A stretch of 45,940 nucleotides of DNA, taken from Sphingobacteriia bacterium (GTDB lineage: Bacteria > Bacteroidota > Bacteroidia > B-17B0 > Aurantibacillaceae). Shown here piece after piece: positions 1 through 45,940 of this stretch. Position 1 is the first letter of the stretch. Every line of letters starts with the position of its first letter. The notes under the pieces were generated by a model. The model was given only the letters and a program-made list of their open reading frames with translations, was not told where the DNA came from and ran no database searches. Made by a program: the position numbers and the translations under genes. The DNA lies in NCBI GenBank assembly GCA_009927275.1, contig RFNG01000084.1:1-45940 (forward strand). Reading direction: 5' to 3'.

Positions 1-1854
1 GTTCCCGGCGATCAGCTATTAAACACCTTACTTTTAAATAATTTTAATTCTATTATTCCAATTAAATGGCCCATAGATTTACCTGTGGCACCTAGCCCAA
101 CATGGTCGTTATATCAAAGTAACAAAGCTGAATTTAATTGGCGGTATCGTTCGTCAACCGGTAGCACCTTGGCTGCCATACCCAGCACACTGGGCTATGG
201 GTATCCTTCACAAAACACAGCCACCAACACCCCTGTTAATGGCATTAACACCATTCCTACAGGTAGGCTCGACGGGCAACATCAGTGGAATTTTGGAGCC
301 ATTACAGACCATCCTTCAAGCTTAAATACCAATGTTATTTTGGCAGCGCAATCTGTTACAACAAATTTTAGAATCGCTATGACCCCCAGTTGGAATCCCA
401 ATTTTACATCTGCCGTTGTTCAAGTAAGCATTACATCCATAAACTCATTTACTTCTATTGGAGCATTTATGTTTAGATTGTGTTTAATTGAACGTGAAAT
501 ACATTTTACAAGCCCTCCTGGTAATAATGGTCAAATGCATTTTTATAATATGGTACGTAAATGTTACCCTACAACCGTTGTAAATAATTCTGTTACACAA
601 ATAGGTACAACATTGCCAAGCATTTGGTCGCCTTCACAAACATTTACATTTAATATAAATTGTAACATACCTGCATATATTAAAAACTTAAGTGAAATGG
701 CATTTGTAGGGTTTATTCAGGATGACGGGGATAGACAAATACATCAGTCTGAACGTACATTACCACCCAGTATTCCAAATGATTTAAGTGTGGTTTCGGT
801 AAATATACCTGTTAATTGTAACGCGGTTTTTACACCCAGTTTATGTATTAATAACTTGGGGCCAGTTTCGGTAAATGCATTTACTGCTACACCATTTATA
901 GACGGTATTCCTCAACCGGCATATATCTACACATCTGCCCTGGCAGCCAATGCAACAGCCACCATAACTTTACCAAGTTATACAGCAAATTATGGAAGTC
1001 ATGTATTTTCAATTAGCATTTCAAATGTTAATGGTACAGATATTAATATGAGTAATAATTCGGGGAAAACTGTTTTTGGCATAAGCAGCATGTTAACGTC
1101 GAGTTTAATAAGTCAAAAATTTAGCTCATTTCCACCCAGTTTATGGTATGTTTTAAATTATGACCAAAGCCCTCCCTCATGGGGTTATAGTTCTGTAGGA
1201 GGATATTCTACAACCGGTGGTAGTGCCAAATATGATTTTTATAACAATTTAAATATTGGCGATGTTGATGATTTGTTTTTTCCGGCTTTAGATTTAACGG
1301 GCGTTTTTAATCCCACGCTTTCATTTGACTTGGCCTATGCTCAAATTACAAATGAAAATGATAAATTAGAATTAAAAATTTCTAATGACTGTGGCGCTAC
1401 ATGGACTACATTGTTTTCAAAACAAGGATCAGCTTTAGCAACGGCGCCCTCAAACTCAGTATCTGCATTTGTGCCAAATACAAGCCAATGGCGCACTGAA
1501 ACATTAAATCTCAGTAATTATTCTAATTCGCCCTCTGTTTTAATAAAATTTACAGCAACGTGCGATTATGGTAATAACCTGTATATCGATAATGTAAATA
1601 TTATAGATCAAAATGTTATAAATAGTATTTCTGAAAAGGCAAATGTATTTATATACCCATTACCTGCATCTGACATTATACATATTATGGGAGCCCAAGA
1701 TAAAAACATAGAAATATACAATACTTTAGGCATGCGTGTGTTATATTGTGAATTAGATAACACTAATAAAATTCACGTAAACGCTTTAACAAATGGAGTG
1801 TATTTTTTAAAAGCAAACGAACGTATTACAAAAATTGTAATTGATAAAAAATAA
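1..1854 (+). CDS. Secreted T9SS cargo protein, 5'-truncated by the window edge
   Basis: The reading frame is open from base 1, so the N-terminus lies outside the window; the first internal start at base 85 is not the real one. The first visible part (to about 270 residues) resembles the beta-rich C-terminal half of Omp28-like proteins: a segment around 'LCLIEREIHFTSPPG' and a later 'AFVGFIQDD' strand. A middle region of roughly 170 residues looks like a choice-of-anchor J (MAM/LamG-like) domain, with 'DVDDLFFPALDLTG', 'NDKLELKISNDCGATW' and 'LYIDNVNI'. The end ('VFIYPLPASDIIHI' ... 'IEIYNTLGMRVLY' ... 'LTNGVYFLK') is a type A T9SS sorting domain, so the protein should be exported and attached to or released from the cell surface. 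The specific role is unknown. An N-terminal thioredoxin-like Omp28 domain upstream is likely but not visible. Confidence 0.8.
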   Translation, partial: VPGDQLLNTLLLNNFNSIIPIKWPIDLPVAPSPTWSLYQSNKAEFNWRYRSSTGSTLAAIPSTLGYGYPSQNTATNTPVNGINTIPTGRLDGQHQWNFGAITDHPSSLNTNVILAAQSVTTNFRIAMTPSWNPNFTSAVVQVSITSINSFTSIGAFMFRLCLIEREIHFTSPPGNNGQMHFYNMVRKCYPTTVVNNSVTQIGTTLPSIWSPSQTFTFNINCNIPAYIKNLSEMAFVGFIQDDGDRQIHQSERTLPPSIPNDLSVVSVNIPVNCNAVFTPSLCINNLGPVSVNAFTATPFIDGIPQPAYIYTSALAANATATITLPSYTANYGSHVFSISISNVNGTDINMSNNSGKTVFGISSMLTSSLISQKFSSFPPSLWYVLNYDQSPPSWGYSSVGGYSTTGGSAKYDFYNNLNIGDVDDLFFPALDLTGVFNPTLSFDLAYAQITNENDKLELKISNDCGATWTTLFSKQGSALATAPSNSVSAFVPNTSQWRTETLNLSNYSNSPSVLIKFTATCDYGNNLYIDNVNIIDQNVINSISEKANVFIYPLPASDIIHIMGAQDKNIEIYNTLGMRVLYCELDNTNKIHVNALTNGVYFLKANERITKIVIDKK

Positions 1855-2368
1855 ATGCAGGTTATTTCAAATGCTTTTTACCAAATTAATCAATTAAATT
1901 TTTAATAAAAATTGATTTGTAACCCTTTGGTTTAAAGGATATAATCTTCTATAACCGAATTAGGCCAAGTGATTTACTTATTGAATACCTAAACCATTGA
2001 TACTAATTTTATTACTTAACGTTTGTATGAACATATTGTTGTAATACACTGAACTTTGTGCATTGTAAATAAATAATCGTTCAAATCGAACTAAAAGCTA
2101 CTTTAAACTGAAAGACATTGCCAAAATATTTTTTAAAATTTAAAGGTCTCATCATATTCAAACAAATTAAATTAGCGGATATTTAAAAGGTATTCGTATG
2201 TAAAAAAATCAATGTGTAAAATTTCAAACCGCAATTATCGCTCCATTATAAATTTAAATAATCAAATTGCACATACCGAAAATAAAAATAACCTAAGCTA
2301 AAGTATTTAAAAAAACTATAATTAAATCCCCATTTTCCAGTAAAGATATCGTTCAAAAAAAACTTTAA
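1855..2368. other. 514-bp gene-poor intergenic region
   Basis: Very AT-rich spacer between the end of the T9SS cargo gene (plus) and the end of obgE (minus), so both flanking genes converge on it. No full gene, tRNA or clear terminator was seen. A weak CCTTT/AAAGG inverted repeat lies at 1924-1938 without a following T-run. A 40-codon open stretch on the minus strand (1978-2097) resembles a decayed sorting domain and is listed separately. Confidence 0.6.
1978..2097 (-). pseudogene. Possible remnant of a T9SS C-terminal sorting domain
   Basis: On the minus strand, the frame between a TAG at 2098-2100 and a TAA at 1978-1980 encodes a peptide containing 'RLFIYNAQ', then 'VYYNN', then 'LSNKISINGLGIQ'. 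This follows the layout of type A sorting domains (IYN..G..VY.......NKI.I..L..GIY) and aligns by eye with the end of the protein at 1-1854 ('IEIYNTLGMRVLY ... NKIHVNALTNGVYF'). There is no start codon, no upstream cargo domain and no final FVKI-type strand, so if real it is a fossil of a lost gene. The match is short and could be chance. Confidence 0.3.
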
Positions 2369-3376
2369 TTATGTATTTATCTGCTTCCAGATAATATCTT
2401 TAAGTTCTTGTATACGGTATTGGGTTTGTGCAGAAATAAAAATAACAGGAATTCGGTTTCTGCCGCGCATTTTTAATTTTAACTCACGATCCAATTCACG
2501 CTCAAGTTCTTCGTCTAACAAATCACATTTAGTAATTGCTAAAATGCGTTTTTTATCAATTAATTCCGGACTGTAAGATTTTAATTCATTTAACAGAATT
2601 TTATATTCTGTGTAAATATCTTGGGCCTCACAACTTACCATAAATAGCAGGGAAGCATTGCGTTCAATATGTTTTAAAAAACGTAATCCAAGCCCTTTGC
2701 CTTCGTGTGCGCCCTCAATTATACCAGGAATATCAGCCATGGTAAAACTTTTAAAATCATAATACGAAACCATGCCCAATTGCGGTACCAAAGTTGTAAA
2801 TGGATAATTAGCAATTTCGGGTTTAGCAGCCGAAACTACGGAAAGCAAAGTAGATTTACCTGCATTTGGAAATCCAACCAACCCAACATCGGCTAAAACT
2901 TTTAATTCAAGAATTTTCCATTCGGTTTTCCCTGACTCACCGGGTTGGGCAAATTGTGGACTTTGCAAAGTTGGACTTTTAAAATTGGCATTACCCAGTC
3001 CTCCACGGCCGCCATAAACAAGCACTTTTTCTTCACCATCCTCTGTTATTTCTAGTATTACATCGCCAGTTTCTGCATCACGGGCAACAGTCCCGAGGGG
3101 TACTTCTAGCACTTCATCACGACCTTGTTTTCCGGTACTATTTGCACTACTGCCATTTTCGCCAGCTTTTGCTATTACATGTTTTCGGTATTTTAAATGT
3201 AATAAGGTCCAGTGGTGCCTGCTTCCACGTAATATTATATGACCCCCACGGCCGCCGTTTCCACCGTCTGGCCCTCCAAGGGCTGTAAATTTATCTCGGT
3301 GAAAATGTACCGAGCCTGCGCCACCTTTTCCGCTTCTGCAACAAATCTTAACGTAATCAACAAAGCTCTGATCCAT
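2369..3376 (-). CDS. obgE: Obg family GTPase (ObgE/CgtA)
   Basis: Ribosome-associated GTPase acting in 50S subunit maturation and growth control. The N-terminal glycine-rich Obg fold spans about residues 1-160 ('[12 protein letters not shown]', '[11 protein letters not shown]'), followed by the G domain with the G1 loop GFPNAGKST at 168-176, switch II '[10 protein letters not shown]' and G4 'TKCD'. At 335 residues it lacks the C-terminal OCT domain found in some other bacteria. Its ATG overlaps the adk stop codon (TGATG), so translation is probably coupled to adk; it is the last gene of the hpt-adk-obgE unit. Confidence 0.96.
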
Positions 3377-4512
3377 CAGCGTTTTTTTGATTTATACGAT
3401 TTGGATTTAGTATTTGATCGTTTTGTTATTAAATTGGATTTGGTGTTTTTTGATTTTTTATTTTTTAAAACTGCTGGTTTTAATTTTGGTTTAGTTAATA
3501 CCCTCTTTGTTTTACGTTTAGTATTTAAAGGTTTTGTTTTTTTTGTAGAAAGCTTATTAGATTTTTTAGCAGTTTTAACCTTAGCTTTCGCCATTGATGT
3601 TGTTTTTAATGTTGAAGTGACCTTGGCAACATTCTTGGTTTTTAATGCTGTTTTAAGTTTAGATTTAGGCTTAGTTTTAGCATGTTTTGAGGAGGCTTTT
3701 TTAATTGCTGATTTTAAAATTTCAGATTTGGTTGCTCGGTGTGATACCTTTGATGTTTGGGGTTTACGTTTGGCCTGCCTTAAATCTGCAGCTTCCTCGG
3801 CCTCTGCACGACGTATCGCATCAATTTCCAGAATAAACTCAGGTGCAATATCATCAGCAACTTCAAAATCCTTAATGGTTAAATCAAGATGTTCAATGTC
3901 ACTCTCTAAAGCTGTTAATTCCATCTCTGCATCTAAAAACGTAATTCGTGAAACCAGTTCTGCAAAAATGGCATCAATGGAATCCATCCCGTTAATGGAG
4001 TGGTATTTTGCCTGTACAGCGTAGTATTTTTTAAGGGGTAAGGTTTTTGAGATATACTCCACAATTCGGCGGCGTATTACCTGTTCGTTTTGATCATCAG
4101 GGCGTCCGCTGTGTTGTCCGCGTAACAGCAAGCGTTTAATTAATTCGGTTTCATCAACTTCAAGTGATAATAATGCAACAATTCCTGTTCCCTTTTTTTG
4201 CAGCAAGTCATCAAGCGCTTCAGCTTGCGCCTGCGTTCTTGGAAAACCATCAAAAATAAAGCCTTTAGCATGCGGATGTGCATCCAAGCGATGCTCAATC
4301 ATATCAATAACAAGTGCGTCAGAAACCAGTTCGCCGTGATCCATTATGGCTTTGGCTTTTAAACCCAGCGCTGTACCAGCAGCAATTTCTGATCGTAATA
4401 AATCGCCTGTGCTCAAATGAATTAAGCCGTACTTTTCAATCAGGCGTTGTGCCTGCGTGCCCTTTCCGGCGCCCGGAGGACCAAATAATACTAAATTTAA
4501 TTTTTTTTCCAT
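3376..4512 (-). CDS. adk: Adenylate kinase with a long lysine-rich C-terminal tail
   Basis: Catalyses ATP + AMP = 2 ADP in the cytoplasm. Residues 1 to about 190 form a normal Adk: P-loop GPPGAGKGT at 11-19, AMP-binding 'HLSTGDLLR', '[10 protein letters not shown]', and a short LID with '[10 protein letters not shown]' and no zinc cysteines. The family normally ends near residue 190, but here the frame continues for about 188 more residues. First comes an acidic, probably helical stretch (about 194-243, rich in E and D), then a low-complexity basic tail (about 246-378) made almost entirely of K, T, S, A, N and R, roughly one third lysine. The tail resembles histone H1-like or AlgP-like bacterial tails in composition only; its job is unknown. 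The gene starts 2 bp after hpt ends and its TGA overlaps the obgE ATG. Adk function is certain, the tail function is not. Confidence 0.95.
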
Positions 4513-4514
4513 AA

Positions 4515-5051
4515 TTATTTTTCTAGCTGATATAAGGCCGGTAAATTTCTGCCTTTGCCATTTACATCTAATCCGTATCCAATAACAAAAGCAGGTGCAA
4601 TCTGTAAACCAAAATACAAAATTTGTAATCTACCTCGGTATGTGTCGGGCTTAAAAAAAAGCGTTGCTACGTCGCAGCTTAAAGCACCCATTTGAATTAC
4701 TTTTTCATGAATTGCCATTAAGGTATTTCCGGTATCTACAATGTCTTCAATTATTATAACCGTTCTGTTTTGTAAATTCATATCCGGCTCTAATTCCCAA
4801 ACCAAATTTTGTTGTGTGGTACCGGCGTAACTTTTAATTTTAATAAAACTAATATCCAGAGGAAAATCCAATTGACGTAAAAGATCTGCGGCAAATATAA
4901 AAGAACCGTTTAATACCACTAGCATTACAGGTGATTTATGAGAAAAATCACGTGTTATGTTATTAGCCATAGACCTTACAGCCGCTGCAATAGTGTCGGG
5001 TGCCAATAGTTTTACAAAACGTTTTTTATCTATTTCAATGTATTTGGCCAA
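4515..5051 (-). CDS. hpt: Hypoxanthine phosphoribosyltransferase
   Basis: Purine salvage enzyme that converts hypoxanthine (and usually guanine) plus PRPP to IMP/GMP. The PRPP loop VIIIEDIVDTGNT is at about 98-110, and 'VVLNGSFIFAADLL' is the typical N-terminal signature. The start is a TTG at 5049-5051: a stop lies just upstream in frame, and the next in-frame ATG (residue 28) would remove the conserved N-terminal helix. A near-consensus -7 box (TAACTTTA, minus strand, 5059-5066) lies just upstream. It is the first gene of the minus-strand unit with adk and obgE, a sensible grouping of purine nucleotide enzymes with a GTPase, and is divergent from the Sua5 gene. Confidence 0.94.
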   Translation of the reverse strand: MAKYIEIDKKRFVKLLAPDTIAAAVRSMANNITRDFSHKSPVMLVVLNGSFIFAADLLRQLDFPLDISFIKIKSYAGTTQQNLVWELEPDMNLQNRTVIIIEDIVDTGNTLMAIHEKVIQMGALSCDVATLFFKPDTYRGRLQILYFGLQIAPAFVIGYGLDVNGKGRNLPALYQLEK

Positions 5052-5088
5052 GGAGCATTAAAGTTAAAGTTTTTTTAGACATTTGTGT

Positions 5089-6042
5089 GTGATAAAATCC
5101 GGAACGGATATAAATTTTGCGGCCCAGCTTTTAAAAAAAAACAAAGTTGTTGGTATTCCTACAGAAACCGTTTATGGACTTGCCGCAAATGCATACGCTG
5201 AAGAAGCCATTTTATCTGTTTTTAAAATTAAAAACAGACCCTTTTTTGATCCCCTTATTGTACATGTAAGTTGTATTAATCAGGTTAATGAAATTGCTCA
5301 CTGGCACGATGAACGGTTAAAACGACTCGCCGAACATTTTTGGCCCGGTCCGCTTAGTTTATTGCTTCCAAAAAAAACTATAATACCCGATATAGTTACC
5401 AGCGGTTTATCACAGGTAGCTGTTCGTATGCCACAACATCCACTTTGTTTAGAATTGTTAAACCGTATAGCGTTTCCGTTAGCAGCACCAAGTGCTAATC
5501 CTTTTGGATACATAAGCCCCACAGAAGCCCAGCATGTTTTAGATCAGCTTAAAAGCCAAATAGATTATGTATTAGACGGTGGCCCATGCACTATAGGTCT
5601 TGAATCTAGTATAGTTGGAATAGAAAATAACCAACTTACGTTATTTCGTGCGGGAGGCATTTCATGTGAAGCCATAGAGCAGGTAGCTGGTACATTACAC
5701 CTAAATACATCTAAAAGTGATAATCCCAAAACGCCGGGTCAGTTAAAAAGCCATTATGCCCCCCAAATACCCATGTATGCTGGTCCTTTAACAAAACTCT
5801 TAAAAAAGTGGGGCACTAAAAAAGTGGCATTGCTTTACACCGGCACAGAAAATTACAATGTTTATTTTAAATTTAACCTATCTCCTACGCATAATAATGA
5901 TGAAATAGCGCGTAACATGTTTAGGGCATTTCGTGCAGCCGATCAAAGTGGTGCCGATGTCATTTTAATTTCGTTTGTAGAAAACACAGGGTTGGGAATG
6001 GCCATTAATGACAGAATTGCACGTGCAGTTATTAGGGATTAG
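5089..6042 (+). CDS. L-threonylcarbamoyladenylate synthase, Sua5 type
   Basis: Makes threonylcarbamoyl-AMP from threonine, bicarbonate and ATP, the first step of t6A37 tRNA modification. The YrdC-like domain covers about residues 1-195: 'GIPTETVYGLAANAY', 'KIKNRPFFDPLIVHV', 'FWPGPLSLLL', 'VAVRMPQHP', 'APSANPFGYISPT'. A linker with 'SPTHNNDEIA' and a C-terminal Sua5 domain bring it to about 317 residues, so it is the long Sua5/YwlC form rather than short TsaC. I chose the GTG at 5089; a TTG two codons earlier at 5083 is equally possible and no ATG is available. Its last 11 bases overlap the convergent PHP gene. Confidence 0.93.
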   Translation: MIKSGTDINFAAQLLKKNKVVGIPTETVYGLAANAYAEEAILSVFKIKNRPFFDPLIVHVSCINQVNEIAHWHDERLKRLAEHFWPGPLSLLLPKKTIIPDIVTSGLSQVAVRMPQHPLCLELLNRIAFPLAAPSANPFGYISPTEAQHVLDQLKSQIDYVLDGGPCTIGLESSIVGIENNQLTLFRAGGISCEAIEQVAGTLHLNTSKSDNPKTPGQLKSHYAPQIPMYAGPLTKLLKKWGTKKVALLYTGTENYNVYFKFNLSPTHNNDEIARNMFRAFRAADQSGADVILISFVENTGLGMAINDRIARAVIRD

Positions 6043-7468
6043 TAATTACTAAAGGAAACGTTTTAGTTATGGTATGCTGCGTAAATAATATCCAATATAC
6101 ACCCGTTTCTAATGCATGTAAATTAATGGTAACCTGTCCTTGCGCCTGACCCTTTACTAAACAACGGCCATCAAGAGCATATAAACTATAATTAAAAAAA
6201 TCTTCTGCTGGAGCACAGAGTGTGGCGCGTGAAACATCATTGCGGTATAATAGCTTTGGACCTGTGTTGGTTGATTCAGCAATAGTAACGGGCGCAGAAG
6301 CTGTATACCAAATGGGAGAACCTGCAATCCATTGTCCATCATTTTGTTTTACCTCTGTAAAATAATAATATTCAATTCCCGATTGTATGCCGTAATCGGT
6401 CCATTGTGTAATATCCGATTGGCGTTGAATATGAACAACCTGTGCATATTGTCCGGAAGGATCGTTTTTAAATCCTCGCCATATTTTTATACTGTCTGCC
6501 AATTCGCCATCACGATCAATATGTTGTACTGAAATACTTGGGTACACAGAACCAGAACAAATACTTCCCATAGGATTATTTTCAAGTGTAAAATGCAGTT
6601 CCGCATTGGGGTCGTCACTGCCATAAAAACGCATAGAACGCATTGCATCCATTATATCTTGTCGACTTAAAGTAGGCGCCATAACCACCAAGCGCCCGCC
6701 ATTACTGCGTCCAAAATTAGTGTAGTGGTTATCATGATCGTACCCAATTCCCAAATGATAGCCCACATAGAGCAATCGCTTGAAGTAATCAAAATAATTT
6801 CCAAAAGAATAATCGTCATAATTTTGACTGGTACTAAAAGCCAAACCACTGCGTAATGGTAAACCTATAATAGCACTGTCATAGGCCGCATTATAAGGCG
6901 AATAGGCTAATGCGGTTGCTGCAGATGCACCGGTGCTAAAATCTGTTACATACGGATGGGCCAAATAACAAAACGCACCGGAAATATTTTTTACTTTTTT
7001 AAATAGTCCGTCATAATCGGATTTGGCATTAAAAATACTATAATTGGTACCCACCCCGGGAATTCCAATTTCCCAGCCCATTAATTGATTAACACCATAA
7101 ACTAAAACATGCCCGTTATATGAGGAAGACACCCCCCATTCCATACCAAAAAGACACACAAACTGACCTTCTTGATTAGAGGCTGCCGCCATGTTTAATC
7201 CGTCCTGATATCTTGGTAATTTAAATCCGGGATTTCCGGGGCTTGAATAATGATTATGTTCAGATATTCCTAAAAAGTCGAAATTTTGAGAAAGTTTTGC
7301 AAACGCATAACTGCCAGAAGGATTTGAAACACCAGAAACAGAGGAATCTTTATTACCGTCACTAAACCCTGTATGCGCATGTAAATTTCCGTAGTAATGG
7401 TTTAAAACCTGTGCCAGTGAACCAGTATAAATTAAAATTGCATAAAACAGTAGTGTTTGTTTTTTCAT
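6032..7468 (-). CDS. Secreted PHP-domain metallohydrolase (CehA/McbA-like) with T9SS sorting domain
   Basis: Predicted exported metal-dependent hydrolase; substrate unknown. A signal peptide (about residues 1-19, ending SLAQ) is followed by PHP metal-binding motifs: 'NLHAHTGFSDG' with H30 and H32, 'LGISEHNHYS' with E70/H71, a later 'YLAHP', and a 'GIGYDHDNH' segment. The last 75 residues ('NYSLYALDGRCLVKG' ... 'LETGVYWILF') have the shape of a type A T9SS sorting domain, so it probably acts at the cell surface or outside. It is the third gene after pgk and ispF; its ATG overlaps the ispF stop (ATGA), suggesting coupled translation with cytoplasmic enzymes, an odd pairing. It overlaps the Sua5 gene tail to tail by 11 bp. 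Confidence 0.82.
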   Translation of the reverse strand: MKKQTLLFYAILIYTGSLAQVLNHYYGNLHAHTGFSDGNKDSSVSGVSNPSGSYAFAKLSQNFDFLGISEHNHYSSPGNPGFKLPRYQDGLNMAAASNQEGQFVCLFGMEWGVSSSYNGHVLVYGVNQLMGWEIGIPGVGTNYSIFNAKSDYDGLFKKVKNISGAFCYLAHPYVTDFSTGASAATALAYSPYNAAYDSAIIGLPLRSGLAFSTSQNYDDYSFGNYFDYFKRLLYVGYHLGIGYDHDNHYTNFGRSNGGRLVVMAPTLSRQDIMDAMRSMRFYGSDDPNAELHFTLENNPMGSICSGSVYPSISVQHIDRDGELADSIKIWRGFKNDPSGQYAQVVHIQRQSDITQWTDYGIQSGIEYYYFTEVKQNDGQWIAGSPIWYTASAPVTIAESTNTGPKLLYRNDVSRATLCAPAEDFFNYSLYALDGRCLVKGQAQGQVTINLHALETGVYWILFTQHTITKTFPLVITNP

Positions 7469-7947
7469 GACTTAAAAATCATGGCGATGGCATAGGCATT
7501 AACCCCCTCGCCACGTCCAACGTAGCCCATTGCTTCGTTTGTAGTAGCCTTTACCGATAAAGAATCTTCTGAAATTTTTAACACAGGGCATAATAGCTTT
7601 CGCATTTGAGCCACATGGGGATTTACTTTTGGAGCTTCAAGACTTAAAGTGGCATCAATATTACCAATTGTATAACCGGCATTGCTAAGCATGTTCACAA
7701 CCGCTTCCAATAAATATACGCTTGATATGTTTTGAAAGCGTGCATCGGTATTTGGAAAATGTAATCCTATATCACCCAAAGCTGCAGCGCCCAAAAGCGC
7801 ATCACATATAGCATGAATTAAAACGTCCGCATCACTATGGCCTTGACATCCTTTGTCATAAGGAATATGAACGCCGCCTAAAATTAATGGCCTGTTTGCA
7901 ACCAGTGGATGTACATCATAACCAAAACCTATGCGCGGAATACTCAT
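7465..7947 (-). CDS. ispF: 2-C-methyl-D-erythritol 2,4-cyclodiphosphate synthase
   Basis: MEP-pathway enzyme that cyclises CDP-ME 2-phosphate to MEcPP, leading to isoprenoids. At 160 residues it has the usual length. The metal ligands D11-x-H13 ('GYDVH') and the histidine of 'DADVLIHAICDALLGA' are present, together with 'GDIGLHFPNTD', 'NIDATLSLEAPK' and the C-terminal 'KATTNEAMGYVGRGEG'. It overlaps pgk upstream and the PHP gene downstream by 4 bp each (ATGA junctions), so the three are almost surely co-transcribed and translationally coupled. Confidence 0.97.
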   Translation of the reverse strand: MSIPRIGFGYDVHPLVANRPLILGGVHIPYDKGCQGHSDADVLIHAICDALLGAAALGDIGLHFPNTDARFQNISSVYLLEAVVNMLSNAGYTIGNIDATLSLEAPKVNPHVAQMRKLLCPVLKISEDSLSVKATTNEAMGYVGRGEGVNAYAIAMIFKS

Positions 7948-9143
7948 GATTGAAAATTAATAGCATCTACTCCGGGGAGCGTTCCTTGTTCGATAAATTC
8001 AAGAAGTGCGCCACCACCTGTACTCACATAACTTACCATACTTGACAACTGGTATTTATTAATTGCAGCAACACTGTCGCCTCCACCTATTAACGAATAG
8101 GCACCGGCTTGAGTGGCTTTAACGATGGCTTCGGCAATGACCCGGGTACCGGTTTCAAATGCGCTCATTTCAAAAACACCCATAGGTCCGTTCCATAGTA
8201 TGGTTTTAGAATTTTGAATGACCTTTGCAAACGCATCCATACTTTTTGGACCAATATCAAGACCCATCCATAAATCTGGTATTTCAAAACTGGATACCAA
8301 TTGCGTGTTTGCATTTTGATCAAACGCGTCGGCAATACATGCGTCTGATGGCAAATGCAATTGAACCCCCTTTTGCTTTGCCAAATTAATTAACTCAAGG
8401 GCTGTGTCTAAACGGTCCTTTTCGCATAACGACGCCCCCGTTGCACCACCCATGGCTTTTATAAATGTAAACGCCATACCGCCACCAATAATAATATGCT
8501 GCGCACGGTTCATTAATTGCTGAATAATTAAAATTTTATCACTCACTTTTGCCCCACCAATAATTGCAGTTAAAGGTTTTTCAGCAAAATTTAAAACTTT
8601 AGAAATGCTTTCTACTTCGGCACTCATTAATAAACCCAAAGCTTTATGCGCCGTATTAAAAAAACGGGCTATAACAGCCGTTGAAGCATGTTCGCGATGC
8701 GCTGTACCAAAAGCATCATTAATATAAATATCCCCATGCCGACTTAATTGTTTAGCAAAATCTACATCACCACGTTCTTCTTGGGCATAAAACCTAAGAT
8801 TTTCAAGTAAAATTACATTTCCGGGCTTTAAACTTTTTGTAATCTCAAACGCATCCCCTGAAATACAATCTTCAACAAATTGAATTTTATGCTCCAGCAG
8901 GGCCTCTAAGCAGGGCACAATATGTTTAAGTGAATATTTGGTGTTAGGACCTGTTTTGGGCCGCCCCAAATGACTCATTAAAACCAAGCTGCCGCCTTGA
9001 TTTAAAATATATTTTAAAGTGGGGAGTGCCGCCCGAATTCGTGTTGTGTCGGCAACCTCAAATTGCGCATTCAAGGGCACATTAAAATCAACCCTAACTA
9101 AAACTCGTTTGTTTTTAATTTCAATATTTGAAATGGTATGCAT
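7944..9143 (-). CDS. pgk: Phosphoglycerate kinase
   Basis: Glycolytic enzyme, 1,3-bisphosphoglycerate + ADP = 3-phosphoglycerate + ATP. At 399 residues it has the usual length. Signatures: 'RVLVRVDFNVPLN' near the start, 'LMSHLGRPK', 'LLENLRFYAQE', 'NDAFGTAHREHAS', 'AIIGGAKVSDK', 'LWNGPMGVFE' and the C-terminal 'YSLIGGGDSVAAI ... VSTGGGALLEF'. It is the first gene of the pgk-ispF-PHP unit and divergent from the TlpA gene across a 73-bp spacer. The partner glycolytic gene gap lies about 35 kb away at the other end of the window. Confidence 0.98.
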   Translation of the reverse strand: MHTISNIEIKNKRVLVRVDFNVPLNAQFEVADTTRIRAALPTLKYILNQGGSLVLMSHLGRPKTGPNTKYSLKHIVPCLEALLEHKIQFVEDCISGDAFEITKSLKPGNVILLENLRFYAQEERGDVDFAKQLSRHGDIYINDAFGTAHREHASTAVIARFFNTAHKALGLLMSAEVESISKVLNFAEKPLTAIIGGAKVSDKILIIQQLMNRAQHIIIGGGMAFTFIKAMGGATGASLCEKDRLDTALELINLAKQKGVQLHLPSDACIADAFDQNANTQLVSSFEIPDLWMGLDIGPKSMDAFAKVIQNSKTILWNGPMGVFEMSAFETGTRVIAEAIVKATQAGAYSLIGGGDSVAAINKYQLSSMVSYVSTGGGALLEFIEQGTLPGVDAINFQS

Positions 9144-9216
9144 CAGGGTTTAAAATTACAATTTAAAGCCTTGTCCAGGCGTATAATTTTAATAAAAAAC
9201 GTATCTTGTAGCCATT

Positions 9217-9729
9217 ATGAAACCTATTGCGTTGCTATGTATTTTTTTGGCTTTTCAATTTTCTGGATTTGCCGGTGATGGTGATAAAATTCCCTCAACC
9301 ACTTTAAAAACTTTGGATGGAAAAAAAATAAATGCCAAGGATTTTTCAAATAATGGAAAACCCTTTATTATTAATTTTTGGGCTACGTGGTGTACCCCAT
9401 GCAAGGCTGAACTCAACAATATAAATGAAGTATATTCAGAATGGCAAAATGAAACGGGCGTTAAAATTATTACCATTAGTATAGATGATCAGCGAAGTTC
9501 TGCCAAGGTTGCACCCTATGTTAAAAAACAAGGTTGGACCTATGAAGTTTATCTTGATGAAAACCAAGATTTTAAGCGCAATATGAATGTCAATAATCCG
9601 CCACAAACCTTTCTTGTGGATGGGCAAGGTAGAATTGTTTGGTCGCATACCGGATATGCTGAAGGCGAAGAAGCCCAGCTTATTGAACAGGTTCGTAAAC
9701 TTTTAAAAGGCGAGGCTTTGTCGCATTAA
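9217..9729 (+). CDS. TlpA-like periplasmic thiol-disulfide oxidoreductase
   Basis: 170-residue thioredoxin-fold protein. A signal peptide (about 1-19) is followed by an AhpC/TSA-Redoxin-type domain with the active site WATWCTPCKAEL (C59, C62). 'NPPQTFLVDGQGRIVW' carries the cis-proline region. Probably a periplasmic reductant or thiol-redox partner. It is followed after 13 bp by the DUF6029 gene and then an Omp28-like thioredoxin-fold lipoprotein, so the three likely form one envelope redox/outer-membrane unit. A box resembling the phylum's -7 element (TATCTTG) lies just upstream of the start. Confidence 0.88.
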   Translation: MKPIALLCIFLAFQFSGFAGDGDKIPSTTLKTLDGKKINAKDFSNNGKPFIINFWATWCTPCKAELNNINEVYSEWQNETGVKIITISIDDQRSSAKVAPYVKKQGWTYEVYLDENQDFKRNMNVNNPPQTFLVDGQGRIVWSHTGYAEGEEAQLIEQVRKLLKGEALSH

Positions 9730-9742
9730 ATTTTTATTGAAA

Positions 9743-11509
9743 ATGCGATTTAAATTTTTATTAAGCATTATTTCATTTCATGCATTAGTATTTCAGCTTT
9801 TTGCACAAACTACTGAAACTACTCAAGGTTCTGTACATGGTAACTTTCAAATAGATGGTCAGTATTATAATCCTGATAGTTTAATTGGAGCCCCAAAAGT
9901 TTCAGAACATTGGCTAAGCAATGCATATGGTTCTATTTTATATACGCAACAAAAGTTTTCTGCCGGTATTCGCTACGAAGCTTATAATAATGTGATGCAG
10001 GGATTTGACAGCCGCTATAAAGGGCAAGGTATAACCAACCGATTTGCCCGCTACCGAGATGATTTGCTGGATATAACCATTGGAAATATTTACGAGCAAT
10101 TTGGAAACGGTTTAATTTTAAGAACCTATTATGAACCCGGATTGCTATACGACAATGCATTGGATGGCATTTCCATAATTTCAAATCCACTAAAAGGTAT
10201 AACCTTAAAAGGATTAATGGGTAAACAACGTAGTTTTTTTACCATGGGATCCGGCATTGTGCGCGGTGTAGATGGCGAATTTGCACTTAATGATCTTTTT
10301 GATTCATTAATGACCAACTGGAACACACGCGTAAATCTAGGTTTTAGCTTTGTAAGTAAATTTCAAGCCGATGAAGATCCTGATTTTATTTTACCTGAAA
10401 ATGTTGGTGCTTACAGCGGGCGTATTCAAATTAATTCTGGTGATTTTGTATTTACCGGCGAATATGCACAAAAAGAAAATGACCCAAGTGCTACCAATAA
10501 AGTTCAGGTTGGGGGTAAAACCTATTACAGTTATAAAAAAGGCGAGGCGCTGTTTTTATCTTCCTCGTATGCCAAAAACGGATTTTCATTGCTGTTACAG
10601 GCAAAACGTATTGACAACATGGATTTTCGAAGCGATCGGAATGCCGGTTTACAAAATTTATTAATTAATTACTTGCCTGCCACAACGCGGCAGCACACCT
10701 ACTTGATGTTAGCCTTTAATCCATATGCCACACAGCCCTTAGGCGAGGCGGGTGGAATGGCAGAATTGCAATATAAATTTAAAAAAGGAAGTCTGCTGGG
10801 CGGTGCCTATGGTACCGATATTACGTTTAATTATTCGTATGCCGCGGGATTAAAAAAACAGCATGTAAATGACAGCGCCACGCATTTAACGCTTTACAAA
10901 ACATCGTATGCCGAAATTGGAAAAGAATACTACCATGATTTTTTTGTGGAAATCAATAAAAAATTTTCTGCTCAATGGAAAGGTACTTTTTTATATGCCA
11001 ATCAGTTTTATAACCGAAACATGGTACAATTCGGAAGTCCATTTGCGGGGTATCAAGATATATCAGCAGATATCGTTGTGGCAGATGTTACCTGGAAGTA
11101 CAAAAGCGGTTCTGCTCTGCGCATGGAGGCACAAGCCTTTATTACAAAAAATAAAAGCAATCCCAATGCCGGTAGTTGGGCCACAGGTTTGGTGGAATGG
11201 ACTCCGCAACGGCACTTTTTTATTGCAGTTTTAGATCAGTATAATTATAGTAATCCCGATGCTTCTAAAATTACAAGTACGTTTAAGCAAAATGCCGTTA
11301 CCGAGTTGCTGGATATTACAGGACTTGATTCCTGGCGCGGACAACTTAATTTGCATTACTTTTTGTTAAGTACCGGTTATACAAAAGGTGCGCATCGCAT
11401 TGCACTCAATTTTGGAAAACAGCGTGCGGGCATTTTTTGTGTAGGTGGTGTTTGCCGAAATGTGCCGGCATCCAACGGAATTTCCATTTCAATAACCAGT
11501 AGCTTTTAG
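9743..11509 (+). CDS. DUF6029 family outer-membrane beta-barrel-like protein
   Basis: 588 residues from the ATG at 9743, which begins a good signal peptide ending in 'FQLFAQ'; a TTG two codons upstream is less likely. The body is dense in alternating aromatic/polar beta-strands ('AGIRYEAYNNVMQGF', 'GNIYEQFGNGLILRTYYEP', 'FTGEYAQKEND', 'IALNFGKQRAGIFCVGGVC') and ends with 'SISITSSF', a terminal phenylalanine typical of outer-membrane barrels. This matches my memory of the DUF6029 family, found in Bacteroidota beside TlpA and Omp28-like genes. Its function is not established. Placed between two thioredoxin-fold genes, it could be the outer-membrane partner of a surface thiol-redox system (inference). 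Confidence 0.75.
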   Translation: MRFKFLLSIISFHALVFQLFAQTTETTQGSVHGNFQIDGQYYNPDSLIGAPKVSEHWLSNAYGSILYTQQKFSAGIRYEAYNNVMQGFDSRYKGQGITNRFARYRDDLLDITIGNIYEQFGNGLILRTYYEPGLLYDNALDGISIISNPLKGITLKGLMGKQRSFFTMGSGIVRGVDGEFALNDLFDSLMTNWNTRVNLGFSFVSKFQADEDPDFILPENVGAYSGRIQINSGDFVFTGEYAQKENDPSATNKVQVGGKTYYSYKKGEALFLSSSYAKNGFSLLLQAKRIDNMDFRSDRNAGLQNLLINYLPATTRQHTYLMLAFNPYATQPLGEAGGMAELQYKFKKGSLLGGAYGTDITFNYSYAAGLKKQHVNDSATHLTLYKTSYAEIGKEYYHDFFVEINKKFSAQWKGTFLYANQFYNRNMVQFGSPFAGYQDISADIVVADVTWKYKSGSALRMEAQAFITKNKSNPNAGSWATGLVEWTPQRHFFIAVLDQYNYSNPDASKITSTFKQNAVTELLDITGLDSWRGQLNLHYFLLSTGYTKGAHRIALNFGKQRAGIFCVGGVCRNVPASNGISISITSSF

Positions 11510-11512
11510 ATT

Positions 11513-12379
11513 ATGTACTACCGCTCATTTCTTTTTAGTGTATGTGTTTTAATATGTGCCTGCGATAAAATTGAATACCCCGTTGAGAAAAAAAACAACG
11601 TTCAGGGATCAACTTTTATAGAAAAAAATAATTTAAATTATAGTAACGCTAAAAAGGTGTTACTTGAAGATTATACCGGACACACGTGCGGAAACTGCCC
11701 ACCGGCTGCTGAAATAGCTGAACAATTGGCTACAACTTACGGATCAAGCGTTGTTGTGCTTGCTGTACATGCCGGTTTTTTTTCACGTATTAAACTCCCG
11801 GATTATCCTGTAACCTATACCAGCACCGCAGGAAACGACTGGGATGGAAATTCAGGTTTTGGTGTAAGTGCCGTTGGTAATCCAAACGGCATGGTAAACC
11901 GAAAAGATTTTGGTGGTGGTAGAATTCAAAAAGAAAGTAATTGGAGTAGTTTGGTAAACACAGCATTAAAATCGCCTTTTTTAATAAAACTAGATCTTTT
12001 TACTAGTTATGATTCAACTGTAAGAGCTTTAAATACACGTGTAAAAGCCACCTTTAAGGCCTCATATCCAAATCCAACTAAATTATGTTTGATTTTGTAT
12101 GAAGATCATATTTTTGGGGCTCAAACCGATTATCGAAAATCTCCTGATTTGGTTTCTAATTATGAATTTAATCATGTACTAAGAGGTAGTATCAATGGCT
12201 CCTGGGGCTCGGATCTCAGCACTAAAGCAACATCATTAGGAGATACCATGAGTGTAAGCACTATAAATTTTAGAATAAAACCTGAATATAAAGACCGTCA
12301 CATTGTAGTTGTGGCAATTGCTTACGATGCCATAAGCCGCGAGGTATTGCAGGTTGATAAGCTAAAAATCCGAGATTAG
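11513..12379 (+). CDS. Omp28-related lipoprotein with thioredoxin-like fold
   Basis: 288 residues. The N-terminus has a lipoprotein-like signal with a cysteine in 'LICACDK' (C17). A thioredoxin-like domain follows: '[16 protein letters not shown]' places a CGNC pair at C59/C62, then '[11 protein letters not shown]' and '[16 protein letters not shown]'. The second half is the beta-sandwich characteristic of Omp28-like proteins ('[17 protein letters not shown]', '[18 protein letters not shown]'). It starts 3 bp after the DUF6029 gene. The CxxC motif suggests a redox role at the outer membrane, but none has been proven for this family to my knowledge. The 3' end overlaps panB tail to tail by 4 bp. 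Confidence 0.82.
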
Positions 12380-13191
12380 TATTGTTCTTTGGCGTTAGGA
12401 AATTTTTGTTGCCTAACCTCTTGGCAATATGAGGCAATGGCATTACTCATGTCTTCTTTTAAATTTAAATACCGTCTTAAAAATCTGGGGCTAAACTCTT
12501 GTGTCATGCCTAGCATATCATGAGTAACTAATACTTGGCCATCAACTCCCCCGCCGGCGCCAATACCAATTACCGGAATATGTAGTGAATTAGCTACCTG
12601 TGTGGCCAGTTTTGCAGGTATTTTTTCAAGTACAATGGCAAAACAGCCATAGCTTTCTAGCGCCTGAGCATCTTCAAGTAATCGGGCTGCTTCAGATTCA
12701 TTTTGTGCACGTACAGAATAGGTTCCAAATTTGTATATGCTTTGTGGCGTTAAACCCAGATGTCCCATTACCGGTATTCCGGCAGTTAAAATACGCTCAA
12801 TACTATCTTTAAGTTCTTTTCCGCCCTCAAGTTTTACTGCATGCGCCCCACTCTCTTTCATAATTCGAATAGCAGAATTCAATGCCTCTTTAGAGTTTGC
12901 CTGATAGGTTCCAAACGGTAAATCAACAACTACCAACGCACGGTCAACGGCACGAATTACACTTGACGCATGATAAATCATATGATCCAATGTGATGGGC
13001 AAAGTTGTTTCATGGCCTGCCATTACATTACTCGCACTATCACCTACTAAAATCACATCTATTCCCGATTGATCAATTATTTTAGCCATCGTATAATCGT
13101 AGGCAGTTAACATGGCTATTTTTTCGCCACGCTTTTTCATTTCAGTTAAAACATGGGTGGTAATTTTTTTAGGCTTTTTAGTTGTTGGCAT
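12376..13191 (-). CDS. panB: 3-methyl-2-oxobutanoate hydroxymethyltransferase
   Basis: First committed step of pantothenate (vitamin B5/CoA) synthesis, transferring a hydroxymethyl group from methylene-THF to ketoisovalerate. 271 residues, usual length. Seen: '[15 protein letters not shown]', metal-binding '[15 protein letters not shown]', '[10 protein letters not shown]', 'AHAVKLEGG', '[12 protein letters not shown]', the catalytic glutamate region '[11 protein letters not shown]', and '[15 protein letters not shown]'. It lies 82 bp downstream of the small secreted protein and may have its own promoter; a GCTGT/ACAGC inverted repeat sits in that spacer at 13214-13230. panC and panD are not in the window. 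Confidence 0.96.
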
Positions 13192-13273
13192 TTTAGTAAT
13201 TAAAGCTTCTTACGCTGTATATATAACAGCCTGCCCTTTGTTTATAATAGTTTATAGAGTGTTTAAACAAGGC

Positions 13274-13759
13274 TTAGTATTGTGAGAATCCCTGACGCTC
13301 ACTAATACGGTGTTCAATAAGTAATCCCACACATGCAGAATTAGCACTTTTAGAATCTGATTTTTCTGCAGCACCTTTTGGAACTGTAACTTCAATTAAT
13401 AACTGACGGGTGCTTGCACTTTGAAACTCAAACACTTGTACACCTTCCGATTTAAGATTATCAAATAATAACTCATTGGTTCTTACATCAAAAATTTTGT
13501 AATTTACTTTATCTCCTATAACCGTTTCGCAACATACAGAAATTCTATAATCCATTCCTTTATAAATAACGCAGCGTAACTTTGAGACATCTCCCTGCTT
13601 AAATAAACCGCTTTTACTTTGGGCATTGTACTGCCATTCTTTACCGGTAGTTTTAGTATTTACCTTACAATGTTTTTTGTGAAAATCTGTACATGCACTG
13701 GATTGGGCATTTATATTAAACGACAAAATTAGTAGTGTAAAAAAAATTACAATTTTCAT
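13274..13759 (-). CDS. Small secreted protein of unknown function
   Basis: About 161 residues from the ATG at 13759, which starts a clear signal peptide ('MKIVIFFTLLILSFNINAQ'). A longer frame starting at 13816 would run 50 bp into the upstream gene and put the signal peptide in the interior, so it was rejected. The mature part has paired cysteines ('ACTDFHKKHCK', 'LRCVIYKG', 'ISVCCETVIG', 'SACVGLLIEHR') and beta-strand-rich segments, suggesting a small disulfide-stabilised periplasmic or surface domain. I do not recognise a family with certainty. It lies 7 bp after the lipoprotein gene, downstream of sucC. Confidence 0.7.
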   Translation of the reverse strand: MKIVIFFTLLILSFNINAQSSACTDFHKKHCKVNTKTTGKEWQYNAQSKSGLFKQGDVSKLRCVIYKGMDYRISVCCETVIGDKVNYKIFDVRTNELLFDNLKSEGVQVFEFQSASTRQLLIEVTVPKGAAEKSDSKSANSACVGLLIEHRISERQGFSQY

Positions 13760-13766
13760 ATATCCA

Positions 13767-14681
13767 TTAATTAATGTGGGTGTATTTATTACGTAAGGAG
13801 CTAATTTCAGCTGCAATTTCTTTAAAATTAGTTGCAGTAATAACTAATTGTTTTTGTTGCGTACCGCCTAAAACGGTAGTTCCTGAAGAGGACTTAACTG
13901 AAGGAATTTCTTTTTCTTCAATTTTTTGAAAAATTTTGTAAAGGTTCTCAAGATCTGTTCGTGTATTGTCAACCATACTGTTACCTGTATGCTTTTTCAT
14001 ATAGTCTATTATATTTTCTAAAGCATACTTTTGATCGGCAATGCGTTCGGAGGCTGGGCTCTGGGCTTTAAAATTTACCAAATTACAAGCAATGTGCATG
14101 CTTTCAATCCAACCGCCAGCCATAATTAGGGCAATTGTAGGTCCTTGTTTAGAATTTTCTAAAGCAGAAAAAGATGTAAAATAAATATCATCTGTAATAA
14201 CTGAAAGCGAATCGGATTTAGATACATTAGATTCAAGACGTTTTAATTGGTCGTTTGAAATGGCTGAAGACAAACCCATTTGATCTCCTAATTGTTTTAC
14301 TGTTTTAAAATACTTTAAAGTTTCAGAGCCAATTTCAAAAACACTGCAATAGCTTAAATCACAACTGTATATGCCAAAATTTAATGCCTTTTGAGAAGCT
14401 TCATTATATGCATTTAAATTAGCAGTTGGATTTAAAAAACTGGTGTTTTTATTGGTTTTACCTCCTAAAATTTTTATAAACTGTAACATTTCACCCGGTG
14501 AAGGCACCTGTATGTCGGGACCCTGAGTGCTTGAAGTGCTTTCTGTTACAGTTGTTTCAGTGCCGCTGGCTTCCATTAAAGCCTCATCATTTGAGGCGCC
14601 TCCGCAAGACTGAAGACTCATAAGTGCAGTAAATACTGCACAAAACATAAAACTAATTTTTATTTTTTTTATAGTTTTCAT
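13767..14681 (-). CDS. Lipoprotein of unknown function
   Basis: 304 residues. The signal sequence ends in a lipobox-like 'LMSLQSCGG' (C26), followed by an acidic, serine/threonine-rich linker, so export and lipidation are predicted. The rest is mostly helical, with 'GIYSCDLSYCSVFEIG' (two cysteines), 'TVKQLGDQMGLSSAIS' and 'ALIMAGGWIESMHIACNLV'. I do not recognise a named domain. It starts 10 bp after sucC ends and is followed by another exported protein, so these two envelope proteins probably share the sucC transcript. The link to succinyl-CoA synthetase is unexplained. Confidence 0.72.
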   Translation of the reverse strand: MKTIKKIKISFMFCAVFTALMSLQSCGGASNDEALMEASGTETTVTESTSSTQGPDIQVPSPGEMLQFIKILGGKTNKNTSFLNPTANLNAYNEASQKALNFGIYSCDLSYCSVFEIGSETLKYFKTVKQLGDQMGLSSAISNDQLKRLESNVSKSDSLSVITDDIYFTSFSALENSKQGPTIALIMAGGWIESMHIACNLVNFKAQSPASERIADQKYALENIIDYMKKHTGNSMVDNTRTDLENLYKIFQKIEEKEIPSVKSSSGTTVLGGTQQKQLVITATNFKEIAAEISSLRNKYTHIN

Positions 14682-14691
14682 ATTTTTTTAA

Positions 14692-15885
14692 TTACTGTTT
14701 TATAAGATTGGAAACCAGTTTTGCAGCTTCATGAAATTCAACTGCTGAATATACTTTAAGGCCAGATTCGTCAATTAGTTTTTTGGCTAAATCGGCATTA
14801 GTACCCTGCAGTCTTACAATTATTGGAACCTGAATATTTCCCATATTTTTATAAGCATCCACAACGCCTTGTGCAACCCGGTCACAACGAACTATGCCAC
14901 CAAAAATATTTACTAATATGGCTTTAACATTTGTGTCTTTGAGGATGATTCGAAACGCCTTTTCAACCCGTTCAGCATTTGCTGTTCCGCCAACATCTAA
15001 AAAATTAGCAGGCTCACCGCCACTCAGTTTAATCAAATCCATTGTGGCCATAGCTAATCCGGCACCATTAACCATACAGCCTACATTACCTTCTAATTTT
15101 ACATAATTAAGCTCGGCATTTTTGGCCTCAACATCTGTGGGATCTTCTTCCGTAATGTCCCTTAATGCTGCGAAATTAGGATGACGGTACAATGCATTGT
15201 CATCAAATGAAACTTTACTGTCTACTGCAATTATTCGGTCATCACTCGTTTTTAATACCGGATTAATTTCAAATAGCGCGGCATCAATTTCAGAATATGC
15301 CGTATATAAGGCGGTAACAAACTGAACCATTTGTTTAAAAGCATTGCCGCTTAAGCCCAAATTAAATGCAATTTTACGTGCCTGAAAAGCTTGCAGGCCA
15401 ATAGCTGGATGTATGGGTTCTCTCCATATTTTATCTGGAGTTGTTTCAGCAACATGCTCAATGTCCATGCCACCTTCTGTACTGTATACAATTGTATTAC
15501 AGCCTTTAGCACGATCAAGCAAAACACTCATATAAAATTCCTGATGCTTTGAAGGACCGGGATAATAAACATCCTGCGCAATTAAAACCTTATTTACTTT
15601 TTTTCCCTTTGGCCCCGTTTGAGGAGTAATCAATTGCATGCCTAAAATTTGTGAAGCCCGCTCTTTTACTTCAGCAGTATTTTTTGCCAATTTAACTCCA
15701 CCCCCTTTACCTCTGCCCCCGGCATGAATTTGCGCTTTAACCACTACCCAATCGCTATTGTATTGCGATTTCATTATTTGTGCAGCTTCAACAGCTTGCT
15801 CAACCGTTTCAGCTAAAATGCCTTCTTGAATGGAAACCCCAAAAGATTTTAAAATTGCCTTTCCTTGATACTCGTGTATATTCAT
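14692..15885 (-). CDS. sucC: Succinyl-CoA ligase (ADP-forming) beta subunit
   Basis: TCA-cycle enzyme; the beta subunit binds nucleotide and succinate and pairs with SucD, which is not in the window. 397 residues, usual length. Seen: ATP-grasp start 'MNIHEYQGKAILKSFGV', 'VVKAQIHAGGRGKGGGVK', 'LFEINPVLKT', 'VGCMVNGAGLAMATMDLI', 'LDVGGTANAERV' and 'LVNIFGGIVRCDRVAQG'. It starts 12 bp after the large CHU_C gene ends, so it may share that transcript or have a promoter inside the upstream gene. Two exported proteins follow closely. Confidence 0.97.
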   Translation of the reverse strand: MNIHEYQGKAILKSFGVSIQEGILAETVEQAVEAAQIMKSQYNSDWVVVKAQIHAGGRGKGGGVKLAKNTAEVKERASQILGMQLITPQTGPKGKKVNKVLIAQDVYYPGPSKHQEFYMSVLLDRAKGCNTIVYSTEGGMDIEHVAETTPDKIWREPIHPAIGLQAFQARKIAFNLGLSGNAFKQMVQFVTALYTAYSEIDAALFEINPVLKTSDDRIIAVDSKVSFDDNALYRHPNFAALRDITEEDPTDVEAKNAELNYVKLEGNVGCMVNGAGLAMATMDLIKLSGGEPANFLDVGGTANAERVEKAFRIILKDTNVKAILVNIFGGIVRCDRVAQGVVDAYKNMGNIQVPIIVRLQGTNADLAKKLIDESGLKVYSAVEFHEAAKLVSNLIKQ

Positions 15886-15897
15886 GTTGCGCGTTAA

Positions 15898-18732
15898 TTA
15901 CTCTTTTCGAACCAAGCTAATGGTACCTTTTTGTTGAGGTATAGCTACATTGTCTATACCCTTTAAATCTAATACATACATGTAAACACCGGCAGGTAAG
16001 GCTTTGGCATTGCCTTCTGTACCGTTCCAAAAAATATTGGCATTTCCATTGTCATCATGGCTTTCTGCTTTATATACTACATTACCAACACGATCGTAAA
16101 TTACAGCATTTACATGTGTTATACCCGAAACGTTGGTTAGGTAATATACATCGTTTATACCATCATTATCCGGCGTAAAAATATTAGGAATTGAATAACT
16201 CACAGCTGATTCAATTGTAATAATAACTGTTGACGAGGCTAAACATTTTCCGCGTCCTGAATACGCAACTACGGTGTAAACTCCCGGCGCTGAATATGTT
16301 ACCGCAGGAGATTGCAGTACATCTGTTGTGGTGGGCACTCCACCTGATGCTGTACCACTAACTACACCCGTAATGAGCGTTGTGTTTGATCCAATGCCAA
16401 ACTGCCATTTAGTAGTTATGCTCGATGTAATTAAACCGGCTGCTGCGTTATTTTTAAAAGTAATGGTTTTAGGCGCAAAATCTTTTATAGTAGAAGGTGT
16501 AAATCCGGCCGACATGGTACCGTTACGCACTGTAAATACTTTTGAAGGTGCCAAGCATCCGGTTACTGCATTTTCAACTGTTAGTGTGAAATCACCCGTT
16601 GAAGTTATTGTAGGGTTTAATGCCGAGAAGCTACTCATTAATCCTCCTGTTGGTGCAGTCCATGTGTAAGAACCGGCGCCGGAAACACTGGCTACAGTTG
16701 GTGTTACTACCACTCCGTTTTCACCACATTCAATATTAAAGGCTGTTACCGATGCTATAATGGTGGGGTAAATGCTTCCATCTCCCACAGAAAGTGTGGT
16801 GTATGACACACAGCCATTATTTAAATCTTTAGCCATTAAGGTGTAATCTCCAACCGTATATGCCGAATAGGTTGAACTTGAACCCAATGAAGGTTGAGGA
16901 GTTGGTCCGGTCCAAACATGGCCTTCTACAGGTTGTGAAATTGTAAAAATAGAGTTTGGAGGAATATTTGTTGTACTTTGATTGGTAAGAGTAATTGTAG
17001 GGTTTTTACAAGTAAGACTGTTTACACCAATGGCAGATATCAATGCCTTAGGCGGATATATATTTTGATATATTGCCAGTGTAGTAGTTGACTTGCATAA
17101 ACTGCTATTATCGGTAAGCGTTAATGTATAGATTTTAAGTGGCGATAACGAGGGTGCCAATGTGGTATTATTACTAACTAGTAAAGTATGTGTCGCCACG
17201 TTTACAGGGTTTCCTGAATTTCCAAGATAGGTCCATGCATTTGAAATATTTGGAGTTTCTGATAAATAATCCAAAATGGTTGAAGTAGAATCGCAGGTTA
17301 ATATTTTTCGAGGAACAATTACAGAATCTATGCTGGGCGCAATGGTATTTAATAGCACCGCAAATGTAACTCGTGAGTCGCAATTTGAACCATTGTCACG
17401 TACTACTGCCATCCACATGCCCGGAATATTAATGGTTTGTGTTATGCCGGTAGCATTAAGCGGTCCATTGGGCAATACGGTATTGCCTCCAGGTGCAATC
17501 CATGTATAAGACAATGGTGCACCCGGCGTGGGGTTTGATTGAGCATTTAAAATATTTATGGTAGTAACACTTTTAGTTGAACAACCTAAAGTAAAATTTG
17601 AATTGCTTTGCAAGGTATATGTGGGCAAATTAGCACCATTAAATCCTACTGTAAACGTTTTTGTAGTAGAACACCCATTGGCATTATTAAATAAAATATA
17701 AGTATATGTAGATGTTGCGTTTATACCAGAGGGTGGTACAAAGGGCACTACATTTAAATTAGAATTAAAAGGCGTTCCGCCCCCCGGTGGAATTACAGAA
17801 TGTGTAATGTTTACACTGGGATTTATTGCCGTTAAAGTAACCTGCTGCAATGATACCGAACAGGTTACATTTTGAAAGGTTGGAGAGAGGGCAGATTGCG
17901 GGGCTGTGGTATTTATCCCTACTGAAATGGTTTTAGTAAGCGTACAGCTACCTGAGCCCTGAGCCGTAATAGTGAGTGTGCCCACATTAGAATAGGTTAG
18001 CGCTACGGCTGTGCCCACAAATGGAGCTAAACTAAGCGATTGCCAGGTATACGAATTACTTGCCGCTCCAGCAACAGCAATTGTAGGATTAGGCTGTGCG
18101 CAAGTTAAAGATACAGTGGTTAAGTTCGGTACTATTGAAAACGTTACAGGTGAAGATGCATTGTTTATGGTAAATTGATATGCTGCTGAACAAGAACCGG
18201 CTGCTACTACAACATCATAGGTGCCAGGGGCAATGCCCCCAGTAAAAGAAAGTGCCGGATTATTTATACATTGAGTGCCAGTTGGTACACCCGCGTACAT
18301 AGAATAAGTTTGTGCAACACATTGTCCAAGCCATGTTAAAGAGTATTGGGGGGTTGGGTTGGTATTGGGGTAAAAATTAACTCCAAAAGCTACGCCGTTA
18401 GTGGGACTTCCTGTACAGCCCAATTGAACAATAGTTGGTGAGGCAATACTGGGCTGGGGATTAACTGTTATTGTACGTATTGACACCTGTACTGTGGAGG
18501 TATTGCTTGCCGTACCCGCAGTGAGTATGGTATAAGTTGTTGTTATGGTGGGTGAAACTATAAATGAGGTAAGCGTACCTGAAATCGTTGCTCCTCCTGG
18601 GTTTAAGGTGTGGCCTGTTATATTGGTAAGTGTAGAGGTTGGGGTTATAGCAATTGTATTTCCTGCACAAATACTTTGTGCCTGAATTTTAAACCCTGTT
18701 AAAATAATGAGCGTTAAAATTATTTTTTTCAT
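15898..18732 (-). CDS. Large secreted protein with gliding-motility-associated C-terminal domain
   Basis: 944 residues. A signal peptide (about 1-18, ending 'KIQAQ') is followed by a long series of beta-sandwich, PKD/Ig-like repeats rich in T, S, N and P, with paired cysteines ('SLTCAQPNPTIAV', 'LTCKNPTITL', 'FNIECGENGVVV') and repeated 'TYTWxxP/TYT' segments. The last 90 residues, 'YSIPNIFTPDNDGINDVYY ... IYDRVGNVVYK ... ALPAGVYMYVL', are the CHU_C (type B T9SS sorting) domain, so the protein should be secreted and surface-attached or released. It is a paralogue of the next gene upstream: both share 'FTLGCSTKSV' and 'AKDLNNGCV' blocks in the same order. Adhesin-like role is inference. Confidence 0.88.
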   Translation of the reverse strand: MKKIILTLIILTGFKIQAQSICAGNTIAITPTSTLTNITGHTLNPGGATISGTLTSFIVSPTITTTYTILTAGTASNTSTVQVSIRTITVNPQPSIASPTIVQLGCTGSPTNGVAFGVNFYPNTNPTPQYSLTWLGQCVAQTYSMYAGVPTGTQCINNPALSFTGGIAPGTYDVVVAAGSCSAAYQFTINNASSPVTFSIVPNLTTVSLTCAQPNPTIAVAGAASNSYTWQSLSLAPFVGTAVALTYSNVGTLTITAQGSGSCTLTKTISVGINTTAPQSALSPTFQNVTCSVSLQQVTLTAINPSVNITHSVIPPGGGTPFNSNLNVVPFVPPSGINATSTYTYILFNNANGCSTTKTFTVGFNGANLPTYTLQSNSNFTLGCSTKSVTTINILNAQSNPTPGAPLSYTWIAPGGNTVLPNGPLNATGITQTINIPGMWMAVVRDNGSNCDSRVTFAVLLNTIAPSIDSVIVPRKILTCDSTSTILDYLSETPNISNAWTYLGNSGNPVNVATHTLLVSNNTTLAPSLSPLKIYTLTLTDNSSLCKSTTTLAIYQNIYPPKALISAIGVNSLTCKNPTITLTNQSTTNIPPNSIFTISQPVEGHVWTGPTPQPSLGSSSTYSAYTVGDYTLMAKDLNNGCVSYTTLSVGDGSIYPTIIASVTAFNIECGENGVVVTPTVASVSGAGSYTWTAPTGGLMSSFSALNPTITSTGDFTLTVENAVTGCLAPSKVFTVRNGTMSAGFTPSTIKDFAPKTITFKNNAAAGLITSSITTKWQFGIGSNTTLITGVVSGTASGGVPTTTDVLQSPAVTYSAPGVYTVVAYSGRGKCLASSTVIITIESAVSYSIPNIFTPDNDGINDVYYLTNVSGITHVNAVIYDRVGNVVYKAESHDDNGNANIFWNGTEGNAKALPAGVYMYVLDLKGIDNVAIPQQKGTISLVRKE

Positions 18733-18747
18733 AGTTCTGTAATAAAT

Positions 18748-18767
18748 ACCGCCCCATTTGGGGCGGT
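18748..18767 (-). terminator. Strong GC-rich hairpin between the two CHU_C genes
   Basis: Perfect 9-bp inverted repeat ACCGCCCCA / TGGGGCGGT separated by 2 bases, in an otherwise AT-rich spacer. In the minus (gene) direction it is followed by ATTTATTAC, which is only moderately T-rich, so termination may be partial. It lies 25 bp after the stop of the upstream CHU_C gene and ends about 15 bp before the ATG of the downstream one, so it could equally be a leader hairpin or an mRNA end-protecting element. Confidence 0.6.
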
Positions 18768-18792
18768 TTAAATTTAATAAATAAGTTTGAGA

Positions 18793-21700
18793 TTAGCGGG
18801 TCAAAGTAATTGTTCCTTTAATATCGGTATCTGACTTGCCATCTGCTTTAGTTGCCTGTAATATATAAAAATAGGTTCCGGCTGGAAGTTCTGTACCGGA
18901 AGGTGTTTTTCCATCCCATATAATCTCCTTATCATTTCCAATTTCCGATTTGTTTTGATAAACTATATTACCTGTTCGGTCAAAAATAACGATTTTGAGA
19001 CTTTTCATATTTAACGAACGTATGAAAAACACATCGTTTACACCATCATTATTGGGCGTAAAAATATTAGGCACAGTATAGGAAGATGCAGCGTCTACAA
19101 CTATTATTTTTTGCGTACTGGCCAAACATGAACCTTTACTGGAATATACAGTTATAGTATATGTACCAGGAGAATTATAGGTGGTACTAGTACTGGAATT
19201 ATAACTAAATGTGGCACTACTACCATTACCGTAGTTTATAATTGAGGCGATTTTAGAAGTGTCGCCAGCTCCTGTTGAAGCCAGGTTTTTGATGTCTATT
19301 GTTAGTGGTGCAGTACCTTTTAAGGTGTTTACTGTTAAACTCGCAGTCATATTATTATTAGTTGTTACGTCCCCTTCGGCATTAATAATACATCCTGAAG
19401 TTAAATTTTCAATTAGCACGGGGTAGGTTCCAGGCAAATTGGTAATTAAAAACGGTTTTCCGTTTAAGGTTGAAGTTTCTGCACCAGACACCGGCGTCCA
19501 TGTATATGAAAGCGGGTCTGTAGTAGCACTGGTAACTACCAACGAAATAGTGGCATCTTTTCCACAATCTAAAACAGCTTTTACATCCGTTGATTCAAAT
19601 TGCGGGAAAATAAAGCCATCCTTTATTTCAATTACACCATCCGCCACACAGCCATTATTTAAATCCTTTGCTGTTATTGTATAGGTGCCTGGATATTGGG
19701 CGGTATACGTTGTACTTGCTCCAAGTGAATTGGAAGGCGGTGGGCCCATCCAAACATAACCAATTACAGGCAAGGTTGGCGGCAGCAAGGGCGGTGTATT
19801 TGCTGGTATTTTAGTTTTGCTGTTATTGGTAAGTACTAACGTGGGATTTTTACAAGACAAGGTATTAAAGGGACTCACAATACTGGCTGAAGGTGTAAAT
19901 ATATTTTGGTAAATATTTAAAGTACGTGTGGTAATACACAAATTACTGTTGTCTTTTAAAGCTATAGTATATGTGTTTATTAAAATTGTGTTAGGCTTTG
20001 TAAAATCAGCACTTACCGTTATGGAATTGCTTTGGAGCACATTGGTTTGATAACTCCACTCTGATGTGATGTTAGGTGTTATACTGATGGCCTTGATGTC
20101 AACAGAAGGGGTGTCACATGTTAAAATAATACGCGGTACTAAAAGCGTATCCAAACTAGGTCCGAATTTATTGTCAATTACAGTAAAGGGAAGCTTGGTT
20201 GTACAACCTCCTACATTAGCACGCACAACGGCTGTCCAGGTGCCTGCTGCATTAACGGTAAACTGATTGTTTGGAGATAAATTTCCTGCAGGTAATACAG
20301 ATGAAGTTGGGGGACCCTGAATGGTATAAGTTACAGGGCCGCCACCCGCATTTCCATTAACTAATTGAATGGTAGCAACGCTTTTAGTTGAACAACCCAA
20401 TGTAAAATTTTGAGGACTGACTAAACCAAAAGTTGGAAAAATATCATTTGAACTAACTGTAAATTGTTTAGTAGTTGTACAACCATTATTGCCATTTACA
20501 GAAACTAATGTATACACACCTGGAGAGCCTGGAGGATAAGTGCTTGGCAGGGTTTGACTCACAAAACTTCCACCCAAAGGTGTTAAGATTATATTGGATA
20601 CATTGGTATTAAGATTTGATACATTAACAGTTATATTACTAACTGCCGTATTAGAACAGGTAATGTTTTGAAAGGTGGGTGTTAAAGCCACATTTGGGGT
20701 AGTTGTATTTGAAACAACAACCAAAGTACGCGTTGCCGGACAAAGTGTATTTGGATCCATTCCGGTGATAATATACGTTCCGGGTAATGTAATTTGAGCA
20801 TTTTGGGTAAAGAAATTTGCTGCCCCAGACTGCCAAGTAAATGATAATGCTCCGTTATTGTAATTATAATTAGTTGATGCTAAAGCGTCAAGTGTTGGAC
20901 TGTTACAGGTTAAGCTTGCCGTTTGAAGTAAAGCACTTGTGATATTGTTAACAATATTAAATGTAGGTGTAGGCGGTGCGGCATTAATGCCAACCGTAGC
21001 GCTTACTTTACAACCTAAAGGATCTTGCGCAGAAACTACCACATAATTTGTGGTATTGGGTGCAGCAGGAATGGTATATGTGCCGTTTAAAATCCCCTGG
21101 GCCGTTGTTGTGGCATTTGCTGCTGGCAACCAGGTAACGTTTGAGGGCGTAGATGCGGATCCCGCAGGTGTGACTGAAACCACAGCTTTTGTTGAATTAC
21201 AAGTGGCCTGCTGCACAGAAGCATATAATAATGGAGCTGGTGTAATAGTACTTGCTACAACACGCGTAATAGGCACGCAAGCACCGGGAGGTGACATTAT
21301 GAGTGTATAATTAGCAGAAATATTTGAAACAAAACACTGATTTGTGTAGGAAGGTACCTGATAAGACTGTGGTACATTTGGACCTGCCCAAGAATATGGA
21401 CCAAGGCCCGGCTGCGCACAGATTGTGGCGCCTGCAGCACCACAAGTAGGAACCGTAACCGTGCCTGAGCCTGCAGCATAAGGACTTCCATTGCCATAAA
21501 TGGTCATTGGACCACACTGTGCATCAAAGTACACATATCCAAAATGACCACCGGCGGTACAATCTGAGGTAGTAATTTCGATTTGTACAGTTTGACCTAA
21601 ATAGGGAGTTAAATCAAGTGAACTGATTTGCCATTTATTAAATATTAAACCGGATGTTAAAGTAGCCGGATTTCCGCTTTGAGTTTGTAAAAAGTTAATT

Positions 21701-22571
21701 CCGTTATTGGTGTTTGAACAGGCAGAGCTTAAGGCTGAGGCTGTAAATTGCGGACATGGAATTGCGGTTAAGCTGTTATTTGCTCCCACAGTATATAATG
21801 TAATTTTGAAAGCCCCAGCATCACAACAACCGTGCCCGGTGCTGAATACAGAAATAAAAGCAAACTGGAATACAGCATTTGTTGGCGAAACAGAAAAGGT
21901 TTTTGTTAATCGTGCCATAGAATAATTATTTTGGTTGCTGTTTATGCGAATAAACTTACTTCCAAACATACCTTGGGCAATTTGAGGATTTGCGGCATTA
22001 GCGGCAGCAGGTGCCGGTGTTGAACCAAATACAGAATAAATGGGATAAAAACTACCAATTGTCGGATCAACGGTACCCGTTGGCGCATCTATAAGTTCAC
22101 ACTCTAAAGGTGCATTGGGACAACAGCCAAATTGATTACATGAATTGGATCCAGATTGAAGCGTATGTGAACCACCGCTGACAACCCAACCCTGTATTTG
22201 ATTGGTAGTAGAAATTACGGCTCCTGTAGCAGCTTCAAAATCTTCGTTATCACAACCCGGGAAACCATCATGCGCGCCTCATGAATATACCCTCCTACCC
22301 TGTTGGGTTTGGGATTGTTTTTAGTTAAATTGAATTTATCGTTTATAAATTGGCGTTTTAGCTGATACATGCGCACTTTTAATTCTGAACCTAAAAATTG
22401 TTCTTGGATGGCATTTAATCGGGCTGCAGTTTCATCAAAACCTTGTAATGAATCTTTATCAAATGCATAATATACAAATGGAGGCGGAACAAAATTTAAA
22501 TTTTGGGCCTTAAAGGATCCTGTTATGATAAAGAGGCAAACAGAAAATAGTATTAGAGTTCTTGATTTCAT
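18793..22571 (-). pseudogene. Large CHU_C-type T9SS protein, interrupted by one frameshift as given
   Basis: Two overlapping frames make one protein of about 1259 residues if a single base is restored. The first part, from the ATG at 22571, has signal peptide 'LILFSVCLFIITGSFKAQ' and a helical segment up to 'GGYIHEA'. The second frame is open only from about 22280 and reads 'GFPGCDNEDFEAATG' then 'NQIQGWVVSGG', the conserved N-terminal opening of such proteins. The break lies in or near GCGCGC (22272-22277). The later ATG at 21969 is internal. Then follow lectin-like and PKD/Ig-like repeats and a CHU_C domain ('YTVPNIFTPNNDGVNDVFF ... LPAGTYFYIL'). It may be a real pseudogene or a sequencing error; the rest shows no other stop. 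Paralogous to the downstream gene. Confidence 0.8.
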
Positions 22572-22577
22572 AAGTTT

Positions 22578-22608
22578 CAAATATAATAATTTTAACGCAT
22601 TTTAGCAA
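22578..22608 (-). promoter_or_regulatory. Promoter of the frameshifted CHU_C gene
   Basis: On the minus strand a TTG (22606-22608) is followed after 20 bases by TATATTTG (22585-22578), an exact match to the Bacteroidota -7 consensus TAnnTTTG with a -33 TTG. The box ends 6 bases before the ATG at 22571, so the transcript should begin at or next to the start codon. This also argues against the TTG at 22580 as a start, because that TTG lies inside the promoter box. Confidence 0.6.
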
Positions 22609-22680
22609 TTTGATACAATTATCATGCCAATTACATAAATTTATATAATTTTAACAATTAATTTATTGATTTAAAGCGCT

Positions 22681-22688
22681 TATTTTTG
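22681..22688 (+). promoter_or_regulatory. Likely -7 promoter box of fabG
   Basis: TATTTTTG matches TAnnTTTG exactly and lies 10 bases before the fabG ATG. A TTG at 22666-22668 is too close (12 bases) to be a standard -33 element, so the upstream half is uncertain. Confidence 0.4.
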
Positions 22689-22698
22689 AATTTCTAAT

Positions 22699-23448
22699 AT
22701 GAATACACTTTTAGCACATCAAACCTGTTTAATTACCGGAGCAAGCAGGGGTATTGGCAAGGGCATAGCTGAGTTATTTGCAAAATACGGTTGTAACATT
22801 GCCTTTACGTATAGACATTCTGTTGATTCTGCGCTTGAACTGGAACACGCGTTGCAACAATTTGGCATTAAAGCCAAAGGATATCAAAGTGATTGCAGTC
22901 GATTTGAGGAAGCTGAAAATGTTGTAAATCAAGTTGTTAATGATTTTGGTGGTTTAAACATACTTATAAATAATGCCGGAATTACCAAAGATGGATTATT
23001 ACTGAGAATGACCGAAGCGCAATGGGATGAGGTTTTAAACACCAATTTAAAGTCTGTATTTGCCTTAACAAAGGCTGCTCAAAAACCTATGCTTAAGGCC
23101 AAGCATGGATCTATAATCAACATTAGTTCTTTTGTTGGCGTACGTGGAAATGCCGGCCAATCGAATTATGCAGCTTCTAAAGCCGGCATCATAGGATTTA
23201 CAAAGTCTATTGCCCAGGAATTGGGCTCTAGAAATATCCGCTGTAATGCTATAGCGCCCGGATTTATTGCCACAGAAATGACCGGAGCGCTTAATGCAGA
23301 AATGACACAGCAATGGATTGAACAAATTCCTTTAAAACGCAGCGGAACCGTAAACGATGTTGCACAGGCCTGTTTATTTTTAGCCTCAGATTTAAGCAGT
23401 TATATTACCGGGCAATGCCTTTCGGTATGCGGAGGTATGCTTACCTGA
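22699..23448 (+). CDS. fabG: 3-oxoacyl-[acyl-carrier-protein] reductase
   Basis: NADPH-dependent SDR enzyme that reduces 3-ketoacyl-ACP in fatty-acid elongation. 249 residues. Seen: nucleotide-binding 'LITGASRGIGKGIAELF', 'LNILINNAGIT', catalytic 'IINISSFVGVRGNAGQ' with 'NYAASKAGI' (S-Y-K), then 'RNIRCNAIAPGFIATEMT' and the C-terminal 'YITGQCLSVCGGM'. It opens a plus-strand run with a vWA membrane protein (22-bp gap) and a fatty-acid desaturase, which fits a lipid/envelope setting. Other SDR substrates cannot be excluded, but the features fit FabG well. Confidence 0.92.
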   Translation: MNTLLAHQTCLITGASRGIGKGIAELFAKYGCNIAFTYRHSVDSALELEHALQQFGIKAKGYQSDCSRFEEAENVVNQVVNDFGGLNILINNAGITKDGLLLRMTEAQWDEVLNTNLKSVFALTKAAQKPMLKAKHGSIINISSFVGVRGNAGQSNYAASKAGIIGFTKSIAQELGSRNIRCNAIAPGFIATEMTGALNAEMTQQWIEQIPLKRSGTVNDVAQACLFLASDLSSYITGQCLSVCGGMLT

Positions 23449-23470
23449 ATCTGGTTAAGACATTGTAAAG

Positions 23471-25471
23471 ATGGGACTGTTTTATCCCGAGTTGTGGATT
23501 CCAATTTCAATTTTAGCTGCTCTTGGTTTTGCAGCTTGGTCTTATTTTCCACTTTATAAAATACATAATCCAAGGTGGCAGGTATTAGTTTTATATGTAC
23601 TTCGAAGTTTTGCAGCGTTTTTAATTTGCGTTTTATTAGCTCATATTTTTATTTCTCATTGGCGTAATTTTTATGAAAAACCTGTTTTGTGGGTGGCAGT
23701 AGACCGCTCTAAATCAATGACTTCTGGCGCTGACAGCCAATGGTGTAAAACCGAGTTGCCGCGTATACTAAAATCCTTACAGGCACAAACTGATGTTGAC
23801 TGCAGAATGATAGGATTTGGTGACGGTGTTAAATTAGATAGCATAGGTGATTTTAAAGATTCTAAAACCAATTTGCAGCAGGTATTTCAATATTTAGATC
23901 AAGCGCCTGAACAAACACCAAAGCAACTTTTGATTATTAGTGATGGTATTTATAATGATGGCGGTGATCCACGAATAGAGGCCTCGCGTTCATTGGCTCA
24001 AATTGATTGTATAGGCATAGGAGATACGGCCTTATACCCCGATGCATGGGTTTCACATGTGATATGCAACCGCACTGCAAAAACACAAAACACATTTAAT
24101 GTTGAAGCAGAATTTAGACTAACTGAAGGACTTTCTTCAAGAGCCGAAATAAGTTTATGGGAAAACCAACTCTTAAGAGGCCGAAGTATATGTAATCTTG
24201 TGCCGGGACAACGCTATGCAAAGGTTTCATTTTCGGTTTTTGAGACGCTTGCCGGAATGCATAATTATACTGTTAAAATAAATCCGCTACCCGGCGAACA
24301 AAAGCTTTTTAATAACCAATACGCATTTTCAGTAAATATAATTGACACCCGACTAAATGTTATTTTAGCGTATCAAGCGCCACATCCGGATATTCCCGTC
24401 TTAGCCGAATGGTTTAAACAAAGTGATGGTATGGCGTTTTCGGCAGTTCCCGCTAAAGCACTTAGTACGGATATGCTAAAGGGGAAATTAATTCTGTTTC
24501 ACGGATTTAACACCCTATCACACCCTTTAATGGAGTATTGCAAAAAAAATGGCATTCCGTATTGGGAAATGTTATGTAACGAACCTGCACAACCTCCGGT
24601 AATGGCTGAAGTATTTTTAAATCCTGGATTTAAGGCTTTTCAAATTCCAAATTCAAAAACAACCATAACATCAATATTAGATCCCGTAGTGTATATAACA
24701 CCCAAAAATTCATCAGATATTTTAAATGCTCAGGTCATTTTGAACGCACAGTTTCAAAATCAATTGATACCGGTAATGTATTTTACACGTGCGCAAAATG
24801 TACTAAGGGGTCATTTAAACATAGACGGAATTTGGAAATGGTCTGTTCAGGAAGGATTTAAACATGAAGGCTCTACCTTATTACGCAATTTGTTTTTACA
24901 AGCCTTTCAGTATAGCGCACTCAGTATTAGAAACGAGCGCTTTACCTTACATATTCCTAATAACCTGAATACATTTGAAAACATTGAATTTAATGCTGAA
25001 GTATACGATCGTGTTTATAATTTTTATTCGGATGCTGACATCACTTTAGATATTGGCAATGCCGCAGGAAAACATACCATTCGCTTAATGCCTTATAATA
25101 GCCAGTATGTTGGTGGTATATCTGCATTAGCGGCGGGACAGTATACCTATTTGGCGAAAGCGCAATGTGCCGATACGCTCTACACAAAACAAGGGTCATT
25201 AACTGTTTATGAACAGGCCCGCGAAATGCAAAATTTACAAGCAGATCTGTCCATGCTTAGACAATTAGCGGCTTATAAAAATGGGTTTTCATTGCACCAT
25301 CCACCAGCAGAAACTTTTATGTCGTATTGGAATGCACACAGATCCTTTAAACCTGTAATGCACACGCTTGAAAGCGAACATCAATTAATTGATTTTAAAA
25401 TATTTGGTATTATTTTACTTGGTATTTTAATAAGCGAATGGATTCTTAGAAAAAAATGGTTGATTATATAA
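23471..25471 (+). CDS. Membrane-anchored von Willebrand factor A domain protein
   Basis: 666 residues. Two N-terminal membrane segments (about 8-28 and 38-62) precede a vWA domain with an intact MIDAS start DRSKS (D78, S80, S82), a central threonine in 'SKTNLQQVF' and 'LIISDGIYNDGGDP'. A long beta-rich region follows, and a final membrane segment ('IFGIILLGILISEWIL') lies just before the C-terminus. The architecture resembles membrane proteins of the BatA/BatB type and their larger Bacteroidota relatives, in which the vWA and beta domains face the periplasm. Ligand and role are unknown; no MoxR ATPase or other bat genes are present here. It lies 22 bp after fabG. Confidence 0.8.
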   Translation: MGLFYPELWIPISILAALGFAAWSYFPLYKIHNPRWQVLVLYVLRSFAAFLICVLLAHIFISHWRNFYEKPVLWVAVDRSKSMTSGADSQWCKTELPRILKSLQAQTDVDCRMIGFGDGVKLDSIGDFKDSKTNLQQVFQYLDQAPEQTPKQLLIISDGIYNDGGDPRIEASRSLAQIDCIGIGDTALYPDAWVSHVICNRTAKTQNTFNVEAEFRLTEGLSSRAEISLWENQLLRGRSICNLVPGQRYAKVSFSVFETLAGMHNYTVKINPLPGEQKLFNNQYAFSVNIIDTRLNVILAYQAPHPDIPVLAEWFKQSDGMAFSAVPAKALSTDMLKGKLILFHGFNTLSHPLMEYCKKNGIPYWEMLCNEPAQPPVMAEVFLNPGFKAFQIPNSKTTITSILDPVVYITPKNSSDILNAQVILNAQFQNQLIPVMYFTRAQNVLRGHLNIDGIWKWSVQEGFKHEGSTLLRNLFLQAFQYSALSIRNERFTLHIPNNLNTFENIEFNAEVYDRVYNFYSDADITLDIGNAAGKHTIRLMPYNSQYVGGISALAAGQYTYLAKAQCADTLYTKQGSLTVYEQAREMQNLQADLSMLRQLAAYKNGFSLHHPPAETFMSYWNAHRSFKPVMHTLESEHQLIDFKIFGIILLGILISEWILRKKWLII

Positions 25472-25501
25472 TTTATACCTCTTTTTAAAGTAACTTGCCG
25501 C

Positions 25502-26593
25502 ATGCAAAACCCCATTTTAAGGTTCGATAATACAAAACGTGAGTTTTATACAACATTAAGAAAACGTGTTGATCAGTATTTTTCAAGTCAGCACACCAAA
25601 AAAACAGGCACCCCCTCACTTTATGTTAAATCGGTATTAATGCTGTGTATCTATTTGATGCCCATGGTCTTGTTATCGTATTTTAACATTACGTCGTTTT
25701 GGTTTATTATTTTTTTAGCACTGATTTGCGGCTCAGGCATGGCCGGCATAGGACTTTGTGTTATGCATGATGCCAACCACCACAGTTTTTCATCCTCTAA
25801 ATTAATTAACCGCCTGGTTGGTTATATAAGTATGATATTTCTTGGGGGCTTTGCCCTAAACTGGAGAATTCAGCATAATGTTATTCACCACACCTATACA
25901 AATATTCCGGGATATGACGAGGATATTGATCCGCCCTCGCCCCTATTACGCTTTGAACCCGAAAGTAAATTACGATGGTTTCATAAAGCACAATGGCTAT
26001 ATGCATGGATTTTATATGGACTCATGACGCTTTCATGGTACATTACAAAAGACTTTAAACAACTCATTAGATATCATAAAAAGGGGTTATTAGCTACAGA
26101 GCAAAAAACATTTACGGTTGAATTTATAAAATTGATTATAAATAAAATTTTATACACATGCTTTATTCTTTCGCCATTTATGTTTAACCCACAACTCACA
26201 TTTGGACTTTGGTTTTTATTTTTTCTTATTACACATTTTACTGCCGGGGCCATTTTAGCACTTATTTTTCAAAGCGCGCATGTAGTAACGCCTGCTGCAT
26301 ACCCTATGCCTTCTGATGCAGGTCAAATGGAGCGTTCTTGGGCTGAGCATCAACTTGCAACAACTGCCAATTTTTCACCCAAAAGCAAGTGGTTTTCTTG
26401 GCTCATTGGGGGTTTAAATTATCAAATTGAACATCATTTATTTCCTAATATTTCGCATGTGCATTATTCTAAAATTGCACCTATAGTAATTGAAACTGCA
26501 AAAGAATTCAATTTAAGCTATCATCAATTTAAAAGCTTTGGTGCAGCACTTATATCACATCAAAAAATGCTTTGGTCTTTAGGACGGGCTTAG
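25502..26593 (+). CDS. Membrane fatty-acid (acyl-CoA/acyl-lipid) desaturase
   Basis: 363-residue integral membrane di-iron desaturase. The three histidine boxes are visible: HDANHH (about 89-94), HNVIHH (about 125-130) and QIEHH (about 310). The glutamine in the third box is typical of front-end desaturases, but there is no cytochrome b5 domain, so the electron donor must be separate. Several hydrophobic segments flank the boxes. Likely inserts a double bond in membrane fatty acids; position is not predictable. A TAACTTGC box (25491-25498) close to the ATG resembles the -7 element, so it may have its own promoter after the vWA gene. It overlaps the convergent gene by 4 bp. Confidence 0.9.
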   Translation: MQNPILRFDNTKREFYTTLRKRVDQYFSSQHTKKTGTPSLYVKSVLMLCIYLMPMVLLSYFNITSFWFIIFLALICGSGMAGIGLCVMHDANHHSFSSSKLINRLVGYISMIFLGGFALNWRIQHNVIHHTYTNIPGYDEDIDPPSPLLRFEPESKLRWFHKAQWLYAWILYGLMTLSWYITKDFKQLIRYHKKGLLATEQKTFTVEFIKLIINKILYTCFILSPFMFNPQLTFGLWFLFFLITHFTAGAILALIFQSAHVVTPAAYPMPSDAGQMERSWAEHQLATTANFSPKSKWFSWLIGGLNYQIEHHLFPNISHVHYSKIAPIVIETAKEFNLSYHQFKSFGAALISHQKMLWSLGRA

Positions 26594-27930
26594 TTTGAAT
26601 TGAAGTAAAGTTGTTTCATGGTTTCAAAAACCGGCCAATCGTTATAATGCCAGTTTTTTATAACCTTAGCTTGTTTTAGCAGCATTAATCCTGGATTGCT
26701 TCGTATCATCGTTTTTAATACTATGGCGTCGCATATTACAACCGGCAAGGTGTTTAATTGGTGCTGCTTTAAAAACGACTTAACATCCTGTTGAGCGCTT
26801 GAAGTTATGAGGTACAGCGGAACTTGTGCTTGATTAGACAGCTTTTTAAAATCTGATATGGTTTGCCAAAGCGTCGCTGTGTTTTGTGTTTTAGTGATAT
26901 CATAAGCAATTATCCAAAGTTTATAGCCGGGACTTTTTAGCAAGGAGTCTGTAAGATCTTGGCCATCTAATGCGCTTAGGGTTAGGTCGGTAATCAAGGG
27001 GGGGTTTACGGCTTCTTTTACAAGTTTATTTTCTGTAGCGTGCCAGGTCCAGGTTAAAGTATCTTCCCAAATTTTAGAGGCCATAAATTCATTTTGGGTA
27101 AACGCACGTAATTGACCTGTTTTGGTATTTTTATATACCAAGCGGCTTTCGTACACAGGATCTTGATACCCTGGTCCTTTTTTCATGTTTTCAATAATAT
27201 TCATGCCCGGTGCATAGGCCCGAAAATCAAAAACAGGTAAGTGCCTGTATGTATACAACGGAAATCCAATTGAAAGTAAACATAGTAAAGCTGTTACTGA
27301 ATACAGAAGCATGGGTTGCATTAAAGGCTGTAAAAGTTTTTCACCTGAAAATAACAGTGTTATCAAAACTAACAGTACAATGTCTTTCCAAAAACTTTCC
27401 CAAGGTTTTAATTTTAAAAAATCTCCAAAACATCCGCAATGCGTAACTTTATTATAACAAGCAGAATAAAAAGTGAGGAATGTAAAAAATACAATTTGTG
27501 CCAGTAAAAGCCAAAGCGTTAATTTGATTTTAAAACCTAAAATAAGTGTAAGACCCAAAATCATTTCAACCGCACATAAGGCTATGGCCATAACCAGTGA
27601 GCCTTTACCGATATAGGCAAAGAGTGTCCATCCGGTATCGTGTTGAAATACTTCAAAGTACTCTTCAAGTTTATAGCTAAATCCCAGGGTATCATTTGCT
27701 TTAATAAATCCCGAAAAAACAAATAGACCACCAACTAAAACACGAGCGCTTTGTATTAAAATGGTTTTTTTACCGGTCCACGGCGCAAGATTAATTAATA
27801 CAGCTAAAATTCCTAACACCAATGCGGCTTGAGTTTTTGAAAAACAAGGTGGGCAAATGGTATATAAAATAGCCGCAAGACCTAATGACCACAAAAATCT
27901 AAAAACGGGCCCGTTTAGAAATGTTTTCAT
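26590..27930 (-). CDS. BT_3928-type DoxX/MauE-like membrane protein with thioredoxin-like C-terminus
   Basis: 446 residues. The first half has about six hydrophobic segments, including the DoxX/MauE-like 'ARVLVGGLFVFSGFIKAND' and a cysteine cluster 'YNKVTHCGCFGDF' also found in MauE-type proteins. After the last membrane span ('YSVTALLCLLSIGFPLY') comes a soluble part resembling a thioredoxin-like fold without a CxxC pair ('KLWIIAYDITKTQ', 'VPLYLITSSAQQDV', 'NTLPVVICDAIVLKTMIRSNPGL'). This matches the family named after BT_3928 in Bacteroides; function is unproven, possibly redox in the inner membrane. Its ATG overlaps the DUF1599 stop by 4 bp, a pairing I recall as common in the phylum. Confidence 0.8.
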   Translation of the reverse strand: MKTFLNGPVFRFLWSLGLAAILYTICPPCFSKTQAALVLGILAVLINLAPWTGKKTILIQSARVLVGGLFVFSGFIKANDTLGFSYKLEEYFEVFQHDTGWTLFAYIGKGSLVMAIALCAVEMILGLTLILGFKIKLTLWLLLAQIVFFTFLTFYSACYNKVTHCGCFGDFLKLKPWESFWKDIVLLVLITLLFSGEKLLQPLMQPMLLYSVTALLCLLSIGFPLYTYRHLPVFDFRAYAPGMNIIENMKKGPGYQDPVYESRLVYKNTKTGQLRAFTQNEFMASKIWEDTLTWTWHATENKLVKEAVNPPLITDLTLSALDGQDLTDSLLKSPGYKLWIIAYDITKTQNTATLWQTISDFKKLSNQAQVPLYLITSSAQQDVKSFLKQHQLNTLPVVICDAIVLKTMIRSNPGLMLLKQAKVIKNWHYNDWPVFETMKQLYFNSN

Positions 27931-28469
27931 AATGTATTTAGTGTTTTAATTTTAGAAAAAATGGCGTAATTAATAATATCCAGATAATTGGCATCTATAC
28001 CTTCGCTGATTAATGTTTGGCCTTGATGGTCTTCAATTTGTTTAATACGGTATACTTTCATTAAAATTAAGTCGGTAATAGAACTGATGCGCATATCACG
28101 CCAGGCCTCCCCGTAATCGTGATTTTTGTTTTCCATCAAATTTAATGCCAACTGCAGCTTTTCGTGATATCGGTTTTCAACTTCATGAGCAGGCAGTTCA
28201 ATGCGTGGATCCTGAATTAAATCCAATTGTATTAACGCCATTACCCCATAATTTATAATGCCCGTTAATTCATCGAAAACACTTTCGTTAATTTTTTGAG
28301 TGCCCTTTTCTTCAATGCTTTTAATACGTTGCGCTTTAATTAAAATTTGATCGGTAAGCGATTTGGGTCTTAAATGCCGCCATGCAGTACCATAATCATG
28401 CATTTTTTTTAAAAAGATATCTTTGCAGGAATTAAATGCAGTTAAGTATTGTTCTCGCGTATTGGCCAT
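27927..28469 (-). CDS. DUF1599 domain protein (internal duplication)
   Basis: 180 residues built from two copies of the same unit: 'MHDYGTAWRHLRPKSLTDQILIKA' then 'INYGVMALIQL' in the first half, and 'NHDYGEAWRDMRISSITDLIL' then 'INYAIFSKI' in the second. Both carry the family's HDYG-xAWR and D-x-I-x-K-x-x-R-I pattern. Function is unknown; the repeat of conserved polar residues suggests a ligand-binding or catalytic bundle. It overlaps the BT_3928-type gene by 4 bp and is divergent from folP over 26 bp, so their promoters overlap. Confidence 0.8.
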   Translation of the reverse strand: MANTREQYLTAFNSCKDIFLKKMHDYGTAWRHLRPKSLTDQILIKAQRIKSIEEKGTQKINESVFDELTGIINYGVMALIQLDLIQDPRIELPAHEVENRYHEKLQLALNLMENKNHDYGEAWRDMRISSITDLILMKVYRIKQIEDHQGQTLISEGIDANYLDIINYAIFSKIKTLNTL

Positions 28470-28495
28470 GTAAAGTATAAAATTACAAAATTTGA

Positions 28496-29314
28496 ATGAT
28501 GATGAATCGTAAAAGGGGTATTGTGCAACAGGAAAGTGTGCAAATTTTGGGTATTATAAATATTACACCCGACAGCTTTTACGATGGTGGTAAATATCCA
28601 GATACTGAATCTGTAATTCGCGACATTCGTAATAAAATAGATGCCGGTGCAGATTGGATTGATATAGGGGCCTGCTCTACACGTCCTTTGGCAAAGCCGG
28701 TTTCCGTAAATGAAGAATGTGAACGTCTTAAAATTCTTGAAGATATTCGAGCTGCTTTTCCAGATATTAAAATCAGTTTAGACACCTACCGAGCCGAAGT
28801 AGCCCGGTTTGCTGTAGATGCCTATAGTATTGATATGATTAATGACATCAGTGGGCTTGAAGATCCTGAAATGGCTGCATTTATATCGGAATACCAAATG
28901 CCGTATGTGTTAACATTTTCGGACGGACCCATAAATGTGCCCCGTAAAACCGATTTTAAGGCCGATGCTTTAATTGCTAAAATGCTGGATTTTTTTAAAT
29001 CCCAATTGGATTTATTACCCCAGGATTTAATCCTGCTGGATTTGGGATTTGGATTTAACAAATCACTAAATGATAATTACATCTTGTTAAAACATTTAGA
29101 TTCAGCTTTGATTTTTAACCGGCCCATACTGGCGGGGATTTCTCGCAAACGCATGGTTTATGAACCCTTAAATACATATCCAACATCAGCACTTAATGGC
29201 ACTACAGCCCTTAATACCATCGCTTTATGGAAAGGTGCCCGCTGGCTGCGCGTGCACGATGTTCGTGAAGCCTATGAAGTTGCCCAATTGATTACTAAAT
29301 TACAAAACGCATGA
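28496..29314 (+). CDS. folP: Dihydropteroate synthase
   Basis: Folate synthesis: joins p-aminobenzoate to dihydropterin pyrophosphate. 272 residues. Seen: 'ILGIINITPDSFYDGG', 'GADWIDIGACSTRP', 'KISLDTYRAEVA', 'DMINDISG', 'LILLDLGFGFNKS', 'RPILAGISRKRM', 'ALNGTTALNTIALWKGA' and 'LRVHDVREA'. Three ATGs in a row at 28496, 28499 and 28502 make the exact start uncertain. The pterin-loop segment usually DPGFGFGKT reads DLGFGFNKS. Its end overlaps the DUF4159 start by 4 bp. Confidence 0.95.
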   Translation: MMMNRKRGIVQQESVQILGIINITPDSFYDGGKYPDTESVIRDIRNKIDAGADWIDIGACSTRPLAKPVSVNEECERLKILEDIRAAFPDIKISLDTYRAEVARFAVDAYSIDMINDISGLEDPEMAAFISEYQMPYVLTFSDGPINVPRKTDFKADALIAKMLDFFKSQLDLLPQDLILLDLGFGFNKSLNDNYILLKHLDSALIFNRPILAGISRKRMVYEPLNTYPTSALNGTTALNTIALWKGARWLRVHDVREAYEVAQLITKLQNA

Positions 29315-29976
29315 AAATTTTGCTTAGCATATACAGTATAATTGTTTTTAACTGCCTCAGTGCACAGGGCAGTTATAAATTGGCTGTTTTAAAATATCAG
29401 GGCGGAGGTGACTGGTATGCCAATTTAGAAACGTCATTGCCAAATTTAATTCGCTTTTGCAATGAGCGGCTGAATATGCATATAGACCCCGAGCAGCGTA
29501 TTGTAGAGCCTTTAAGTCCCGAATTAACCCAGTATCCGTTTATACATGTAACAGGACATGGTCGTATTACATTAAACGCTGAGGAACTTGCACGATTGGG
29601 CATGTATTTAAAAGCCGGTGGCTTTTTACATGTAAGTGATAATTACGGTATGGATACCTATATCCGGCCCATATTAAATAAACTTATTCCCGGAACATCG
29701 CTTGTTCCCATACCTGCAAATCATGCCATTTTTAGTGCTTTTTATAAATTTCCAAAAGGCTTGCCTAAAATACATGCACATGATAATAAAGCACCCGAAG
29801 CTTGGGGGCTATTTTATAAAGGCCGCTTGGTTTGTTTTTATGATGTTGAATGCGATTTGGGTGATGGCTGGGAAAATCCCGAAATTCATCAAGATAAACC
29901 CGAAGTGCATCAAAAAGCACTTGAATTTGGTGCCAATATGTTGTACTATATTTTTACAGATATGAACACGCCATGA
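29311..29976 (+). CDS. DUF4159 domain exported protein
   Basis: 221 residues. A signal peptide (about 1-19, ending 'CLSAQ') precedes 'YKLAVLKYQGGGDWYANLET', 'YPFIHVTGHGRITLNAEE' and 'RLGMYLKAGGFLHVSDNYG', the conserved core of DUF4159, a class-I glutamine-amidotransferase-like fold. No catalytic Cys-His-Glu triad is evident, so an enzymatic role is doubtful. It overlaps folP and the DUF5686 gene by 4 bp on each side (ATGA), so expression of the three is likely coupled. Confidence 0.78.
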   Translation: MKILLSIYSIIVFNCLSAQGSYKLAVLKYQGGGDWYANLETSLPNLIRFCNERLNMHIDPEQRIVEPLSPELTQYPFIHVTGHGRITLNAEELARLGMYLKAGGFLHVSDNYGMDTYIRPILNKLIPGTSLVPIPANHAIFSAFYKFPKGLPKIHAHDNKAPEAWGLFYKGRLVCFYDVECDLGDGWENPEIHQDKPEVHQKALEFGANMLYYIFTDMNTP

Positions 29977-32426
29977 AATGTGGTGTTTTAATGCTAGTAC
30001 TTTGCTTGGGTTTTTGTTTTGGGCAAAATCCAGTAATTACCGGAACCGTGAGCGACTCATTGGGACCTGTGTCTTTTGCAGGAATATGGTGTGCCGAATC
30101 GCATACTGGCGTTGTGGCTAATGAAGCTGGACAGTTTAATATTATACTTCCAAATGGGTCTAAAACATTACAATTTAGGGCCCTGGGTTATGCAACACAA
30201 ACGCTTAACATTGTTAATTTAAAGGTGCCCCGTATTACTATTACTTTACATCCTGAAAGTTATACGCTTAATGAAATTGAAATATTATCGGGCGATGATC
30301 CTGCTGTTGCCATAATACAACGTGCCCTACAAAAACAACCCCAGTACTTACAACAAACATCTACCTACAGCTGTAATACCTATATAAAAGGTTTACAGCA
30401 CATTGATCGGATTCCAAAAAATGCCTCCCGCTTGGTTTCACTTTCAAAAGGCTCAATTCGCGATACACAGGCCTTAAAGGGTACTGTATATCTATCGGAA
30501 AGCATTTCACAATACCATAGTGCTGCCCCAAATGATGAAAAAGAAATTATGATTAGCAGCAAGTTAAGTGGCAATAACCGTTCTTTTAGCTTTAATAACT
30601 ACAGCGGTATGAAATTAAATTTATATAAGCCGTTTTTATCTCTGGGCGCTGCAACAGAACGGCCCATAATTTCACCCTTAAACGCTGCCGCATTTTCCTA
30701 TTATCGGTTTTTTTTAAAAGGTACGTTTACCGAAAACGGGCAGCGTATTCATAAAATAAAAGTGGTTCCCATTTCAAAAAATGAACCTTGCGTATACGGA
30801 CATATGTATATTCATGATTCTACCTGGCAGGTGTGCGGATATGAAATGGTTATCAGTAAAGCGCGTCAATTACAATTTGCCGACACTTTAGAATTAGCCT
30901 GCCGTTATGTATGGCTGCCCGATGATTTGCTTTGGATGCCGCAGTTGCAGGAGCTGCGTTTTAATTTTAACGTTTTTGGATTTAAGGGGTCTGGTTATTT
31001 TATTGCATCGCTAACGCAGTACAAGATAAATCCTGAAACGGTAAAAGGATTTTTTAATGCAGCCGCTATTGAAATTCAAAACGGATCAAATACCAAAGAC
31101 AGCACGTATTGGAATGCCCAACGTCCCATACCTTTAACGCACGATGAACGTGCCGATTATCGGCGTAAAGACAGCGTATTTGCATTTGAACAGCAAACCC
31201 GGATTATGGATTCTGTGGACCGTATCAAAAACCGATTTAAACCGTTGTGTATTTTAACCGGTTACACATGGCAAAAACGGAGTCAGCAGGTTAGTTATAA
31301 TGTTTCCGGATTATTAGATGAAGGTTGGCAATTTAATACCGTTGAAGGACACCGTTTAGGAACTGAAATTCAAAGACTTTGGCGTGATAGCACCTATCGT
31401 GAACATGAAAGTGCCTTGCAATTAAGTTATGCATTTGCCCTTAAGCGCTTTAATATAAGCGGGTATCATCAATTTTTGTACAATCCTCTTAAAAATAGCA
31501 GTATAAAAATAGTTGTTCAAAACGGAGTACAATCGTTTCAGCCCCTATTGCCTTTTTTTAAATTTCAAAATACATGGTATAGCCTGTTTGCACAATTAAA
31601 TTATCTGAAGTTGTATTGGAGCAGATCCCTAAAACTGGTGTATGAAAGCGAATGGTCAAATTATTGTTTTTTTAAAGGGCGGTTTAGTTTTGAAGAACGA
31701 AGTGCATTACAAAATACCGATTTAAGTACTTGGTATAAAGGATTTGGAAACACCTACACGAGCAATGCGCCGTTTCACCCCAACAACAACAATTTAATTT
31801 TTAAAACCCAATATGCCAGTATTCAAGAACTTGAATGGACCTTTAGATTTAAACAGCGGTACATTGCATTACCGCATTTAAAAATTAATAATGGAAGCCC
31901 CTATCCTAAAGTTCAAATTGGTATTAAATCGGCGCTACCCCTAAACAAAGATTGGGCCCAATTTATTTTTACACGTATTAGCCTTTGGCATACTTTTAAA
32001 TTAAACCGCTTTGGCATGTTACAATGCCGTGCAGAATCGGGCACTTTTTTAAATGCTAAAAACACCGGCCTAATGGATTATAAGCATTTTTACGGGAATT
32101 TAACTGTTTTTCAAAACTTACCAATTGATGGTTTTAGAAATACGCCGTATTATGTATACAGTACCCTAAAGCCCTATTTACAATGGCATAGTGAACTGCA
32201 TTTAAAAGGTTTACTATTAGATAAGGTGCCCGTATTAAACCGATTAAACGTGCAAGAGGTACTGGGATTTCATAGTTTATACATTCAAGATAAATCGCCC
32301 TTAACACAAGTTGTATTAGGAATTGAAAAAATTGCTAAAATATTTAGAGTAGACGTTACTTATACCTTACAACAAGAACCAAGCCGTTCATGGTATTTTA
32401 ATGTGGGTTTAGTACAGCCTTTTTAA
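29973..32426 (+). CDS. DUF5686 / carboxypeptidase-regulatory-like outer-membrane protein
   Basis: 817 residues. The signal peptide (to about 'CFGQ') is followed by a carboxypeptidase-regulatory-like beta-sandwich ('ITGTVSDSLGPVSFAGIWC', 'LQFRALGYATQTL', 'LNEIEILSG'), as at the plug side of TonB-dependent proteins. The body then follows the DUF5686 pattern: 'DPAVAIIQRALQ', 'YSCNTYIKGLQHI', 'ESISQYHS', and a C-terminal beta-barrel-like part rich in aromatic strands that ends in 'YFNVGLVQPF' with a terminal phenylalanine. Likely an outer-membrane protein; substrate unknown. It is the third gene of the folP-DUF4159 set and meets ybeY tail to tail with a 4-bp gap. Confidence 0.82.
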   Translation: MKCGVLMLVLCLGFCFGQNPVITGTVSDSLGPVSFAGIWCAESHTGVVANEAGQFNIILPNGSKTLQFRALGYATQTLNIVNLKVPRITITLHPESYTLNEIEILSGDDPAVAIIQRALQKQPQYLQQTSTYSCNTYIKGLQHIDRIPKNASRLVSLSKGSIRDTQALKGTVYLSESISQYHSAAPNDEKEIMISSKLSGNNRSFSFNNYSGMKLNLYKPFLSLGAATERPIISPLNAAAFSYYRFFLKGTFTENGQRIHKIKVVPISKNEPCVYGHMYIHDSTWQVCGYEMVISKARQLQFADTLELACRYVWLPDDLLWMPQLQELRFNFNVFGFKGSGYFIASLTQYKINPETVKGFFNAAAIEIQNGSNTKDSTYWNAQRPIPLTHDERADYRRKDSVFAFEQQTRIMDSVDRIKNRFKPLCILTGYTWQKRSQQVSYNVSGLLDEGWQFNTVEGHRLGTEIQRLWRDSTYREHESALQLSYAFALKRFNISGYHQFLYNPLKNSSIKIVVQNGVQSFQPLLPFFKFQNTWYSLFAQLNYLKLYWSRSLKLVYESEWSNYCFFKGRFSFEERSALQNTDLSTWYKGFGNTYTSNAPFHPNNNNLIFKTQYASIQELEWTFRFKQRYIALPHLKINNGSPYPKVQIGIKSALPLNKDWAQFIFTRISLWHTFKLNRFGMLQCRAESGTFLNAKNTGLMDYKHFYGNLTVFQNLPIDGFRNTPYYVYSTLKPYLQWHSELHLKGLLLDKVPVLNRLNVQEVLGFHSLYIQDKSPLTQVVLGIEKIAKIFRVDVTYTLQQEPSRSWYFNVGLVQPF

Positions 32427-32430
32427 TGCG

Positions 32431-32847
32431 CTAAAATAAAAATCCTTGGAGCGCTATATTTTCGCGGTTGCGCATTTTTCGCTTACTAGAAGGGGATTTG
32501 TCTGAATATGCACATAAATGTAATATGCCATGAATAATCACCCGCGCGTATTCGTGTTGTGAAGTGATTTTATTTTTTAGGGCATTTTCAATCACCCGAT
32601 CTTTACTGATAAATAATTCACCGGACACATAATGGGAATCTGAATAATCAAAAGTTATGATATCGGTATAATAATTATGATTTAAATAGGTTTGATTAAT
32701 ATAAAGCAATTCGTCATCGCTTAAAAGATTAATTTGAATGTGCTGAATTTGTTTTTGCTCTTTACGAAGTTCTTCTTTTATCCATAGTTTTACGGCACTG
32801 GATTTAAGCCCTGTAAGCAGATTAAAGCCTCTTGTAAATACAATCAT
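32431..32847 (-). CDS. ybeY: rRNA maturation factor / endoribonuclease YbeY
   Basis: 138 residues. Single-strand endoribonuclease family involved in 16S rRNA 3' maturation. Seen: 'NLLSDDELLYINQTYLNH', 'YTDIITFDYSD', 'VSGELFISKDRV' and the metal site 'IIHGILHLCAYSDKS'. The classical motif is HGxLHLxGYDH; here the third ligand position is Asp instead of His, which I recall as the normal form in this phylum. It lies 12 bp after the lipoprotein gene, in a unit with serS. Confidence 0.93.
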   Translation of the reverse strand: MIVFTRGFNLLTGLKSSAVKLWIKEELRKEQKQIQHIQINLLSDDELLYINQTYLNHNYYTDIITFDYSDSHYVSGELFISKDRVIENALKNKITSQHEYARVIIHGILHLCAYSDKSPSSKRKMRNRENIALQGFLF

Positions 32848-32859
32848 AGTAACTGCAAA

Positions 32860-33402
32860 TTACTTGCCCAACATAAGTTGATGCTCTATTTGGTATCGGT
32901 ACTTTTGGCAAGTATCCCATTCTTGGCTTAGTTTTTGGGTTTCATTAAAAACAGTTTTTTTAAACTCTGTAGCATATTTAAGTTCTTGAATCATTACCTG
33001 CCTGCCTTTGTTATCTTCAATTACTCCCGAAACGATATCCATACGAATAAGATTGAGCCGTTCGATAAGTGTTTTTTTATGATCAAGTAAGGTTTTTCGG
33101 TTATTAAAAAATATCAATATATTTTGTGCCGAGGTATTATATTTTTCAATTTGCCATTTTTTAAATGCTGAAAACGTATCAGAACCCAAAGAGTCTAAAT
33201 GTTTTAAAACCCTGTGGGATGCTCTAACTTCATTCATCAAGCGGGTGCTGTCGCAAAAATCCATACCTGATGCTTGCCCTTCAATAATACCCGTTAAGCT
33301 GTCAATGGTTTTTAAAACGGGTGCCACACGATGCTCGCGTGTACAAGACATTAAACACCATAAAATAACTGTTGCTATACAACAAACAAAGCCTCGTGTC
33401 AT
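32860..33402 (-). CDS. Predicted lipoprotein, helical, unknown function
   Basis: 180 residues. The signal sequence ends with a lipobox-like 'WCLMSCTR' (C20). The remainder is charged and almost entirely helical, with long amphipathic stretches ('LDHKKTLIERLNLIRMDIV', 'YATEFKKTVFNETQKLSQE') that suggest a coiled coil or helical bundle. No family recognised. It overlaps serS by 4 bp (ATGA) and precedes ybeY, so it is embedded in a translation-related operon; the link is unclear. Confidence 0.72.
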   Translation of the reverse strand: MTRGFVCCIATVILWCLMSCTREHRVAPVLKTIDSLTGIIEGQASGMDFCDSTRLMNEVRASHRVLKHLDSLGSDTFSAFKKWQIEKYNTSAQNILIFFNNRKTLLDHKKTLIERLNLIRMDIVSGVIEDNKGRQVMIQELKYATEFKKTVFNETQKLSQEWDTCQKYRYQIEHQLMLGK

Positions 33403-34673
33403 GATATGGTTTTAAATCCGGTTAATGCGTGCAATATTTGAGGGATTGTTATTCCCTCCGGTGTTTGATTGTTTTCAAGTAACGCAGCTACAATACGGGG
33501 AAGCGCTAATGCCGATCCGTTTAAACTATGAGCCAATTGCGTTTTACCGTTTTGGTCTTTATAGCGGCATTTTAAACGATTGGTTTGAAAAGTTTCAAAA
33601 TTACTAACACTACTAACCTCTAACCAACGCTGCTGCGCGGCACTATAAACTTCAAAATCATAGGTTAGGGCACTGGCAAAACTCATGTCACCGCCGCACA
33701 GTTTTAAAATCCGGTAGGGTAAATGCAGTTTGTCTAAAAGACTTGATACATGGCCTACCATATCTTCTAATATTGTATAGCTCTTTTCGGGGTGTGCAAT
33801 TTGAACTATTTCTACTTTATCAAACTGATGTAATCGGTTTAAGCCCCGTACATCTTTTCCATAACTGCCCGCTTCGCGTCTAAAACATGGGGTATAACCA
33901 CAATTTTTAATGGGTAGTTCAGCCGCTTGTAAAATAACATCTCGGTATATATTGGTAATAGGTACCTCGGCTGTTGGAATTAAATAATATCCGTCTGCAT
34001 TTGCAAAATACATTTGGCCATCTTTATCAGGCAATTGTCCTGTACCAAATCCACTATCGGCATTTACTAATATTGGAGGCTGTATTTCGGTGTATCCTGC
34101 AAGCTGAGCCTCTTGTAAAAAAAATGTTATTAAGGCGCGTTGCAATATGGCGCCTTTACCTTTATAAACAGGAAAACCGGCGCCCGTTAATTTTACGCCA
34201 AGTTCAAAATCTATTATGTCGTATGTTTTGGCAAGTTCCCAATGGGGTTTTGCAAGCGCATGCAAAACAGGTATATGACCTGCCGTGCGCATCACTTGAT
34301 TATGATCAGCATCTGTACCTGCTGGTACTGAATGGTGTGGGATATTAGGTAGCAGCAGCAGTAAGTCATTTAAGTGTTGAGTTGCATTTTTTAAATCGCT
34401 TTCAAGGGATTTTTCAAGGTTTTTTAATTCAAGGATTTGTGTTTTCAACTGCTCCACTTCGGCTGTTTCACCTTGACGCATCAGCTGCCCTACAGATTTT
34501 GAAAGTGAATTTATTTTAGCCTTTAAATCATCTGCTTCTTTTTGAAAATGTTTACGCTGGTCGTCTGCGGCTAAAATGGCTTGGACCTTTTCTTCTGCCT
34601 GTTTGATGTTTTTTTTCTCAAGACCACGAATTACCGTTTCAGTGTGTTGTCGCAGTTGAACGAATGTTAACAT
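33399..34673 (-). CDS. serS: Seryl-tRNA synthetase
   Basis: 424 residues, class II synthetase. The N-terminal coiled-coil tRNA arm covers about residues 25-110. The catalytic core shows motif 2 'PCFRREAGSYGKDVRG ... HQFDKVEIV', 'YRILKLCGGDMSFASA', 'YDFEVYSAAQQRWLEVSS' and motif 3 'NGSALALPRIVAALLENNQ'. It follows the rpmA terminator, and a TAATTTCG sequence a few bases upstream of the ATG resembles the -7 box, so it probably has its own promoter, giving serS-lipoprotein-ybeY as a unit. Confidence 0.97.
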   Translation of the reverse strand: MLTFVQLRQHTETVIRGLEKKNIKQAEEKVQAILAADDQRKHFQKEADDLKAKINSLSKSVGQLMRQGETAEVEQLKTQILELKNLEKSLESDLKNATQHLNDLLLLLPNIPHHSVPAGTDADHNQVMRTAGHIPVLHALAKPHWELAKTYDIIDFELGVKLTGAGFPVYKGKGAILQRALITFFLQEAQLAGYTEIQPPILVNADSGFGTGQLPDKDGQMYFANADGYYLIPTAEVPITNIYRDVILQAAELPIKNCGYTPCFRREAGSYGKDVRGLNRLHQFDKVEIVQIAHPEKSYTILEDMVGHVSSLLDKLHLPYRILKLCGGDMSFASALTYDFEVYSAAQQRWLEVSSVSNFETFQTNRLKCRYKDQNGKTQLAHSLNGSALALPRIVAALLENNQTPEGITIPQILHALTGFKTIS

Positions 34674-34691
34674 TGGTACGAAATTACAAAT

Positions 34692-34716
34692 AAAAAAAGC
34701 CCCAAAACGGGGCTTT
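34692..34716 (-). terminator. Rho-independent terminator after rpmA
   Basis: In the minus direction the sequence reads AAGCCCC-GTTTT-GGGGCTT followed by a run of T. The 7-bp GC-rich stem with 5-base loop and T tract is a textbook intrinsic terminator, 21 bp after the rpmA stop and just before serS, separating the two units. Confidence 0.88.
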
Positions 34717-34736
34717 ACAATTAAGAATATTTAAAA

Positions 34737-34997
34737 TTAGGCTTGCGATGGAATTACAGAAACATATGAACGGTCATCACGCTTTTTCTTAAAAATAACT
34801 GTACCATCCACAAGTGCGTAAATGGTATGGTCTTTTCCAATACCAACATTGGTTCCGGGATTATGGCGGGTTCCGCGTTGGCGCAAAATAATGTTACCTG
34901 CTGCACATTGCTGTCCACCAAAAATTTTAATTCCTAAACGTTTACTGTGCGACTCACGGCCATTATCAGATGAACCTGCGCCTTTTTTGTGTGCCAT
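34737..34997 (-). CDS. rpmA: 50S ribosomal protein L27
   Basis: 86 residues, basic, full length. Starts '[20 protein letters not shown]' and continues '[21 protein letters not shown]', '[17 protein letters not shown]'. L27 sits near the peptidyl-transferase centre. Unlike Firmicutes L27 it has no cleavable N-terminal extension. It follows rplU after 3 bp. Confidence 0.98.
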
Positions 34998-35000
34998 ACC

Positions 35001-35489
35001 TTATGATTCTTCAGTTTTAGTTTTTTTTGCAGTGGTTTTACGTGTTTTAGGCTTTACCTGTTTAGGTTCTTCAACCACCGGAGCAGCTGCTTCAACCACA
35101 GGAGTTTCATTTGCATCAGGCTTTCGCAGCGTCCAAGGTTTAAATTCTGCATTTAAAAGCGTTTTAACGGACTCCCCTTTAGCAAGCACATCCTGAATTA
35201 AAATTTGGGTGAAAAACTGCCGGTGATTATTCCATTTTTGATAGGTTTTGCGGCGTTTTTTCTTAAACACTGCAACTTTATCACCTTTTACATGTGCTAC
35301 AACTGTGGCAGCCACTTTAGCTCCGTCAACAGTAGGCTGACCTACCATTACAGAGCCGTTTTTTTCCATGAGAAGAACACGGTCAAATTCAACCTGTGTG
35401 CCTTCATTAGCCTCAAGGCGGTGCACGTAAACTTTTTGTCCACGTGCCACTTTAAATTGCTGCCCGGCTATTTCTACTACGGCGTACAT
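35001..35489 (-). CDS. rplU: 50S ribosomal protein L21 with C-terminal extension
   Basis: 162 residues. Residues 1 to about 103 are L21: '[18 protein letters not shown]', 'VEFDRVLLM', '[20 protein letters not shown]', 'TQILIQDVL'. The family usually ends near residue 103; here there are about 59 more residues, an alanine/valine/proline stretch with acidic residues and then a lysine/threonine-rich end ('[17 protein letters not shown]'). Extensions of this sort are not rare in Bacteroidota L21. It is the first gene of rplU-rpmA, with a clear promoter upstream. Confidence 0.96.
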
Positions 35490-35509
35490 AATTTTTTGTT
35501 TTGGGAGGG

Positions 35510-35539
35510 CAAATATAATGAATTTTTAGTTGCTACAAA
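35510..35539 (-). promoter_or_regulatory. rplU-rpmA promoter
   Basis: On the minus strand TTTG (35539-35536) is followed after 18 bases by TATATTTG (35517-35510), an exact Bacteroidota -33/-7 pair with good spacing. The box ends 20 bases before the rplU ATG, leaving a short leader. Confidence 0.7.
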
Positions 35540-35589
35540 TAAAAAAAGCAGTGGCCAAATAATAGAATTTAAACCTGGTTTTCAGTGGA

Positions 35590-36204
35590 TTACAGTTTAT
35601 GCAACGGTATACTGCGTATTTTGCAATATTCAAGTAATTCGGGTAATGCATACTGCAAACGCGGAAACGCCTTTACGCTGTCGTGAAATAATACAATACT
35701 GCCAGGACGAACATTTTCTAATGCTGCCTTTAAACACGCTGCCGCTGAATATTGAGCATTGTAATCGTACGTAATTACATCCCAAAAAACTAATGTAAAT
35801 CCAAGCTGCTTTAATGCTTTTGCCTGATAACGGGTTAACTGACCATAGGGCGGTCTAAACAAATTTGAATGAATATGTTGCCGGGCCTGTAATACGTCTT
35901 TTACATAATGTTTCCATGGCGTTTTAAATCCTTTAAGGTGATGCATGGTATGATTGCCTACACTATGCCCAAAACGTTTTATATCGCTATATAATTGAGG
36001 GTGCTGCGCCACATTTTTACCTACACAAAAAAAAGTAGCCTGTGCGTTAAAGGCATTTAGGGTATTAAGCACCCACGGTGTAACCTCAGGCACAGGACCG
36101 TCGTCAAAGGTTAAAAAAAGTCCCGGTTTAAGCTGTGGTTTATACCATACTGACTCCGGATACAATTTTGACATCCAGCGCCGGGGCTGCATAAACGGAT
36201 GCAT
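35590..36204 (-). CDS. NodB-type polysaccharide deacetylase family protein
   Basis: 204 residues. The NodB homology domain is complete: motif 1 'LFLTFDDGPVPEVTPW' (DD), motif 2 'GHSVGNHTMHHL' (H-x3-H metal ligands), motif 3 'LFRPPYGQL', motif 4 'FWDVITYDY' and motif 5 'GSIVLFHDS'. A divalent-metal deacetylase for peptidoglycan or an N-acetylated polysaccharide is expected. No clear signal peptide is seen, so the location is uncertain. It starts 1 bp after the DUF2723 gene ends, suggesting a joint role in surface glycan handling. Confidence 0.9.
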   Translation of the reverse strand: MHPFMQPRRWMSKLYPESVWYKPQLKPGLFLTFDDGPVPEVTPWVLNTLNAFNAQATFFCVGKNVAQHPQLYSDIKRFGHSVGNHTMHHLKGFKTPWKHYVKDVLQARQHIHSNLFRPPYGQLTRYQAKALKQLGFTLVFWDVITYDYNAQYSAAACLKAALENVRPGSIVLFHDSVKAFPRLQYALPELLEYCKIRSIPLHKL

Positions 36205-36205
36205 T

Positions 36206-39200
36206 TTAATATCCTAAAGGCATGTTTTGAGAATTGTTGAGTGTGTCAGGGCTAACTAAAACTGCCGCGCGCCTCTCAAATGCTTTAGCTAAATCTGATT
36301 GGTTTTGAAAAGCCAATTGTACTAAGCCTTTTAATACATCTTCGCATTGCTGTATATCCCTACCAAAAGACATTTGATCTTCAATTGCTAAGGATTTATA
36401 AATCTTTAAATCATGCTCAAAAATATCAAATAAGGTTTTTGCCAATTGGTCCGCTTGAGTCTTGTCTCCTAAATTATACCAAGCTGCACAAACCGAATAC
36501 ATGGTAGCGTCAAATGGAATATGCGCATCAGGCATTTTTAACATACACAAATTCAGTATCTCACGGGCTTGTTTGATTTTACCAGATTGAATAAGGGCGT
36601 TGGCTAATGCCCCACATTGAAAACGCAAATTTCCAGTCATGCGGGCGCAGTTTTCATCCAGATTTACGCCTTTTAAGTCCATGCCTCCCCAACGAAATTT
36701 AGTTTTAATGTTTGTATACATTTTATCGGTAGCAATTCGTGCACCCGATTGATCATCGGGCTTACCCTTAATGGGCACAAATCGATAGGCTAAACCTTCA
36801 AGCTGAAAATACGATTTAAGTCCTACATACGCATCGTCGCCCGTGGTAGTTGCAAAATAAATGGGTCGTGACCAATCGCTATGCGCAATTAAATCTAAAA
36901 CCATGATGTCGTTTTTGGTAATATATCCCCGGTTTGCCAAACTGAATTCAATAACGCGTTCTATTTTAGACGTATCCTGAGTCGCCACAACATGATGTTT
37001 AATAACCTGTGCGCGGTTAACCGGTATTTGTAATAGGGGACTTGGTAATATATTTATTGGATCGCCCCCACCGGCATCGTATTTATAATTGGGATCATCG
37101 CTGGTTCCCAATTCAATGGCGGTTTTTAAGTTCATGGGCGTTTTATTTTGCCGGTCAATAACCATGTATGATAATTTTTCGGCTTCCAGTTTTTCTTCAG
37201 CAATTGTAAAAGGCACGGGCTTACTATCGTATGCCGCACGACGCATTTGACGTATATACCAATCGGTATTTAATAAACTCAAGTTAACCACACGTACATC
37301 GGTCCGAATACCTTCTACTTCTTGAACATACCATAAAGGAAACGTGTCATTATCGCCGTTTGTAAATAAAATTGCATTTGGTGCACAACTTTCCAAATAG
37401 TTAATAGCCATGTCACGTGCCATAGTGCGTTTTGAACGGTCGTGGTCATTCCAACCGTCTTTTGCCATTAAAGCGGGCGCCGTTAAACCTAAAACGGCTG
37501 CTACCGTAATACTTAAATTGCTGCTTATATATGTTTTAACAACATCAAAAATATACAGGGCACCAAAACCTATCCAAATGGCAAAGGCATAAAAACTACC
37601 TGTATAAGCATAATCACGTTCACGTGGCTGAAATGGCTGTTGATTTAAGTATATAACAATAGCTAATCCGGTGAAAAAAAACATACTTAAAACGATCCAA
37701 GCATCTTCACGTCGTTTTTTAAACTGTACCCACAGGCCTAATATTCCCAGTATTAAAGGAATTGCAAAAAAGGCATTGGTTGCAAAATTATAACGATCCC
37801 GATGTATGGGATTGGTAGTATCATAGCCCAATCGTGAATTATCCCAAAACGAAATACCGCTTATCCAGTTACCATCCATTGCATTATTTGTACTGCCCTG
37901 TATATCATTTTGACGGCCCGCAAAATTCCACATAAAATACCTCCAGTACATGTAATGCACCTGATATGAAAAAAAGTATTGCAAATTAGCCCACATATTG
38001 GGTATTTGAACCGATTCGGTTTCACCATTTGGATTATCAATAATTTTACTTTTACTCTTATGTTCCACATCAGCCCACATTTTATATCCTGCCACATGAT
38101 GCGACTGGTTGCTCCACATACGGGGAAAAACCGTGCAAAATTCTGGATCGTATTTTGGAATAGAATGTTTTCTGGAATCTAATACGCGGTATGATTTTGT
38201 TTTTTCATCACGTGTATAAACCGGATCACCATCACCAAACTGTTCTCTTGATAATGTTGGGGCATTGTAATAAGGTCCATATAAAAGCGGCCAATCACCA
38301 TATTGTTCACGTAATAAATACGAAAGCATATTGGGTGCATTTTCGGGGTCATTTTCATCCATGGGTGTATTGGCTGAGGACCGAATTACCAAAACAAAAA
38401 AAGTTGAGTATCCAATCAATAAAGTGGCTAGGCTTAAAAAAATGGCATTGAGTTGGCGCTTTTTAGACTTGTTTCGGTTTAAGGCCCACAACAATAAACC
38501 TAACATTAATGCGCGGGTAAAAAAACCAGTTTTTGAAGCTGCAGCTATAACAGCAATAACTGAAAAAACAATGCTGGTGTATAATGCACGTTTGTACCAT
38601 ACCGCAGCCTGACTGTCCTCAACACGGGTATACTGTATCCAAAATATTAAAACTATTACAAGCAGTATTATAAACGTAAATGTTCCGGCATTATATGGTA
38701 AATGCAAGTTGTTTATGAAAAAAATTTCATAATCGCTTATAAATTTTACCAGTTTAGGGATTAAAAGATTTTGAATACAGCCCAGTACCAATACCGAAAC
38801 AAGACCGGCCAAAATAAAGCCTTTCCAGGTAAATGATTGGTGTCTGAAATACACCACCAAGCCAATAGCCGGAATTACTAATAAATTAAGTAAGTGAACT
38901 CCAATTGACAAACCAATTAGGTAGGCAATTAAAATAATCCAACGCCATGAGGTTTGATTGTTTTGACGATCTTCTTCATCCCACTTTAGAATTGCCCAAA
39001 ACACCACGGCCGTAAAAAACGAAGACATTGCATAAACTTCCCCTTCTACAGCACTAAACCAAAATGAATCTGAAAATGTATAAGCTAAGGCCCCCACGGA
39101 ACCCGCTATCAGAACCATTATAGCATGTGTTGCTGAAAATGCAGCTTTACCAAAATACCTCCAGGCCATTCGGGTAATGGTCCAAAATAAAAATAATATG

Positions 39201-39475
39201 GTAAATGAACTGGCTAAAGCACTCATGATATTAATCATCATGGCAGCATACTGCGGGCTGCCACCCGCCAGTAAGGTAAAAAAGCGGCCCAAAATCAAAA
39301 AGAATGGTGCCCCCGGTGGGTGCCCAACCTCTAACTTATAGGCGCAGGCAATATATTCTCCGCAATCCCAAAAACTGGCTGTAGGCTCAATAGTTAAACA
39401 ATAGGTTATTGTAGCAATGGCCCAAACGAGCCAGCCTGTAATGTTGTTCCAAAATTTAAAATTGCTTGATGTCAT
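36206..39475 (-). CDS. DUF2723 membrane protein (GT-C glycosyltransferase-like)
   Basis: 1089 residues. The N-terminal half holds about 12 or more membrane segments with the family signature 'EPTASFWDCGEYIACAYKLEVGHPPGAP' in split form ('SFWDCGEYIA' and 'GHPPGAPFF'), an acidic first loop as in GT-C lipid-linked glycosyltransferases. A soluble region with 'LFTNGDNDTFPLWYVQEVE' and 'DVRVVNLSLLNTDWY' follows, and the C-terminal 150 residues look helical/TPR-like ('LANALIQSGKIKQAREIL'). Probably transfers a sugar from a lipid carrier at the periplasmic face; acceptor unknown. A TAACTTGC box sits 10 bases upstream of the ATG. It is divergent from hisS over a 98-bp spacer. Confidence 0.85.
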   Translation of the reverse strand: MTSSNFKFWNNITGWLVWAIATITYCLTIEPTASFWDCGEYIACAYKLEVGHPPGAPFFLILGRFFTLLAGGSPQYAAMMINIMSALASSFTILFLFWTITRMAWRYFGKAAFSATHAIMVLIAGSVGALAYTFSDSFWFSAVEGEVYAMSSFFTAVVFWAILKWDEEDRQNNQTSWRWIILIAYLIGLSIGVHLLNLLVIPAIGLVVYFRHQSFTWKGFILAGLVSVLVLGCIQNLLIPKLVKFISDYEIFFINNLHLPYNAGTFTFIILLVIVLIFWIQYTRVEDSQAAVWYKRALYTSIVFSVIAVIAAASKTGFFTRALMLGLLLWALNRNKSKKRQLNAIFLSLATLLIGYSTFFVLVIRSSANTPMDENDPENAPNMLSYLLREQYGDWPLLYGPYYNAPTLSREQFGDGDPVYTRDEKTKSYRVLDSRKHSIPKYDPEFCTVFPRMWSNQSHHVAGYKMWADVEHKSKSKIIDNPNGETESVQIPNMWANLQYFFSYQVHYMYWRYFMWNFAGRQNDIQGSTNNAMDGNWISGISFWDNSRLGYDTTNPIHRDRYNFATNAFFAIPLILGILGLWVQFKKRREDAWIVLSMFFFTGLAIVIYLNQQPFQPRERDYAYTGSFYAFAIWIGFGALYIFDVVKTYISSNLSITVAAVLGLTAPALMAKDGWNDHDRSKRTMARDMAINYLESCAPNAILFTNGDNDTFPLWYVQEVEGIRTDVRVVNLSLLNTDWYIRQMRRAAYDSKPVPFTIAEEKLEAEKLSYMVIDRQNKTPMNLKTAIELGTSDDPNYKYDAGGGDPINILPSPLLQIPVNRAQVIKHHVVATQDTSKIERVIEFSLANRGYITKNDIMVLDLIAHSDWSRPIYFATTTGDDAYVGLKSYFQLEGLAYRFVPIKGKPDDQSGARIATDKMYTNIKTKFRWGGMDLKGVNLDENCARMTGNLRFQCGALANALIQSGKIKQAREILNLCMLKMPDAHIPFDATMYSVCAAWYNLGDKTQADQLAKTLFDIFEHDLKIYKSLAIEDQMSFGRDIQQCEDVLKGLVQLAFQNQSDLAKAFERRAAVLVSPDTLNNSQNMPLGY

Positions 39476-39557
39476 GCGATGACCTGCAAGTTACCAATTT
39501 ATAGGTTATGTAAAAAACCCCATTATGCATAAAAACCGTTAACATCGTTAAGTTGTT

Positions 39558-39565
39558 TACCTTTG
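39558..39565 (+). promoter_or_regulatory. Likely -7 promoter box of hisS
   Basis: TACCTTTG matches TAnnTTTG and ends 8 bases before the hisS ATG at 39574. No clear -33 TTG at the usual distance. A short or absent leader is implied. Confidence 0.4.
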
Positions 39566-39573
39566 TATTTAGA

Positions 39574-40943
39574 ATGAAAATTCAAGCTCCACGTGGTATG
39601 CGTGATTTTACGCCCGCTTTGCTTCGAAAACGCAATTATGTAATTGATATTTTAAAGCAGCAGTTTACGCATTATGGGTTTTTACCCATAGAAACCCCAG
39701 CAATGGAATTGTTAAGCAGTTTAACCGGCAAATACGGCGATGAAGGCGATCAGCTGATGTTTAAGGTTTTAAACAGCCGCATACATGAGCAAAAAGATGC
39801 TGCTGCTATTCAGGCTGCACTGCTAACGCTAGCCACCAGCGGAAAAGACAGTACACTTATAACCGAGCGTGCATTACGCTACGATTTAACCGTTCCGTTT
39901 GCACGCTTTGTTGCCAGCCATCAGCACGAATTGCAGTTTCCATTTAGGCGTTATCAAATACAACCTGTTTGGCGTGCCGACAGACCGCAAAAAGGCCGCT
40001 ATCGTGAATTTTGGCAGTGCGATATTGATAGTATTGGGGCTAAATCACTTTTAAACGAATGTGAGGTTTTACAATTATGCGATGCGGTTTTGAACGCTTA
40101 AAATTACCCGTTACGCTTTACATCAATCATCGGCAATTTTTAAACGGTTTGGCCGAAGCCTTTAATATTAGTCACCGGTTTAACGAATTTATAACATTGT
40201 TGGATGCTTTAGACAAATCCAGTATTTCACAATTAGAAAGTGAAATTACAGCATTGGGATTACGTTCTGAACAAGTTAAATATATTGAACAGCTGCAATT
40301 TGAAATGTCCATAAACGATTCCTTGCCTTTTAATAATGCCACCTTGGAACGTACACGTGCCGAACTGCAGCAGGTTATTTCAAATGTAAACCCCCAATGG
40401 ATTACCCTGCAATGGATGCCCGTTTTAGCTCGTGGCTTACATTATTACACCGGCTGTATATTTGAAGCTAAACCGCAATCCGGCGTCCTGCAAAACAGTA
40501 TTTTGGGAGGCGGCAGATACGATAATTTAGGCGCCCTATTTGGATTGCATGAATTAAGCGGTGTGGGTTTATCTTTTGGACTGGACCGAATATGTGATGT
40601 TTTAGAAGACTTACAACTTTACCCAACTACAGAACTTCAGATTTCAACATCGCGTGTTTTATTTACCCATTTTACTGAAGCGCAACAATGGTACGCCCTA
40701 AATTTGGCTCGTAATTTTAGACAGCATGGTATTGCCTGTGAGGTATATGCCGAAACCGGACGTAAAATAGGTAAACAATTTGATTTTGCTCAAAAACTTG
40801 GCATCCCCTGGGTTTGTGTAATTGGAGAAGACGAATTGCAGTCGGGGCTCCTTACTGTTAAATCTATGGCTGATGGCGTTCAAACCCAGTTAACACCAGA
40901 TGCTTTAATGCACAAATTGCAAAACGAATATGGCAGTTTTTAA
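39574..40943 (+). pseudogene. hisS: Histidyl-tRNA synthetase, split by a -1 frameshift as given
   Basis: Two overlapping frames together make a complete HisRS of about 456 residues. Part 1 (39574-40101) has 'APRGMRDFTP', motif 1, 'RALRYDLTVPFARFVA' and motif 2 'YQIQPVWRADRPQKGRYREFWQCD', and stops at TAA 40099-40101 after 'CDAVLNA'. Part 2 (open from 40065, ATG at 40077) continues 'LKLPVTLYINHRQFL', then histidine-A motif 'RGLHYYTGCIFEA', motif 3 'GVGLSFGLDRI' and the anticodon-binding domain. Adding one T at about 40098 (CTT to CTTT) gives '...LNALKLPVTLY...' with no other change. The ATP site is split between the halves, so neither part alone could work. Since hisS is essential, a sequencing or assembly error or a second copy elsewhere is more likely than true loss. 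Start: ATG at 39574; seven codons further upstream would cover the promoter box. Confidence 0.93.
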
Positions 40944-42411
40944 AATTAATACTACGCAAGCGATACGTATTGAAGACTTAAGCCCCTTGCTTTTGGAAGA
41001 ATCACATGAGATTTATTTTGATGACCTTTCGGCTTTAATACAATGCCGAAGCTATTTAGATACAGATCCCGATATAACATCTAATGCTGTTTATGGTATT
41101 AATACCGGATTTGGCTCCTTATGTCAAATTCAAATTCCCTATCAAGATTTGGAATCTCTGCAATACAACTTAATTCGTAGTCATGCCTGTGGAATGGGCG
41201 CCGCACTTCCAACGGCGCTTGTGCGTTTAATGATCTATTTAAAAATTCGTTCGTTATGCTATGGGTACAGTGGCGTTCAAGAGGCTACTGTAAAATTACT
41301 GGCTGCATTTTTAAAGCATGAAATATACCCGGTAGTATATGAAAAGGGTTCATTGGGAGCGAGTGGTGATCTTGCCCCCTTAGCACATTTATGCCTGCCC
41401 TTAATTGGTGAAGGGCACGTTAATTATAAAGGCAACATACTGGAGGGTGCTGATGCCCTAAAGCGTTTTGGTTTACAGGCTGTTAGGCTTAAAAGCAAAG
41501 AGGGTTTGGCATTACTTAACGGCACACAGTTTATGAGTGCGCTTGCTGTTTTTGGTTGTCTTAGCGCCAAATCGTTGTTTAATTCGGCTAATACCTGTGG
41601 TGCATTGGCTTTGGATGTGTTTTTTGGACACCTTTCGCCTTTTGATGCCGATTTGCATGAGCTGCGTCCCCATCCCGGTGCTGTTGCTGTAGCTAAAAAA
41701 ATTTCAGGGCTTTTACAAGAAAGTGATTTGCAAAAAAAAGAAAGACCTCATGTACAGGACCCCTACTCGTTTCGATGTATGCCCCAAGTACACGGTGCAT
41801 CTTGGGACGCTATTAGTCATGTTTGTGATATTGTAAACCGAGAAATAAATGCTGTAACCGATAATCCGGTGGTATTTTTTAAATCTCATAAAATTTTAAG
41901 TGGCGGCCATTTTCATGGGCAAAGTTTAGCCTTGGGCATGGACTATTTGGCTATAGCATTAGCAGAATTTGCTAACATTTCTGAGCGTCGTACCTATTTG
42001 TTAATCTCGGGCCAACGTCAATTGCCACCCTATTTAATTCAAACTGCCGGATTGCACTCTGGATTTATGATAGCCCAGTATACTGCTGCAAGTATGGTGA
42101 GTCAAAACAAGCAATTATGTACCCCGGCTAGCGTTGACAGCATCGTTAGCAGTAATGGACAAGAAGATCATGTAAGCATGGGTGCTAATGCTGCTACAAA
42201 AATGTTAAAGGTTTTAGAAAATTCACAATTTGTTTTAGGTATTGAATGGCTTTGTGCCTGTCAGGCTTTAGATTTAAGGCGCCCTGTTCAAACTGCTCCG
42301 CCATTGGAAGTATTGCATTCTGCATTTCGTAAGCAGGTACCGGTTATAGCCTCCGACACGGTTTTATCAGACTATATGAAACTAGCCAGTCAATTTATTC
42401 AACATTTGTGA
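40930..42411 (+). CDS. hutH: Histidine ammonia-lyase
   Basis: Deaminates L-histidine to urocanate and ammonia. 493 residues. The MIO prosthetic group forms from A144-S145-G146 ('GSLGASGDLAPLAHL'). Other family sites: Y55 in 'VYGINTGFGSL', H85 in 'LIRSHACGMG', 'LLNGTQFMSAL', 'VTDNPVVF' and 'NGQEDHVSMGANAATK'. The SH at 84-85 and the QEDHVSM segment fit histidine rather than tyrosine or phenylalanine lyases, which typically differ at both places. It overlaps the end of hisS by 14 bp and the next gene by 4 bp (GTGA). The rest of the hut pathway is not in the window. Confidence 0.92.
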   Translation: MAVFKINTTQAIRIEDLSPLLLEESHEIYFDDLSALIQCRSYLDTDPDITSNAVYGINTGFGSLCQIQIPYQDLESLQYNLIRSHACGMGAALPTALVRLMIYLKIRSLCYGYSGVQEATVKLLAAFLKHEIYPVVYEKGSLGASGDLAPLAHLCLPLIGEGHVNYKGNILEGADALKRFGLQAVRLKSKEGLALLNGTQFMSALAVFGCLSAKSLFNSANTCGALALDVFFGHLSPFDADLHELRPHPGAVAVAKKISGLLQESDLQKKERPHVQDPYSFRCMPQVHGASWDAISHVCDIVNREINAVTDNPVVFFKSHKILSGGHFHGQSLALGMDYLAIALAEFANISERRTYLLISGQRQLPPYLIQTAGLHSGFMIAQYTAASMVSQNKQLCTPASVDSIVSSNGQEDHVSMGANAATKMLKVLENSQFVLGIEWLCACQALDLRRPVQTAPPLEVLHSAFRKQVPVIASDTVLSDYMKLASQFIQHL

Positions 42412-42983
42412 TTCGGGTTTTGGCTCTCATACTAGGGTGTTACAGTACTTTTATTACCGCTTGCGAATGTCCGCCCAAGGTTTTGAATATTGATTTACTA
42501 AAAAGCTACGATATAATTTTTAAGGGAAAAATAATTGCAGTTAAAAATAAACCCGGTGCATATAAAGAAGCGGTTTTTGAAGTTTCTGATTTGTTTAAAG
42601 GTTTAAGTTCGCATCATGTAAAAGTTTTGATTGATACCGTATCAGACTGCTCAAAACCCGTATTAAGGGGACAAATATGGCTCATATACAGTAATTACAA
42701 ACAATGGCAGCGCCCCCTTTTAAATTGGTGTAGCAGAAGCCGAAAATGGTTTGAAAATGAAAACGAAGATTTTTATGCCTTTGCCAATGGCATAAGCTTT
42801 GAAGATGAAATTACATTTTTAAAATCCAAATTGGGACGTCAACGCATAATTTCTTCTACCGAAGCTGAAAATACCGGCGAGCGAAATGTTTTACCAAAAC
42901 CCTATATGTTACTAATTTTAATTGGCATTTCAAGTGTGGGTTTAATACTTTTAAATGTTGTACTAAAACGCTTTTTAAAATGA
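42408..42983 (+). CDS. Membrane-anchored protein with TIMP/netrin-like N-terminal domain
   Basis: 191 residues. The GTG start overlaps the hutH stop (GTGA). A signal peptide runs to about 'FITACECPP', and the mature protein would begin with a Cys-x-Cys, as in TIMP/NTR (OB-fold) domains: 'CECPPKV', 'YDIIFKGKIIAVK', 'VFEVSDLFKGL', 'SDCSKPVLRGQIWLIYS'. A C-terminal membrane segment ('MLLILIGISSVGLILLNVV') is followed by a short basic tail. The TIMP-like reading is by motif only; function is unknown. It overlaps the next gene by 4 bp. Confidence 0.65.
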   Translation: MIRVLALILGCYSTFITACECPPKVLNIDLLKSYDIIFKGKIIAVKNKPGAYKEAVFEVSDLFKGLSSHHVKVLIDTVSDCSKPVLRGQIWLIYSNYKQWQRPLLNWCSRSRKWFENENEDFYAFANGISFEDEITFLKSKLGRQRIISSTEAENTGERNVLPKPYMLLILIGISSVGLILLNVVLKRFLK

Positions 42984-43504
42984 ATGCAATGTCTGATTCA
43001 GATGCTTTTAAAATTGAACCGCCTAAGCACGGTGATGTGTTTAAAATTATTGCCATACTTAGTTTATGTTGGAGCGGCTTGATGTTTTTAGGTGCATTGC
43101 CCGGTGCCTTATCAAATCCCAGTGCAAATGAAACGCGTGAAGCAATTGCACAAATGCAGCAACTTAACCCGAAGTGGGCTGAATGGCTTTATATGTATAA
43201 TGAAGCGCAAAGTCCGGCTTTTAAAAATTTGTATGCGTGGATAAACGTATTAAGTGCAGGTTTAAGCTTTACCGGTGTGCTGTTACTATGGCGTTTTAGG
43301 ATATACGGTTTATGGATTTATACTGCGGGCGAATTACTTCCATATACTTTGTTTTTAAACTCTCATTTAATTACGGGCTTACAAACTATTGGAGATTCAG
43401 GTAACGGCGCTTTGTTTTTTGCAATGCTGAGTATGCTGGTTTGCGATAGTATTTTTGTGTTTTTATTTAGAAAACATGTTTTGGCTGCTATTCATAATTC
43501 ATAA
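42980..43504 (+). CDS. Small multi-pass membrane protein, unknown function
   Basis: 174 residues with four likely membrane segments (about 25-45, 84-103, 107-127 and 143-165) and a polar N-terminus. The loop between the first two segments is hydrophilic ('NPSANETREAIAQMQQLNP'). No family recognised. The ATG overlaps the stop of the TIMP-like gene (ATGA), so the two are probably made together. It ends the hisS-hutH run and is followed by a 313-bp spacer. Confidence 0.65.
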   Translation: MNAMSDSDAFKIEPPKHGDVFKIIAILSLCWSGLMFLGALPGALSNPSANETREAIAQMQQLNPKWAEWLYMYNEAQSPAFKNLYAWINVLSAGLSFTGVLLLWRFRIYGLWIYTAGELLPYTLFLNSHLITGLQTIGDSGNGALFFAMLSMLVCDSIFVFLFRKHVLAAIHNS

Positions 43505-43643
43505 GCTTTAATTAACGTAATTTTAATAGTGCCCTTAAATTTATTTTAAATTTCTTTAGTAATGTTGTAATGTACAAGACAAAACCTAATATCAGGTACC
43601 GACAATTTACCACAAAGGCCAATTGGAATACGGGAACGGTTTT

Positions 43644-43667
43644 AAGCCTCAGTTGAGGCTTTTTTAT
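43644..43667 (+). terminator. Rho-independent terminator before galE
   Basis: AAGCCTC-AGTT-GAGGCTT followed by TTTTA: 7-bp stem, 4-base loop and T-run. It lies 139 bp after the last upstream stop codon and 150 bp before galE, separating the hisS-hutH unit from galE-gap. Confidence 0.85.
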
Positions 43668-43670
43668 TTA

Positions 43671-43702
43671 GATTCAAAAATCATTTTGAATCATTTTGAA
43701 TC
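43671..43702. repeat. Inverted repeat with duplicated right arm
   Basis: GATTCAAAA at 43671-43679 pairs perfectly with TTTTGAATC at 43684-43692, and again with a second copy at 43694-43702 because the 10-base unit TCATTTTGAA is present twice in a row (43681-43700). Two mutually exclusive hairpins are possible. A further imperfect palindrome (AATTTCG-TTAT-CGAATT) follows at about 43750-43766. Confidence 0.6.
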
Positions 43703-43805
43703 GAAGTTTTATTCTACTATGATTATCACATATTTTTGATTTTGAGGTGAATTTCGTTATCGAATTAACAGTAATAAATTCATCCTTTCATTTTTGATTA
43801 TGTTG

Positions 43806-43813
43806 TAACTTTG
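43806..43813 (+). promoter_or_regulatory. Likely -7 promoter box of galE-gap
   Basis: TAACTTTG matches TAnnTTTG and ends 4 bases before the galE ATG at 43818, implying a transcript that starts at or beside the start codon. The -33 TTG is not evident at the normal distance. Confidence 0.45.
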
Positions 43814-43817
43814 TTAA

Positions 43818-44840
43818 ATGCGTATTCTTGTTACTGGAGCTGCCGGTTATATTGGTTCACATACCATTACACTGTTACTTAAAAATAAAAATGTAGAAGT
43901 TGTAGCGCTTGATAATTATTCAAATTCAAGTGCAGATGCTTATTCCCGTGTAAAAGCTATTTGCGGCAAAATGCCCATTATTATAAACCGTGATTTAAGC
44001 GATGCGGCTGGCTTAATTGATGTAATTACTCAACATGGCCCCTATGACGGTATTATTCATTTTGCAGCATTAAAATCGGTGCCTGATAGCGTAAAAAATC
44101 CAGTACATTATTATCACAATAACGTTTCGGGTTTACTGAATATTTTAGCGTATGCACAAAGCCTTGCAAACGTTCCATTTATTTTTTCATCCTCCTGCTC
44201 TGTATACGGAAATAGCAGCTCGTTGCCTGTTACCGAATTAAGTCCGGTATTGCCTGCAGAAAGTCCCTATGCACATACTAAACAAATTGGTGAGGAAATT
44301 ATTAAAAATGTTTGCGCTACGCATAAACACTTTAAGGCTGTTATATTAAGATATTTTAATCCGGTTGGTGCCGATCCAAGTGGTCTTAATGGTGAATGGC
44401 CAATGCAAAAACCTACAAATTTATTACCTATAATTACTCAAACGGCCATTGGTAAAAATCAACTTACGGTGCATGGTAGCGATTACCCTACGCGCGATGG
44501 CACCTGTATACGTGATTATGTACATGTATACGATATTGCACAAGCACATATACAGGCCATAGAGTACATAATGCAGCATGTTCATGTGCCAACCCCTGCA
44601 TTATTTAATTTAGGTTCAGGTACCGGTACAACCGTCTTAGAGGCCATACAGGCATTTGAAAAGGTAAGTCAAAAAAAACTTAATTACAGCTTGGGTCCTC
44701 GTAGGGCGGGTGATGTAATTGAAATTTATGCCAACAATGATAAAGCCCAGAACTTATTAAACTGGCAACCACAATATACACTTGAAGAAATGATGCAAAG
44801 CGCATGGAAATGGCAACAACATTTAGCTAACTATCATTAA
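43818..44840 (+). CDS. galE: UDP-glucose 4-epimerase
   Basis: 340 residues, extended SDR enzyme interconverting UDP-glucose and UDP-galactose for surface polysaccharides or galactose use. Seen: NAD-binding 'MRILVTGAAGYIGSHT', 'VVALDNYSNSS', 'DGIIHFAALKSVPDSV', 'FIFSSSCSVYGN', catalytic 'ESPYAHTKQIGE' (Y-x3-K), 'ILRYFNPVGADPSG', 'RDGTCIRDYVHVYDIA' and 'FNLGSGTGTTVLE'. It is followed by gap after 1 bp, so the two are co-transcribed. Confidence 0.95.
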   Translation: MRILVTGAAGYIGSHTITLLLKNKNVEVVALDNYSNSSADAYSRVKAICGKMPIIINRDLSDAAGLIDVITQHGPYDGIIHFAALKSVPDSVKNPVHYYHNNVSGLLNILAYAQSLANVPFIFSSSCSVYGNSSSLPVTELSPVLPAESPYAHTKQIGEEIIKNVCATHKHFKAVILRYFNPVGADPSGLNGEWPMQKPTNLLPIITQTAIGKNQLTVHGSDYPTRDGTCIRDYVHVYDIAQAHIQAIEYIMQHVHVPTPALFNLGSGTGTTVLEAIQAFEKVSQKKLNYSLGPRRAGDVIEIYANNDKAQNLLNWQPQYTLEEMMQSAWKWQQHLANYH

Positions 44841-44841
44841 T

Positions 44842-45852
44842 ATGAAATCTAAATTCCGAATTGGCTTAAATGGTTTTGGACGAATTGGCCGTGCCGTATA
44901 TAAAATAGCACAACTTCACAATACCATAGAAATTGTACATATTAACGATCCTGCACCGGCAGAAACCTTGGTTCACTTATTAAAGTATGATTCGGTTCAT
45001 GGTGCATTTTCGCATGATTTGCATTTAAACGGGGCCATTTTGCAAAACCAATCGGTTTCAACACAAATTACAAATCATACCAATCCGCAAGATATTCCTT
45101 GGGCTATTTCAAACCTTGATTTAATAATAGATTGCAGCGGACATTTTCTCGATATGGCATCTGCCCAAATACACTTACACGCCGGAGCACCACGCGTATT
45201 ATTAAGTGCGCCCCCCAAAGATGAACAAATTAAAACGGTGGTTTATGGCGTTAACGAAACCTGCATTGCGGCTGATGACAAAGTTATTTCTAATGCCAGT
45301 TGTACTACCAATTGTGCAGCGCCCATGCTATCGGTATTAAATGCTTTTGGTATTGAAGAGGCCTATGTTACCACCGTTCATTCCTATACTAACGATCAAC
45401 GGCTACTTGACGGACCACATAAAGATCTGCGCCGTGCACGTGCCGCAGCCATGAGCATTATTCCAACCTCTACGGGTGCAGCAAAGGCGCTTACGCGTAT
45501 TTTTCCAGAACTCAATGGACGTATTGGCGGGTGCGGTATGCGGGTGCCTGTACCAGACGGCTCTCTTACCGATATTACCTGTGTACTTAAAACCTTAGCA
45601 GATACCCAACAAATTAATGCTGCATTTAAACAGGCTTCAGAAACCTATTTAAAAGGTATTATGGGCTATACGGAAGATCCCATTGTTGGCGTAGATGTAA
45701 TCGGCAATGCCAATAGTGTTTTGTTTGACTCTGAATTTACAAGTATAGTGGGTAATTTGGTTAAAGTTATAGGATGGTATGATAACGAGTGGGGCTATAG
45801 CAACCGTTTAATAGATATTAGTAAATATTGGATTCAAAAATCAATTCATTAA
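44842..45852 (+). CDS. gap: Glyceraldehyde-3-phosphate dehydrogenase, type I
   Basis: 336 residues. Oxidises and phosphorylates GAP to 1,3-bisphosphoglycerate. Seen: 'RIGLNGFGRIGRAVYKIA', the aspartate of 'VHINDPAPA' at the end of strand 2 (fits NAD+ preference), the catalytic cysteine in 'SNASCTTNCAAP', 'VTTVHSYTNDQRLLDGPHKD', 'RRARAAAMSIIPTSTGAAKA', and 'WYDNEWGYSNRLIDI'. It lies 1 bp after galE. The 88 bases after it are T-rich but show no convincing terminator before the window ends. Confidence 0.97.
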   Translation: MKSKFRIGLNGFGRIGRAVYKIAQLHNTIEIVHINDPAPAETLVHLLKYDSVHGAFSHDLHLNGAILQNQSVSTQITNHTNPQDIPWAISNLDLIIDCSGHFLDMASAQIHLHAGAPRVLLSAPPKDEQIKTVVYGVNETCIAADDKVISNASCTTNCAAPMLSVLNAFGIEEAYVTTVHSYTNDQRLLDGPHKDLRRARAAAMSIIPTSTGAAKALTRIFPELNGRIGGCGMRVPVPDGSLTDITCVLKTLADTQQINAAFKQASETYLKGIMGYTEDPIVGVDVIGNANSVLFDSEFTSIVGNLVKVIGWYDNEWGYSNRLIDISKYWIQKSIH

Positions 45853-45940
45853 TTCTTTTTTTAATAATCTTAATGCATTTTTTTATCCTATTCTAAAAAT
45901 TTAATGTTTCGATTTAAAAATTGATTCATTAAAGTAGAAT

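Follow-up and report, generated by a model that had tools for sequence, protein, structure and literature searches.

A histidyl-tRNA synthetase gene lying in two frames in a draft Bacteroidota assembly is best explained by a one-base error in the consensus

The histidyl-tRNA synthetase gene (hisS) of the window, by which we mean the whole stretch of 45,940 nucleotides analysed here, lies in two reading frames, 39574-40101 and 40077-40943, both on the plus strand, and is a single base short of being one continuous gene. With high confidence, we attribute this break to a one-base indel error in the consensus of a draft assembly that is itself fragmented, and not to biology. The draft consensus of this uncultured Bacteroidota lineage would have picked up the error in hisS; in the organism itself, hisS is very probably continuous at this place, is followed by hutH, and works as an ordinary histidyl-tRNA synthetase (HisRS). 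The features concerned are:

39574..40101, plus strand: N-terminal part of hisS, from the ATG at 39574 to the TAA at 40099-40101 that ends the frame (TIGR00442 positions 1-148, E 5.4e-49, 167.3 bits)
40077..40943, plus strand: C-terminal part of hisS, in the -1 frame (TIGR00442 positions 147-404, E 3.8e-49, 167.8 bits)
40084..40099, plus strand: likeliest interval of the frame break, from a profile scan of switch codons and a junction alignment; one base short relative to the codon count of the relatives
40930..42411, plus strand: hutH, histidine ammonia-lyase (PRK09367 598.6 bits, hutH 578.7 bits, both above cut-off)

Like the bacterial histidyl-tRNA synthetases described by TIGR00442, the two halves jointly cover profile positions 1-404 of 406, in order, and stand at the usual site by hutH; unlike them, they occupy two frames and each scores under the family cut-off of 286.75 bits, so that an intact hisS in a continuous frame is not what the assembly contains. 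Over their full length, however, both halves match the family, and alignment to the HisRS of G001, a genome of the same genus in a single contig, gave one frame event and zero stops, that is, none of the further damage by which a pseudogene would be recognised. The -1 frame is open only from the stop at 40062 onward, and its first ATG, at 40077, is probably not a real start. An earlier note on this DNA had described a single-base frameshift falling between 40065 and the TAA at 40101, and both the nature of the split and these bounds agree with our results. Within the bounds, a switch-codon profile built from 47 relative HisRS rows from 46 genomes (G002 twice) was best satisfied by a codon starting at 40087 (33.0 bits), with the codons starting at 40084, 40090, 40093 and 40096 within 2.3 bits of it, and a frame-tolerant alignment to one relative placed the break at 40085. 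The suggestion that one T at about 40098 restores the frame is thus possible in its position, which the profile scan does not prefer, and goes too far in naming the base, whose identity cannot be named from the sequence alone.

As the earlier note had it, the break falls between motif 2 and motif 3, names that we take to apply to HisRS here; the motifs were placed by direct reading. That HisRS functions in this organism as two separately made chains, as a few other synthetases are known to do, could draw on the overlap between the ATG of the downstream frame and the end of the upstream one. We consider it extremely improbable: the cut lies inside the catalytic core, exactly one base is lacking where the halves meet, neither new ends nor a linker are present, and the breaks in atpA and leuS are of the same kind.

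A programmed -1 frameshift on the ribosome, perhaps with similar recoding in other genes, would also yield a full HisRS. It would suit two halves with full family matches lying exactly one base apart, as well as the one-base breaks in several other core genes, and in the dnaX-type case, as it figures in parts of the GeneTack survey (PMC3711429), a -1 change likewise joins the two frames. In contrast to that case, hisS here has no slip heptamer, downstream structure or conservation: (i) direct reading of 40063-40101 found no canonical X XXY YYZ site in the zero frame, as already noted from the sequence, the nearest being G GTT TTR, which occurs twice; (ii) the RNA of 40092-40171 folds no better than shuffled sequences (z 0.44, 131 of 200 shuffles at least as stable); (iii) the frame change is conserved in none of 56 relative loci; and (iv) the breaks elsewhere in the assembly go in both directions and occur at dissimilar sequences. 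One table row of the same survey gives frame transitions for a cluster labelled 'tRNA synthetase', with the mark PV (PMC3711429). Among the titles and abstract openings of the literature searched neither a programmed frameshift in HisRS nor a naturally split HisRS stood out. Programmed frameshifting is, in our judgement, very unlikely.

The comparison with relatives, which the earlier note had proposed, was made by frame-tolerant alignment of the G001 HisRS to 59 relative loci (some genomes being represented twice) and to the window. At a threshold of at least 60% aligned, 57 loci were kept, 56 of relatives and the window, and the window alone had a frame event; the loci left out (L058, L059 and L060) come from G022 and G013. 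No frame event was seen in hisS at any of 80 named loci, which are the best-scoring ones and hence biased toward intact genes; many of these 80, which make up the alignment of relatives' HisRS, are MAGs of uncultured Bacteroidota. In a first family search of 60 genomes, including the window's own (G000), 56 had a hisS above the cut-off, the other four being G000, G013 (one piece), G022 (three pieces) and G021 (none found); G021 also lacked the queried GAPDH and may therefore simply lack DNA. The N half searched across the family matched in 77 of 86 other genomes, with an open frame of at least 349 aa in 76 of the 77; the exception, in G022, is a piece of 209 aa that runs into the contig end. 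For the C half, searches of genome_contigs and viral_contigs gave no confirmed relatives.

The earlier note had left three readings open, a very recent mutation, a base-call error or compensation by a second hisS. The last of these was sought and not found: searching the whole assembly (165 contigs, rated 99.3% complete) with TIGR00442 gave no second hisS. Besides the two hisS pieces, the search returned two weak matches, both in one 648-aa frame that, from its resemblance, looks like ThrRS, and the N half of hisS as query matched only itself up to E 10. One could still suppose that the true hisS lies on DNA absent from the assembly and that the copy in the window is a decaying second gene, since 165 contigs leave gaps and since the HisRS of the window is more diverged from its genus than the genus members are among themselves (N half 58% against 81% identity, C half 38% against 66%; 34 genus rows, G002 twice). 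This we hold to be most improbable, given the completeness of 99.3%, a site that is the place of hisS beside hutH in relatives, and the divergence of the neighbouring hutH as well (54% to the genus, 74% within it; 34 genus rows), which points to a lineage that is fast generally. Decay of hisS, raised by the 38% identity of its C half to the genus, was accordingly rejected, as hutH reveals an equal speed throughout the lineage; judging from these genes, the lineage of the window is diverged in general. The highest identity observed for the N half within the family is about 63%.

What favours an error in the consensus is that the same assembly has one-base breaks in other conserved genes, with atpA and leuS split too. 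In a forward test, 801 ORFs from 1.2 Mb of G001, our main control, which is a one-contig genome and not a draft, were compared with 815,854 bases of the window's assembly, the window included. Frame-tolerant alignment gave 165 places, none of which contained an in-frame stop; 28 were dropped for falling under 35% identity (one of them with a frame event), and the 137 left (51,683 aligned residues) had 14 frame events in 13 places. Under a strict rule (one base short or long, with at least 9 identical residues of 18-20 on either side) there remained 11 breaks, in 10 of the 137 conserved genes, or about one per 14 kb of aligned coding sequence. In the reverse test, 613 ORFs were taken from the window's assembly and aligned to G001, which yielded 172 places, of which 25 were dropped for falling under 35% (one with an event); the remaining 147 had 5 events in 4 places, and none passed the strict rule. 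Four of these 5 events stem from ORFs on contig C26 that breaks have already cut short; an in-frame stop was present in 5 of the 147 places, two of them from the same break-cut ORFs. These fixed rules and the frame-tolerant alignment supersede an earlier frame-change screen (166 places, 12 candidates).

The strict events, named by the NCBIfam matches of their G001 relatives, affect paaZ, atpA, ribD, an amino-acid permease, a TolC-family protein, a PfkB-type sugar kinase, a T9SS-sorted protein, one protein without a match, and a molybdopterin/Fe-S oxidoreductase subunit, which has two events, together with a nearby protein of 410 aa. The sole atpA found is in two frames, one piece alone scoring above the cut-off, and its break (L106 about 11334, that is, contig C1 of the assembly about 51,334) is located in what we take to be the ATP-binding loop. 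For ribD, one piece from profile position 22 scores above the cut-off, and the flank supporting the break on its N-terminal side is short. Five large universal genes were searched for as an independent check: rpoB, rpoC, valS and ileS are each one open frame, whereas leuS, which lies outside the window (contig C91:3311-6077, plus strand), is in three frames, and an intact copy was not found in the assembly. Two of the leuS pieces contain a TAA and may perhaps be alignments that extend beyond a break.

HisRS and LeuRS are indispensable to a living bacterium, which makes indel errors in the consensus the best explanation of these splits. Decay, moreover, should also yield in-frame stops, and their absence from the 137 genes argues against it. 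A real and very recent one-base deletion of hisS, carried by some of the population sampled while the remainder keeps the gene intact, would fit the undamaged flanks and the full family matches of both halves; it is nonetheless unlikely, since it gives no account of why atpA, leuS and further conserved genes are broken as well, and translation requires HisRS. Alternatively, the bacterium might tolerate or programme single-base frameshifts genome-wide, in hisS, atpA and leuS among other genes, much as the ciliate Euplotes does in extent. Were the breaks real, it would be remarkable for a bacterium to decode so many core genes across frameshifts, and we give the idea very little credence. Of the readings in the earlier note, it is therefore the error that is strongly favoured: the break is missing from the hisS of relatives, and similar breaks occur in the same assembly at an unusual rate (10/137 against 0/147). 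The breaks elsewhere in the assembly would likewise be products of sequencing or assembly that the cell's own DNA lacks.

Three observations count against a consensus error, and the 0 of 147 comes from a one-contig control and not from a draft. (i) The earlier note placed such an error in a T/A homopolymer, where errors of this kind typically, though not necessarily, concentrate. When homopolymer slippage was tested as the cause of the breaks, 8 of 12 events lay near a run of at least 3 (6.5 expected, p 0.29) and 5 of 12 near a run of at least 4 (p 0.066), an enrichment that is not significant. (ii) rpoB, rpoC, valS and ileS are each in one frame, an outcome compatible with one break in every 14 kb. 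(iii) hisS itself, which is outside the genome-wide count because the hisS of G001 is not in the reference stretches, narrowly fails the strict rule, with 9 and 8 identical residues of 20 beside its break in comparison with G001, yet each half matches the family at E of about 1e-49. In favour of an error, the 11 strict breaks run both ways, 8 lacking a base and 3 having one too many, and no common motif was seen at them by eye.

Errors of this kind have precedents. In the GeneTack survey, single homologue-validated frame breaks are expected to be sequencing errors (PMC3711429), and the abstract on Kastor describes how error correction lowered the share of pseudogenes in example long-read assemblies from 23.3 to 5.6% (PMC12007338). 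Our assembly resembles drafts with indel errors (PMC12007338, PMC3711429) in having single-base breaks in otherwise intact conserved genes of many functions, breaks that are absent in relatives. It differs from the Kastor case, whose abstract deals with long-read assemblies (PMC12007338), in that the homopolymer signal here is not significant. A caution follows for the use of such data: despite the completeness rating of 99.3%, one-base breaks affect 10 of the 137 conserved genes tested in this assembly, and apparent pseudogenes or missing essential genes in it are unsafe to read as biology without the reads.

The surroundings of hisS are ordinary. At 39574-42411 of the window the gene for a synthetase adjoins the gene for a histidine-degrading enzyme, as it does in 41 of 50 relative loci, where a hutH-like match lies beside hisS (6 of the 41 being outside the genus, and one of the six weak); the site of hisS in the window is therefore the usual one. 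When hutH was aligned in the same frame-tolerant manner, 41 of 60 loci passed, with one event, in L060, one residue from an alignment edge or gap. No tRNA genes were found in the window. Possible frame changes in hisS are also seen in two of the loci left out above, both from other members of the genus, L059 (G022) at about 3048 and L060 (G013) at about 2943; they lie elsewhere in the gene and at most about 450 bases from a contig end, and the one in L059 has almost zero flank.

Other breaks deserve mention for their positions. In L112 (contig C26), a span of less than 6 kb has three one-base breaks, at about 3033, 4919 and 8677, in the oxidoreductase subunit and the nearby gene, and one-base breaks may be clustered by contig. 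The window itself has a second, probable frame break at 22250-22310 (minus strand). The protein affected, toward its N terminus, is a large CHU_C (type IX secretion) one with its main ORF at 18793-21969; the break lies in a region with 41% identity to the reference and does not belong to the strict set. Finally, the assembly of the window amounts to 2.29 Mb, below most of the listed members of the genus, and both its hisS and its hutH show clearly greater divergence than the copies in those members.
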